A DNA stretch of 50,078 nucleotides from Candidatus Poribacteria bacterium (GTDB lineage: Bacteria > Poribacteria > WGA-4E > WGA-3G): contig JAJECN010000039.1 in NCBI GenBank assembly GCA_022821965.1, positions 1 through 50,078 on the forward strand. Reading direction: 5' to 3'. The notes beneath the pieces are model-generated. The model saw only the letters and a list, made by a program, of their open reading frames with translations. It was not told the origin of the DNA and ran no database searches. The translations under genes and the position numbers were made by a program. Below are positions 1-50,078 of the stretch, piece by piece; the first letter of the stretch is position 1; every line of letters begins with the position of its first letter.

Positions 1-1
1 G

Positions 2-112
2 CAAATAGCGGTCTCAACATTTTCTGCCAAGTTCAAAGAAAAAACAAACTCGCAGAATATTAATGTTCGTTTTCAAGACGATACAGCCCTGCCTTTTGAC
101 AAGGCAGCATAA
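2..112 (+). CDS. possible 3' end of a truncated gene
   Basis: The frame starting at base 2 is open for 36 codons to a TAA at 110-112 and enters from beyond the window. Its last residues (VRFQDDTALPFDKAA) look like ordinary protein. No family is recognisable from so little. The other plus frame that begins open stops by base 61. It may equally be a chance open frame. Confidence 0.3.
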   Translation, partial: QIAVSTFSAKFKEKTNSQNINVRFQDDTALPFDKAA

Positions 113-142
113 GTTTACAATATCGTCCAAACTTTAGTAATA

Positions 143-265
143 TTTATAGTAAAACCCGTAATTACCTATACACTCACACAATGGCGAGGATACAATCCTC
201 GCCAGCGACGGTGGGGTTCTTGTTCTCTGGCGAACTGTAAACATATTTTCGGATTTTACTATAAA
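143..265. repeat. MITE-like inverted-repeat element with internal palindrome
   Basis: The outer ends 143-158 (TTTATAGTAAAACCCG) and 250-265 (CGGATTTTACTATAAA) are inverted repeats matching at 15 of 16 positions. The element is about 123 bp and has no coding potential. Inside, 183-190 (GGCGAGGA) and 196-203 (TCCTCGCC) form a perfect 8-bp stem with a 5-nt loop, of the same GGCGAGG family seen near 39.7, 44.2 and 45.1 kb. The layout suggests a non-autonomous mobile repeat; mobility is inferred. Confidence 0.6.
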
Positions 266-290
266 CTCGCTTAAACCGCGCCTTTCAATA

Positions 291-1082
291 TTAGTATGTT
301 GCTTTGATCGCTCCCCATACGGTTGTCAACTTTCCGGTGACATCAACTGGAGAGGGTTGCTGTCCTGATTGATCCAGTTCCGCAGCAGTCAAAGGACGAT
401 TCCATACCTTCACTTCATCAATCAATCCCTTGTAAAATCTATTCAGATGCTCTCCTACCCAAATTGACTGTCCACTGTTGATGTCTTGTGTTTTGTCATC
501 AACTTCATCAATCAACTCACCGTCTATGTAGAATCGGATCTTTTTTGCTTTCTGGTCTCGGACACCCGCGAGGACATGCCATTTGTCATCATTCAGGAAG
601 TCCGGAGAAGTTATCCCAGCACTATTGGCACGTCCCTTGTCCCGGACAGAAAAAGCCATTTTGCCACGCGTCGCTGGGTTATCGCCGCTGACAGAGAGTA
701 TCCAAACCGCATCAGTACCTGGACGATAGTTTCCAACAATTCCATCGTTCTTTGGCGGCTCATCGTCTGTTTTTACCCACACTTGGACTGTTAATGAATC
801 GCCAGTGGAAAAGGTGATCGAATCCTCCAGTGGTACTTCAACAAAGTCATCCTTGCCATCAAACTCCAACGCTTCGCCGTGCTTTCCAGCGACCATCTTT
901 GCGCTGCCGTTAATCGTTCCATCATTGCCTTCTTCAGACAGATCCTTCACGGTATCGCCTTGAATGGTACTTTCATCAAAACTCAGATGCAGCACTAATC
1001 CATCCGGCGGATTGGCTTTACTACACGGTGCAAAACTGATGAGTATACCCATCACTGCGAAAACTACAAAAACTCTTTTCAT
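291..1082 (-). CDS. secreted LamG/concanavalin-like domain protein
   Basis: This 263-residue protein has a signal peptide at residues 1-23 (MKRVFVVFAVMGILISF then SKA-N), followed by one LamG/concanavalin A-like jelly roll spanning about 28-240. Typical strands are visible: LVLHLSFDES, FDGKDDFVEVP, VQVWVKTDD, IRFYIDGELIDE and the closing GLIDEVKVWNRPLTAAEL. Such domains bind carbohydrate or protein ligands outside the cell; no catalytic module is present. The tail GKLTTVWGAIK closely resembles the tail of the second LamG protein at 45134-45970. The start is supported by AAGGAG six bases upstream. The ligand is unknown. Confidence 0.8.
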   Translation of the reverse strand: MKRVFVVFAVMGILISFAPCSKANPPDGLVLHLSFDESTIQGDTVKDLSEEGNDGTINGSAKMVAGKHGEALEFDGKDDFVEVPLEDSITFSTGDSLTVQVWVKTDDEPPKNDGIVGNYRPGTDAVWILSVSGDNPATRGKMAFSVRDKGRANSAGITSPDFLNDDKWHVLAGVRDQKAKKIRFYIDGELIDEVDDKTQDINSGQSIWVGEHLNRFYKGLIDEVKVWNRPLTAAELDQSGQQPSPVDVTGKLTTVWGAIKATY

Positions 1083-1115
1083 GATAAACTCCTTTTGAGA
1101 GGTTAGCGAAAGATA

Positions 1116-1233
1116 ATACCATTTCTAAAAGTTTATATCGCATTAACCGCCCTTTAGTGCACAGACTAACAGTCTATGCTACAAGGGAGCACAAACTAAA
1201 AGTTTATGCTACAATTTCAATCAGAAATGGTAT
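1116..1233. repeat. second MITE-like inverted-repeat element
   Basis: The ends 1116-1126 (ATACCATTTCT) and 1223-1233 (AGAAATGGTAT) are perfect 11-bp inverted repeats about 118 bp apart. The interior holds two imperfect direct copies of a unit reading GCACARACTAAMAGTYTATG followed by CTACAA, one near 1158-1183 and one near 1190-1214. No coding potential was seen. The element lies between the LamG gene and the tnpB element, immediately beside the predicted tnpB right end. Confidence 0.55.
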
Positions 1234-1400
1234 AAGAGGGTTTCGGAACCAGTCAACTACCCAAACCTAAAGACTTGGGCTTGTTAAGAGATCATCAAAC
1301 AATCTAAGTTGTTTAGCAGTCTCTAAGCCCGAAATCTTTGTTGCTTCGTTCTTGTTTCTCGTTTCATAGAGGGTGGTAACCCACCGCTCTCCACGAAAGG
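1232..1400 (-). ncRNA. predicted TnpB omega/reRNA with guide
   Basis: In this family the guide RNA is transcribed from the 3' part of tnpB through the right end. Here the minus strand runs from the tnpB tail into the terminal hairpin 1279-1260, then TAGTTGAC ending at 1252. The guide would be the next about 20 bases, 1251 down to 1232, beginning TGGTTCCGAAACCCTC. The 5' boundary at 1400 is only a placeholder. This is inferred from position and family behaviour. Confidence 0.4.
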
Positions 1401-2586
1401 CAGCAGCTGCCTTATAGAGTATGTTTCGTGCAGCGTTGTGGTCTCGGTCTAATATCGTGCCACAAAAACTACAATCGAAGGTCCGTATCGCCAGCGATAG
1501 TTTCTTTGGCGACTTCTTACCACAACTTGAGCAGATTTGCGAAGTATTTTTGGGGTCAACTTGGTGGAAGTGGAAACCGTCTCTTTCGGCTATGTTTCCA
1601 GCCCACTGAAAGAACTTTGCCCAAGACGCATCGGATATGCTCTTGCTGAGGTGTTTGTTCTGAACCATATTTGATACGCTGAGGTCTTCAGCGACAAGGA
1701 CGTTATTTTCGTAATGATGAAAAAGTTTGTAGACGAGTTTCCCAATGAAATCTTTGCGTTTGTTGGCAGTGCGTTCTTGGTGCAGGGCAGACGCATGCAC
1801 GGCTTTATACCAGCGTTTGCTCCCTTTTTTACGGCGTGCCATCGTCTGATTGTGTTTATGAAGCAAACCTTCTGCCTTGCGATACCAACGCGGATTGTCC
1901 TCTTTTTGGCCTTCAGAAGTCGTCAGATAGTGTGTCGTGCCAACGTCAACGGCAATCGCAGTCGTCGGCTCAACTTTCGGCGTATCTGGCAACTCACAGG
2001 TAATATGGGCATACCACCCCGACGCTTTCTTGACGAGTGTCACTTCTTTTGGGTCGCCTTGAAGCGAGCGGTGCATATATATCTTGACTTCGCCAAGTTT
2101 CGGGACTTTCAAGCGGTCGTGTTTCCATGCTGTCTCTCGGATAGGATTTTGGCGAACGCGTATTGTCTGTTTGTCAGCGTCTTTTGTTTTTCGACGAACC
2201 ACTTTGGTATATTTGCGAAGTTTCCAGGTCAGGGACTTTATCCGTTTACGGTGTCTTGGATAGCCTTTTTTTCCAGTACCCTTCTCGCAGCGTCTATAAA
2301 AACCTTCAAACGCTTTATCCGTGCGCTCCAAAGTGCAGATTTGCATATCTTGTGGGACTTGGCGAAAGTCAGCGTATTTTTCACGAGCAACCTTCAACTT
2401 CTTTTGTTGGTCGTTGATAGAGACGCGTTCGCCTTCAGTCTCCCAAGCAACCTTGCGATCATGGCGCGCAGAGTTCTGAAGTTCACACAAGTGGTCAAGC
2501 CACGATAATAATGTTATTTCCTGTGTCTTTGTTGGATACACAGGATATTTGAAGGTCAATTTCATGGTATATCGTGTATCGTGCAT
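1267..2586 (-). CDS. tnpB: TnpB, RNA-guided nuclease of IS200/IS605-type element
   Basis: This 439-residue protein has the full TnpB layout: an N-terminal OrfB helix-turn-helix/wedge region, then a split RuvC nuclease. RuvC-I is AIAVDVGTTHY (D214), RuvC-II is VLVAEDLSVSNM (E300) and RuvC-III is DRDHNAARNIL (D380/D382). A zinc ribbon between them has C352, C355, C372 and C375. All catalytic and zinc residues are intact, so the protein is probably active. TnpB proteins cut DNA guided by an RNA made from the element's right end. The start at 2586 has AGGGGA five bases upstream; the family's usual N-terminus (MKLTFKYPVYP) begins at residue 8 (2565), so that is an alternative start. The last codons and the stop lie inside the right-end hairpin. 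Confidence 0.92.
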   Translation of the reverse strand: MHDTRYTMKLTFKYPVYPTKTQEITLLSWLDHLCELQNSARHDRKVAWETEGERVSINDQQKKLKVAREKYADFRQVPQDMQICTLERTDKAFEGFYRRCEKGTGKKGYPRHRKRIKSLTWKLRKYTKVVRRKTKDADKQTIRVRQNPIRETAWKHDRLKVPKLGEVKIYMHRSLQGDPKEVTLVKKASGWYAHITCELPDTPKVEPTTAIAVDVGTTHYLTTSEGQKEDNPRWYRKAEGLLHKHNQTMARRKKGSKRWYKAVHASALHQERTANKRKDFIGKLVYKLFHHYENNVLVAEDLSVSNMVQNKHLSKSISDASWAKFFQWAGNIAERDGFHFHQVDPKNTSQICSSCGKKSPKKLSLAIRTFDCSFCGTILDRDHNAARNILYKAAAAFRGERWVTTLYETRNKNEATKISGLETAKQLRLFDDLLTSPSL

Positions 2587-2606
2587 TTATCCCCTACGAA
2601 GTGGGA

Positions 2607-2751
2607 GGAAACCAGCACGTTACCAAGCGGTAACGCTTCGTATGCTGGTTTCCAACACGATATAAGAATTATACCATAATTTGATAATATTTGTGAAAAA
2701 AAGGAGCGGGCATTCCTCCCAACGCTAAAGCATTGGGAAACCTCCTGCCCG
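2607..2751. repeat. left-end hairpins of the tnpB element
   Basis: Two strong palindromes lie upstream of tnpB. The inner one pairs 2607-2617 (GGAAACCAGCA) with 2643-2653 (TGCTGGTTTCC), with a second nested 7-bp stem 2618-2624 / 2629-2635. The outer one pairs 2707-2712 (CGGGCA) with 2746-2751 (TGCCCG) around the hairpin 2718-2737, which resembles the right-end hairpin. Subterminal hairpins of this kind are what Y1 transposases recognise. Confidence 0.55.
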
Positions 2752-2821
2752 AAGATTAGGTGAAAATACTCTAATTGCAAAAATGATAGCAGATTTAACG
2801 AAAAGAGTCAAAAAAGAGTTT

Positions 2822-4273
2822 TTATTTAAGATCACATTTGAGAAAGGAGAGTTGTGCTGCAGTAAAGAACAGGATATTAAAAAGGATTAGCAAGCCGACG
2901 GGCAAAATAACACTTTGATACGAGGGACGCTCTTCAAACCTTGGCACAGCGTTCGGGTCTACCGGTTTTTGGGACAAGCCTTCCCGCACAGGATAGATAT
3001 GTAAACTCTCTGGGTCGTCCCTATCCTCCGTTTTAATGAAATCTATAAAGGTTTGTCTGTAACGGCGCACCTGTTTAACAAAATCCATATAACTGACGAT
3101 CCCAGTGTTTGCAAGTCCCTCCATCGCATATTGGAAGCACACTATCGGGGAGATTTGGGTGAGTTCCCGGGCAAGTTTTACCTGCCTCAATTGCTGGTCT
3201 ACATGTTCGTCAGCGATGTGGGTTTTCGTCTCGTACCTTCTCGTGAAATACGTCGCCCATCGGCGTGTTGCTGATGGGTTGTCAGGTGAAGGTGCTTCGC
3301 TAAGTTTCGTTACCTCCAGCAATTCCATTGGACGAAACTCATCTTCAATGTTCGCTAATTGTGCACGTTTTCGCGAGGAAACGATCTCTATTGACGGAAT
3401 TGGGTCGAGGGTGCCAACAAAGAGTCCGATCAGACTCGGAAAAATCAACGCTAAGCATACCCAAGTTAATAGCAGCCACACTAAACCGGTAATGGCATTT
3501 GATACCCGACTTGAGAAAAATAGACCCAGAAAAATAAAAATGGAGATATGCAGCGCGAAAAGCCCGATCATCCCCAAAATTCTGAGGCAATCTTCTGAAT
3601 TGAACGCAATACTCCCTGAAAGATAGATGATTAGTAGGTTCATCAGGATACCGATTACGAGCGGCAGCATGAGTGTAAAAAACGCGCCCAGATATTTCGC
3701 TAACAATACCTGTCCTCGGGAAATCTGATTAGACATCATTAGACTCAGTGTTCCCTGTGCCCGTTCCCCAGCAATCGCATCGAAAGTGAACAGTATGACA
3801 AAAAAACTCATGAAGATACCGATGAAGACCCAGTCGATTTTGATGCGTGTGGTCGCGTCACTGCCGTGATTTGAGGGTAGGTATTCAAGTGTCCATACTT
3901 CTCTCCAATTGTAGGCTTCCCCTACTGCTCCTCCACGAGCTGCCCCTGAGCGTTCTGCTATCGGTATAGAGTTAGGGATGAGCGCATCAGCCCCGTCAGC
4001 GCAGAACTTGAACCGACTTGGTAGTCTGTGAATTTCACCGGGACCTCGCATCGCGAGTCTTCCTAAATTCTCCTTAGCATCGTCTTTGACACGAGATAAT
4101 CTCCTCTCCATCGCGCGGTTATACACATCAACTTCTTTTCTATATCCACCATCGCCGAATCCGTATATAAGCGCGTTTGCTACCATCAAGACAGGCAGAA
4201 GGATTATCATTAAAACGAACCGCAGCGTCATGAGGTTGTGATATATCTCTTTTTTCGCAATGTGCCAGATCAT
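2822..4273 (-). CDS. ABC-2 type transporter permease (type A, copy 2)
   Basis: This 483-residue integral membrane protein has about six membrane spans (near 18-38, 147-167, 196-219, 232-253, 258-283 and 457-475). A large hydrophilic loop lies between spans 1 and 2, and another before the last span. The ABC-2 permease signature follows span 2: GERAQGTLSLMMSNQISRGQ then LLAKYLGAF. It starts MIWHIAKKEIYHNL, matching the gene at 5918-7339 (MIWHIARRELYNNL), so the two are paralogues. It is the last gene of the minus-strand permease array. AAGGAAC upstream of the start comes from a dispersed repeat. The substrate is unknown; no ATP-binding subunit is encoded nearby. Confidence 0.85.
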   Translation of the reverse strand: MIWHIAKKEIYHNLMTLRFVLMIILLPVLMVANALIYGFGDGGYRKEVDVYNRAMERRLSRVKDDAKENLGRLAMRGPGEIHRLPSRFKFCADGADALIPNSIPIAERSGAARGGAVGEAYNWREVWTLEYLPSNHGSDATTRIKIDWVFIGIFMSFFVILFTFDAIAGERAQGTLSLMMSNQISRGQVLLAKYLGAFFTLMLPLVIGILMNLLIIYLSGSIAFNSEDCLRILGMIGLFALHISIFIFLGLFFSSRVSNAITGLVWLLLTWVCLALIFPSLIGLFVGTLDPIPSIEIVSSRKRAQLANIEDEFRPMELLEVTKLSEAPSPDNPSATRRWATYFTRRYETKTHIADEHVDQQLRQVKLARELTQISPIVCFQYAMEGLANTGIVSYMDFVKQVRRYRQTFIDFIKTEDRDDPESLHIYPVREGLSQKPVDPNAVPRFEERPSYQSVILPVGLLILFNILFFTAAQLSFLKCDLK

Positions 4274-4274
4274 A

Positions 4275-4300
4275 TTTTTAATGTTCCTTGCGGTTCGGTT
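4275..4300. repeat. dispersed CCTTGCGG repeat forming a 5' leader
   Basis: On the minus strand this reads ACCGCAAGGAACATTAAAAA and ends at the start codon of the downstream permease, giving it its Shine-Dalgarno AAGGA. Closely similar sequence occurs at 34172-34192 and 35830-35850. AAGGAACATTAAGAAA also precedes the ATG at 31786. Confidence 0.5.
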
Positions 4301-4385
4301 AGGATAGACGTATCAAGAAAGTTCCTCTCCGTATATCTGGTTTCCCGGCGCGTTGCTTGGGCTTACATTATCCTGCCTTCACGCT

Positions 4386-5888
4386 TCAACTTATATCGTA
4401 TCGTAGGAAAGATAGATATGTCCCCATGAACAGAACAATGTTCCACGCTAATAAAATGAAAATATCTCCCGCCGCGCGCGAGAGACTCTCGGAAAGCGCA
4501 TTATATCGGTGTCGAAAAGTAGGTAGATCTGCGAACTCGGCTCTTCCTTTATCGCTGGAAAACCACGCCCGCGCGGAAAACGCGTTTTTGCTGGTGAGGT
4601 AATCAACCACCTGACGTTTATAATTTCGCGTCGCGCGTATAAAATCGTTGTAACTTTTCCTGTCCGTGCCGGTTATTGCCCCGATAGCGAAACGGTACGC
4701 GTCCGCGAAAGAGAGACGAGAGATGTTTCTACCCAATTGTCTGTTTCTTTCGCCAACATCTTCTCTCCGTTTCAGAATCTCTTCGGCATCGTTTGTATAG
4801 TCAATGCGAAGCGGTTCTTGGTATCCCAACACTTCCTGAAATTTGGAGACATCTACAATGCTAATAGGTTTGATTTCATAAAACTCTTGGAACCCGAGTT
4901 CCCCTGGTGAGCGCATACGTATTGATAGTGTGAGGGGACCATCGGCTATTTGGGAGAGCGCGCTTGTTGGATATTTATATCCCCATTCTCCGAGTTGGGC
5001 ATCCCGCTCGTCCTTGAAATCTTCCCACAACTGCTCAATCTGTTGTAGAGCTTCTTTTTCGGGTTGAAGTTTATGCGGCGGGAATTTCTCGACTGCAAAG
5101 GTTGCTATATTTGAATGAACGATCGTCAGAAGACCCCAAATGAACATTGAGAGGATCAGTGTCGTCGCTGCTTCCTTTGTCCACACTGATAAGAGCATCC
5201 CTAAAAGATAGCAGATTGACACATATAACAGCGAAACAACGAGTACCACGACGAGGCGTAGCAGATCACCAACATAAAAATCAGTAGCGGGAGAGGCATA
5301 AGCGATAACGATTCCGACAGTGAAACTCATCACCACAATCGGAAACAGAGACAGCACGCCGCCGAGGTATTTTCCAAGTACAAGGGCATCCCTCGGAACC
5401 GGATTGGATAACACCAGTTTCAGCGTGCCGTCCTCCCGCTCCCCCGAAATCGTATTGTAAGCGAACAGGATCGCCAACGCACTCAGCACGATTTTGAAGA
5501 CGAAAATGACATCAATGGAAAGGAAAATTGAAAGGAAAGGGTTGTCTGATCCCTGTTTTTGTGCTTCTTTTTCCCAAATAGGCGTTGCGGGTTCGATGCT
5601 CACCATATCCGCACCGGACTTTTCCGTTCCGACGTTAAAGATACTGAGCGGATTCGGTTTCCTGTGTGCTTTCGGATTAATTTGGCTGTAGAGATCCCAT
5701 GTTCGCTTTTCTTCTTGATGCTCCTGAAGAGCGGTGTGATACGCCGATAACCGCTTTTCGTAATCCGCAACCTGAACGAAAATGGCAGCAGCCGTTGACA
5801 TCAGGCAGACGACAAAACCGATCATGAATCGAGATGTTAGAACATTTGAGACGAATTCTCGTTGGATAATTAGCCAAAGTGTTGTCAT
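4386..5888 (-). CDS. ABC-2 type transporter permease (type B, copy 2)
   Basis: This protein of about 500 residues has an N-terminal membrane span, a long extracytoplasmic loop containing PNPLSIFNVG, then a cluster of spans around the ABC-2 signature SGEREDGTLKLVLSNPVPRD, and a C-terminal span. It is paralogous to the gene at 7456-8958, which shares PNPLSIFNVG, GSDNP and the same span order. The longest frame begins with GTG at 5900. The ATG at 5888 is preferred because MTTLWLIIQREF lines up with the paralogue's MLTTLIRRELL. It lies 29 bases after the upstream type A gene, so co-transcription is likely. The substrate is unknown. Confidence 0.85.
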   Translation of the reverse strand: MTTLWLIIQREFVSNVLTSRFMIGFVVCLMSTAAAIFVQVADYEKRLSAYHTALQEHQEEKRTWDLYSQINPKAHRKPNPLSIFNVGTEKSGADMVSIEPATPIWEKEAQKQGSDNPFLSIFLSIDVIFVFKIVLSALAILFAYNTISGEREDGTLKLVLSNPVPRDALVLGKYLGGVLSLFPIVVMSFTVGIVIAYASPATDFYVGDLLRLVVVLVVSLLYVSICYLLGMLLSVWTKEAATTLILSMFIWGLLTIVHSNIATFAVEKFPPHKLQPEKEALQQIEQLWEDFKDERDAQLGEWGYKYPTSALSQIADGPLTLSIRMRSPGELGFQEFYEIKPISIVDVSKFQEVLGYQEPLRIDYTNDAEEILKRREDVGERNRQLGRNISRLSFADAYRFAIGAITGTDRKSYNDFIRATRNYKRQVVDYLTSKNAFSARAWFSSDKGRAEFADLPTFRHRYNALSESLSRAAGDIFILLAWNIVLFMGTYLSFLRYDIS

Positions 5889-5917
5889 AAATGATGTCAC
5901 AAGTGTTGTTATCCGCG

Positions 5918-7339
5918 CTAAATCTCAACACGAACAAAGGCGAGATATGCCCCGGATAGTAGGACTACAACGAACAGCGTTAGCAACAACAGATCGACTG
6001 CTGCTGTGTTGAAGTCCTTGCTGAGACTCAGCGTATCTTCAAATTTTGGGACTGCCTCTGGAGCGACAGGTTTCTGCGACATACCCTCGCGAATACCAAA
6101 GATATGGAGACTTTCCTGATCCGCCCTATCGGTGTCAGCGATGAAAACCCGAAATTGACGCGCGTGAGATTTTACATTCTCCAAAAACTGTAGATGTCGC
6201 TCGAAGCCCGTGCCAGCATACGATTCGAGGAGGTGCTGAACAATCGCTACGGGTGAGATCCGAGTTGTGGCGCGTGCTAATTTCACCTGTGCAATTTGCT
6301 GTGCTAAGTGTTCTTCATGCATACGTCCCCGCTTTTCGGCATCTTTCATCACGAATTCACCTTGTATTTCTATTTTTTTCAATAGAGCCTCACGTGTTCC
6401 TTCTGGACGTGAGCGATATTCATCTAAACGACCCCAAAAATCATTACCCAGTTTATCGGTGCGTTCACGAAATTCGTCAGAAGTCATCGGTTGTGAAAAT
6501 CCGCCCGCAATGGAGGCGAGTGTGCTCGGTATGAAAACAACGAGTACCACCCAAGTTAATAACAGTACCACAAGACTGACTGCACTCCGCTGCACCCGTG
6601 CTGATACCAGCAAACCTAATGCAAGGAAGAGACATGTGTACAACAGCGCAATACAGAAGATAATACCTAAACGCACCCATGCATCTGTTCCAAGATAAAC
6701 AACACCTGATGTGTAGATTACTAATAAGTTCGTCAGGATAGCAAACGTTAATGGAATAGCAATACTAATCAACGCGCCCAAAAATTTACCGAACAGCACG
6801 GTGTGTCGTGGAACTGAATTTGCCAACATCAATCGTAGGGTACCACGCTCGCGTTCACTGGAGATAGCGTCAAAGCTAAAAAGGAGCGCGATCAGACTTA
6901 AAACGTAACCGATGATGAAGCCCCAATCCACTTTGGTCACAGTTGGATTGATGTTTCGCAAATTGGGTGTAGCCGATGGATAGCCCAATATCCAGAAACT
7001 TTCTAACGTGCCTGCTCCCCAAAGTTGATATCCACCTTGTGCCCGTCTTGACAAAAAGTCTTCACCGCCTTCCGCACAGAACCGGAGTGGCGAAGGCTTT
7101 TTGTAAAGATCCCCGGGTCCCTTCTGCGCGAGTCTATACAAACTCTCCTCTGCATGAGATATTATGCTATTCTGGTATCTAACGACATCGTCTTGATACT
7201 TCTTTATCCGCTTCGGATGTTCACGGAGATACACAACGGCGTTGGTCAGCATCAATGCTAACAGCAGCACGGTTGTTAGTGCAAATCGGAGACTATGAAG
7301 ATTATTGTAGAGTTCACGCCTTGCAATATGCCAAATCAT
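5918..7339 (-). CDS. ABC-2 type transporter permease (type A, copy 1)
   Basis: This 473-residue permease starts MIWHIARRELYNNL. It has one N-terminal span, an extracytoplasmic loop with FCAEGGEDFLS, and then a core of spans. The ABC-2 motif is SSERERGTLRLMLANSVPRH followed by LFGKFLGALI. It is paralogous to 2822-4273: both carry FCA(E/D)G in the loop, LHI(F/Y) with REG(M/L)SQKPV before the last span, and the same overall length. With the type B gene upstream (7456-8958) it forms the first copy of a duplicated B-A pair. The substrate is unknown. Confidence 0.85.
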   Translation of the reverse strand: MIWHIARRELYNNLHSLRFALTTVLLLALMLTNAVVYLREHPKRIKKYQDDVVRYQNSIISHAEESLYRLAQKGPGDLYKKPSPLRFCAEGGEDFLSRRAQGGYQLWGAGTLESFWILGYPSATPNLRNINPTVTKVDWGFIIGYVLSLIALLFSFDAISSERERGTLRLMLANSVPRHTVLFGKFLGALISIAIPLTFAILTNLLVIYTSGVVYLGTDAWVRLGIIFCIALLYTCLFLALGLLVSARVQRSAVSLVVLLLTWVVLVVFIPSTLASIAGGFSQPMTSDEFRERTDKLGNDFWGRLDEYRSRPEGTREALLKKIEIQGEFVMKDAEKRGRMHEEHLAQQIAQVKLARATTRISPVAIVQHLLESYAGTGFERHLQFLENVKSHARQFRVFIADTDRADQESLHIFGIREGMSQKPVAPEAVPKFEDTLSLSKDFNTAAVDLLLLTLFVVVLLSGAYLAFVRVEI

Positions 7340-7350
7340 CTTATTAGTTT

Positions 7351-7369
7351 CCAGTTGTCGGTTATCAGT
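7351..7369. repeat. GATAAC-type short repeat in permease intergenic gap
   Basis: The minus strand reads ACTGATAACCGACAACTGG, like the tandem GATAAC units at 24831-24861. The same 116-base gap between permease genes also holds near-repeats GCCGACAGCCGATGGC and AGCCGATAGCC at about 7422-7452. No gene was seen. Confidence 0.4.
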
Positions 7370-7455
7370 AGAATAGCCATCAGTGGTCAGTAAAAAGGAT
7401 TTTGTTAGACGAAAATCTTTTGCCGACAGCCGATGGCTGAAAGCCGATAGCCATT

Positions 7456-8958
7456 CTACACTTCACTCTTGATAAAAGTCAGAAATATTATGATGAACAG
7501 AATTATATTGAGCAGCAGCAGTAGACATATATCCAGAAACGCCCGTTTTGTATTTATACTTATATCACTTCTCTGGAAAGAAAACTTCGGCAGCAAGTCC
7601 CACTCAGCAGCACCTTTATCTCCAGCGAACCATTGTCGAGACTCGAACACCTTTTTATCATGGTAGTGGTCAACCATCTGCTGTCTATATCGTCTTGCAG
7701 TCTCGAAAAAATCCCTAACGCCGTTTAGGTCTGTACCGGCATAAGCCTGCGTTGCGGTATCATAGAGTCCGACAGGTGAGAGTCTCAATAGTGTTCTATT
7801 GACTGTTGCTCGCCGGATAAAAAGTTCCTCAAGCACTGATTGCCGGATGTTCCATGTTTGATCTGCTATGTCAATGGTCCGCGGCACGAGGAAACGGTAA
7901 TAATTCTGAGCAAGCGGCACTTTAGGTTCGGATTCCTCTTTGATATCTTTAATGTTGACAGCCCTTATGTAGTAAGACAGTAATACTGATGGGTCCTTCC
8001 TAAGATATGTCATGGACCAACCGCCACCCAGACCATACCCCGAATCTTCCCCTGGCTCCGAATCGTTCTTGAGGTATTGTATTCGTTCCCTGTCGAATTC
8101 GTCCCACAACTGTTCAATTTGATTGAAAAGGGATATCCTGTCTGCTTTTGAAGCTTCTTGGGGACCAAACGCAGCAAGGATCACATTTGGATAGACCAAT
8201 ACCAAAAACCCCCAGACGAACATTGATAGCATGAGTGCGGTACTGGTCCGGCGCGTTATTGCGGAAATCAGTAGCCCGATAAGATAGAACACAGACAGAT
8301 ATACGATAGAGGCAAAAACAATCCCACCGATTCGTAGAAAATCGTCTATACCCAGGGAAATTGAAGAGGACGTTGTTAGCAGAATCACAGCGAAGAGCAA
8401 GCTCATTATCAGTGGAACGAGCAGACAGAGCATCGCACTCATATATTTGGCGAGCAGTATATGTCCACGACCAACCGGGTGTGTCAAGACCAGACGCAAT
8501 GTGCCACCCTCGTACTCCCCCGCAAGTGCATCGTAGGCGAAGATGAGTGCTAATAGACTCAGAACCACCTGAAAAATAAAGATAATATCAATTGAGGAGA
8601 AGATATCCATAATCGGATTATCTGAACCGTGTATTGCGGCATCCCATAAAGTCGGTACAAATCCGTGATAAATCTCTACTTGGTTCCCCAGTTGTTTGTC
8701 TAACCCTACATTGAATATGCTTAAAGGGTTAGGCGGACGGTCGATAAGCACTTTGCTCATCGAATAGGTTTTTTTCTCCAGCATTTGCTGCCGATGTGTT
8801 TTAACAGCAGTATTGTAGTCTGCTAAACGCCGTTCATAATCTTGTATAAGCACAACGGTGTTCGCGATAACAAGCAACAGTGTAATGAAGACAGCTGCAG
8901 CAAATCGGAACGTCATGAGGTTGTCAAGGAGTTCTCGGCGGATGAGTGTTGTTAGCAT
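7456..8958 (-). CDS. ABC-2 type transporter permease (type B, copy 1)
   Basis: This 500-residue permease has an N-terminal span followed by a loop (PPNPLSIFNVGLDKQ and GSDNPIMDIF). Multiple spans surround AGEYEGGTLRLVLTHPVGRG, the ABC-2 signature, then LLAKYMSAM, and there is a C-terminal span (LLLLNIILFIIIFLTFI). The frame extends to 8979. The ATG at 8958 is chosen because it has GGAG eight bases upstream and aligns with the paralogue. It is the first permease downstream of the ECF-BNR genes, on the same strand after a 177-base gap. The export or import role and the substrate cannot be read from sequence. Confidence 0.85.
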   Translation of the reverse strand: MLTTLIRRELLDNLMTFRFAAAVFITLLLVIANTVVLIQDYERRLADYNTAVKTHRQQMLEKKTYSMSKVLIDRPPNPLSIFNVGLDKQLGNQVEIYHGFVPTLWDAAIHGSDNPIMDIFSSIDIIFIFQVVLSLLALIFAYDALAGEYEGGTLRLVLTHPVGRGHILLAKYMSAMLCLLVPLIMSLLFAVILLTTSSSISLGIDDFLRIGGIVFASIVYLSVFYLIGLLISAITRRTSTALMLSMFVWGFLVLVYPNVILAAFGPQEASKADRISLFNQIEQLWDEFDRERIQYLKNDSEPGEDSGYGLGGGWSMTYLRKDPSVLLSYYIRAVNIKDIKEESEPKVPLAQNYYRFLVPRTIDIADQTWNIRQSVLEELFIRRATVNRTLLRLSPVGLYDTATQAYAGTDLNGVRDFFETARRYRQQMVDHYHDKKVFESRQWFAGDKGAAEWDLLPKFSFQRSDISINTKRAFLDICLLLLLNIILFIIIFLTFIKSEV

Positions 8959-9135
8959 TAATGACTCTCCAGTGCACACTTACAAGACATATATCGAACA
9001 AAAAAGTGATGTGTGTTGGGTTTCGTGCTATTTCCATGTGCATCAACGCTTCATGGAAAGGCGAGATTTCTGTTATAGGGTGTGTTTGTTTTTTCGCGCT
9101 CAACCCAACCTACGGCCCCCTATAGGAATATACGT

Positions 9136-11946
9136 CTACTGATTGGCACGCTCAAGACGGAGCACGCCGCGATGTTCCGTTCCGACGAAAAAGGTATCTC
9201 CATCAACGACAAGAGAGGTCATAGCATCTGGAATTTCGGGCACAATTTGTTCCCAAGTCCGTGTTTCCTTTTCTAAGTGATAGATGCCGTCGTCGTTCGC
9301 GCCATAGACAGCATCCCCTGCTGTTGCTAACGACTTAACAATTACGCTTGTCCCTGCTTTATCGGTGATTGCACGCCAAACAACACCATCTATTGATTTG
9401 AAAACGCCTTTGTCGGTCGCGACATAAACCGTTGCATCGGCAAAGACAATTTGATTGAATTGCTCAACAGATAGCGGTAGGTTTGATGTAATGTCTTTCC
9501 AAGTATCACCACCATCAAGTGATTGGACGAGATGTCCATCCCGTTTACCGACGTATACTGTTTCACCCGATGTAGCAATTTTAAAACGTTGTGCCATGTT
9601 TTCACGTGTGAGTTCGCAAGTTTCTTCTACACCGGTATCCGACCATCTTGCGTCACCCGGTTCCCATCGGAAGAGTTTATAGTTGTACTCCATGTAGTAC
9701 GTTTCCCCACTCACCGCGAAGTTACCGTATAAACCTTCCGACATCAAGTCGTAAGTTAGTTGACGATCACCTTGTTTTTGACCCAATAGTTTCAAAAAGC
9801 ATTCTGCGCCAAATTTCGGATTTTCGCGTATTATCTGGGTTGATAAATCCTCAGAATCAGTATCTGGGTCATCTGTAGAGTCGATAAAGGTAATTTGTCC
9901 CTCCTGTCTCGGGAACCGATAAGAATCAAAGGGAAGTGTCATTCCCCCGAACACGGTCGATATGAGCGTTCCTGAATCTCGAGGAGGCGGTGTCATTCCC
10001 TCTTGAAAAATATAACCCTCAACAGCAACTAAGCAATTTTTGTCTGGATCCAAACGATAGTAAGCCGTCTCACAATTACGTCGAATTCCTTTTGCATACA
10101 GAACACCGTTGGATTCGGAAATCTGCACAATGAGCGGCGTGTCTTCTCTATCTTTTACTTTCGCATTGAACTTCGGCACCTCAAGCGTATACTTTGGTCG
10201 TTCAATGTCAACAGCCGTCCACGAACTACCTGCGTCTGTTGATTTGACCACACCCCCGACAACCGTCGCGTACAGCACCTTAGATGCTTTTGAATTTGGA
10301 CTCGTTTCTAAACTGATTAAGTTATTCACACGGCACTCGAACCTTGTATTGAATCGGTGCCACGTTTCACCGCCATCCCTTGAACGATGAATTCCAGTGA
10401 TGCCGCCGGTATAAAAGGTGTTTTCGTCTAAAGCGACAGAACAGTTCACGCTAAACTGTATAGGTGTAATACCGGAAGATTCTGTGGAACGCCAAGTGTT
10501 TCCACAGTCCGTTGAGCGAGCCACAATGCCTTCCTCTCCACCTATCAATAAGACGGTTTTTCCAGACGCGACCAATTTAATCGACGGCAACGTTTTCATT
10601 ATCAGATTTCGGGCATCCGTAGGCGTTATGTCTGTCCAAGAGTCGCCTGCATCGGTTGATCGGAATACCCACCACGAATCTTTACTGATGTCACACAGAT
10701 TATGGTAATTTTCATCTGGTGTTCCGTCACCTTCCATTATATTTACTTCTACGGCGACATAGATATTGTCTTCAGACACCACCAAAGAACGCACTACTAC
10801 AGTATTGTCCACTGGCAACTGTAGGTGTTCCCAAGTTCCTGTCTTGAAGCGGTAGATTCCGAGAGAGGTTCCGGCAAACAGAGTGCCTCCGCTCAACTGT
10901 AATGTATAGATTCCCGATTTCTGTGTGAAACGGCTGTCTAAACCGTTGTTCATGTTTATCCACGAATTTCCAGCATCATCAGATCGGAAAATACCTTCAT
11001 TAAGGGTAACGTAAAAGGTATCTTCTGTAATGTGTAATTCCCTCATATATCCGTTTGGACAAGGACCGATAGAATTCCAAGTTTTGCCTTCATCCGTTGA
11101 GGCGAACAACTCATCAGATGGGATAATATAGAGCGTTCCGTTGTGTTCGGCAATGGGGATATTGCCCTTGGTCCCTTGACGTAAAAAATCAGCGTTAACA
11201 AGTTGCCATTCATTTTCACCGAACGGTAATTTGTAAATGTTCTCATAACCCATTACTGCGTAGAGCGTCCCATCCGATGTTTTCGATAATGTGCCTACTG
11301 GCACCGCTACACCGGGTTCATTCATCTGAATCCACTTCATAACATCCTCCATGAGATCGTCTGACACGTGGAAACCGCCCAAGACTTCCTGAACCATAGG
11401 GGTTTCTTTCCTCAATCGTTTCCGGGCGCGATGGAGTCGACTCTTGACCGTGTTCGGTGACATCTCCAGAAAGTCGCCGATTTCTTCACAACTCATCTCA
11501 CTCAGATAGTGAAGTGCCACCACTGTCCGTTCACGCGTCGTAAGTTTTTGCAGAAGGTATTCAACAATCTCGCGTTGCTTTTCTGTTGCCGACCTTTCGG
11601 TCTGTTCTGCCATATACTGGGTGTAAAACAGTGCCTCTACTTCTGCTTCACTCATCGCTTCTAAGGATTGCATCGGATTTTTTTTCTCCCCGATCCATGT
11701 GAGAAAACAGCGCGTAGCAATCATATACAGCCATCCCGAAAACCGATTTGGATTCCTCAGTGTGCCAAGTTTTTCGTAAGCTCTGAGAAAAGTATCCTGC
11801 GTAATCTCTTCAGCGATGTGGTAGTCTCTCACTCTCCGCCATACGAACGCGTGTATCTGTTTTTCGTACTTTTTCACGAGCGCAGTGAAAGCATATTCGT
11901 CGCCTGCCAGGATACGTTCGATCCATTTAGCATCATCGTTTTTCAT
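9136..11946 (-). CDS. ECF sigma factor fused to BNR/Asp-box beta-propeller
   Basis: In this 936-residue fusion, residues about 1-185 are a complete ECF sigma factor. Region 2 carries EEITQDTFLRAYEKL and region 4 carries EEIGDFLEMSPNTVKSRLHR. A short conserved linker follows (VSDDLMEDVMKW). From about 215 to the end there are BNR/Asp-box (YCF48/sortilin-like) propeller repeats: STDEGKTW, SDDAGNSW, STDAGDSW, STDCGNTW, SRDGGETW, STDAGSSW and SLDGGDTW. No membrane span or signal peptide is seen, so the propeller is predicted to be cytoplasmic, unlike most BNR proteins. It is paralogous to 12059-14800. GGAGG precedes the ATG. It probably senses something through the propeller and directs RNA polymerase; that is inference. 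Confidence 0.88.
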   Translation of the reverse strand: MKNDDAKWIERILAGDEYAFTALVKKYEKQIHAFVWRRVRDYHIAEEITQDTFLRAYEKLGTLRNPNRFSGWLYMIATRCFLTWIGEKKNPMQSLEAMSEAEVEALFYTQYMAEQTERSATEKQREIVEYLLQKLTTRERTVVALHYLSEMSCEEIGDFLEMSPNTVKSRLHRARKRLRKETPMVQEVLGGFHVSDDLMEDVMKWIQMNEPGVAVPVGTLSKTSDGTLYAVMGYENIYKLPFGENEWQLVNADFLRQGTKGNIPIAEHNGTLYIIPSDELFASTDEGKTWNSIGPCPNGYMRELHITEDTFYVTLNEGIFRSDDAGNSWINMNNGLDSRFTQKSGIYTLQLSGGTLFAGTSLGIYRFKTGTWEHLQLPVDNTVVVRSLVVSEDNIYVAVEVNIMEGDGTPDENYHNLCDISKDSWWVFRSTDAGDSWTDITPTDARNLIMKTLPSIKLVASGKTVLLIGGEEGIVARSTDCGNTWRSTESSGITPIQFSVNCSVALDENTFYTGGITGIHRSRDGGETWHRFNTRFECRVNNLISLETSPNSKASKVLYATVVGGVVKSTDAGSSWTAVDIERPKYTLEVPKFNAKVKDREDTPLIVQISESNGVLYAKGIRRNCETAYYRLDPDKNCLVAVEGYIFQEGMTPPPRDSGTLISTVFGGMTLPFDSYRFPRQEGQITFIDSTDDPDTDSEDLSTQIIRENPKFGAECFLKLLGQKQGDRQLTYDLMSEGLYGNFAVSGETYYMEYNYKLFRWEPGDARWSDTGVEETCELTRENMAQRFKIATSGETVYVGKRDGHLVQSLDGGDTWKDITSNLPLSVEQFNQIVFADATVYVATDKGVFKSIDGVVWRAITDKAGTSVIVKSLATAGDAVYGANDDGIYHLEKETRTWEQIVPEIPDAMTSLVVDGDTFFVGTEHRGVLRLERANQ

Positions 11947-11983
11947 GCGTGTCCTCCAATTAATAACGTTGGCTTGTGAGCTG

Positions 11984-12020
11984 TGACAGGTATTATAGGG
12001 GAGCGGGTTGCAAATTCGTA
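11984..12020 (-). promoter_or_regulatory. candidate ECF-type promoter upstream of sigma-BNR gene (copy 2)
   Basis: Minus strand: ACGAATTTGCAACC (12019-12006) contains a TGCAAC box resembling ECF -35 elements. Seventeen bases on is CTGTCA (11989-11984), resembling an ECF -10. The same arrangement and spacing lies upstream of the paralogue. An overlapping TATAAT (11997-11992) could instead be a sigma-70 -10 with a poor -35. Confidence 0.5.
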
Positions 12021-12058
12021 ATTTTGTGTCTCAAATGTCTTAAAAATTTCCTTACCCT

Positions 12059-14800
12059 TCAACCTTGATGTGCCAAAGCACCAGTACGTTCAAAACGAAG
12101 TACGCCGCGATGTTCGGTGCCAACGTAAAAGGTATCCTCATCAACAACGAAAGATGTCACAACACCTGAAATTTCGGGCGCAACCTGTTTCCAAGTATTC
12201 GTCTCACTTTGTAGGTGATAAATACCTTCATCGTTAGCTCCATAGATGGAATCCCCTATTGTAGCTAACGATTTGATGATAATATGTTCCCCAGTTTCAT
12301 CAGGGAGCGCATCCCAAGTAACCCTGTCTATTGAATTGAAAACCCCTTTATCAGTGGCGATGTAAACCGTTGAGTCTGTAAGGACTATCTCCTCGAAGTG
12401 CTCAATAGACAGCGGCAGGTTAGGTGTGACATCGTTCCAATTGTCTCCGCCATCAAGCGATTGCAAGAGATGCCCATCCCGTTTACCGACGTAGATAGTT
12501 TCGTCTGATGCAGCGATTTTAAAGCCTTTCCATATATTGTCCCGCGAGAGTTCACCGGTCTCCTCTATACCGGTGTCGTGCCATTCCGAGTCACCGGGTT
12601 TCCAGCGGAAGAGTTTATAATTGTATTCCATGTAGAACGTTTCACCACTGACTGCGAAGCTTCCACCCAATCCCGCTTGAACCATTTCATATACCAGTTG
12701 AGCATCTGTTTGTACCAATTGCTTGAAGAAGATATCTGCCCCGAAAACCGGGTTGTCAAACAGCGGTCTGCCAGTCAACGGATCCTTCTCAAAAACTGGA
12801 GTCTTTCCTCTTGTTCCACGTAGTGCAGGGTTGAATAGTTCACGTGAGCCAAAAGAAGGTGGCACTCCGTCAACATTGGTCAAGGTACCGCTATCATCGG
12901 ACAATTGAAAAATCAAAGTTTCAGACTTCCTCCGATTTACTTTGGCATAGAGAACGTTATCAGTGTCCGCTATCTGCACGACCTCCAGCGTCGTTTCCCT
13001 GTATTTACTGTTCGGTAGGACCATCTCCACGCCGACAGCATTCCATGATACGCCTCCATCGGTTGATTTAACGACATCTCCACCGATCCTATCAACCGAT
13101 TTTGCGATTCCCCTCCCAACCCTTGCATAAAGGACAGTGGATATATCCTGAACTTGATTCGTCATGAAACCGACTAAATTATCGACTCGACTCTCCAATC
13201 TTGTATTAAATCGGTGCCACGTTTTACCGCTATCGGTTGAACGATGGACCCCACTGTTTCCGACTGTATAAAACGTGTTTTCGTCCAACACTAAAGTCTT
13301 TCTCACGCTAGACCATGTAGCGGAAATATCTGTAGATTGTAAGGGAGTCCACGTGTTTCCGCTATCCATCGAACGCACCATCGTCCCATCCTCTTTTCCC
13401 ACCGCCAGAAGCGTCTTTCCTGTCGCAATCAATGTTATATCGGGACGCAAGCCTGTCAGATTCCAAGCGTTCATGGGTGTTACGTCCATCCATGAATCTC
13501 CGCCATCGGTTGAACGGAAAATCCACCACGAACGTTTTTCACCCTTCCACAGTTGTTCCCAAGTCTCGTCGGGTGCTCCATAGAATTTTAAAAAATTCAC
13601 TGATACCGCAACATAAATCTGGTCCTCACACACCGCGAGAGAACCGACATGCACAATGTCATCCACCGGCAGCTGTAGGTATTTCCAACTCCCTTTATCA
13701 AGGCGATAGAGTCCGATATCTGTCATCACAAACAGCATGTCTTGGCTTATTCGTAATGAGTGAACCCCAGAGTAGTCTGCCAAGCGACTGTCTACACCAT
13801 CATTCAGAGCCTCCCACGAATTGCCAGCGTCATCGGACCGAAATATACCATGACCGAGGCAGAGATAGAAGGCATCTTCCGTTATCATAAGTTCGCGCGT
13901 ATAACCTTTTGGACAGGGACCGACAAATTCCCACGTCACACCCCCGTTGGTTGACGCAAACAATTCATGAGATGGGATAATATAAAGTATACCATCCCGC
14001 TCTGCTATAGGTATCTCACCGCGAGTATTCTGACGCAGGAGGTCAGCATTTACAAGCTGCCATGCCGCCTCACCCATCGGTAATTTGTAGATACTTTCAT
14101 CCTCCACAACAACATAAAGGATATTTTCCGAAGTTGCAGACAGGGTCCCTACCGACCCCGCCACACCGGGTTCATTTACCTGCGTCCATTTCATAATGCC
14201 ATCCATGAGGTCATCAGAGCTCTGAAAGTTGCCTAATGTTTCGCGAACCATAGATTCCTCCCCCTTTAACCGTTTCCGAGCACGATGGAGTTGGCTCTTA
14301 ACTGTGTTCGGCGATACCTCCAGAAAATCACCAATCTCTTCACACGTCATTTCACTCAAGTAGTGAAGTACCACCGCTGTCCGTTCACGTGCCGGTAATT
14401 TTTGAAGGAGATACTCAACGATTTCGCGCTGCTTTTCTGTCGCCAATTTTTCGGTCTGTTCTGCCATATATTGGGCATAGAACAGTGCCTCTACTTCTGC
14501 TTCACTCATTGCCTCTAAGGATTGCATCGGGACCCTTTTCTCACCCAACCATGTAAGGAAGCGACGAGTGGCAATCATATAAAGCCAACTGGAAAATCTG
14601 TTTGGATCTCTCAGCGTACCGAGTTTTTCGTAAGCCCTGAGAAAGGTATCCTGCGTAATTTCTTCAGCGATGTGGTAATCCCTTACCCTTTTCCATACGA
14701 ACGCGTGTATCTGCTTCTCGTATTTTTTCACGAGAGCAGTGAAGGCGTTCACATCGCCTGTCAAGATACGTTCAATCCATTTCGCGTCATCGTTTTTCAT
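12059..14800 (-). CDS. ECF sigma factor fused to BNR/Asp-box beta-propeller (paralogue)
   Basis: The protein has 913 residues from the chosen ATG at 14800, which has GGAGG upstream and aligns with the neighbour's start (MKNDDAKWIERIL). The frame stays open to 14905 but that extension is not conserved. The ECF sigma regions (EEITQDTFLRAYEKL; EEIGDFLEVSPNTVKSQLHR) occupy about 1-185. The linker SSDDLMDGIMKW is followed by a BNR propeller (STNGGVTW, SDDAGNSW, STDGGDSW, SMDSGNTW, STDSGKTW, STDGGVSW, SLDGGDNW). It is very similar to 9136-11946 along the whole length, indicating a tandem gene duplication. No transmembrane segment was seen. Promoter DNA is conserved too, so the copies may cross-regulate. 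Confidence 0.88.
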   Translation of the reverse strand: MKNDDAKWIERILTGDVNAFTALVKKYEKQIHAFVWKRVRDYHIAEEITQDTFLRAYEKLGTLRDPNRFSSWLYMIATRRFLTWLGEKRVPMQSLEAMSEAEVEALFYAQYMAEQTEKLATEKQREIVEYLLQKLPARERTAVVLHYLSEMTCEEIGDFLEVSPNTVKSQLHRARKRLKGEESMVRETLGNFQSSDDLMDGIMKWTQVNEPGVAGSVGTLSATSENILYVVVEDESIYKLPMGEAAWQLVNADLLRQNTRGEIPIAERDGILYIIPSHELFASTNGGVTWEFVGPCPKGYTRELMITEDAFYLCLGHGIFRSDDAGNSWEALNDGVDSRLADYSGVHSLRISQDMLFVMTDIGLYRLDKGSWKYLQLPVDDIVHVGSLAVCEDQIYVAVSVNFLKFYGAPDETWEQLWKGEKRSWWIFRSTDGGDSWMDVTPMNAWNLTGLRPDITLIATGKTLLAVGKEDGTMVRSMDSGNTWTPLQSTDISATWSSVRKTLVLDENTFYTVGNSGVHRSTDSGKTWHRFNTRLESRVDNLVGFMTNQVQDISTVLYARVGRGIAKSVDRIGGDVVKSTDGGVSWNAVGVEMVLPNSKYRETTLEVVQIADTDNVLYAKVNRRKSETLIFQLSDDSGTLTNVDGVPPSFGSRELFNPALRGTRGKTPVFEKDPLTGRPLFDNPVFGADIFFKQLVQTDAQLVYEMVQAGLGGSFAVSGETFYMEYNYKLFRWKPGDSEWHDTGIEETGELSRDNIWKGFKIAASDETIYVGKRDGHLLQSLDGGDNWNDVTPNLPLSIEHFEEIVLTDSTVYIATDKGVFNSIDRVTWDALPDETGEHIIIKSLATIGDSIYGANDEGIYHLQSETNTWKQVAPEISGVVTSFVVDEDTFYVGTEHRGVLRFERTGALAHQG

Positions 14801-14837
14801 GCATATCCTCCAATTCACAACATTGCCTTGTGACACG

Positions 14838-14874
14838 TGACAGATATTATAGGTGAGAGGGTTGCAAATTCGTA
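14838..14874 (-). promoter_or_regulatory. candidate ECF-type promoter upstream of sigma-BNR gene (copy 1)
   Basis: Minus strand: ACGAATTTGCAACC (14873-14860), then 17 bases after TGCAAC comes CTGTCA (14843-14838). The element ends 60 bases before the start codon, exactly as in the other copy. TATAAT at 14851-14846 is also shared. Confidence 0.5.
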
Positions 14875-15025
14875 TCTCGCACGCGGATTTTAAAAAATTG
14901 TCCAAACTATAGTGGTATATTGACAGTTATGGGGCAATTTCCTAACCGCATCTACTGTGTGATAGGAGGCGTAAATCCTGATTTTTTTGTTATCGGTAGT
15001 GGGTAGTTTACTACATCAGCTGCAG

Positions 15026-18007
15026 CTATTCGCTTTTGGATGAACCTGTGAGGACTTTATTCCAATCCCATAAGAGAGTTGTACCATCCGCGGCGGTGCT
15101 GACGAGCGTTTCCCCATCAGATGAAAATGCTAACGTTCCGACTTCTTGCGTATGCCCATCAAGCGTAACGATCCTGTTTCCTGTTGTAACATCCCACAAT
15201 TGGATTGCGCCGTTGCTAAGTCCGCTAACAAGAATTGTTCCATTTGGTGAAAATACCAACGATTTGGGATCGTCCCCGAACGGCGTATCATTTCGCTTAT
15301 CCTCAGTGTTGTACGCGGTGTTGACTGATAGCAGTTTATTACCCGTATCCACATCCCATATACGGATCAGGCTATATAACCCATCAGCAATCATGGAGCC
15401 ATCTAATGAAGAACGCAGACGGATCAGACTATATGAACCGGCAGCAAGCGAGGATCCATCTGATGAAAAACGCAGTGCTAAAATTCTCGTCGTATCTTCT
15501 TGGTCTGTTGGCTTCGCAAAGACTGCTAATGCTTTACCGGTTGCAACGTTCCACGTCTGGATTCTGCCTTGATCGGTGCCACTGACCAGTGTCGTGCCAT
15601 CCGGTGAAAACCCCAAAGCGGTGATGCGCGACGTATTGTGAATATCGGCTTCCCGATCAACGAGAGGAATGTTCAGTTCATCACCGGTTTCTGTATTCCA
15701 CAAATGAATTCTTTTAGCTTCAGAACTGCAGGCTACTGTTTTCCCGTCAGGCGAAAAAGTCAGATGTGAGGGGGTTTTAATATCTGTAAGGGTTGCCAAT
15801 TCGATCCCTGTGCTGACATCTGTCACACGAAGCGAAGAACCTGCACTCCAGAGCGCGTGGTTGAAACCTGGGTTGAAGATTACGTTACCGAAGGCATGAA
15901 CACTGGCGAGTTTCGTTCCATCCGGCGAAAATGCTAAAGTTGCTAACCAATCTTGATGTCCTGCCGTATGGACAGTGGGTTTTTGGGGTGTTTTCGGATT
16001 CCAAAATGTGATTTCACCATTAAAGGCGACACTTACAAGCGTGGAACTCTCTTGAAAGAAAGTCGCTGCTCTTACCGACGCTATATGTCCTGTGATTTGG
16101 GGCGGTAGCGGCGCACCGGTTCCTGGCCGCCAGAACCGAATGGTGCCGTCGGCACTCCCACTTGCAAGCATGGTGCCATCGGGTGAGAACGCTAACGCAG
16201 TAATACCGTTGACATGTCCAGTGAGTGTCGCGAGTGGCTCACCCGTGATAGTATCCCACAACTGCACTGTTTTATTGGTACTTCCACTTGCGAGCATTTT
16301 ACCATCCGGTGAAAACGCTACCACATTTGTCCAAGGTGCTAACCCATAACCGGTGTATTTTTCTTGAAGGGTAATCCATTCGTCGTTGTTGCTATCCCAT
16401 AATCGGGTTGTATTATCCTTGCTTCCACTGGCGAGTTTCGTGCCATCAGGTGAAAATGCCAATGCTAAGACTTGGGGACCATCCCACATACCCGCTGATC
16501 TGCCATGTCCTTTAAAAATCGATAACTGTTTACCGGTTTTTGGGTCCCACAACTGTATTTCCCCATCAGCCGATCCAATCGCAATTTTATCGTATGTGAG
16601 CGCGGAGACCGCAGGATAAGGTATTCGCAAGCCAAATTGTGCTTCGGTCTTCTTCACATATCCCCGTCCAGTCTCAACATCTAACCAACCCATTGTGTCG
16701 CCCTGGTTACCTAAACTGACAAGTGTTTTGCTATCTTCAGAAAACTGCAATACAGATCCGGCAAAAGGTCCACCAATGAGCGGTACTTTACGCTCCGCAG
16801 TTATCTCCCACAATTGGAGTTCCTGTCCGGGAAACTTGCCACCACCATTCGCCAAGAAGCGTCCATCCGGCGAAAATGCAAGGGATTGGCACATCCCCGG
16901 AAATAAAAACTTCTCTGCACCGGTTTCCGTATTGTACAACCACACACCGATATCCGTTCCCACAGCGAGTTGTGTCCCATCCGGCGAAAACTGAATCGCA
17001 TTAATGCCGCCCTTTCCGAAACGTGCTTTCGCCGCTTCGGGGAGTTCCGATTGAAAATAGTCTGTATCCGTTTCCTCTGATTCTGCCTCTGCGACCGATG
17101 CTGAAAACTCATTAGGCTGTCGATGAGAGGCAGTGTTCTTACCTGGTGTATCAACATTCCCGAGCTGCGTCCGAACATCAGGTTTGGATTCAAGGTTTAG
17201 CACGACAGGAGCTTCAATGAGTTCAACTGTCATCTCCGAAGTCGCATCGAAACTGTAGGGTTTCTGGAAACTTGCTAAGTATTGATTGCCAACACCTAAC
17301 ATCAAAAGCATGACTACCAGTGTGGAAATACCTATTGCCCATGGAACGAACGGTTTACCATTAGGGGGTGCAATCGGTTTCAGACGCGAAATTTCATGCA
17401 TAATATTTTCTGTAAGATTCGGCGTAATTTGGAAGTTGCCTAAAGCCTCTCGAATCATCGGTTCCTCCTTCTTTAACCGCTGTCTTGCTCGGTGGAGCCG
17501 ACTCTTAACTGCACTGACCGATACGCCTAAAAAATTGCTTATCTCCTCATAATTCATTTCCCCGAGGTAATAAAGCGTAATGACTGTGCGATCGCTCTCC
17601 TGTAACTTCGCGAGCAATTTCTTGACAACTTCGCGCTGTGCTTCTGCTGTTGTTTGCTCGTTTTCCTCAATAACATATCCAGAATACGTTACTTTTTCTA
17701 ATTCAGCGCTGCTTGTGTCTTCCAACGCCTGCGTTGATAAACGTTTCTTACGCAGCCACATTTTGCAGTAGTTCGCCGCTATCACATACAGCCAACTCGC
17801 GAAACGCTGCGGTTTTTTCAGTGTTGAGAGTTTTTGATACGCCTGCAGGAATGTATCTTGTGTAATATCCTCGGCGATATGGAAATCCCCGATCTTCCGC
17901 CACGCCAGTGCGTGAACGGATTTCTGATATTTTCTCACAAGCACGGAGAACGCAGTATCATCGCCTGAAAGAACGCGTTGGATGAGTTGAGCATCGTTGT
18001 TTTTCAT
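15026..18007 (-). CDS. membrane-anchored ECF sigma factor with C-terminal WD40 propeller
   Basis: In this 993-residue protein, residues 1-185 form an ECF sigma factor (EDITQDTFLQAYQKL in region 2; EEISNFLGVSVSAVKSRLHR in region 4). One strong membrane span lies at about 221-240 (WAIGISTLVVMLLMLGVG). A low-complexity stretch follows, then WD40 repeats from about 330 to the end, many with FSPDGxxLASGSxDxTxxLWD. The topology implies a cytoplasmic sigma domain and an extracytoplasmic propeller. ECF-WD40 fusions are known in Planctomycetes; a span inside the fusion raises the question of how sigma reaches promoters (regulated proteolysis is one option). The linker after region 4 (NFQITPNLTENIMHEI) resembles that of the two BNR fusions, so all three share an origin for the sigma part. 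Confidence 0.88.
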   Translation of the reverse strand: MKNNDAQLIQRVLSGDDTAFSVLVRKYQKSVHALAWRKIGDFHIAEDITQDTFLQAYQKLSTLKKPQRFASWLYVIAANYCKMWLRKKRLSTQALEDTSSAELEKVTYSGYVIEENEQTTAEAQREVVKKLLAKLQESDRTVITLYYLGEMNYEEISNFLGVSVSAVKSRLHRARQRLKKEEPMIREALGNFQITPNLTENIMHEISRLKPIAPPNGKPFVPWAIGISTLVVMLLMLGVGNQYLASFQKPYSFDATSEMTVELIEAPVVLNLESKPDVRTQLGNVDTPGKNTASHRQPNEFSASVAEAESEETDTDYFQSELPEAAKARFGKGGINAIQFSPDGTQLAVGTDIGVWLYNTETGAEKFLFPGMCQSLAFSPDGRFLANGGGKFPGQELQLWEITAERKVPLIGGPFAGSVLQFSEDSKTLVSLGNQGDTMGWLDVETGRGYVKKTEAQFGLRIPYPAVSALTYDKIAIGSADGEIQLWDPKTGKQLSIFKGHGRSAGMWDGPQVLALAFSPDGTKLASGSKDNTTRLWDSNNDEWITLQEKYTGYGLAPWTNVVAFSPDGKMLASGSTNKTVQLWDTITGEPLATLTGHVNGITALAFSPDGTMLASGSADGTIRFWRPGTGAPLPPQITGHIASVRAATFFQESSTLVSVAFNGEITFWNPKTPQKPTVHTAGHQDWLATLAFSPDGTKLASVHAFGNVIFNPGFNHALWSAGSSLRVTDVSTGIELATLTDIKTPSHLTFSPDGKTVACSSEAKRIHLWNTETGDELNIPLVDREADIHNTSRITALGFSPDGTTLVSGTDQGRIQTWNVATGKALAVFAKPTDQEDTTRILALRFSSDGSSLAAGSYSLIRLRSSLDGSMIADGLYSLIRIWDVDTGNKLLSVNTAYNTEDKRNDTPFGDDPKSLVFSPNGTILVSGLSNGAIQLWDVTTGNRIVTLDGHTQEVGTLAFSSDGETLVSTAADGTTLLWDWNKVLTGSSKSE

Positions 18008-18119
18008 CGGATACCTCTGAAAAGGGTATGTTCATCAATTCGTATCAACAGTTAAGATGCTGCTTCAAATAAAAAAGTTTCGTAATTCTGCAAATTTTTA
18101 TTTAGCAAGTTTCACGGGA

Positions 18120-18134
18120 GGTTGCAGATTCGTA
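18120..18134 (-). promoter_or_regulatory. shared upstream element of ECF-WD40 gene
   Basis: Minus strand ACGAATCTGCAACC (18133-18120) matches the element before both BNR fusions at 13 of 14 positions. It lies 113 bases from the start rather than 60, and no CTGTCA is found at 17-base spacing. It may be a -35 with a diverged -10, or an operator. The rest of the 275-base gap (18008-18282) holds no gene I can support. Confidence 0.4.
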
Positions 18135-18282
18135 AAAAGAGGTTTGAGATTCTGTTCTGGTCTGGCGGTAATGAATGGTGTTACTGTAGGACAAAGAGAG
18201 AGATTTTCAGCAAAAAGGTTTAAAAAAGGCTATCGAAATCGAGGCGCAAGTTTGCGCGATTCGTAGAAAATGTAAAAGAGCC

Positions 18283-18942
18283 TTAATACACAGTTTGGGA
18301 CCTCATATAAGAATCGGCTCTCTCAAAATCTTCAGGTGTGTTGATGTTAAAAAATGACATACCTTCTGGATCAAACCGCTGCCAGACTTCAGGCGAAACG
18401 CGTTGGATATGGGCACGTTCCGCCAGCGCATGAACACGCAATTCGGATTCCTGCAGCATCAGTTCAATGATAGGCAAACAACGTTTAGCGTAGGCAGCGC
18501 ACAACGTTTGGAGAGTTATCTGTGTATTGTCGCTGACAGCGGGGATTTCCTTGTAGGTATAAGGCATCACGGCATCATATTCACCCAAAACCGAGACAAG
18601 ATAGGTGAGCACATTCGGCACTAAAAATGGGTTATCACATCCGACACAAACCGCTGTGTCGTGCGAAGCGTGCGTCAAACCGGTATAGATACCACCCAAG
18701 GCACCAGTATCCGGAATAATATCACCGCGCATCGGCACGTTGAGGTATGCATATTCAGCAGGACTATTGGTGATAAGCAAGAGTTCGTCAGCAACAAGAC
18801 GCATGCGGCGGATAACATGTTCGATGAGTGAATTGGCACCGAGTTGAATTAACGCCTTATTCTGACCCATCCGCCGACTCTTACCGCCCGCGAGAATAAC
18901 ACCGGTGACTGGAAGCGTTTTCTTAGGCACGTTCAATAACAT
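18283..18942 (-). CDS. mobA: molybdenum cofactor guanylyltransferase MobA-like
   Basis: MobA transfers GMP from GTP to molybdopterin to make the guanine dinucleotide cofactor. The nucleotide-binding loop VILAGGKSRRMGQNKAL is at the N-terminus, with ALGGIYTGL in the middle and VCVGCDNPFLVPNV in place of the usual metal-binding DMPF segment. The length of 219 residues is normal. The frame extends to a TTG at 18948, but ATG at 18942 is preferred. It overlaps the end of the M28 peptidase gene by 20 bases, so translation is probably coupled. Its partner may be molybdoenzymes encoded elsewhere; none is in the window. A related NTP-transferase function cannot be fully excluded. Confidence 0.8.
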   Translation of the reverse strand: MLLNVPKKTLPVTGVILAGGKSRRMGQNKALIQLGANSLIEHVIRRMRLVADELLLITNSPAEYAYLNVPMRGDIIPDTGALGGIYTGLTHASHDTAVCVGCDNPFLVPNVLTYLVSVLGEYDAVMPYTYKEIPAVSDNTQITLQTLCAAYAKRCLPIIELMLQESELRVHALAERAHIQRVSPEVWQRFDPEGMSFFNINTPEDFERADSYMRSQTVY

Positions 18943-20086
18943 CGACAATTAACTCACCTACTTGTTGCAGACTTTCAACATTGAGTAAATCGCTCCTATC
19001 CCGTTTCGAGTGAATCCTCAAAGCAGCACTGCCCACATCACCTGCTGTTAGCGTAACCGTTTCAAACCCGCGGCTCGCAATAGGAATACTATCCAACCCG
19101 ACACCGATCGGTAGGTAACGTTCCGAAACCTGTATGCCGAGCGACTCACCTGATGTCCGAAATAGATTTGTTAAGGCACTCGTTGTCTGGATAGGTGGAA
19201 TTCCGTAGCGTGTAACGATGTTAACGCCGTTCCCAACGCCGAGTCCATCTAAATTAATGACGTAGGTATTTTCTCTGTCATATTCATCGGTATGCGCTTG
19301 GACATAGCGGAGTGCACCGCACATGCCGTACTCTTCCGCGCCAGCAGCGAGGAATGTGATAGATTTTCTTTCACAACGCTCGGCGACCACACGTGCTATT
19401 TCAAGCATAACCCCGACACCCGAAGCGTTGTCAAACGCCCCCGGAGAGTGGTTCTGTGTCAAGTTGATTTGTAAGAGCAATAGACAAAAAGTCGTGATTC
19501 CAGCAATACTCCAGACGATGTAATCAGGTAACCAGATACTCCAGCCGACCTTAATGACCATCACGATTGTCAATATAACAAGACCGATAATTGCGATACC
19601 GTAAGATATGGCACGCACAGCAATTGGCAATACTTGTGATTTGGAGTCGTAGTGTGCAACGAATAAAAAGGCAGGGGTATTATCGTCCAGTTTCCCATCA
19701 TTTGTTGCGATAATATTTTCTGTGCGATGTTTTCTACCAACATCATACAATCCTTCAAAACGTTTGTGCCACTGGGTACAGAACATTGCTATAGAAAGAC
19801 TCAGTAGACAGGTGAGGCACACGGGTATTGGAAATTGCATACCGAACCACGGGACGGATAAAACTACCGGCACGAAGAGGGCAGAAAGGATGCGCGGCAA
19901 TACTTCGGCGGGGAATTTTGTGAATGAGAAGGGTTCCCATGAAACATTGAGTCCCAGCGCTTTGAATTGTTGGACGACATAGTCTTGTGCTTCAGTTTCA
20001 CCCGTGCTGCCCACTAACCTCGGAAAAGCGAGTTGGGTGATGTGGTGATATGCACGCTCTGCATCATAGGTGCGGTTCGTATCCAT
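18923..20086 (-). CDS. M28 family metallopeptidase with membrane spans
   Basis: This 387-residue zinc aminopeptidase of the M28 family has the whole ligand set: H145 and D147 (AHYDSK), D219 (FDNASG), E251/E252 (AEEYG), D280 (NLDG) and H359 (IHSKRD). Hydrophobic segments near 63-104 (two spans) and near 155-206 (two spans) interrupt the fold, so it is membrane-bound. No classic signal peptide is seen. It sits nine bases after the sulfatase gene and overlaps mobA, forming a three-gene cluster. It probably releases N-terminal residues from peptides; the specificity is unknown. Confidence 0.82.
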   Translation of the reverse strand: MDTNRTYDAERAYHHITQLAFPRLVGSTGETEAQDYVVQQFKALGLNVSWEPFSFTKFPAEVLPRILSALFVPVVLSVPWFGMQFPIPVCLTCLLSLSIAMFCTQWHKRFEGLYDVGRKHRTENIIATNDGKLDDNTPAFLFVAHYDSKSQVLPIAVRAISYGIAIIGLVILTIVMVIKVGWSIWLPDYIVWSIAGITTFCLLLLQINLTQNHSPGAFDNASGVGVMLEIARVVAERCERKSITFLAAGAEEYGMCGALRYVQAHTDEYDRENTYVINLDGLGVGNGVNIVTRYGIPPIQTTSALTNLFRTSGESLGIQVSERYLPIGVGLDSIPIASRGFETVTLTAGDVGSAALRIHSKRDRSDLLNVESLQQVGELIVDVIERA

Positions 20087-20095
20087 CCCAATTTA

Positions 20096-21475
20096 TCAAT
20101 CCGTTCCCAATTCCGACCGGAACCGTCTGCCTAAACGTCCTCTGAGTGTTCCAGCAATTTTGCGCTCCGACTGCGCAATGTTGTGCAGTTCCGCGGGATC
20201 GTTTTCCAAATCGTAGAGTTCAGTTACGTCGTTGTAGTTTTCGATGAGTTTATGCGTCGCTGTCCGGATACATCGGAAGTTTCGGAGGGCACTCACCGTT
20301 TCAGTGCGATGTGTTTCCGTTTCACCGCGAAGGACAGGCGCGATAGACTTTGCATCAATACGCGGCAACACCGGCACGCCAGCAAAGTCGCATATTGTCG
20401 GATTCAGATCAATCAATTCAACCAAACTGTCTGAAATCTGATTGCTTGGGATGCCAGGTCCTGCAACAATGAGCGGCACTCTCAGCGACGCTTCATAGGC
20501 GACACTCTTGGTGTAAAGTCCGTGATCACCAAGCATCTCTCCATGGTCGCTTGAATAAATGATATAGGTATTGTCAAGCATCCCACGCTGTTCGAGGGCA
20601 CGAAGCATTTCGCCGATCTGGTCATCAATGAGTTCCGTTGCAGCGCAGTATTGCTGTCGCGTGAGGGTAATCTCCTCAGGGCTAATATCAACGACGCGTC
20701 GTTTGACCCATTCAGGCTTCCCTTCCATATCGTCAACGATAGCGGCAGGCATCTCCGCATTCCGATACTTGTCGCCATATTCAGTCGGTGGATCGAACGG
20801 ATCATGCGGTCCGACGAAACTCACGAACATGTGCCATGGGAAATCGTCAGGAATGGTTTCAATAAATTCCGTCGCACGTCTGCCGATGTAAGTATCGGCG
20901 AAATCCTCTGTTGAGAGAACAGAATCATGAGAGCCGTTTTTAATCCAGCCGCCACTGCTCCGTTTCCGATAATCTTCGTGGAACGCCTTGAGCACGCCTT
21001 TTTCCTGAAGGTAGTGGGTATAAGGACCGATAGGCGTTGGTGAACTTCCAGCATGCATTTTGCCTTCACACTCTTCAGGATGCGTGAAACCCCAACTGTA
21101 GGTGCGTGGACGGTCACCGTAGCGTCCGTTATAGCCATCGGGTTTGGCAAGGTCAAGTTTGCCGACACACCCGACGCGGTAGCCGTGATCCCGGAGTTGC
21201 TGATAGTAGGTTGGCACGGTGGCTGGTAAGAAGCTTCCATTGTCCACTGCCCCCAGTCGAGAGGGTTGCAGTCCGGATGCAAGTGCAATTCGCGATGGTG
21301 CACAGACCGGTGCATTCACTGTGCAGTTTGGAAAACTTACGCCTGTTTCTGCCAACCGCCGCAAGTTTGGAGTATTGAGTGCCGTGGGAGCATCCTCAAC
21401 AGTTTCGAGATAATCGTATCGGTGCTGGTCCGACATGATGAAAAGAACGTTTGGTCTGTCAGTTTTTCTGTTCAT
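20096..21475 (-). CDS. type I sulfatase (arylsulfatase family)
   Basis: This 459-residue hydrolase removes sulfate esters. It starts NVLFIMSDQHRYDYL (D16 is a metal ligand) and has the CAPSR motif at 58-62, where C58 would be converted to formylglycine. SSDHGEMLGDHG and a phosphatase-like C-terminal half (ELYDLENDPAELHNIA) complete the alkaline phosphatase-superfamily fold. No signal peptide is visible, suggesting a cytoplasmic location. It is the first gene of the sulfatase-M28-mobA cluster. AGGA lies nine bases before the ATG. Likely substrates are sulfated sugars or related metabolites; the exact one cannot be read. The maturase is not in the window. Confidence 0.9.
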   Translation of the reverse strand: MNRKTDRPNVLFIMSDQHRYDYLETVEDAPTALNTPNLRRLAETGVSFPNCTVNAPVCAPSRIALASGLQPSRLGAVDNGSFLPATVPTYYQQLRDHGYRVGCVGKLDLAKPDGYNGRYGDRPRTYSWGFTHPEECEGKMHAGSSPTPIGPYTHYLQEKGVLKAFHEDYRKRSSGGWIKNGSHDSVLSTEDFADTYIGRRATEFIETIPDDFPWHMFVSFVGPHDPFDPPTEYGDKYRNAEMPAAIVDDMEGKPEWVKRRVVDISPEEITLTRQQYCAATELIDDQIGEMLRALEQRGMLDNTYIIYSSDHGEMLGDHGLYTKSVAYEASLRVPLIVAGPGIPSNQISDSLVELIDLNPTICDFAGVPVLPRIDAKSIAPVLRGETETHRTETVSALRNFRCIRTATHKLIENYNDVTELYDLENDPAELHNIAQSERKIAGTLRGRLGRRFRSELGTD

Positions 21476-21610
21476 TTATAAGTATCCTAATGGGACGCCT
21501 TGGCAGTATGCTGACAGGCGTTTGTATAATCAGAGTTCTTCGCTTTTTAATTTTAGTATCATTGTAGACGGTGGTGCTCTAATTTTCAACCAAAAAATCG
21601 TCCAAACTTC

Positions 21611-21639
21611 TTGTCAAAATCCACCGGGTATGTTATTAT
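21611..21639 (+). promoter_or_regulatory. sigma-70-like promoter for the VOC gene
   Basis: TTGTCA (21611-21616), a 17-base spacer and TATTAT (21634-21639) lie 32 bases before the start codon at 21671. Confidence 0.5.
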
Positions 21640-21670
21640 GTCGCTATAACTTTTACGAAGGAGATCCATA

Positions 21671-22093
21671 ATGGCAGTTTTTTTACACACACGGGTTCGC
21701 GTCAGCGACCTTGACGGTTCTATTGATTGGTATTGCGATCACTTGGGGTTTAAAGTTCTCAGTCGGAGTGACAAATCCCCGGCTGGCAATCAAATCGTAC
21801 ATCTTGAACTTCCGGGCAACGCACATACATTAGAATTAACCTATTCACCTGATTTTGAGCTTCAAGTCCAAGAAGATCTGATGCACTTTGCCATCGGTGT
21901 CCCGGACATTGTCGAATTTTGCGACGGGTTAGAGAAGGCAGGGTTGGAAATTTGGCCTGATGAATGGCGCGAACAATTCACATCCGGTGGAATGAAAATG
22001 GCATTCATCACTGATCCAGATGGCTACGAAGTCGAGATTTTAGAACGGGCAGATGCCTCTGGCGATCCGCTCGATGTTCTTGACGAATCTTAG
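21671..22093 (+). CDS. gloA: glyoxalase I-like VOC family protein
   Basis: This 140-residue vicinal-oxygen-chelate protein has two beta-alpha-beta-beta-beta modules. The metal ligands expected of lactoylglutathione lyase are all present: H6, E55 (HTLELTY), H72 (MHFAIGV) and E122 (YEVEILE). That supports detoxification of methylglyoxal hemithioacetal, although other VOC enzymes share the layout. AAGGAGAT lies seven bases before the ATG. The gene converges on the M55 gene, with the two stop codons overlapping. Confidence 0.82.
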   Translation: MAVFLHTRVRVSDLDGSIDWYCDHLGFKVLSRSDKSPAGNQIVHLELPGNAHTLELTYSPDFELQVQEDLMHFAIGVPDIVEFCDGLEKAGLEIWPDEWREQFTSGGMKMAFITDPDGYEVEILERADASGDPLDVLDES

Positions 22094-22905
22094 ACGTAGG
22101 GCCAGAACTGATTCCACGCTGTCAGCCAATCTTTTGCACGGCTTTCAACGGTGACGGGACCTGTTATCTCAACGCCCGGTCGTCCTTTGAATTCTGCGAG
22201 TTTATCCACGCTTGCGAGTTCAATTTTGATTGTCGTCGGTGCTTCAGGGACGTAAGGCTTAACCTGCGTTAGATCTGTGAGCGCATCCCTCGCTGCGTCT
22301 TCAATCAATTGGCGGGCACGTACCGGCGGAAGTTGTCGGGCACTAAATCGGCTTAACCCTTGTTTAACGGCGACTGTAGGCAGCGCGTCGCCGAGGAGTT
22401 CTTTGGCTTCTCGGCAGACTGCTGCGTCGCCTGTGACAAGCGCGATTGGTACACCATAGGCTCCGTTGAGCGCGGCATTTACCCCGGTTTCGCCCACTAA
22501 ATCATCGTTGAACCAGAGATTGCGGTATTGCACACTGGAAATCGTGTGACATAACACACCGTCAGGCGTGCCGTTGCGGGCATGCATGCCGATGAGTAAG
22601 CACGCATCACAACCTTCCTTCCACATATCGTCGTAGCGTCCCCATCCGTGATGTGCCACCCACTCACAATCCGGGTGAATTTTATCAGGGATAAGCGAAT
22701 TAAAAGTCCAACCTTGTCCGGCTCCGTGGCAATCCACAACGACAATCTCTGTCGCACCCGCAGCTTTGGCACCACGCACTGCGGCGTTAATCTCTTCCGT
22801 GTAGAGGTGCCGCCCTTCTTCAAACATCGCCGCGCCACCGCTCACTTGATCCCACACGACGATGCCGCTGACACCTTCCATATCTGACATGATGAGTACT
22901 CGCAT
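22090..22905 (-). CDS. M55 family D-aminopeptidase (DppA-like)
   Basis: This 271-residue protein begins MRVLIMSDMEGVSGIV. The zinc ligands of DppA can be placed: D8, E10, H60 (VVDCHGAG), H108 (GMHAR) and E139 (VGETG). DppA-type enzymes are cytoplasmic decamers that cut D-amino acid peptides, possibly from peptidoglycan turnover. AAGGAA precedes the ATG, and a good sigma-70 promoter lies 43-71 bases upstream. It is convergent with the glyoxalase gene. Confidence 0.87.
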   Translation of the reverse strand: MRVLIMSDMEGVSGIVVWDQVSGGAAMFEEGRHLYTEEINAAVRGAKAAGATEIVVVDCHGAGQGWTFNSLIPDKIHPDCEWVAHHGWGRYDDMWKEGCDACLLIGMHARNGTPDGVLCHTISSVQYRNLWFNDDLVGETGVNAALNGAYGVPIALVTGDAAVCREAKELLGDALPTVAVKQGLSRFSARQLPPVRARQLIEDAARDALTDLTQVKPYVPEAPTTIKIELASVDKLAEFKGRPGVEITGPVTVESRAKDWLTAWNQFWPYV

Positions 22906-22947
22906 GACACTATTCCTTTTCCTATTGAACTCTGTAAATTTCTTTTT

Positions 22948-22976
22948 AGTATAAGCCCGTTGTCCTTAAAAGGCAA
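22948..22976 (-). promoter_or_regulatory. sigma-70 promoter for the M55 peptidase gene
   Basis: Minus strand TTGCCT (22976-22971), a 17-base spacer and TATACT (22953-22948). It is divergent from the argS promoter. Confidence 0.6.
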
Positions 22977-23020
22977 GTGGAAAACCTTGCTTATCTGCCC
23001 TAACACCTCCAAATGAATGT

Positions 23021-23049
23021 TTGACATAAGGTTCCTACTGTGCTATAAT
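23021..23049 (+). promoter_or_regulatory. consensus sigma-70 promoter for argS
   Basis: TTGACA (23021-23026), an exact 17-base spacer and TATAAT (23044-23049): both boxes perfect. It lies 73 bases before the argS start. Confidence 0.75.
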
Positions 23050-23121
23050 ATAATTCTGTTGCTTAAAAAATGTCAAATCTCATAACAAAAAGTACCGGAC
23101 GAACATCTTAATTTTGGTAAT

Positions 23122-24831
23122 ATGGACGCAATTAAAACAGAAGTTTACAATATCTTAGAAAATGCAATCCACACTGCTATCGCAGCAGAAGAGATCGCTA
23201 TATCCGAAGTGCCAGATATTCCGTTTTCACCAACCAAAACGCCTGAACACGGGGATATCGCCACTCCAATTGCATTAGGACTTGCGAAACATGCCCGGAT
23301 GGCACCCCGCAAAATAGCCGAAATAATCGTCACACACATTGACCTCAATGCCCATCCCAATATCCGCCAAATCGACATCGCTGGTGCAGGCTTCATTAAT
23401 ATTTACCTCTCCGACAATTGGCTTTATGATACGCTCCAGACAATCGTAGCAACGCAGGCAGCTTATGGCACCTGCGACAAAGGTGAAGGGAAGCATCTCC
23501 AGATTGAATTTGTTAGTGCAAACCCTACCGGTCCTCTTAACATCGTCAGTGGGCGCGCCGCAGCGGTCGGTGATACCCTCGTCAATCTCCTGAACGCCAT
23601 CGGTTATAAAGCAATCCGAGAGTACTACGTCAACGATGCTGGTGGACAGGTGGAACGCTTGGGTGAATCAATTGATGTCCGTTATCGGCAGGCGCTCGGT
23701 GAAGAAGGTTTGGAAATTCCGGAGGGCGGTTATCAGGGGGAATATCTGCAAGCGTTCGCCCAAACTATCGCGGATATGGAGGGGGATACCTACCTTCAGC
23801 TTACCACAGATGAACGTATCGCACACTTCCGCGATAAAGGCATTGCGCACATCTTAGCACAACAAAAAACATCTTTAGAACGTTTCGGTGTCAATTTCGA
23901 TGTCTGGTCAAGTGAAAAAGCGATCCGAAACAGTGGAAAGCCAGAAGAAATTATCCAAGTGTTTCGCGAAAACGGATACCTCTACGAAGCAGAAGGCGCA
24001 ACATGGTTTCGGATGACAGATTTTGGTGATGACAAAGATTGCGTTGTTATTAAGAGCAACGGCGAATACACCTATTTTGTGCCGGATGCTGCTTATCACC
24101 GCGATAAGTTTGACAGGGGATTCACAACGGTTATTGATTTGCTTGGACCCGACCATCAGGGGCATATTACACACCTCAAACATTTCGTCAAAGGACTCGG
24201 TTTACCCGATGACTGGCTCGAAATCTTCATCATTCAACAGGTCAATCTCGTCGATGCAGAAGGCAAAAGGTCAGATATGTCGAAACGTAGTGGACAGTTT
24301 CTCACCCTCGATGATCTCATTGACGAACTCGCAGAGACTGTCGGTGAGCAATTCGCAGTGGATGTTGCCCGCTATTTTTTCCTAATGCGTGCCAATAACA
24401 CACATCTCGATTTCAATATGGAATTAGCAGTAACGCACGCCAGTGAGAACCCGGTCTTCTACATTCAATACGCGCACGCACGGTGCTGTAGCATTTTCGA
24501 GCAGGGAGATGAACAAGGAATTGCACCCGAACCTATTGAAGCAGTCTCTCTGAAACGACTCACGGAACCGATGGAACATGAATTAATTAGGAAAGTAGCC
24601 GAATTCCCATCAATTGTGCTCTTGAGCGCGGAGGCACGGGAAGCGCATCGTATTCCACATTATCTACATGAACTGGCAGGACTTTTTCATCCATACTACA
24701 ATCAACACCGGGTACTGGATCCGTCAGACATGGAAAAGACGTACGCACGGCTTATTTTGGTCCGGTGCGTGCAAAGCGTGTTGAAAAACGGACTGACGCT
24801 TTTGGGTATTTCTGCCCCCGCTTCTATGTAA
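23122..24831 (+). CDS. argS: arginyl-tRNA synthetase
   Basis: This 569-residue class I synthetase charges tRNA-Arg. It has an N-terminal Arg-tRNA-synthetase domain (TPEHGDIATPIALGLAK), a Rossmann catalytic core and a C-terminal DALR anticodon-binding domain ending LTLLGISAPASM, typical of ArgRS. The HIGH signature after SANPTGPL reads NIVS at 140-143 instead of HxGH. The KMSKS region is DMSKRSG (385-391), a usual ArgRS form. A perfect promoter precedes it and no other argS is seen in the window. If the altered HIGH motif is normal for the lineage the enzyme is functional, as expected for an essential gene. Confidence 0.93.
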   Translation: MDAIKTEVYNILENAIHTAIAAEEIAISEVPDIPFSPTKTPEHGDIATPIALGLAKHARMAPRKIAEIIVTHIDLNAHPNIRQIDIAGAGFINIYLSDNWLYDTLQTIVATQAAYGTCDKGEGKHLQIEFVSANPTGPLNIVSGRAAAVGDTLVNLLNAIGYKAIREYYVNDAGGQVERLGESIDVRYRQALGEEGLEIPEGGYQGEYLQAFAQTIADMEGDTYLQLTTDERIAHFRDKGIAHILAQQKTSLERFGVNFDVWSSEKAIRNSGKPEEIIQVFRENGYLYEAEGATWFRMTDFGDDKDCVVIKSNGEYTYFVPDAAYHRDKFDRGFTTVIDLLGPDHQGHITHLKHFVKGLGLPDDWLEIFIIQQVNLVDAEGKRSDMSKRSGQFLTLDDLIDELAETVGEQFAVDVARYFFLMRANNTHLDFNMELAVTHASENPVFYIQYAHARCCSIFEQGDEQGIAPEPIEAVSLKRLTEPMEHELIRKVAEFPSIVLLSAEAREAHRIPHYLHELAGLFHPYYNQHRVLDPSDMEKTYARLILVRCVQSVLKNGLTLLGISAPASM

Positions 24832-24861
24832 CTGACAACTGATAACCGATAACTGATAACC
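24831..24861. repeat. GATAAC short tandem repeat
   Basis: ACTGACAACTGATAACCGAT is followed by AACTGATAACC: tandem variants of an 8-9-base unit filling the gap between argS and the next gene. Related sequence occurs at 7351-7369 and, as CTGACAACT, twice within 27100-27143. Confidence 0.5.
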
Positions 24862-24875
24862 ATTACAGGAAAAAT

Positions 24876-26222
24876 ATGACAAGAGATTATAGACAAGTTG
24901 ATAAAGCGCACGTGTGGCACCCGTTGTTTCAACATCAACGCCTTGAGGAGACAGCGTTAGTTGTCTTTGAATCGGCACACGGGACAACGCTTGTAGATGC
25001 AGAAGGCAACGAATACTTAGATGCTTACTCCGCACTCTGGAACGTCAATGTCGGCTATGGACGACAGGAGATTGCGGATGCAGTCTATGCGCAGATACAA
25101 AAACTGTCTTACTATCCACATTCGCAGATTAACGTCCCCGCCACTGTATTAGCGGAGCAGCTGGCTGCGTGCCTTCCGGGTGATTTGAACCACGTCTATT
25201 TTTCTAACAGCGGCTCGGAGGCGAATGAAACAGCAATTAAAATGGCGAGGCAGTACGGCAGGCAAACCTATCCGGGTGAGAATCGCTACAAGATTATCAG
25301 TCGGTACCGTGGGTATCACGGATTTACGTATGGCGCGCTGTCGGCAACGGGACAAGCACGTAGACGGAAAGCGTTTGAGCCACTTGTTCCCGGCTTTCTA
25401 CATGCGCATCCGCCCTACTGCCATCGATGCCCTATTGGATTAGAGTATCCATCCTGCGGCACTGAATGCGCCGATGAAATTGAGCGGATGATTCAATGGG
25501 AAGGTCCAGAAACGGTAATTGGTGTCATCGCGGAACCCATCATCGGTGGTGGTGGTGTGATCGTGCCACCAGACGAGTATTTCCCGAAACTGCGGCAAAT
25601 CTGTGACGACTATGGGTTGCTACTCATCCTTGACGAGGTAATCACAGGTTTTGGACGCACCGGCAAGATGTTTGCTTGTGAACATTGGGAGGTGCAGCCT
25701 GACATCATCACGCTGGCAAAGGGGTTGACAAGCGGTTATCTACCGCTCGGTGCGTGTGTCGCTTCAACCGAAGTCTTCAACGCATTCCTCGGGGAAACCG
25801 ATGAAAATAAAGAATTTGCCCAAGTCTGCACTTATGGTGGACACCCGGTGGCATGTGCTGCAGGCGTTGCTAACCTCAAAATTCTGCAAGAGGAACGCCT
25901 CTGGGAAAACGCCGAAAAGGTAGGGACTTATCTGCGCTCGAAATTAGAAACGTTGCGTGATTTATCTATTGTTGGTGATGTACGCGGTAAAGGATTAATG
26001 CTCGCGGTGGAATTCGTCCAAGCCGATGGGACGCATCTGGAAACAGCGACAACCAACCGAATTGTGGGGCAATTGCGAGAAAAGGGAATCATTGTTGGGA
26101 AGATTGGACACGCTGTTGACGAACCGGAGAACATTATTTACATTGCTCCGCCTTTAATTCTGACAGAAGCGGAGGCGGATAGGATCTATGAGACGCTACG
26201 CCAAGTACTTGTCCAACAGTAA
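24876..26222 (+). CDS. class III pyridoxal-phosphate aminotransferase
   Basis: This 448-residue fold-type I aminotransferase, likely of the omega-amino acid:pyruvate group, carries the PLP lysine at K282 ([13 protein letters not shown]) and the cofactor-ring Asp at D253 ([13 protein letters not shown]). [16 protein letters not shown] binds phosphate. A Cys-rich insert ([18 protein letters not shown]) is common in several class III subfamilies. Substrate candidates include beta-alanine, putrescine, taurine and similar amines; the sequence does not decide. AGGA lies six bases before the ATG. Its end overlaps the convergent MTA phosphorylase gene by 27 bases. Confidence 0.87.
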
Positions 26223-27053
26223 CTTTAACTCGTGGCGTTTAGCGACCGATATCTTGTCGGGATGCGTCGCGATCGCGTATTGAAGGGCGGTTGAACACGC
26301 ACAGGTTCGTTCACCTTCAGGGATCTGAGCGACGGCAGCTCGGACCGTTTTTTTAGAAATTTCAACATTGAAACGGACGTTATCAAGGATCATCTCGGTT
26401 GTCACGTTATCGTGTTCAGGGTGCCAACAGTCGTAATCAGTGCAACATGCGAGAACGGCGTAACAGATTTCAGCCTCACGGGCGAGTTTGGCTTCCGGTG
26501 CGGCAGTCATCCCGATAATGTCAAATCCGAAGTGCCGGTAGAGTTCGGACTCCGCCTGTGTAGAAAATGCTGGTCCTTCCATACAGATGTAGGTGCCCCC
26601 GTTATGGACGACGGCCCCGGCTTCTGTAGCCGCTTTAGATAGAATGGTGCTGAGTTCGGGGGAGAAAGGATGTGCGAGACTGACGTGGGCGGTGATACCG
26701 TCGCCGAAAAAGGTAGATTTCCGGTCCTTGGTGTGGTCGTAGAGTTGATCCGGTACAACAAAATGGCGAGGTTCGATATCTTGGCGCAGGCTGCCTACGG
26801 CGCTAACGGAGATAAGCCATTCAACACCTAACGATTTTAAAGCATAGATATTGGCACGGACATTAATATCAGAAGGAAGTAATCGGTGACCAACACCGTG
26901 TCGGGGTAGGAAAACCACGGGCTTTCCATCAAGGTTGCCCAGGATAAGGGCATCGCTCGGTTTGCCGAATGGGGTTTCGACCTCGATTTCTTCGATATCT
27001 GTTAAACCTTCCATCTGATAAAAACCGCTGCCGCCAATAATTCCGATACGCAT
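26196..27053 (-). CDS. mtnP: S-methyl-5'-thioadenosine phosphorylase
   Basis: This 285-residue enzyme splits methylthioadenosine with phosphate in the methionine salvage pathway. The family start MRIGIIGGSGFYQMEG is clear, with FLPRHGVGHRLLPSDINVRA (phosphate and base pocket), ISVSAVGSL, TYICMEGPAFSTQAES and IGMTAAPEAKLAREAEICYA. The length is normal for MTAP. AAAGGAC precedes the ATG. No other methionine-salvage gene is adjacent. A purine nucleoside phosphorylase specificity is less likely, because the NMT/GMTAxPEAKLARE pattern and the length favour MTAP. Confidence 0.92.
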   Translation of the reverse strand: MRIGIIGGSGFYQMEGLTDIEEIEVETPFGKPSDALILGNLDGKPVVFLPRHGVGHRLLPSDINVRANIYALKSLGVEWLISVSAVGSLRQDIEPRHFVVPDQLYDHTKDRKSTFFGDGITAHVSLAHPFSPELSTILSKAATEAGAVVHNGGTYICMEGPAFSTQAESELYRHFGFDIIGMTAAPEAKLAREAEICYAVLACCTDYDCWHPEHDNVTTEMILDNVRFNVEISKKTVRAAVAQIPEGERTCACSTALQYAIATHPDKISVAKRHELKLLLDKYLA

Positions 27054-27145
27054 TTTTTGTCCTTTCGTAAAGCGTGAATAGACGGATGTCTATTCTTCTA
27101 ATAACTGACAACTCTCACTGCGAGGCAAACTGACAACTATTCAAT

Positions 27146-27967
27146 ATGGCATTATTACACTGTGGTAATTTAACACTTGAGGGAAAATCCAGTTCCGCTG
27201 TCGCTACTTACGTTCGAGTAAAAGAGTTAGACCTTGTTTTCGATTTAGGCAGATGTCCGATGAATTTTATCGGCATCGGCAACGTTTTTATTTCCCACTT
27301 CCACTTGGATCACTATTTTGGGTTGCCCATCTATATCAGTCAACGGTGGCTTTCGGGAATACCACCGGGGAATATTTACGTCCCATGGAGTGGCTCTAAA
27401 CAATTGATGCACATTCTCGATAGAATCTCGGCGTTGGACACGGGTAGAAGTTGGGCGTATCAAATCACGCCTGTTCGGGCAGGCGATGCGATTCCGTTTC
27501 GGCAAAATTTAGTCGCGCACATTTTGCCCGGCAACCACAGTGTACCTGCAGTCTCTTATCTGATTTGTGAGGTTCGTAAGAAACTCAAACCAGAATTCCA
27601 ACACTTGTTGGGACGCGACATCGCGGAACTGAGACAGTCAGGGGTAGAAGTAACAACAGAAGTGCAGTTGCCCTTAATCGCCTATTTAGGAGATACGCGG
27701 AATATCCCGATTGATGCGCATCCGTTACTCAAACAGTGCAAAGTCCTCATTTGTGAATGCACGTTTATTCTACCGGAGCATCGGATACGTGCGAAAAAGA
27801 CAATGCATATACACCTTGAGATGTTACCTGCTATGTTAGCCGATATTGAGAGTGAACATATTGTCCTAACGCACTTCTCGCGCCGCTACACGCCGGAGCT
27901 CATCCGGCAAAAGGTTTTCAACTACTTACCACCGGAGGAACGTTCCCGCGTTCATCTGTTTATCTAA
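27146..27967 (+). CDS. RNase Z-like metallo-beta-lactamase fold hydrolase
   Basis: This 273-residue MBL-fold protein has HFHLDH (H51, H53, D55, H56) as the zinc site, with further ligands likely in PGNHSVPAVSYLI, LGDTRN and LTHFSRRY. The domain order resembles tRNA 3'-processing RNase Z and its relatives, but the long flexible exosite arm is not evident. It could be a tRNase Z or another MBL phosphodiesterase. There is no clear ribosome binding site before the ATG; the leader is made of CTGACAACT repeats. Confidence 0.75.
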   Translation: MALLHCGNLTLEGKSSSAVATYVRVKELDLVFDLGRCPMNFIGIGNVFISHFHLDHYFGLPIYISQRWLSGIPPGNIYVPWSGSKQLMHILDRISALDTGRSWAYQITPVRAGDAIPFRQNLVAHILPGNHSVPAVSYLICEVRKKLKPEFQHLLGRDIAELRQSGVEVTTEVQLPLIAYLGDTRNIPIDAHPLLKQCKVLICECTFILPEHRIRAKKTMHIHLEMLPAMLADIESEHIVLTHFSRRYTPELIRQKVFNYLPPEERSRVHLFI

Positions 27968-28113
27968 GTGCTCTGCAACGAAGCAAAACACCTGTCCGGC
28001 ACAGCAATTGGACGGTGCTCTGATTTCAAACAGGGCAGTAAACATAATAAGCCTCTTATCTGTGGGGGACAGGCTTCAAACAAGCCCTTGAAAATGTGAT
28101 GCTGAGTTGTGTT

Positions 28114-28189
28114 TGTAGGGGCGAGTTTCCACGGCGTTCATCTTCGTGTGTCCACGAACGATAACGAAACTCGGGATCCTCGCCCTACA
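28114..28189. repeat. inverted-repeat element (TGTAGGGGCGAG ... CTCGCCCTACA)
   Basis: The ends of this 76-base stretch pair as inverted repeats with one extra G. An inner pair, CGTTC near 28136-28140 and GAACG near 28156-28160, also occurs. It sits in the 299-base gap 27968-28266, which otherwise has only a weak stem (AAGCCT 28049-28054 with AGGCTT 28071-28076) and no gene. Confidence 0.45.
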
Positions 28190-28266
28190 AAATACGACTC
28201 ACATTTTTTTGCTAAAGCAGCATAGGGAAACCGAAGTATGGGAAGGTGGTTGCCCTAAAATTGGAA

Positions 28267-29667
28267 TTAACTACCCATCCCGGGATGAGAGCTGGCATCC
28301 TGGTCGGATGTTCCCGCTTCTTGCTCCTCGTAGAACTTGTATCCATCTTCGTCTTGGTCAAGTTCATACTGGCGTACAATCTGCTCCGCTTCACGAAGGT
28401 AGGGTACATCTCCCTTCGTAATGCTCATGTAGGCTTTGAAGCCTTCATAAGCGGCTCCGAATTCACGGATGGAACGGTAGCAAACCGCTTGTTGATAAAC
28501 AGCTTCGTTCCGCCATGTAGACTCTGGCGCGAGTTCAAACAGATTGTCATACGCCTCAATTGCCCGTTCGTACTGACCATTTTGCTGATAGAGCGTCCCG
28601 GTACGATAGAGTGCGTCTGCCGCAGCGAATTTCTTATGCGACAGGTCTCTCGCCAATGTCTTGTATGCATTAATAGCACGGGGGTAGTTGCGAAGTTTTT
28701 CCCAGTTACCCGCAATTTGTTGGAAATTCTGAACGACCTGATCGCCGTATCCCATCACCCACATATCAGCAGGGGTAATTTTCCGTCCGGTCTTTTGGTA
28801 TTCAACCGCTTTCTTATTGCGATACTTATTAATTTCATCCTTCAGTTCGTTAATTTCTTGGAGAATATCCGCCGTCTGCTTAAGGAGCGTCCCTGCTTGG
28901 GATGCTTCGTAAGAATCATCGAACTTCTCAGTGACAGCAACATAGGCTGGCCATCCACCAAGATAATCATATAGCGTGTAAAAATAGACGTTACCGATCT
29001 GGAACTGCGCCTGTGATGCCTTAGAATGCTCAGGAAATTCCTCTACCATTCGTTCGTAAGTGCGGATGGCTTCGGTATAATTCTCTAAACTTTCATAAGC
29101 GCGCGCGACCTCGTAGAGTGCCTCTGCAGCAATATTAAAGGTCTCGTCTGTCGGTGAGCTATCGTAAATCGCTTTATAGTTTTGGTATTCAGCCCGCTTT
29201 GCCTTAATGATTTCACGGTTCTTCCGAATATTCGCCGTTCCGCTTTTTGCTTCGTTTGCGTAATATCCAGTGGGATCCAACGCGACAATAGCTTGATAAT
29301 GCTCAGTTGCCTTATCCCAATCGTAGCGACGCTTGTAGATTTTAGCGATTTGGAAATGTGCACGCTGTGCCCATTTTCCTTTTGTGTCGCGTTCGATGAC
29401 CTCTAAATAGAGTGACATCGCTCTGTCATAAAGTTCTTGCTGCCTTTGGCGATTCTTCTCCATCTTTTCTGGGTCATCGTCGCGCACTTCAACTGTTTCT
29501 GCTTGGTCAAATGCGGTGTCAGCGTTCTGCAGTTTAGCACCGAGAGGAATGATACTAATACCGCCTCCCCCGCAACCGAGAATCGTCACTGCGAGAAACG
29601 CGAAGGCAAGAATGAGAAGATGGGCTCGATCTATTCGGAGACCGAAGCCGTGTGTAAAACGGTTCAT
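28267..29667 (-). CDS. TPR-repeat lipoprotein (BamD/YbgF-like)
   Basis: This 466-residue protein has a signal sequence (AHLLILAFAFLAVTILGC) whose lipobox ends at C32, so it is a membrane-anchored lipoprotein. The rest is a run of tetratricopeptide repeats: QELYDRAMSLYLEVIERD, AHFQIAKIYKRRYDWDKATE, ALYEVARAYESLENYTEAIR, ALYRTGTLYQQNGQYERAIE and AVYQQAVCYRSIREFGAAYE. Tetratricopeptide lipoproteins often act in envelope assembly; the exact role is not readable. GGAGG precedes the ATG and a near-perfect sigma-70 promoter lies about 90 bases upstream. Confidence 0.82.
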   Translation of the reverse strand: MNRFTHGFGLRIDRAHLLILAFAFLAVTILGCGGGGISIIPLGAKLQNADTAFDQAETVEVRDDDPEKMEKNRQRQQELYDRAMSLYLEVIERDTKGKWAQRAHFQIAKIYKRRYDWDKATEHYQAIVALDPTGYYANEAKSGTANIRKNREIIKAKRAEYQNYKAIYDSSPTDETFNIAAEALYEVARAYESLENYTEAIRTYERMVEEFPEHSKASQAQFQIGNVYFYTLYDYLGGWPAYVAVTEKFDDSYEASQAGTLLKQTADILQEINELKDEINKYRNKKAVEYQKTGRKITPADMWVMGYGDQVVQNFQQIAGNWEKLRNYPRAINAYKTLARDLSHKKFAAADALYRTGTLYQQNGQYERAIEAYDNLFELAPESTWRNEAVYQQAVCYRSIREFGAAYEGFKAYMSITKGDVPYLREAEQIVRQYELDQDEDGYKFYEEQEAGTSDQDASSHPGMGS

Positions 29668-29757
29668 TGTGAGTCCTCCTTAGGAAAATAGAAATCTGCC
29701 GGTATATTTTCAGCCAAAAAGGGCTTAACTAACCGGCTTCCGTTCGTCGTTCTGAAG

Positions 29758-29785
29758 ATTATAACAAATTTGCAAAAAATGTCAA
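29758..29785 (-). promoter_or_regulatory. consensus sigma-70 promoter for the TPR lipoprotein gene
   Basis: Minus strand TTGACA (29785-29780), a 16-base spacer and TATAAT (29763-29758); both hexamers are perfect. Confidence 0.7.
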
Positions 29786-29905
29786 TACTTTTTTAAATTT
29801 TTTGATCAATTGGTTTTCGGCAAGATTCGTGGTAAAGTGGAATGCTCCGCATATAGCTATTCGGAAGCCACTTCTATTAGCACAACAAGAGCAAATAGGA
29901 AACGC

Positions 29906-29933
29906 TTGACAAACATCTGCAAATATGTAAAAA
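29906..29933 (+). promoter_or_regulatory. sigma-70-like promoter for the dehydrogenase gene
   Basis: TTGACA (29906-29911), a 16-base spacer with TG just before the -10, then TAAAAA (29928-29933). Confidence 0.5.
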
Positions 29934-30031
29934 TGGAACTTACGTAAAGCGGTTGGCATCCCAATCGCTGGATAACTCGTTTAGTAATATAGATGTGTAG
30001 CGTGAAGGTTCGTAATAGCAAGGAGACAAAC

Positions 30032-30934
30032 ATGGCGAATTCTGATTACAAAATTGGCGTTGTAGGCGTAGGGAGAATGGGGGCGAATATCGCTCGGCAT
30101 CTCAATGACGAAGGATTTGATGTGACCGTTGTATACGATGTCGCAAGCGAACGCGCACAAGAACTCGCAACAGAAATTGGGGCAGCAGCAGCGGGAGAAC
30201 TTGCGAAGGTCACGGCACTCGCAGACTACATCATTACCGTTGTCACGGATGACGCGGCGATGCGGACAATTTTCTCAGATGATGCGGACGACAGCCTACT
30301 TAAAGGAGCGTCCGGCAAAGTTTTTATTAATTGCGCAACAATCAGCCCACAGGTCCACGTGGACATCGAACAACTCGCCGCAAAGCACGGGGCAGACAGT
30401 CTCGAAGGGTGTATGGCGAGCAGCATCACACAAGCGCGGGAAGGCACACTCTACCTCATGTGTGGCGGTAAAAAGGAAACATTCGACAAATCACGCGCAA
30501 TTCTGGATTCAATGAGCGTTTCCCTTCGTTACATCGGTGAATCCGGTCAGGCAGCACAGGTAAAAGCACTCGTCAACATGGTGATGAACATCAATACAGC
30601 AGGACTCGCCGAAGGGTTAGGTTTGGGTGCCGCACTCGGATTGGATCTGGCGATGCTACAGGAGGTTTTCGCACAAACAGGCGCGAACTCCCGCGTCTTG
30701 GAAACCGATGGTGAAGATATGGAAGCACGCGATCATGAATGCTATTTCTCAGCTGCTCATGCCTCGAAAGATTCGGGCATCGCGCTCGATTTGGCAGATG
30801 ATGCTGGTATTTCTCTTCCACTCGCGCAGGCAACAAAGGCGCAGTATGATCGGATGATTGAACTCGGATTGGGTGATCTGGATAAGTCTGGTGTTGCTGA
30901 ACTCACCTTCCCCGGACGAGGAGAAAATAGCTAA
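30032..30934 (+). CDS. 3-hydroxyisobutyrate dehydrogenase family NAD(P) oxidoreductase
   Basis: This 300-residue beta-hydroxyacid dehydrogenase has the Rossmann motif VGVGRMGANIARHLNDEGFD near the N-terminus, a substrate-binding stretch before SSITQAREGTLYLMCGG, and the catalytic lysine segment QVKALVNMVMNINTAGLAEG. The frame extends to 29993, but ATG 30032 is chosen because AAGGAG stands seven bases before it. It is the first gene of a plus-strand run; the next start is three bases after its stop. The substrate (3-hydroxyisobutyrate, tartronate semialdehyde or another small acid) is undetermined. Confidence 0.85.
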   Translation: MANSDYKIGVVGVGRMGANIARHLNDEGFDVTVVYDVASERAQELATEIGAAAAGELAKVTALADYIITVVTDDAAMRTIFSDDADDSLLKGASGKVFINCATISPQVHVDIEQLAAKHGADSLEGCMASSITQAREGTLYLMCGGKKETFDKSRAILDSMSVSLRYIGESGQAAQVKALVNMVMNINTAGLAEGLGLGAALGLDLAMLQEVFAQTGANSRVLETDGEDMEARDHECYFSAAHASKDSGIALDLADDAGISLPLAQATKAQYDRMIELGLGDLDKSGVAELTFPGRGENS

Positions 30935-30937
30935 ACT

Positions 30938-31663
30938 ATGCTCAAAGGCGTAATCCTCGCGGGCGGACTCGGCACCCGTTTGCATCCACTCACTAAAATT
31001 ACGAGTAAACACCTTCTCCCTGTTGGTAATGAACCGATGATTTTTCACAGTGTCAAGCAACTCACAACAGCAGGTGTTACGGATATTCTTATCGTGACCA
31101 ACCCGCAATATGTTGGAGACTTTGTGAACGTATTAGGGAGTGGCAAAGACTTCGGATGCGAATTTACTTATCGGGTGCAAGAGGAGGCGAAAGGGATCGC
31201 ACACGCGCTGGCGTTGGCGGAAGGGTTTGCCACCCGTGACAAAATTGTTGTTTTGCTCGGCGATAATATTTTTGAAGCCCCCATCCACCAAGCGGTTTCC
31301 GATTTCCACGCGCAACAAACTGGCGCACGCGTGATGCTTAAACAAGTAGATGATCCGGAGCGTTATGGTGTCGCGACTTTGGACGGAAATCATATTGTCG
31401 CGATTGAGGAAAAACCGATGCACCCGAAGAGTGATTACGCGGTGGTAGGTGTCTATTTCTACGACGCGTCCGTGTTTGACATCATCCGCACTATTGAACC
31501 TTCAGCCCGCGGGGAATATGAGATAACGGCTGTCAATAACGCCTATATTCGTCGTGCTGAACTTGAATACAGTTTTGTGCAAGGCAAGTGGATTGATGCT
31601 GGCACGTTCGATTCACTCACCGAAGCACATCAGATTCTGTTGAACGCCGCGGATTGGCAATAA
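30938..31663 (+). CDS. sugar-phosphate nucleotidyltransferase (RmlA-like)
   Basis: This 241-residue nucleotidyltransferase starts GVILAGGLGTRLHPLTKITS followed by KHLLPVGNEPMI, the signature of glucose-1-phosphate thymidylyltransferases. The metal-binding VLLGDNIFEAPI and EEKPMHPKSDYAVVGVYFYD are also typical. It probably makes dTDP-glucose or a similar activated sugar for surface polysaccharides. It is shorter than many RmlA proteins (around 290), matching the short archaeal-like form. It follows the dehydrogenase gene with a three-base gap, and a glycosyltransferase follows downstream. UDP rather than dTDP specificity is possible. Confidence 0.85.
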   Translation: MLKGVILAGGLGTRLHPLTKITSKHLLPVGNEPMIFHSVKQLTTAGVTDILIVTNPQYVGDFVNVLGSGKDFGCEFTYRVQEEAKGIAHALALAEGFATRDKIVVLLGDNIFEAPIHQAVSDFHAQQTGARVMLKQVDDPERYGVATLDGNHIVAIEEKPMHPKSDYAVVGVYFYDASVFDIIRTIEPSARGEYEITAVNNAYIRRAELEYSFVQGKWIDAGTFDSLTEAHQILLNAADWQ

Positions 31664-31785
31664 GGCAATCTACGTTCGGTTGCGTAGAACAAAATTAGCT
31701 GGAGACCGTAAGTCCGACCAACGGGCGAACTGGATATATGGAGAGGGCAGCCCTCCTCTACGAACTGCTAAGGAACATTAAGAAA

Positions 31786-33033
31786 ATGGAGGAAAAACCG
31801 ACGCTATCTATCGTAGTCCCGGTTTACAACGAAGAGGAGAATGTTCGTCCGCTGTTTGAAAAGATTCAAGCAGTATGTGAGGCAATTGGTGAGACTTATG
31901 AGGTGTTGTTCGTAGACGACGGAAGCCACGATAAAACGTTCGCTGTGCTCTCGGAATTAAGCAAACAGGAACCGCAGTTGATAGTCGTCCGATTCCAAAA
32001 GAACGCCGGACAAACAGCGGCAATGGCGGCGGGATTTGAATTCGCGCGGGGACAACGGATTATCAGCATGGACGGCGATTTACAAAACGATCCGACGGAC
32101 ATTCCGAAGCTGCTTCACAAGTTGGATGAAGGCTACGATCTGGTGTGCGGATGGCGGAAAGATCGACAGGATAAATTCTTGACGCGGCGTGTCCCGTCTA
32201 TCGTTGCGAATTGGATAATCGGCAAGGTGACGGGTGTCCCTATCCATGACAATGGTTGTTCACTTAAGGCATACCGCGCATCAGTTATCAAGCAGGTATC
32301 GCTCTATGGAGAGATGCACCGATTTATTCCGGCGATGTCCACGGTCGTAGGGGCGCGGATCGCTGAAATTGTCGTCACACATCACCCACGGCGTTTCGGA
32401 AAAAGTAAGTACGGACTCGGCAGAGTCTGGCGTGTGATGTTAGACATTATAGCATTCAAATTCATTATTTTTGTCTTCGCACAGCGTCCTACATCGCAAA
32501 AAATTTCGCTGTGGGAACGGTTGTCAAAAATCCTTTTCAGACCTGAGCAGAGAGCGTTTCGCACCGCCGCATTCCTGAGCCTCCCTTTCTTTATTTTAGG
32601 GCGTGTTCTGTTCGGAAATGCGAATATTGCAGCACTGAGTTGTCTCAGTTTAGCAATAGTTCTGCTAATCCTTGGGTGGATAACAGAGGATAAAATTCGA
32701 CGAGCGAAACAGGAAACACCAGCATTAGGAGCACTCGCACGTTTCTTTGCTTTTCGGTGCAAGCGGAGACCTATACGGATTTTTGGACCCGTTGGAGCGG
32801 TGTTGTTTATACTCGGTGGAATTCTCCCAATCGCACCCATCAGCACGCTTTTGTCCCAGGTGTGGAATGTTGATGTCCTGAACCTGAGTGCTATTTTCAT
32901 CACGAGCGGAATTCTGATGTTCTGCTTTGGTCTGTTTGGGGAACTCATCACATTTGCGAATGCGAAACGGGTAAAGGACTACGTGATTGAAACATTTTTG
33001 AATACTGATAACGAAGGAACATGTAGTGAATAA
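31786..33033 (+). CDS. family 2 glycosyltransferase with membrane C-terminus
   Basis: This 415-residue protein has a GT-A domain like dolichyl/undecaprenyl phosphate mannosyl- or glucosyltransferases: LSIVVPVYNEEENVRPLFEK, VDDGSHDKT, MDGDLQNDP (metal-binding DxD-type region) and HDNGCSLKAYRASVI. After about residue 240 there are four or so membrane spans, the last near FITSGILMFCFGLFGELITF. It probably loads a lipid carrier with a sugar. The frame opens at 31738, but the domain starts at the ATG 31786, preceded by AAGGAACATTAAGAAA. It overlaps the next gene by eight bases. Confidence 0.85.
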   Translation: MEEKPTLSIVVPVYNEEENVRPLFEKIQAVCEAIGETYEVLFVDDGSHDKTFAVLSELSKQEPQLIVVRFQKNAGQTAAMAAGFEFARGQRIISMDGDLQNDPTDIPKLLHKLDEGYDLVCGWRKDRQDKFLTRRVPSIVANWIIGKVTGVPIHDNGCSLKAYRASVIKQVSLYGEMHRFIPAMSTVVGARIAEIVVTHHPRRFGKSKYGLGRVWRVMLDIIAFKFIIFVFAQRPTSQKISLWERLSKILFRPEQRAFRTAAFLSLPFFILGRVLFGNANIAALSCLSLAIVLLILGWITEDKIRRAKQETPALGALARFFAFRCKRRPIRIFGPVGAVLFILGGILPIAPISTLLSQVWNVDVLNLSAIFITSGILMFCFGLFGELITFANAKRVKDYVIETFLNTDNEGTCSE

Positions 33034-34177
33034 CCCTTCTGAACGTGAAATTTGGCAAAAGTGGCGGAACCAATTTCCGGTAACTGAAACCTATATTTAT
33101 ATGAACCACGCCGGTGTCGCCCCGTTATCACGCCGGGTCCGAGAGGCGATGGCAGGATTCATAGAAGATGCGACTGTGAACGGTGCTGTGAACGCCGAGG
33201 ATTGGGCGGAGACTGCTGAGGTATGCCGCGCCGCTGCAGCACAACTCATCAACGCCGATCCCACAGAAATCGCATTCATGAAGAATACGACACAAGGTAT
33301 TCTCATCGCGGCGAACGGTATAGATTGGCAGGAAGGGGATAACGTCGTCACGACAGCGGTTGAGTTCCCCGCCAATGTCTACCCGTGGTGGCGTTTAAAG
33401 GAACGTTACGGGGTCCAAACACGTATGGTGCCGGAGCAAGATGGGCGTATTTCTATTGAAGATATTGCTGCGGCGATTGACGGACGTACACGTGCTTTGA
33501 CAATCAGTCATGTAGAGTTCGCTTCCGGCTTCCGAAACGACATTCAAGCACTCGGCGAACTGTGCCGAGAACGCAATATCTGGTTCATTGTTGATGCTAT
33601 TCAGAGCCTCGGGGCGATTGAAGTAGACGTGAAATCCTGTAACGTTGATATTCTCGCCGCAGACGGGCATAAATGGTTGCTGGCACCGGAGGGAGCAGCG
33701 ATATTCTACTGCGCCGACGAAAAACGAGAGCAACTCATCAACACCAATATCGGTTGGGCAAGTGTCGTAAATCCGCGCGATTTCCTTGATTACGATTTGA
33801 CGCAAAAACCGGACGCGACCCGTTTTGAAGAAGGCTCCTACAACAGCGTTGGACTTTATGGACTTAACGCAGCGATTGATTTACTACTTGACATCGGTAT
33901 CCCCACAATTGAAACGCACATTCTGGAACTCACGGCTGGTTTAATCGCTGGATTAGAGGCGAAGGGGTATCGAGTTATTACACCGAAAAAGGACTTGGAG
34001 CGAGCAGGGATTGTTATCTTTGAAAGTGCGCAGCATACGCCTGCTGAAATTTATGAAATGCTTCACGCCGAAAATATAATTACAGCAGAACGGGGCAGTG
34101 GTGTCAGAGTCTCACCCCATTTTTACAATACGACATCTGAGGTCGAACGCCTGCTTGAAGTACTACCAGTTTTCTAA
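33026..34177 (+). CDS. class V aminotransferase / cysteine desulfurase-like
   Basis: This 383-residue fold-type I PLP enzyme carries the Schiff-base lysine K216 (ADGHKWLLAPEG), H215 before it, and D190 and Q193 (VDAIQSLG) for cofactor binding. TTQGILIAANGIDW is the phosphate-binding helix. The segment corresponding to a desulfurase cysteine loop is not obvious, so isopenicillin-epimerase-like or other class V activity is as likely. The start is GTG, inside the glycosyltransferase gene end, implying translational coupling. The substrate is unknown. Confidence 0.85.
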   Translation: MNNPSEREIWQKWRNQFPVTETYIYMNHAGVAPLSRRVREAMAGFIEDATVNGAVNAEDWAETAEVCRAAAAQLINADPTEIAFMKNTTQGILIAANGIDWQEGDNVVTTAVEFPANVYPWWRLKERYGVQTRMVPEQDGRISIEDIAAAIDGRTRALTISHVEFASGFRNDIQALGELCRERNIWFIVDAIQSLGAIEVDVKSCNVDILAADGHKWLLAPEGAAIFYCADEKREQLINTNIGWASVVNPRDFLDYDLTQKPDATRFEEGSYNSVGLYGLNAAIDLLLDIGIPTIETHILELTAGLIAGLEAKGYRVITPKKDLERAGIVIFESAQHTPAEIYEMLHAENIITAERGSGVRVSPHFYNTTSEVERLLEVLPVF

Positions 34178-34272
34178 CGTTCCTTGCGGTCGATTGTGTC
34201 AATTTGGCAGACAACGCTTGATGAGAGAATCCAGTCTCACCGATGGTGAGACTTAGAGTCTTTGGATAATGG
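34172..34272. repeat. dispersed intergenic repeat, copy 1
   Basis: It starts TTCTAACGTTCCTTGCGGTC and carries a perfect 9-bp stem: 34233-34241 (AGTCTCACC), a 3-nt loop, 34245-34253 (GGTGAGACT), preceded by GAGAGAATCC. The same arrangement and spacing is at 35830-35930. A short further copy of TTTCTAACGTTCCTTG follows at about 34287-34302, just before the next gene. Confidence 0.65.
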
Positions 34273-34311
34273 CCGGACAACAGACTTTCTAACGTTCCTT
34301 GAACAAGGTAA

Positions 34312-35820
34312 ATGAGGAAAACAAAATTGGAAACCATACATACACAAAACAACATTCAGACGCATACACTAACAACAATCTGTTTATCATTTATTTTAGG
34401 CACCCTGCTGATGTTCTGCGCTTGTACGATGCCAGGCGGTCAGCAGAAGATTAGCAAAATCCGTCTTTCCATCCAAAATACATTACCCATCGCACGGAAA
34501 AAAGTCCCGATTGTGTTGACCGGGGCGCAACTCCGACAAGTGAATCCCGACTTCACGTTTAAAGCCTACTCTGTCGCCACTGGAGAAGCCCCGCGCGAAG
34601 TGATGATTCCAGCACAAGCAGATGATTTGGACTATGATGGTGAACGCGACCAACTCTGCTTCCTCTTAGACTTTGAAGAAGGAGAGACCAAGGAAATATC
34701 AATCCTTTATGATCCGAATGTCAAGGCGACGCTAACACTCGATATCAATAAGCAGACGCGCGCCGCCATCCTTCCTGAACTGAACGCCGTAGCAGCAATA
34801 GAATCGAATTTGATCGCATACCTACTGAAACCGAATTGGGCTTACGTCACCTACGGTAAAAAGCGAAGGAAACTTTTCAGTGTGGATGTAATGTTTCAAC
34901 ACGAATTAAATTATGACCAACCGCTCTCACCAGAACTCAGAAACCATTTCGAGACCCATGGTGTTACCCTCTCCCAACAGGTTAGAATCGAGATAGAGAA
35001 ACCTGAGCAACAGTGGATAATCCGAGACCTTGAGAATCAAGAGAACTACTTTATCCGAAAATCACACAACAACGAAACTGATCTCGGTCAGGAAACTGAA
35101 ACAGAAGGTCAATTGAACGTTACTGAATCAATTGGCTTATCACTGAATGCGCTCCTCGAACCTGAAACACCGGAGATGGTCGCACTCACGCAATCAGAGG
35201 GTCTAATAGGTTGTGGAGGCATCGCGCTGTGGCACCGAGAAAAAGGGGAGATGATCCCACTTCCCACCGAAGGAGACTACGTCCGGATTCTCGCCGACGG
35301 TGCCATCCGATCTATCGTCCAACGGATTTTGCCGGAGGGTGAACTGGGAGATACGACAGGCAAACTCACGTCAACCACTTTCATCTACGGAGAACACGCG
35401 GGGATTGAACATCATATCCACATCGACGGAAACCTATCACCGGCTTATGCGATTGTGACAGGTATCCCAAATCTGAAAGGTGCTTACAGTGAAGACAAAG
35501 AACAGGGGTGGATATGGAGCTGGGGAGCAGATCCAAGCGGCATAGACACACTCGGTGTTGCATTCATTTTACCTGCCAGCAGCACTGCGCAGGATATAAA
35601 CACGCCGACTGATCTCAACGCCTCGGGAAAACGGCTTTTGCCGGTTGTTCTAACGCCTGATGCGGAAGGTAGACTCAACTATCGCACGCTTGCTATCTGG
35701 GGTGGCGGTATCAACGGCATTGAGACCGAATCGGAATTCGCGGAGCACATCCAAATTATGACAACTGCCTTGAAGACTCCGCCCCGTATCAAGTTCTTGC
35801 CGAAAGAAGAGGAGGAGTAG
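34312..35820 (+). CDS. DUF4861-like putative lipoprotein
   Basis: This 502-residue protein has an N-terminal hydrophobic segment (TTICLSFILGTLLMFCAC). The cysteine before TMPGG may be a lipobox cysteine, although the preceding residues are not ideal. The body resembles DUF4861 proteins, which lie with polysaccharide-degrading genes: LSIQNTLPIARKKVPIVLTG, QADDLDYDGERDQLCFLLDF, GCGGIALWHREKG and AIWGGGINGIETESEFAEHI. It is probably exported; the enzymatic role is unproven. AAGG precedes the ATG. The family call is by pattern only. Confidence 0.65.
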   Translation: MRKTKLETIHTQNNIQTHTLTTICLSFILGTLLMFCACTMPGGQQKISKIRLSIQNTLPIARKKVPIVLTGAQLRQVNPDFTFKAYSVATGEAPREVMIPAQADDLDYDGERDQLCFLLDFEEGETKEISILYDPNVKATLTLDINKQTRAAILPELNAVAAIESNLIAYLLKPNWAYVTYGKKRRKLFSVDVMFQHELNYDQPLSPELRNHFETHGVTLSQQVRIEIEKPEQQWIIRDLENQENYFIRKSHNNETDLGQETETEGQLNVTESIGLSLNALLEPETPEMVALTQSEGLIGCGGIALWHREKGEMIPLPTEGDYVRILADGAIRSIVQRILPEGELGDTTGKLTSTTFIYGEHAGIEHHIHIDGNLSPAYAIVTGIPNLKGAYSEDKEQGWIWSWGADPSGIDTLGVAFILPASSTAQDINTPTDLNASGKRLLPVVLTPDAEGRLNYRTLAIWGGGINGIETESEFAEHIQIMTTALKTPPRIKFLPKEEEE

Positions 35821-35829
35821 CCTCAAATT

Positions 35830-35930
35830 TTCTAATTTTCCTTGCGGTCAATACTGCCCGTCTGGTTTATGAGAATCTATGAGAGAATCCAGTCTCACCG
35901 ATGGTGAGACTTAGGATTTTTGGTTAACTG
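35830..35930. repeat. dispersed intergenic repeat, copy 2
   Basis: It starts TTCTAATTTTCCTTGCGGTC and carries the same hairpin as copy 1 (stem 35891-35899 / 35903-35911). It fills nearly the whole gap between its neighbouring genes. Confidence 0.65.
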
Positions 35931-35945
35931 AGTTTGGAGAAAACT

Positions 35946-36545
35946 ATGCTCATCAAAGAAGAGTGCCTGCAGCTTATCGCAAACCAACGTACAGACGAAA
36001 TCGTCGTCGCAACAATGGGGCTCACCGTGCCGTGGGGCAAAATATCAACACATCCGTTGGACTACGCCTCCGTCGGCAGCGCGATGGGACACGCCGCCGA
36101 CTTCGCGCTCGGTATCGCGCTCGCTAAACCAGACAAAAAGGTGGTTGTGCTCAATGGGGATGGCAGCATGTTGATGTGCTTGGGTACATTGGCGACAATT
36201 ACTGCCCTCAATACGCCGCCCCCTAACTATGTTCTCTTTGTCTGTGACAACGGTACCTACGAGGTCACAGGCAATCAACCGGTCCCTGATGGTAACGCTG
36301 GTTTCAGTTGGACCACGATAGCGGAAGGTGTAGGCTTTGAACAGGTTTATGAATTTGACAACTCAGATGCACTTGGAACAGAACTACCGAAAATCTGGAA
36401 CCAAATCGGACCTATTTTCGTAAACCTGAAGATTGCACAAGCACACGAGCCACCGCCTGATCGGTGGGGCGACTTTCCTTATCCGTATCTCCAAGAGTCC
36501 CTCGCGGAATCTACGCATAAGTTAAAAGAAGCACTCGCGGATTAA
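35946..36545 (+). CDS. TPP-binding decarboxylase half-subunit (ComE/sulfopyruvate decarboxylase beta-like)
   Basis: This 199-residue protein consists of the C-terminal TPP-binding domain alone. YASVGSAMGHAADFALGIAL and the cofactor motif GDGSMLMC ... CDNGTYEVTG (GDG then N about 30 residues on) bind thiamine diphosphate and magnesium. Such half-proteins pair with a separate pyrimidine-binding subunit, as in sulfopyruvate or phosphonopyruvate decarboxylases, but no such gene is adjacent here. The frame opens at a TTG 35934; ATG 35946 is preferred because GGAG lies six bases before it. The substrate and partner are unknown. Confidence 0.75.
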   Translation: MLIKEECLQLIANQRTDEIVVATMGLTVPWGKISTHPLDYASVGSAMGHAADFALGIALAKPDKKVVVLNGDGSMLMCLGTLATITALNTPPPNYVLFVCDNGTYEVTGNQPVPDGNAGFSWTTIAEGVGFEQVYEFDNSDALGTELPKIWNQIGPIFVNLKIAQAHEPPPDRWGDFPYPYLQESLAESTHKLKEALAD

Positions 36546-36622
36546 ACTGTCTGAAACAAGATTTACAGGATTAATAGATTTTCAGGATAAGAAAAATCGC
36601 GATTTGGAGATCGCTCCTACAG
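36546..36622. repeat. two abutting dispersed repeats
   Basis: 36546-36591 matches the reverse complement of 39198-39243 at 36 of 46 positions. 36597-36621 matches 48417-48441 at 22 of 25. Both sit just upstream of the aldo/keto reductase start; no gene lies inside. Confidence 0.55.
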
Positions 36623-36640
36623 AAAGAGGAGAGAGGAATA

Positions 36641-37540
36641 ATGGAAACTCAGAAATTAGAGATTAGACGGATGGGACGTACTGAGATGCGTCCGAATGCC
36701 CTTGCGCTCGGTGCAGCGTGGTTGTGGCAGAAACCGGATGCTGAAGTCATCGGTGCAATTCGACGCGGTATTGAACTCGGTATCAACTATATTGACACCT
36801 ACCCAGGTCACGCCGAACACCTCTGGGGGGAAGCACTCTCTGATGGATTGAGAGAAAAAGTCTACTTACAGGCGAAAGTCGGCACACATCCAGAACGCCG
36901 GAAGGATTTCTCCGCAGAAGGCACACGATGGAGTGTCACAAATAGCCTCAAGAGCTTTCGTACGGATTACTTAGATGCCGTGCTCATCCACGACCCAATT
37001 GATATGGAGAGCGTGTTGGCACCCGGACGCGCTTTGGATACGTTGTTAGAGATGAAAGCGGAGGGAAGCGTTCGACACATCGGTGCCGGTGTACGTTCCC
37101 ATGAATTCCACAAAGAACTCATCGAAACCGGACATATTGATATTATTCTTACCTTCTTAGACTACACGCTGTTATCCCAATCTGTAGCAGAGACGACATT
37201 GCCGTTGGCGCGTGAACACGATGTTGGTATCATCCTCGCAAGTCCATTAGGCATGGGGGGCTTGACCGGCGCGGAACCGAACGTTGAAGATGAACGCAGA
37301 CGTAATCCCGATGCTGAACCGAAGGCTTATGCAATGTGGAAATGGTGTCAGGAACGCGACGTTAATATCCGTCATTTGGCGATGCAATTTTGTCTTGCCG
37401 CGCCTATAGAGGGTGTTGTCATGTTTGGTCCTGCCGATAAAGCACAGGTAGAAGACGGATATGAAGCAGCGACAGCTGACATTCCTGAGGATATTTGGGA
37501 GGCGTTTGAAGCGGAATTTGGTATCAAGCGCGGTATGTAG
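36641..37540 (+). CDS. aldo/keto reductase family protein
   Basis: This 299-residue TIM-barrel oxidoreductase begins RRMGRTEMRPNALALGAAW. Of the catalytic tetrad, D52 (IDTYPGHAEH), K79 (LQAKVG) and H117 (VLIHDP) are visible. The tyrosine loop is two residues shorter than the usual DTAxxYGxSE, leaving Y54 as the only nearby tyrosine. The end is LAMQFCLAAPIEGVVMFGPA, the typical cofactor-binding part. Similar proteins include galactose and other sugar dehydrogenases. AGAGGA precedes the ATG. It converges on trpA, with only one base between the stop codons. The substrate is not known. Confidence 0.82.
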   Translation: METQKLEIRRMGRTEMRPNALALGAAWLWQKPDAEVIGAIRRGIELGINYIDTYPGHAEHLWGEALSDGLREKVYLQAKVGTHPERRKDFSAEGTRWSVTNSLKSFRTDYLDAVLIHDPIDMESVLAPGRALDTLLEMKAEGSVRHIGAGVRSHEFHKELIETGHIDIILTFLDYTLLSQSVAETTLPLAREHDVGIILASPLGMGGLTGAEPNVEDERRRNPDAEPKAYAMWKWCQERDVNIRHLAMQFCLAAPIEGVVMFGPADKAQVEDGYEAATADIPEDIWEAFEAEFGIKRGM

Positions 37541-37541
37541 A

Positions 37542-38342
37542 TTATAGCTTTACACCAGCAGCCAAATCTGACGCGAATTGTTTCACCGCAGCAAGCAATT
37601 TTGCTTCGTCATCTATATTCTCTTCAATAACATCAACAATAGCACTCCCCACAATCACACCATCAGCAATCTGCGCTACTTGTGCTGCCTGCTCAGGTGT
37701 TGATACACCGAAACCGACGCTAAGCGGCTTGTCCGTGTGTTTTCGGAGTTCTGCGATCATCGGGGCGATCTCGTCTGACAACGTTCCGCGCGCCCCTGTT
37801 ACGCCAGTTACTGAAACACAATAGATAAATCCTGTGCTGACCGAGGCAATTCGTTGCATCCGTTCCGGTGGGCTTGTCGGCGCGACGAGAAAGATAGTCG
37901 CGAGGTTATAGTGCGGCGCGACTTCAAGGAGTGGTTGCGCTTGCTCTGGCGGTAAGTCTGGCACGATAACACCATCAACCCCTGCGTCTTGTGCTGCTTT
38001 ACAAAATGCCTCTTCTCCCATCCGAAAGATCGGGTTATAGTAACTCATGAGGGCAATAGGGATATCTGTCTGTGGACGGAGGCTCGTGACCATTTCCAGA
38101 ATCTGCTGGAGTGAAATGCGATGTGTGAGTGCTCGTTCGCTTGCGCGTTGAACGGTAGGTCCATCTGCAATCGGATCGGAGAACGGAACACCGAGTTCGA
38201 TGAGGTCTGCACCGGCTTCCTCAAGCGTAAGGAGGAGTTTAGAGGTAAGTTCGGGGTTCGGGTCTCCAGCACAGAGGTACGGCATAAATGCGCGGGTCCC
38301 TTCGTGTCGGAGTACTTGAAATTTTTGGTCAATTCGATTCAT
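37542..38342 (-). CDS. trpA: tryptophan synthase alpha chain
   Basis: This 266-residue TIM barrel cleaves indole-3-glycerol phosphate to indole and glyceraldehyde-3-phosphate. The catalytic residues fall exactly at E49 (LIELGVPFSDP) and D60 (PIADGPTVQRA). YYNPIFRMG, DGVIVPDLP and GFGVSTPEQAAQVAQIADGV are also typical, with the phosphate-binding site at the end. The gene stands alone: no trpB, trpC or trpF is adjacent, so the trp pathway is split in this genome. A perfect promoter lies upstream; no clear Shine-Dalgarno is seen. Confidence 0.95.
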   Translation of the reverse strand: MNRIDQKFQVLRHEGTRAFMPYLCAGDPNPELTSKLLLTLEEAGADLIELGVPFSDPIADGPTVQRASERALTHRISLQQILEMVTSLRPQTDIPIALMSYYNPIFRMGEEAFCKAAQDAGVDGVIVPDLPPEQAQPLLEVAPHYNLATIFLVAPTSPPERMQRIASVSTGFIYCVSVTGVTGARGTLSDEIAPMIAELRKHTDKPLSVGFGVSTPEQAAQVAQIADGVIVGSAIVDVIEENIDDEAKLLAAVKQFASDLAAGVKL

Positions 38343-38382
38343 AGGTATGATTGATTTGGCTTTCTGTTAAGATGTTTTCTCA

Positions 38383-38411
38383 ATTATACCTTACGCGAAT
38401 CGAATTGTCAA
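38383..38411 (-). promoter_or_regulatory. consensus sigma-70 promoter for trpA
   Basis: Minus strand TTGACA (38411-38406), a 17-base spacer and TATAAT (38388-38383); both boxes are perfect. No leader peptide or terminator-type attenuator is seen in the 40 bases before the start. Confidence 0.7.
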
Positions 38412-38435
38412 ACGGAATTTGCCGAGTTAATAACA

Positions 38436-38464
38436 TTGAAAGTCGTTGAAATTCTGCTTATGAT
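38436..38464 (+). promoter_or_regulatory. sigma-70-like promoter for the Uma2 gene
   Basis: TTGAAA (38436-38441), a 17-base spacer and TATGAT (38459-38464), 56 bases before the start. It is divergent from the trpA promoter. Confidence 0.5.
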
Positions 38465-38519
38465 ATGCTATGATTTAATATCAATAGGTTTAAAATATAT
38501 CATAGTCGTGGAGCCTTGT

Positions 38520-39095
38520 ATGTCATCTCTCGCAGCACAAACCATTTTTACTCCAGAGGAATATCTTGCTTTAGAGCGTAAGGCAACACGCAAAAGTGAA
38601 TATCTCAACGGAGAAATACGCGCAATGCCCAGGGTGAATTTCACCCATAATTTTATCACGGTGGATATAGCGACTGAACTTAATATTCAATTGCGCGGAC
38701 AGGATTGGGATGTCTGTATGAGCAATATGCGCGTAAAAACCGGTCCAAAAGGTGCCTATCTATACCCGGATGTTGTCGTTTTCTGTGGCAATCCTCAATT
38801 TGAGGATAATGTCTTCGACACACTTCTCAACCCGATCCTTGTTATAGAGGTGCTTTCACCATCAACGGAAGCGTATGACAAGGGCGAAAAATTTAGGCAC
38901 TATCAAGAACTTGCCTCTTTGCAGGAATATATCCTCGTTTCACAAGATAGGGTTCGCGTTGAACAGTATCGCCTTCTCAAGACACAATGGGGGCAGACAG
39001 AGTTTCACGAGCTTGAAGACGTGTTACCGCTCGTTTCGATCGGGTGTGAGTTACCATTGCAGGACATCTATAGACGCGTTGCATTTTCTGATTGA
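38520..39095 (+). CDS. Uma2 family (DUF820) PD-(D/E)XK nuclease-like protein
   Basis: This 191-residue protein has the Uma2 pattern: FTPEEYLALERKATRKSEYL, the acidic YLYPDVVVFCG, and LVIEVLSPSTEAYDKGEKF with YQELASLQEYILVS, which carries the D...E-x-K-like core of restriction-endonuclease folds. This family is abundant in cyanobacteria and similar bacteria and its role is unclear. The open frame reaches back to 38436, but that stretch is the promoter. ATG 38520 with TGGAG upstream and the family start (MSSLAAQ) is chosen. Confidence 0.82.
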   Translation: MSSLAAQTIFTPEEYLALERKATRKSEYLNGEIRAMPRVNFTHNFITVDIATELNIQLRGQDWDVCMSNMRVKTGPKGAYLYPDVVVFCGNPQFEDNVFDTLLNPILVIEVLSPSTEAYDKGEKFRHYQELASLQEYILVSQDRVRVEQYRLLKTQWGQTEFHELEDVLPLVSIGCELPLQDIYRRVAFSD

Positions 39096-39197
39096 AGGAA
39101 ATGTTCCGTTTATTCTAAAATCAAATATATCTATCGCCCCGCTCGGACTAAAGCATACAGGCTTACAAAGTGTACCTACGCATCTAACCCGGAACGT

Positions 39198-39243
39198 CTT
39201 ATCCTGCAAATCCTATCATCCTGTCCATCCTGATTCAGACTGT
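39198..39243. repeat. 46-bp dispersed repeat
   Basis: Its reverse complement (starting ACAGTCTGAATCAGGATGG) matches 36546-36591 at 36 of 46 positions. It sits between the Uma2 gene and the small antitoxin-like gene. Confidence 0.55.
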
Positions 39244-39249
39244 AAAAGG

Positions 39250-39513
39250 CTAGGTCCCGATGTCTAACGCTTCATCAATCCGCTCAAGAATCCATTCCTC
39301 AATAAGTTCACCCGCTGGAATGCCGCGTTCTTCAGCAAGTGTTATCACAACCTCAGCGTGTTCAGGTGTTAGCCAGACAGAGGCTTTGAATTCATTGCCC
39401 TGTTTCAAGAGCGCGCCCTCTTGTTGATCCAGCTCTTGGGCTGCGAAGTATTCAAGGTCATCGTACACATCTTCATATTCTTCAACTTCGGGATCTATGA
39501 TGTGTTTAAGCAT
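39250..39513 (-). CDS. small acidic protein, possible CopG/RHH antitoxin-like
   Basis: This 87-residue protein has an acidic N-terminal half (DPEVEEYEDVYDDLEYF). Its C-terminal half, FKASVWLTPEHAEVVITLAE then RGIPAGELIEEWILERID, has the strand-helix-helix look of a ribbon-helix-helix DNA-binding antitoxin. No toxin gene follows it. The frame opens at 39528; ATG 39513 is chosen because AAGGA lies seven bases before it. The family is not recognised with certainty. Confidence 0.55.
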   Translation of the reverse strand: MLKHIIDPEVEEYEDVYDDLEYFAAQELDQQEGALLKQGNEFKASVWLTPEHAEVVITLAEERGIPAGELIEEWILERIDEALDIGT

Positions 39514-39665
39514 AATTTTCCTTTCCAAAAATAGGTTTCATAGCCGACACGTTCAAAAAAATCGGAGCGATGAGATCGCCTGAACTTATTCTAACAGTAA
39601 GATACCATGAAACTCTGCCTCGTGTCAAATTATCCGTACAGGTCTGCAACTCATCAATGGCGATA

Positions 39666-39686
39666 GGCGAGGTTATAAACCTCGCC
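39666..39686. repeat. GGCGAGG palindrome
   Basis: GGCGAGGTT (39666-39674) and AACCTCGCC (39678-39686) are separated by three bases. This near-perfect 21-base hairpin lies 22 bases beyond the clpB stop and may terminate or mark its transcript. Confidence 0.5.
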
Positions 39687-39707
39687 AGCAGTGAAAAGAC
39701 CGGTCCT

Positions 39708-42290
39708 TTACGCTTTTTGGAAGACAAATTCGTCCTTCGTAAAGTCTACAGTGAGCGCATCGCCATCGTGGAAGGTGCCCTCCAACATCTGGATTGCTAA
39801 TGGGTTAAGAATATCGCGTTGGATTGTCCGGCGAAGGGGACGCGCGCCGTATACTGTATCAAATCCGCGTTTTACTAATTCTTCGTTTGCAGATTCAGAG
39901 AGTGTTAAGGTCATCTCTTTCTCCGCGAACCGATGGCTCAGTTGCCCAAGTTCCAGTGTGACAATCCGCTTTAACTCCTCAATACCGAGCCGGTCAAAGA
40001 TAATCAGGTCGTCAATACGGTTCAGGAATTCGGGTGGGAAGTGCGCCTGTACAGCTTCCATCCCCTTTCGACGAATTTCTTTTCCATCCAAAAGTGCATC
40101 GCTAATCCACTGACTCCCGATATTGGAGGTCATGATGACAACAGCGTTTTTGAAATCGACCGTTCGTCCTTGCCCGTCGGTCATTCTGCCGTCGTCGAGC
40201 ATCTGGAGTAAAACGTTGAACACCTCCGGATGTGCCTTCTCAACCTCATCAAGTAGAATGACGCAATACGGGTGTCGTCGAACTGCCTCGGTTAGTTGTC
40301 CACCCTCATCGTAGCCAACGTAGCCCGGCGGTGCGCCAATCAAGCGTGAGACCGTATGTTTTTCCATATACTCGCTCATGTCGATCCGTGCCATAGCGTT
40401 CGTATCATCGAATAAGAATTCGGCGAGTGATTTGGCGAGATGCGTCTTGCCGACACCGGTTGGACCCATAAAGAGGAAGGATCCGAGCGGTCGGTCAGGG
40501 TCACCGAGACCAACACGGGCACGGCGAATCGCATTAGAGACAGCACTCACCGCCTCATCCTGTCCAATGACCTGCTCGCGCAAACGTTCTTCCATGTTGA
40601 TTAACTTCTGTGTCTCACCCTCCATGAGCCGATAAACAGGGATGCCGGTCCATTTCGCCACAATTTCGGCAATGTCTTCCGCGCTTACCTGCTCCTTTAA
40701 CATCTGTGTCCCGTGTGTATCCGTTTCAACGACTTCTCGGACACTTTTCAATTGCGCTTCTAACGCTGGTATCTGTCCATATTCAAGTTCTGAAGCTCTG
40801 GCGAGATTACCTGTCCGTTTGGCTTGCTCCGATTCAATGCGGAGTCCCTCAATCTGTTCCATCAACTCGCCAATCTGTGTTAAATTCGCCTTTTCGTTCT
40901 GCCATGCGGCTTTGAGCGCGTCCGCTCGCTCTTTGAGTTCGGCAAGCTCAGCGATGAGTTTTTCGAGACGTTGTCGAGAAGCACCGTCTTTCTCCTTCTC
41001 CAATGCCTGCTGCTCAATTTGGAGCTGAATAATGCGGCGTTCAACCTCGTCAATCTCCTCTGGTACACTGTCAATCTCAATTCGTAGACGCGACGCGGCT
41101 TCATCTACCAAATCTACGGCTTTGTCTGGCAGAAAACGTTCGGAGATATAACGTTTTGAAAGGGTGGCCGCAGCGACAATCGCATTGTCCTGAATTTGCA
41201 CGCCGTGATGCGTTTCATAGCGTTCCTTTAAGCCTCGTAGAATGGCAATTGTATCCTCAACCGAGGGTTCTTCAACCTGAACCGGCTGGAATCGTCGTTC
41301 TAAGGCAGCATCCTTTTCAATGTGTTTACGATACTCGTCGAGCGTTGTCGCACCGATGCACCGAAGCTCACCGCGCGCCAATGCGGGTTTGAGCATGTTT
41401 GACGCATCCACAGCACCTTCGGCTGCACCCGCACCGACGATGGTGTGGAGTTCGTCGATGAAAAGCACCACTTGCCCTTCCGCCTGTTCTACATCGGCAA
41501 GGACTGCTTTCAATCGGTCCTCAAATTCACCACGGTACTTACTCCCCGCGATAAGGGCACCTAAATCGAGCGCAATCAACCGCTTCTCGCGAAGACTTTC
41601 TGGGACATCACCATCAGCGATGCGTTGTGCCAACCCTTCTACAATCGCTGTTTTTCCGACACCGGGTTCTCCAATTAGGACAGGATTATTTTTCCGTCTG
41701 CGGGAGAGCACTTGCATCACACGGCGGATTTCATCATCTCGCCCAATAACTGGATCAAGTTTCCCCGAAATTGCCTCTTGCGTGAGTTCCCTGCCAAATC
41801 GGGTGAGTGCCTGATACTTGTCTTCTGGATTTTGATCGGTTACCCGCTGCGTACCCCGTATATCAATGAGTGCCTTGAGAATCTTATCTTTCGTTACACC
41901 GGCTTCCCGTAGGATTTTGCCCACTTCGCTCTGCTTTGTTTCAGTACATGCTATCAGTAGATGTTCTGTGCTGACGTATTCGTCTTTGAGTGCCGTTGCC
42001 TCTTTGAACCCAGCATCCAAAACGGATTGAAGTGCCGCGGCGAGACGCATTTCAGAAGTAGCGCCTTGCACTTTCGGTGCTTTTTGAACAGCGGATTCAA
42101 CTGCTGACGTAATTCCATCGGTATCAACGCCCAATTTCTGAAGAATCGGTGTGACAATTCCATCTGTCTGCCTGATGAGAGCCAACATCAGGTGTTCAAC
42201 CCCAAGTTCAGGACTTTGGGCATCTGTGGCTAAATTCTGTGCTGTTTCGAGTGCCTCTTGTGCTTTAATTGTAAATCTATCAAATCTCAT
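39708..42290 (-). CDS. clpB: ClpB disaggregase (Hsp100)
   Basis: This 860-residue AAA+ chaperone dissolves aggregated protein with DnaK. It has an N-terminal Clp repeat domain ([20 protein letters not shown]), a first AAA+ domain (GEPGVGKT Walker [15 protein letters not shown]) and a coiled-coil middle domain ([18 protein letters not shown]). A second AAA+ domain follows ([22 protein letters not shown]) with the C-terminal D2 small domain. The length is as usual. GGAGG precedes the ATG. No CIRCE element or clear heat-shock promoter was seen in the 194 bases upstream. Confidence 0.96.
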
Positions 42291-42484
42291 GACGAACCTC
42301 CACTGTTGTATTTATTTTTCTTGAATTGTATCTAAGTCAGTTCAACACAAGTGTAGCAAGATTTATGCCATTCTTCTCTTTCGTTTGTTGGTCAAAATGG
42401 GGTGATTACACACCAAAGCCTATGCCACTTTGGCATTTAATGTGCAAATCTGGCAGAAAAGATTGGTCAAGCCGTGTCAATTTT

Positions 42485-44242
42485 TCACTCATCTGAAAGA
42501 GGTTCGGTCACCACGAGTTCTTGATTCGCCGAGAGGTCTTCCAATATCTGCACAGCACCGCTCTGCCAGCGTACCCGAAGTTTATTCACAAAGGTTCGTT
42601 CCCCAAGCCCAAAAAGCAGTCTCGGATCATTACTACTGAGATAACTGGAGCCTACATGTACCTCGCGCGTTTGGGATTCATCTCCGAGTGTCAATGTTAC
42701 GCGCGCACCGATGCCATCACGATTACTGCGGGTCCCAATCAATTTGAGACGGAACCAGTTGTGGTGAGTGTCGCTCTCATTCTGAAGAAGCGTCACTTTG
42801 TCATTCAACTGCGTGACAAGAACATCTATATCGCCATCGTTGTCATAATCACCGAAAAGAGTGCCGCGGCTGACAGCATGCTGCCCCTCAAGACGCACCT
42901 CGGCAAACGTGCCATCACCTCGATTCCAAAAGAGTTGATTTGGCTGTCTATATGAGATTACATCTGTTGTGCGCTCAACATTTGGAAAAATATGTCCATT
43001 CGCGACGAAAATATCAAGGTGTCCATCGTTATCTGCATCAAAAAATCCTGTCCCAAACCCTAAAAAGAGATAACTCTCTTCGCCAAGCCGCGCTTTATAA
43101 CTGACATCGGTGAAAGTCCCGTCCCCGTTATTCCGATAGAGGGTGTTCGTCTCATAGGAGAAATTGGTGACGAAGATATCCAGATGACCATCGCCATTGT
43201 AATCACCAGCATCAACCCCCATACCTGCTTGTGCGATTCCATCTGCGCTGTAGGCACAACCGGCGAGGATGGCGATTTCAGCGAATGTGCCATCGCCTTT
43301 GTTATAAAAGAGATAGTTCGGTGTGTCATCGTTGGCAACGTAAAGGTCGGGATTGCCATCGGCATTAAAGTCCGCTGCAACAACACCTAACCCTTTGCCG
43401 AGAAACATGCCACCCGGATCCCGAACGTTGGCAGCTTCGGTGACATCTGTAAAAGTCCCATCACCGTTGTTTCGGTAGAGGCTGTCGGGCGTGCCTTCAA
43501 AGTGTTTTGGGTGACAATAACCGCGAACCTTCTCAGTAGCACCAAACGAAGGATTCTCAAAACAGGTTGGGGCGGAGGCATCTAATTTGTAATTGACATA
43601 GTTGACAACGTAGATATCCAAGTCGCCATCGCTGTCGTAATCGAAAAAAGTCGCGCTACTACTCCAACGAACATCTCCTGTCCCCGACGCAGCCGTGACA
43701 TCCGTGAACGTTCCATCGCCATTATTATGATAGAGTCGGTTCGCACCGAAATTCGTTATATAAAGGTCTACGTAACCGTCATTGTCGTAATCTCCGCAGG
43801 CAACGCCGTGTCCATAGCTGCCTTGGTTGCTGACCCCAGCGGATGCAGTGACATCCGTGAAAGTACCATTGCCGTTGTTTTGATAGAGAACACTTGGCGC
43901 AGCACTATTGACAAGGTAGAGATCGAGATGACCATCGTTATTGTAATCAAGAAATGCGCCGCCCGCACCGAGGGTTTCAGGTAGGTGGAACTCACCGGAT
44001 GCACCATTGGTGTGGGTAAAATGGATACCGGCAACATCGGTAACATCTGTGAAACAGATAGAAGGTTCTGCTGATAGCGTAGGAAAGGGAATGAGAAAAA
44101 AAAAGAGGACAAAACAGGTTACAATCGCGGTTAGTTGACCACATTCTAAAGAGGCGAGGTTACAAACCTCGCCAGCATCAGTAGTAGAGCAGTCGTAAAA
44201 CCTACCATGCTCTAAAGTGGCATTTAACGCGAGGGCATTCAT
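42485..44242 (-). CDS. FG-GAP/VCBS repeat protein with ASPIC/UnbV domain
   Basis: In this 585-residue protein, after a hydrophobic segment (IVTCFVLFFFLIPFPTLSAE), residues about 60-470 are FG-GAP/VCBS repeats, each with DYNNDGHLDLYLVN-type calcium-binding loops. The C-terminus is an ASPIC/UnbV domain (GSSYLSSNDPRLLFGLGERT). Such proteins (CRTAC1-like) are secreted and may bind calcium and ligands. The first 40 residues are odd: the DNA there includes a GGCGAGG palindrome at 44153-44173 and reads AGEVCNLAS, so either the repeat became coding or a start nearer the hydrophobic segment is used. No in-frame ATG, GTG or TTG was found between, so 44242 is kept. No good Shine-Dalgarno is seen. Confidence 0.8.
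   Translation of the reverse strand: MNALALNATLEHGRFYDCSTTDAGEVCNLASLECGQLTAIVTCFVLFFFLIPFPTLSAEPSICFTDVTDVAGIHFTHTNGASGEFHLPETLGAGGAFLDYNNDGHLDLYLVNSAAPSVLYQNNGNGTFTDVTASAGVSNQGSYGHGVACGDYDNDGYVDLYITNFGANRLYHNNGDGTFTDVTAASGTGDVRWSSSATFFDYDSDGDLDIYVVNYVNYKLDASAPTCFENPSFGATEKVRGYCHPKHFEGTPDSLYRNNGDGTFTDVTEAANVRDPGGMFLGKGLGVVAADFNADGNPDLYVANDDTPNYLFYNKGDGTFAEIAILAGCAYSADGIAQAGMGVDAGDYNGDGHLDIFVTNFSYETNTLYRNNGDGTFTDVSYKARLGEESYLFLGFGTGFFDADNDGHLDIFVANGHIFPNVERTTDVISYRQPNQLFWNRGDGTFAEVRLEGQHAVSRGTLFGDYDNDGDIDVLVTQLNDKVTLLQNESDTHHNWFRLKLIGTRSNRDGIGARVTLTLGDESQTREVHVGSSYLSSNDPRLLFGLGERTFVNKLRVRWQSGAVQILEDLSANQELVVTEPLSDE
44153..44173. repeat. GGCGAGG palindrome inside a coding start
   Basis: GGCGAGGTT (44153-44161) pairs with AACCTCGCC (44165-44173). 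It matches 39666-39686 except for one loop base, and is in-frame in the ASPIC/UnbV reading frame. Confidence 0.55.
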
Positions 44243-44267
44243 AGTATATGTCTGTGCTTTTGCTGGC

Positions 44268-45053
44268 TTAACCTTCCGATATTTGATACATCTCCGAAAT
44301 TATTTCAAGCATATCGGGTGCGTTGGCGAGATAGATGCTTTCTGCTTGTTCCTTAATTGCTTCAGGAATTCCGTGTAGTGCCTCGGCGATAGCACCAGCG
44401 ATTGAACCGAGCGTGTCGGAATCACCGCCCAGAGAAATGGCATTCCGCACGGCATCTTCATAACTCTCTGATTCCAAAGCACATGTGACCGCTTGTGGCA
44501 CCGTGCCTTGGCAAGTCATATCGAAAACGTAATCAGGACGGATGTCGTCTACCGTCTGCGTCAAATCGTAGCCGTATTCAGTTGTGATAACCTCGCGGAT
44601 AGCGGCGGTGTCTTTACCTTGATAGGCGAGCCAGATAGCATGTGTTGTTGCCCGTGCACCTTTTACGCCTTCGGAATGATCGTGGCTGATAACGGTCACT
44701 TTGTCAGCGGCGGTGAGTGCTGCATCCAGATTCTCGCGGTTCAGGAACGCCGCTGGCGAAACGCGCATTGCGGCACCGTTGCGGAAAGTACAGTTCGGGG
44801 CATCTCCATCGGAATAGATCCAGTCCTTAAAAATTTGACTGAAACCGCACCTTGGATACCGCTTTCCCCACTTCCGCATCGTTTCTGCTGGCGGGAGATC
44901 GTGCAAGAGGGTATCAGCGACAGCAGTTGTGCAAACCGAATCGTCTGTGAAACGGCAGTCCTCACTGAAAAAAGGGAAATCTTTAGTTTTGATCCGGCGG
45001 TCCTTGGGTTCATAGATAGACCCAACAATATCTCCGATAATTGCACCGAGCAT
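44268..45053 (-). CDS. ADP-ribosylglycohydrolase family protein
   Basis: This 261-residue all-helical hydrolase of the DraG/ARH type removes ADP-ribose from proteins or small molecules. Metal-binding FTDDSVCTTAVA (T36-D37-D38) and the C-terminal GGDSDTLGSIAGAIAEALHG, supplying the other magnesium-binding aspartates, are intact. MLGAIIGDIVGSIYE is the usual start. AAGGA lies eight bases before the ATG. No ADP-ribosyltransferase partner is in the window, so the target is unknown. Confidence 0.9.
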   Translation of the reverse strand: MLGAIIGDIVGSIYEPKDRRIKTKDFPFFSEDCRFTDDSVCTTAVADTLLHDLPPAETMRKWGKRYPRCGFSQIFKDWIYSDGDAPNCTFRNGAAMRVSPAAFLNRENLDAALTAADKVTVISHDHSEGVKGARATTHAIWLAYQGKDTAAIREVITTEYGYDLTQTVDDIRPDYVFDMTCQGTVPQAVTCALESESYEDAVRNAISLGGDSDTLGSIAGAIAEALHGIPEAIKEQAESIYLANAPDMLEIISEMYQISEG

Positions 45054-45077
45054 ATTTTACGTCCTTAAAGAAGGGCA

Positions 45078-45102
45078 GGGCTGAGGTACAAAAACCTCGC
45101 CC
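45078..45102. repeat. degenerate GGCGAGG-type palindrome
   Basis: GGGCTGAGGT ... ACCTCGCCC: an imperfect member of the palindrome family, between the ADP-ribosylglycohydrolase and LamG genes. Confidence 0.35.
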
Positions 45103-45133
45103 TACAGCACACATAGACAGATAAAAGTAGATA

Positions 45134-45970
45134 TTATGGCAGTGTGCGTTGTGCCTTGATATCCGCCCAAGTTGTTGTAAATTTGCCCTGCGGGTCAACA
45201 CTTAGCGGGCTTGCAAGGTCTGCGAAATCCCCTTCATCAAAAGCGGAACCGTAGACAATAACTTCGTCGATTAAGCCACCGAACCAGTCAACGTCGGTTT
45301 GTCCACCACCGCTCCCATCATGGTAGACGGTGTTCTGGTTGAGATGACCGATGCCAATATCATCGCCGTGGGCATGAAGTTGTCCACCCTTTTCTTGGGC
45401 AATGCGTTTGCCATCCAACCACATCTCAAACTTTTTGCTCTCAACCTTAGCGGCTGCGTCGCGAATGACGATACCGACATGGTACCACCGCTTTGACTTA
45501 ATGTCTGCGGAGGGCCAGGCACCATTCCAGTTGTATTCAGCGCGATTCCAACCGGCACCGTAAACTTTTCCGTCATGTACATAAATGACTAAGCCGCGTG
45601 TTGCCCCGCCTTCTTCGTAGATTACCTGCTTCCGATCATCAATTTTCGCATCATCGCAGTAGAACAGCGCAGCGACTGTCCGATTGGTATAAGGACCACC
45701 GGTGTTGATGTCCACAGAATCCGGTAATTTAATACCGTCGCTTTTACCGTTGAACTTCAATGCTTTTCCAGCGATGCCATCAACGGCTTGCGGTTTTCCA
45801 GTGAAATTGCCATTCAATCCTTTCTTTGAGGTATCTTTGGCACTGCCGTCATTAAAGGTCCAGTTCGCAGCGACTGTTGCTTCATCTCGCTGGGCATCCG
45901 CTGGTACAATAGGTAATAACACACCCAGCAGTAGAACAATACAGAATGTAAAAATAAACACTCGAATCAC
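45134..45970 (-). CDS. secreted LamG/concanavalin-like domain protein
   Basis: This 278-residue protein has a signal peptide (VFIFTFCIVLLLGVLLP ... ADA) and one LamG-type domain (LKFNGKSDGIKLPDSVDINT, FEMWLDGKRI, GGLIDEVIVYGSAFDEGDF). Its end, GKFTTTWADIK, parallels that of the LamG protein at 291-1082. The start is GTG with AGGAGA seven bases before it. Presumably an exported binding protein; the ligand is unknown. Confidence 0.82.
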   Translation of the reverse strand: MIRVFIFTFCIVLLLGVLLPIVPADAQRDEATVAANWTFNDGSAKDTSKKGLNGNFTGKPQAVDGIAGKALKFNGKSDGIKLPDSVDINTGGPYTNRTVAALFYCDDAKIDDRKQVIYEEGGATRGLVIYVHDGKVYGAGWNRAEYNWNGAWPSADIKSKRWYHVGIVIRDAAAKVESKKFEMWLDGKRIAQEKGGQLHAHGDDIGIGHLNQNTVYHDGSGGGQTDVDWFGGLIDEVIVYGSAFDEGDFADLASPLSVDPQGKFTTTWADIKAQRTLP

Positions 45971-46077
45971 TTTTATCTCTCCTAAATGTTTCTCTCCTTT
46001 TTTATATTTGGAGATTAAGGTCTTTGAGGCAGAAACATCCGTGCCTCACACTTCAGACGTGTGGCACGCCTTCAATC

Positions 46078-46106
46078 ATTATTGAAAATTCCCAAAATTT
46101 TGTCAA
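46078..46106 (-). promoter_or_regulatory. candidate promoter for the LamG gene
   Basis: Minus strand TTGACA (46106-46101), a 17-base spacer and AATAAT (46083-46078). An imperfect hairpin (GTGCC ... GGCAC, 46041-46067) lies downstream in the leader. Confidence 0.45.
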
Positions 46107-46125
46107 ATTAAAACGTAAAAAGGTC

Positions 46126-46155
46126 TTGACATTACCCCGTATTTTAAGGTATCTT
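46126..46155 (+). promoter_or_regulatory. candidate promoter for the LRR-dockerin gene
   Basis: TTGACA (46126-46131), an 18-base spacer and TATCTT (46150-46155), 96 bases before the start. Confidence 0.45.
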
Positions 46156-46251
46156 TTATTTTAAAAGAATCACGAAAATCCATCTATTTTAGTCCCGAAA
46201 CGGAGTACTCACGAAGCGTAACAGCAGTAGTAGAAAAGGAGATCACCCTGC

Positions 46252-48402
46252 ATGCAATTAGCCAAAACACAACATATTTCCGTTTACACGCTCGTGCTCT
46301 GCGCGATGTTGTTCTTGATATTTCCACCGATGACATCCGCACAAACTGTTAACATTCCCGACGCGAACCTACGCGCGGCAATTGTGGAAGCACTCGGTAA
46401 AGCACCAAACGCCCGGATTACAAGAGATGAGATGACGAGATTGACGCACCTTGAGGCGCATAATGCTGACATTAGTGATTTAACAGGGCTTGAATTTGCA
46501 ACAGAATTGCAAGAGATAAGATGCAACAACAATTTGATATCCGATATATCACCCCTCGCTGGATTGATTAGACTACGCGTCATAGAGTTGAGAAGTAACA
46601 CAATACGTGATTTATCACCAATTACAGATTTGATCGCCTTAGAATGGTTAATTGTTACCCATAATTTGATATCTGATCTCTCACCGATTGAAGGTTTAAT
46701 CAATTTGCGCGGACTAGCTATTGAAGACAACTTAATATCCGATTTATCCGCTATTGCTGGTTTGATAAAACTTGATAGGATATGGATGCACGAGAACCCT
46801 CCAGTGGATCTCGCACCCCTCGCCGGATTAACAAACCTAAGAGGTATTCACTCTTGGGGGACCCCTATTATATCAGATCTCTCCCCCTTAGCGAAATTAC
46901 CAAAACTAAGAGAGCTAGATATTTGTGGCGGAGAAATATCGGATCTCTCATCCTTGGAAGGACTAACAGGTTTGAAAGAACTCTATTTGGTAGGTAATGA
47001 AATTTCGGATATCTCGCCGTTGGCAAGTTTAAAAGGCCTGACGCGTTTGAGTCTTAAGCATAATAAGGTAACAGACGTTTCTCCGCTTGCATCTTTATCC
47101 AATTTGATGTGGATAGAGCTTGAAGACAATGAGATATTAGACTTTTCGCCTTTAGATGCTTTTCCTGAGAGTGTCGCTATCATTCGGCACAATAATCCCG
47201 GATTCACACGGAATGCTCCGAAAATAGAGGGACCGTGGCTGTGGGTCATAGTACCGACAGAAGGAATGTCCGGTTCAAGAGCAGCTGCTTCTGAAAAAGA
47301 TTTTTTAGCACAAATCAGTGGTGGCACTGTAACAGAGGTAAATATTGCGACTCAGGGAGCAGTAGACGGAGATGCCATTGGGCATAAAGTCTGGACCTTA
47401 GGTAAAATCTCCAGAAGAGGTGGCAATAATATAAATGATTTAATAAACACCATAGCCTTGGGAACCGGTAATATAGATCATCATGTGGCTTACGGTTCGG
47501 TGAACTTGGATTCACCACGCGAACAGAACACAAGAATGTTTGTTGGAGGCAGTGATGCTGTTAAAGTTTGGATCAACGGGAAGTTGGTTCACAACAACGC
47601 TACGGATCGGGATGCTGACGACTACCAAGAGAATTTCGCTGTCACGTTAAAAGAGGGAACAAATGTCTTGCTGGTTGCTGTTTATGAGGGTGAGGGTTGG
47701 TGGAGTGGCTTTTTTGGTTTTGATATCGGTACAGAGTATGCGGTGTGGACGCAAAGTCCGCCAATCCCGTTGGCACCTTCACGCGTTGCAGATATAGATG
47801 AAGACGGAAGCGTAAGCATTCTGGACCTGATTCTCGTAGCACGCGATTTGGAGAGAATCAAACCCAGCAACCCGCGAACAGACGTAAACGGGGACGGAAA
47901 AATCAACATCTTAGATCTCACCTTTGTGGCAAAAAGTATGGACGAATCAGCGGGTGCTACAGCACCTTCCGCCTTTGCAGTAGATAATCGTTTATCTCCG
48001 GCACTGATACAAGCATGGATAGCACAGGCACAAATTGAAACCGACGGTTCGATTGCCTTCCAACAAGGGATTGCGAACCTTCAAAGTCTTTTAGCATCGT
48101 TCATTCCAGAAAGGACGGCATTGCTTGCGAACTATCCGAACCCGTTTAACCCAGAGACGTGGATACCGTATCAACTTGCAACGGCTGGGGATGTCCAGAT
48201 TCGTATCTATGCAACGAATGGTATTTTAATTCGGACACTGGATATGGGGCATCAACCTGCTGGCATCTATCACCAACAGAGCCGCGCAGCGTATTGGGAT
48301 GGAAAAAATGAAGTGGGTGAATCTGTCGCAAGTGGTGTCTATTTTTATACACTCACCGCTGGCAATTTTACGAGAACACGTAAAATGTTGATAACGAAGT
48401 AA
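46252..48402 (+). CDS. secreted LRR protein with dockerin and type IX-like sorting domain
   Basis: This 716-residue multidomain surface protein starts with a signal peptide (about 1-30). Leucine-rich repeats of about 22 residues follow (LISDLSPIEGLINLRGLAIEDN type) over about 38-330. Next is a 170-residue beta-rich region (KVWINGKLVHNN, NVLLVAVYEGEGWW) like a carbohydrate-binding fold. Then come two calcium-binding dockerin type I repeats (DIDEDGSVSILDLILVA; DVNGDGKINILDLTFVA). The C-terminal YPNPFNPETWIPYQL and GVYFYTLTAGNF, then KMLITK, form a FlgD-like/type A sorting tail of type IX secretion. AAGGAG precedes the ATG. It may dock to cohesin-bearing complexes; no cohesin is in the window. 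Confidence 0.88.
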   Translation: MQLAKTQHISVYTLVLCAMLFLIFPPMTSAQTVNIPDANLRAAIVEALGKAPNARITRDEMTRLTHLEAHNADISDLTGLEFATELQEIRCNNNLISDISPLAGLIRLRVIELRSNTIRDLSPITDLIALEWLIVTHNLISDLSPIEGLINLRGLAIEDNLISDLSAIAGLIKLDRIWMHENPPVDLAPLAGLTNLRGIHSWGTPIISDLSPLAKLPKLRELDICGGEISDLSSLEGLTGLKELYLVGNEISDISPLASLKGLTRLSLKHNKVTDVSPLASLSNLMWIELEDNEILDFSPLDAFPESVAIIRHNNPGFTRNAPKIEGPWLWVIVPTEGMSGSRAAASEKDFLAQISGGTVTEVNIATQGAVDGDAIGHKVWTLGKISRRGGNNINDLINTIALGTGNIDHHVAYGSVNLDSPREQNTRMFVGGSDAVKVWINGKLVHNNATDRDADDYQENFAVTLKEGTNVLLVAVYEGEGWWSGFFGFDIGTEYAVWTQSPPIPLAPSRVADIDEDGSVSILDLILVARDLERIKPSNPRTDVNGDGKINILDLTFVAKSMDESAGATAPSAFAVDNRLSPALIQAWIAQAQIETDGSIAFQQGIANLQSLLASFIPERTALLANYPNPFNPETWIPYQLATAGDVQIRIYATNGILIRTLDMGHQPAGIYHQQSRAAYWDGKNEVGESVASGVYFYTLTAGNFTRTRKMLITK

Positions 48403-48415
48403 GCCGAGAAACGGA

Positions 48416-48443
48416 GTCGCTATTCGGAGATCACTCCTACAAG
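48416..48443. repeat. dispersed repeat (CGCTATTCGGAGATCACTCC)
   Basis: 48417-48441 matches 36597-36621 at 22 of 25 positions. As there, it sits a few bases before a Shine-Dalgarno and start codon. Confidence 0.5.
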
Positions 48444-48462
48444 ACTTAAGGGGGGAACATAC

Positions 48463-50078
48463 ATGAGGGTCTGGAAAAATTTTATCAAAATCAGTGTTCT
48501 ATTAATACTTATCTTGGGGTATCAAACTGTTGAGGCACAACAGAATCTGGCACAACAAGCGTATGAAATTCTTGAACATAACTGCTCAAGCTGCCACGGA
48601 GAACACGGCACCTTCACAGAGCAACTCGTTATCCGAAGTAGCCGAGAGCTTATTGATTCGGGAGCAATTATCCCCGGGAATCCTAACGGTTCCAAGTTCT
48701 ACCAACGGTTAATTGAAACCGATTTGGCAAAACGGATGCCGCTTAATGCGCCTCCGCTGACAGAAGAAGCACTCAATGTAATTCACCAATGGATTCAAGC
48801 AGGTGCGCCGGACTGGACTGCTTTTGCACAACGTGATATCGATTTCATCACACCAAACGAAGTGCTTGAAACGATTGAGGATCACGTCGAATCTCTTGCC
48901 CCGTTTGATCGCGCCTTCGCTCGTTATTTCACGCTAACACATCTTTATAACGCTGGCGAAACGACTGAAGCTCTACGTGCGTATAGCGTCGCGCTCTCGA
49001 AATTGGTAAATAGTCTATCTTGGGGTTTTGAAGTGAAAGTACCGACGCCGATTGATCCGAGAGAGACAATCTTTCACATCGACTTACGGCACTACGAGTG
49101 GGATGTCAGAAATGAGGCATGGACGCAGATTGAGCAGGAGTATCCGTACAGTATCGACTTTGACCCAGAAACACAAGCAGGATTACTTGAGAAACTAACA
49201 AATCTACGTGAAGAAATGAGATGCGAAGTGCCGTTCGTTTATGTTGATTGGTTTCTTGCGGAGGCATCGTTGCCACCACTCTATCACGACATCTTGGATC
49301 TTCCAGAAACCGATCGTGAGTTGGAAAGGGATCTGGATGTCAACGTTGCGAGGAATATCCAGAGCGCTCCGGGGGTTCGCGTCTTGCGTGCGGGTTTCAA
49401 CGACTCAGGTGTTTCAAATAACAATCGCGTCGTGGAACGTCATACCTCTCGATATGGTGCGTATTGGAAAAGCTACGACTTTGCTGGGAGTGTTGGTGCG
49501 CAAAATATCTTTACACACCCGCTCTCTTTTAGACCTGACGGTGGCGAGATTATCTTCAATCTCCCGAATGGCTTGCAGGCATACTACATCTCGGATGACG
49601 CTGGGAATCGGATAAATGTAGCGCCGACAACCATCGTTTCTAATCCTGCTGCGGATGACCCGGCTGTGCGGAATGGCCTTTCGTGTATCGGTTGCCATAC
49701 AGAAGGAATGAAGACGTTTGAAGATACGGTGCGTGCCTCGGTTCAGCGGACGGGAAATCCGACGTTTGATAAAGAGCAAGCGTTGCGATTGTATGTGGAT
49801 CAATCAGTGATGGATGCTCGCTTAGACGAAGATAAAACACGTTATGAGACGGCACTGAGGGAGACAGGAGGCATCCCTGGTGGTATTGAACCGGTGCATC
49901 GGTTTCATGAAGTATTTCACGATCCTCTTAATGCATCATATGCTGCGGCTGCTGTTGGGTTAGAAACTGACACTTTTCTTCAAGAGATTCGCGAGAAGTC
50001 GAGTTTACAGAACTTGGGTTTGACGGGGCTAATTGATGGTGGAAACGTGCAGCGCGACACATGGACGGATCGGTTTGA
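48463..50078 (+). CDS. secreted c-type cytochrome protein with planctomycete-type domain (3' partial)
   Basis: The frame is open from ATG 48463 (GGGGGG upstream) for 538 codons to the window edge, so the end is missing. A signal peptide (about 1-25, VLLILILGYQTVEA) is followed by heme site one, CSSCH (41-45). The following pattern (IIPGNPNGSKFYQRL; ALNVIHQWIQAGAPDW) matches planctomycete cytochrome C (PSCyt1) domains. A second heme site, CIGCH (408-412), lies far downstream. The region between is hydrophilic and of unknown fold. It is presumably periplasmic electron transfer or redox enzymology; the partner is unknown. Confidence 0.82.
   Translation, partial: MRVWKNFIKISVLLILILGYQTVEAQQNLAQQAYEILEHNCSSCHGEHGTFTEQLVIRSSRELIDSGAIIPGNPNGSKFYQRLIETDLAKRMPLNAPPLTEEALNVIHQWIQAGAPDWTAFAQRDIDFITPNEVLETIEDHVESLAPFDRAFARYFTLTHLYNAGETTEALRAYSVALSKLVNSLSWGFEVKVPTPIDPRETIFHIDLRHYEWDVRNEAWTQIEQEYPYSIDFDPETQAGLLEKLTNLREEMRCEVPFVYVDWFLAEASLPPLYHDILDLPETDRELERDLDVNVARNIQSAPGVRVLRAGFNDSGVSNNNRVVERHTSRYGAYWKSYDFAGSVGAQNIFTHPLSFRPDGGEIIFNLPNGLQAYYISDDAGNRINVAPTTIVSNPAADDPAVRNGLSCIGCHTEGMKTFEDTVRASVQRTGNPTFDKEQALRLYVDQSVMDARLDEDKTRYETALRETGGIPGGIEPVHRFHEVFHDPLNASYAAAAVGLETDTFLQEIREKSSLQNLGLTGLIDGGNVQRDTWTDRF

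Follow-up and report, generated by a model that had tools for sequence, protein, structure and literature searches.

ECF sigma factors fused to Asp-box double propellers, with no membrane anchor and with ABC-2 permease neighbours, in Candidatus Poribacteria

The window, that is, the whole stretch of 50,078 nucleotides that was analysed, covers one contig in full and belongs to a 5.69 Mb genome of Candidatus Poribacteria in which sigma-70 region 2 is matched 76 times. Two tandem paralogues, referred to here as B1 and B2, and a third ECF fusion, W3, lie next to each other on the minus strand with the following features:

9136..11946, minus strand: B1, ECF sigma factor with two tandem seven-bladed Asp-box propellers, 936 amino acids, no transmembrane (TM) helix
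11692..11880, minus strand: sigma region 2 of B1 (Sigma70_r2, residues 23-85)
11413..11571, minus strand: sigma region 4 of B1 (Sigma70_r4_2, residues 126-178)
10375..11310, minus strand: first seven-bladed propeller of B1 (residues ~213-524, from the structure model)
9139..10329, minus strand: second propeller of B1 (residues ~540-936, from the structure model; bounds approximate)
12059..14800, minus strand: B2, paralogue of B1, 913 amino acids, no TM helix
14543..14734, minus strand: sigma region 2 of B2 (profile match)
15026..18007, minus strand: W3, membrane-anchored ECF-TM-WD40 paralogue and neighbour of B2, TM helix at residues ~221-239

B1 begins with the ATG at 11946 and ends at 9136 on the minus strand. 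B2 begins with the ATG at 14800, and the alternative longer start, a TTG at 14905, is unlikely because GGAGG stands before the ATG. In the Pfam profile search Sigma70_r2 and Sigma70_r4 scored well above their cut-offs in both proteins, and against TIGR02937 (sigma70-ECF) the two scored 91-100 bits compared to a cut-off of 42.9. The sigma domain is followed in both by Sortilin-Vps10, DUF6242, and BNR-type matches, and no WD40 repeats were matched in this search. The preliminary description of this DNA had placed here two full-length paralogues, each joining a complete ECF sigma factor to an Asp-box propeller of about 700 residues; its coordinates were right, and both are intact single chains in which the propeller part is about 720 residues long. 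Its claim that there is no membrane span is borne out by the best 19-residue mean hydropathy, which reaches 1.19 for B1 and 1.21 for B2 compared to 2.20 for W3. Neither a TM segment nor a signal was found in B1 or B2 by these 19-residue windows, which speaks against a hidden one.

The AlphaFold model of B1, made with 57 sequences, has a mean pLDDT of 82 and consists of the sigma helices and the two tandem propellers. These resemble GH74 enzymes, with a VIA-align Z of 24.7 over 562 residues at an rmsd of 8.7, and across the GH74 matches Z was 24-25, the rmsd 8-9, and the identity about 16%. The two propellers are arranged in the model as in GH74 but their placement relative to each other fits loosely. 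Foldseek also lists sensor domains with a double propeller, from receptors such as BT4663. When the PDB was searched by sequence with the propeller, only weak matches to Ycf48 and to designed propellers were obtained, and the NCBIfam family F510_1955 (glycosylhydrolase) matched below its cut-off.

The same ECF-propeller architecture, in one frame, recurs in about 40 related sequences of independent Poribacteria assemblies, and every close relative with a named record is a Candidatus Poribacteria. An assembly or frameshift artefact, in which sigma factor and propeller would be separate genes in close relatives, is thereby ruled out. In the TM-less proteins dN/dS was 0.03-0.2 for the sigma domain and 0.16-0.24 for the propeller; by this measure B1, B2, and their TM-less relatives are evidently under purifying selection in both domains, and the ratios rule out that B1 and B2 are pseudogenes.

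How B1 and B2 came to lack a membrane anchor can be seen from their paralogues. Most of the sigma factors of this genome are fusions of up to ~1060 residues with otherwise varied C-termini, and among them are 23 ECF-Asp-box proteins, B1 and B2 included, and six ECF-WD40 proteins. Except for B1 and B2, every one of these Asp-box and WD40 fusions has a TM helix about 220 residues into the chain, counted from the start of the sigma factor, with a well conserved linker behind it; the protein at L041 and one of those at L067 fall slightly below the strict hydropathy threshold, yet the aligned TM segment is present in them. Since the single TM helix comes after a cytoplasmic sigma domain, the propeller of the TM-bearing proteins would be outside the cytoplasm, and the default of the family is presumably a sigma factor inside and a sensor propeller outside. 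When 42 TM-less proteins from roughly 30 genomes were aligned with 25 TM-bearing proteins, 42/42 of the TM-less ones proved to lack one and the same stretch of about 120 residues, TM helix and linker, at the same junction. In B1 this junction is:

11329..11346, minus strand: deletion junction of B1 by the alignment, ..LMEDVMK/WIQMNEPG.., residues ~201-206

In the trees both the sigma domain and the propeller of B1 and B2 share descent with the Poribacteria ECF-TM-sensor family. Alignment and trees together show that B1 and B2, which recur as a pair in many of the genomes with TM-less genes, derive by one deletion of the TM helix and linker from a family of the form ECF-TM-linker-extracytoplasmic sensor. 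With this segment deleted the whole chain is soluble and its location probably cytoplasmic, and the sensor module seems to have been moved inside the cell and kept there. The preliminary description had called the proteins soluble, apparently cytoplasmic, and unusual; this is supported more strongly than it was stated there, as the TM-less clade is both derived and conserved. The propellers of TM-less proteins have a mean of 6.7 cysteines compared to 1.6 in TM-bearing ones, as would be expected in the reducing interior of the cell, but the TM-less proteins form one clade and the difference therefore counts as effectively one event; the propeller of B2 has 3 cysteines only. Three genomes have hybrids (L094, L138, and L144) whose sigma domain groups with W3 and whose propeller nests in the TM-less clade, and in L094 and L138 a second copy of the segment that follows sigma region 4 is found past the TM linker. 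The hybrids are best read as TM-less propellers that were probably rejoined to a TM-bearing N-terminus. On the sigma tree, whose branch support is weak, TM status switches at least 8 times.

An ECF promoter was defined as a -35 element with AAC, a spacing of 16-17 bp, and a -10 element with YGTC. The motifs before B1 and B2 have this usual layout and each is therefore predicted to be an ECF-type promoter in front of the sigma factor's own gene:

11984..12012, minus strand: predicted ECF-type promoter of B1, TGCAACC-N17-TGTCA
14838..14866, minus strand: predicted ECF-type promoter of B2, TGCAACC-N17-TGTCA
12006-12020, 14860-14874, and 18120..18134, minus strand: three copies of TACGAANNTGCAACC, upstream of B1, B2, and W3, respectively

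In both genes the motif begins 66 bp before the ATG, and TGCAACC was found at -62 to -67 in 33/34 TM-less genes and was absent from this position in the three hybrids. The strict motif, TGCAACC-N17-YGTCA, occurs 15 times in the genome and 0 times in the reversed control; several of the 15 directly precede ECF fusions, one precedes an ABC ATPase, one stands before a putative regulator-propeller protein, and two stand before a putative STAS protein (these two names assigned by eye). Read forwards, a looser motif stands upstream of 14/56 ECF genes; read in reverse, it stands upstream of none. The three copies of TACGAANNTGCAACC are the only ones in the whole 5.69 Mb. Two variants of the sigma factor are present among the relatives, each with its own type of -10 element (18/19 and 13/13, one further row being out of register). 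This co-variation could stem from physical linkage without autoregulation, since the promoter adjoins the sigma-coding sequence.

Downstream of B1 four permease genes follow on the same strand:

7456..8979, minus strand: ABC-2 permease (ABC2_membrane_2 and DUF3526), downstream of B1
5918..7339, minus strand: ABC-2 permease (profile match and synteny)
4386..5900, minus strand: ABC-2 permease (profile match and synteny)
2822..4273, minus strand: ABC-2 permease (profile match and synteny)

Beyond them lies a gene for a TnpB-type RNA-guided nuclease (1267-2586, minus strand), distant relatives of which are found inside the same gene cluster of other genomes (L146, L147). Large ABC-2 permease genes, mostly paired, follow TM-less genes on the same strand across the genus. 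Among paralogues of this one genome, an ABC-2 permease was found within 4.5 kb of 12/15 TM-less compared to 5/40 TM-bearing ECF fusions (Fisher p 4.5e-6), B2 counting as distant since B1 separates it from the permeases, and the permease is on the same strand in 12/12 of the TM-less cases. A tree-corrected test of TM loss against permease adjacency had 3 usable independent pairs and so no power. Permease and sigma factor counts rise together in the genus with a Spearman coefficient of 0.88 (first-look counts, uncorrected for descent). G044 was considered as a replicate and rejected, as with 18 sigma matches and 2 ABC-2 matches it has neither expansion. Outside the genus, plain soluble ECF sigma factors head a permease array in G047, and in G051 an ECF near permeases has its own candidate zinc-finger anti-sigma factor. 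An ABC ATPase is absent within 5 kb of 48/52 such permeases of this genome. At L186 (contig C42 of the same genome, 158548) an ECF-type motif lies 222 bp upstream of an ABC ATPase of the kind found with such permease arrays in other families, and this ATPase may act with the many permease pairs that lack one nearby. Elsewhere in this genome (L150:3930-16525, plus strand, contig C24) eight ABC-2 permease genes stand nearly consecutively with no ATPase, preceded by a gene for a soluble protein of 684 amino acids.

Fusions of other kinds were seen as well. At L065:443-2161 (minus strand, contig C59 of the same genome) the reading frame of an ECF runs on into a DNA polymerase III beta sliding clamp, which is complete with all three clamp domains; this locus also has ABC-2 permeases, and a clamp-tethered sigma factor recalls phage T4 late transcription. 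At L051:3083-4285 (minus strand) and L050:3794-7957 (plus strand) ECF sigma factors are fused to an FtsZ GTPase domain, and the frame at L050 runs on through FtsZ_C into the PHP, NTPase, and finger domains of DNA polymerase III alpha. Soluble ECF fusions with C-terminal AhpC/TSA peroxiredoxin-like domains lie at L045:3228-5270 and L073:3408-5270, both on the minus strand and each adjoining an ABC-2 permease pair. A stretch of ~900 bases at L088:2295-3259 is open in most frames of both strands and is probably repetitive.

The preliminary description knew of no described ECF-BNR class, and none was found in the open-access literature, nor was anything on WD40 sigma factors of Poribacteria; papers behind a subscription, including the main one on the reclassification of ECFs, perhaps lie outside the literature covered. 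C-terminally extended ECF sigma factors are themselves already known. The nearest are those of ECF57, which have a WD40-like C-terminal extension (PMC8999054), and WD40-ECFs have been described in Planctomycetes (PMC8567305). These share with the Poribacteria proteins an N-terminal ECF, a large C-terminal beta-propeller, and expansion in one lineage, and W3 has WD40 repeats as they do, but B1 and B2 lack this feature and have an Asp-box double propeller instead, and the Poribacteria default is a TM helix between sigma factor and propeller that was lost in B1 and B2. ECF57 has two conserved cysteines that link sigma2 and sigma4; read from the sequence alone, B1 has Cys80 and Cys153 and B2 has Cys153 only. 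ECF41, ECF42, and ECF56, which have C-terminal SnoaL-like or TPR regulatory domains, are likewise soluble chains with a fused regulatory domain, but the C-terminal domain of B1 and B2 is much larger and unrelated and they have permease neighbours. ECF243 IutY and ECF52 carry, fused to the ECF, a regulatory region that contains a TM segment (PMC8999054). The TM-bearing Poribacteria paralogues resemble these in having ECF, TM helix, and outer domain in one chain, whereas B1 and B2 have no TM helix and release by intramembrane proteolysis therefore cannot apply to them. BT4663, a hybrid two-component receptor, also has a large double propeller, which serves as a sensor; however, that sensor is periplasmic and its output is a histidine kinase, and B1 and B2 have an ECF output and no membrane anchor. 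With GH74 xyloglucanases, Ycf48, and sortilin-type propellers they share the fold and the Asp-box repeats, but they have no signal peptide and are fused to a sigma factor.

We lean, though only slightly, towards B1 and B2 being working ECF sigma factors with their own C-terminal double propeller as regulatory domain. That they are decaying copies which lost the TM helix and their function is hardly credible: a segment present in other paralogues is indeed missing from them, but the relatives are intact, dN/dS is well below 1 in both domains, and promoter and synteny are conserved. Asp-box propellers are mostly secreted, and those of the paralogues are TM-anchored and would be extracytoplasmic, so that export of the B1 and B2 propellers by an unrecognised route might be considered. 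This is very unlikely, given an N-terminal sigma domain with no signal peptide and no hydrophobic segment, the higher cysteine content of TM-less propellers, and the cytoplasmic-type domains (replication clamp, FtsZ) of other soluble ECF relatives. The top fold matches, GH74 xyloglucanases, and the sub-cut-off F510_1955 match could also mean that the propeller is a glycosidase-like enzyme and that the fused sigma factor merely couples gene expression to it; this is improbable as well, considering the low identity to GH74, a cytoplasmic chain without an export route, and the pure sensors formed by double propellers in BT4663-type receptors.

The best reading is that B1 and B2 are soluble self-regulated sigma-sensors which would control a membrane transporter or act as its partner; which way the control runs is our inference. 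The proposal of the preliminary description that the propeller acts as an intramolecular sensor or anti-sigma factor is plausible; it rested on the window only and had missed the TM-anchored paralogues, the ECF-type promoters, and the linked ABC-2 permeases. The sigma domain would recognise the TGCAACC-N17-YGTCA promoter class, so that B1 and B2 would be auto- or cross-activated and the ATPase-less ABC-2 permeases directly downstream on the same strand would be co-transcribed with them. The cytoplasmic propeller would hold or release the sigma factor on a cytoplasmic ligand or partner protein, for which the substrate that is transported, or else the permease, would be the simplest candidate. 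It is conceivable, though we rate it as doubtful, that the adjoining permease pair is itself the membrane-side sensor or anti-sigma factor, which would bind the propeller and free the sigma factor on an outside signal in place of the lost TM helix. Permease neighbours are common to TM-less fusions whose C-termini are unrelated to each other (propeller, AhpC/TSA, sliding clamp, FtsZ, and others), most of the permeases lack a nearby ATPase, and plain soluble ECFs lead the array in G047, which is from another family, all of which would fit. But many permease pairs have no adjacent ECF, and another part of the genome encodes a matching ATPase with its own ECF-type promoter, so that the permeases are perhaps ordinary transporters that share one ATPase. 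As a tentative extension of the soluble sigma-sensor reading, Poribacteria may have a swappable sensor-sigma system in which one propeller works either outside or inside the membrane, sensing outside when anchored and inside when TM-less and coupled to the ATPase-less permease pairs as membrane partner, and loss and regain of the TM helix by recombination in tandem arrays would switch the side.

The control of C-terminally extended ECF sigma factors is so far mostly unknown. The Poribacteria family offers natural matched pairs, in which a related propeller occurs with and without an anchor; the promoter can be recognised and the gene neighbourhood is constant, and the effects of anchor and propeller on sigma factor activity are therefore directly testable. 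It would also suggest that sigma factors have ABC-2 permease pairs as their partners or targets.
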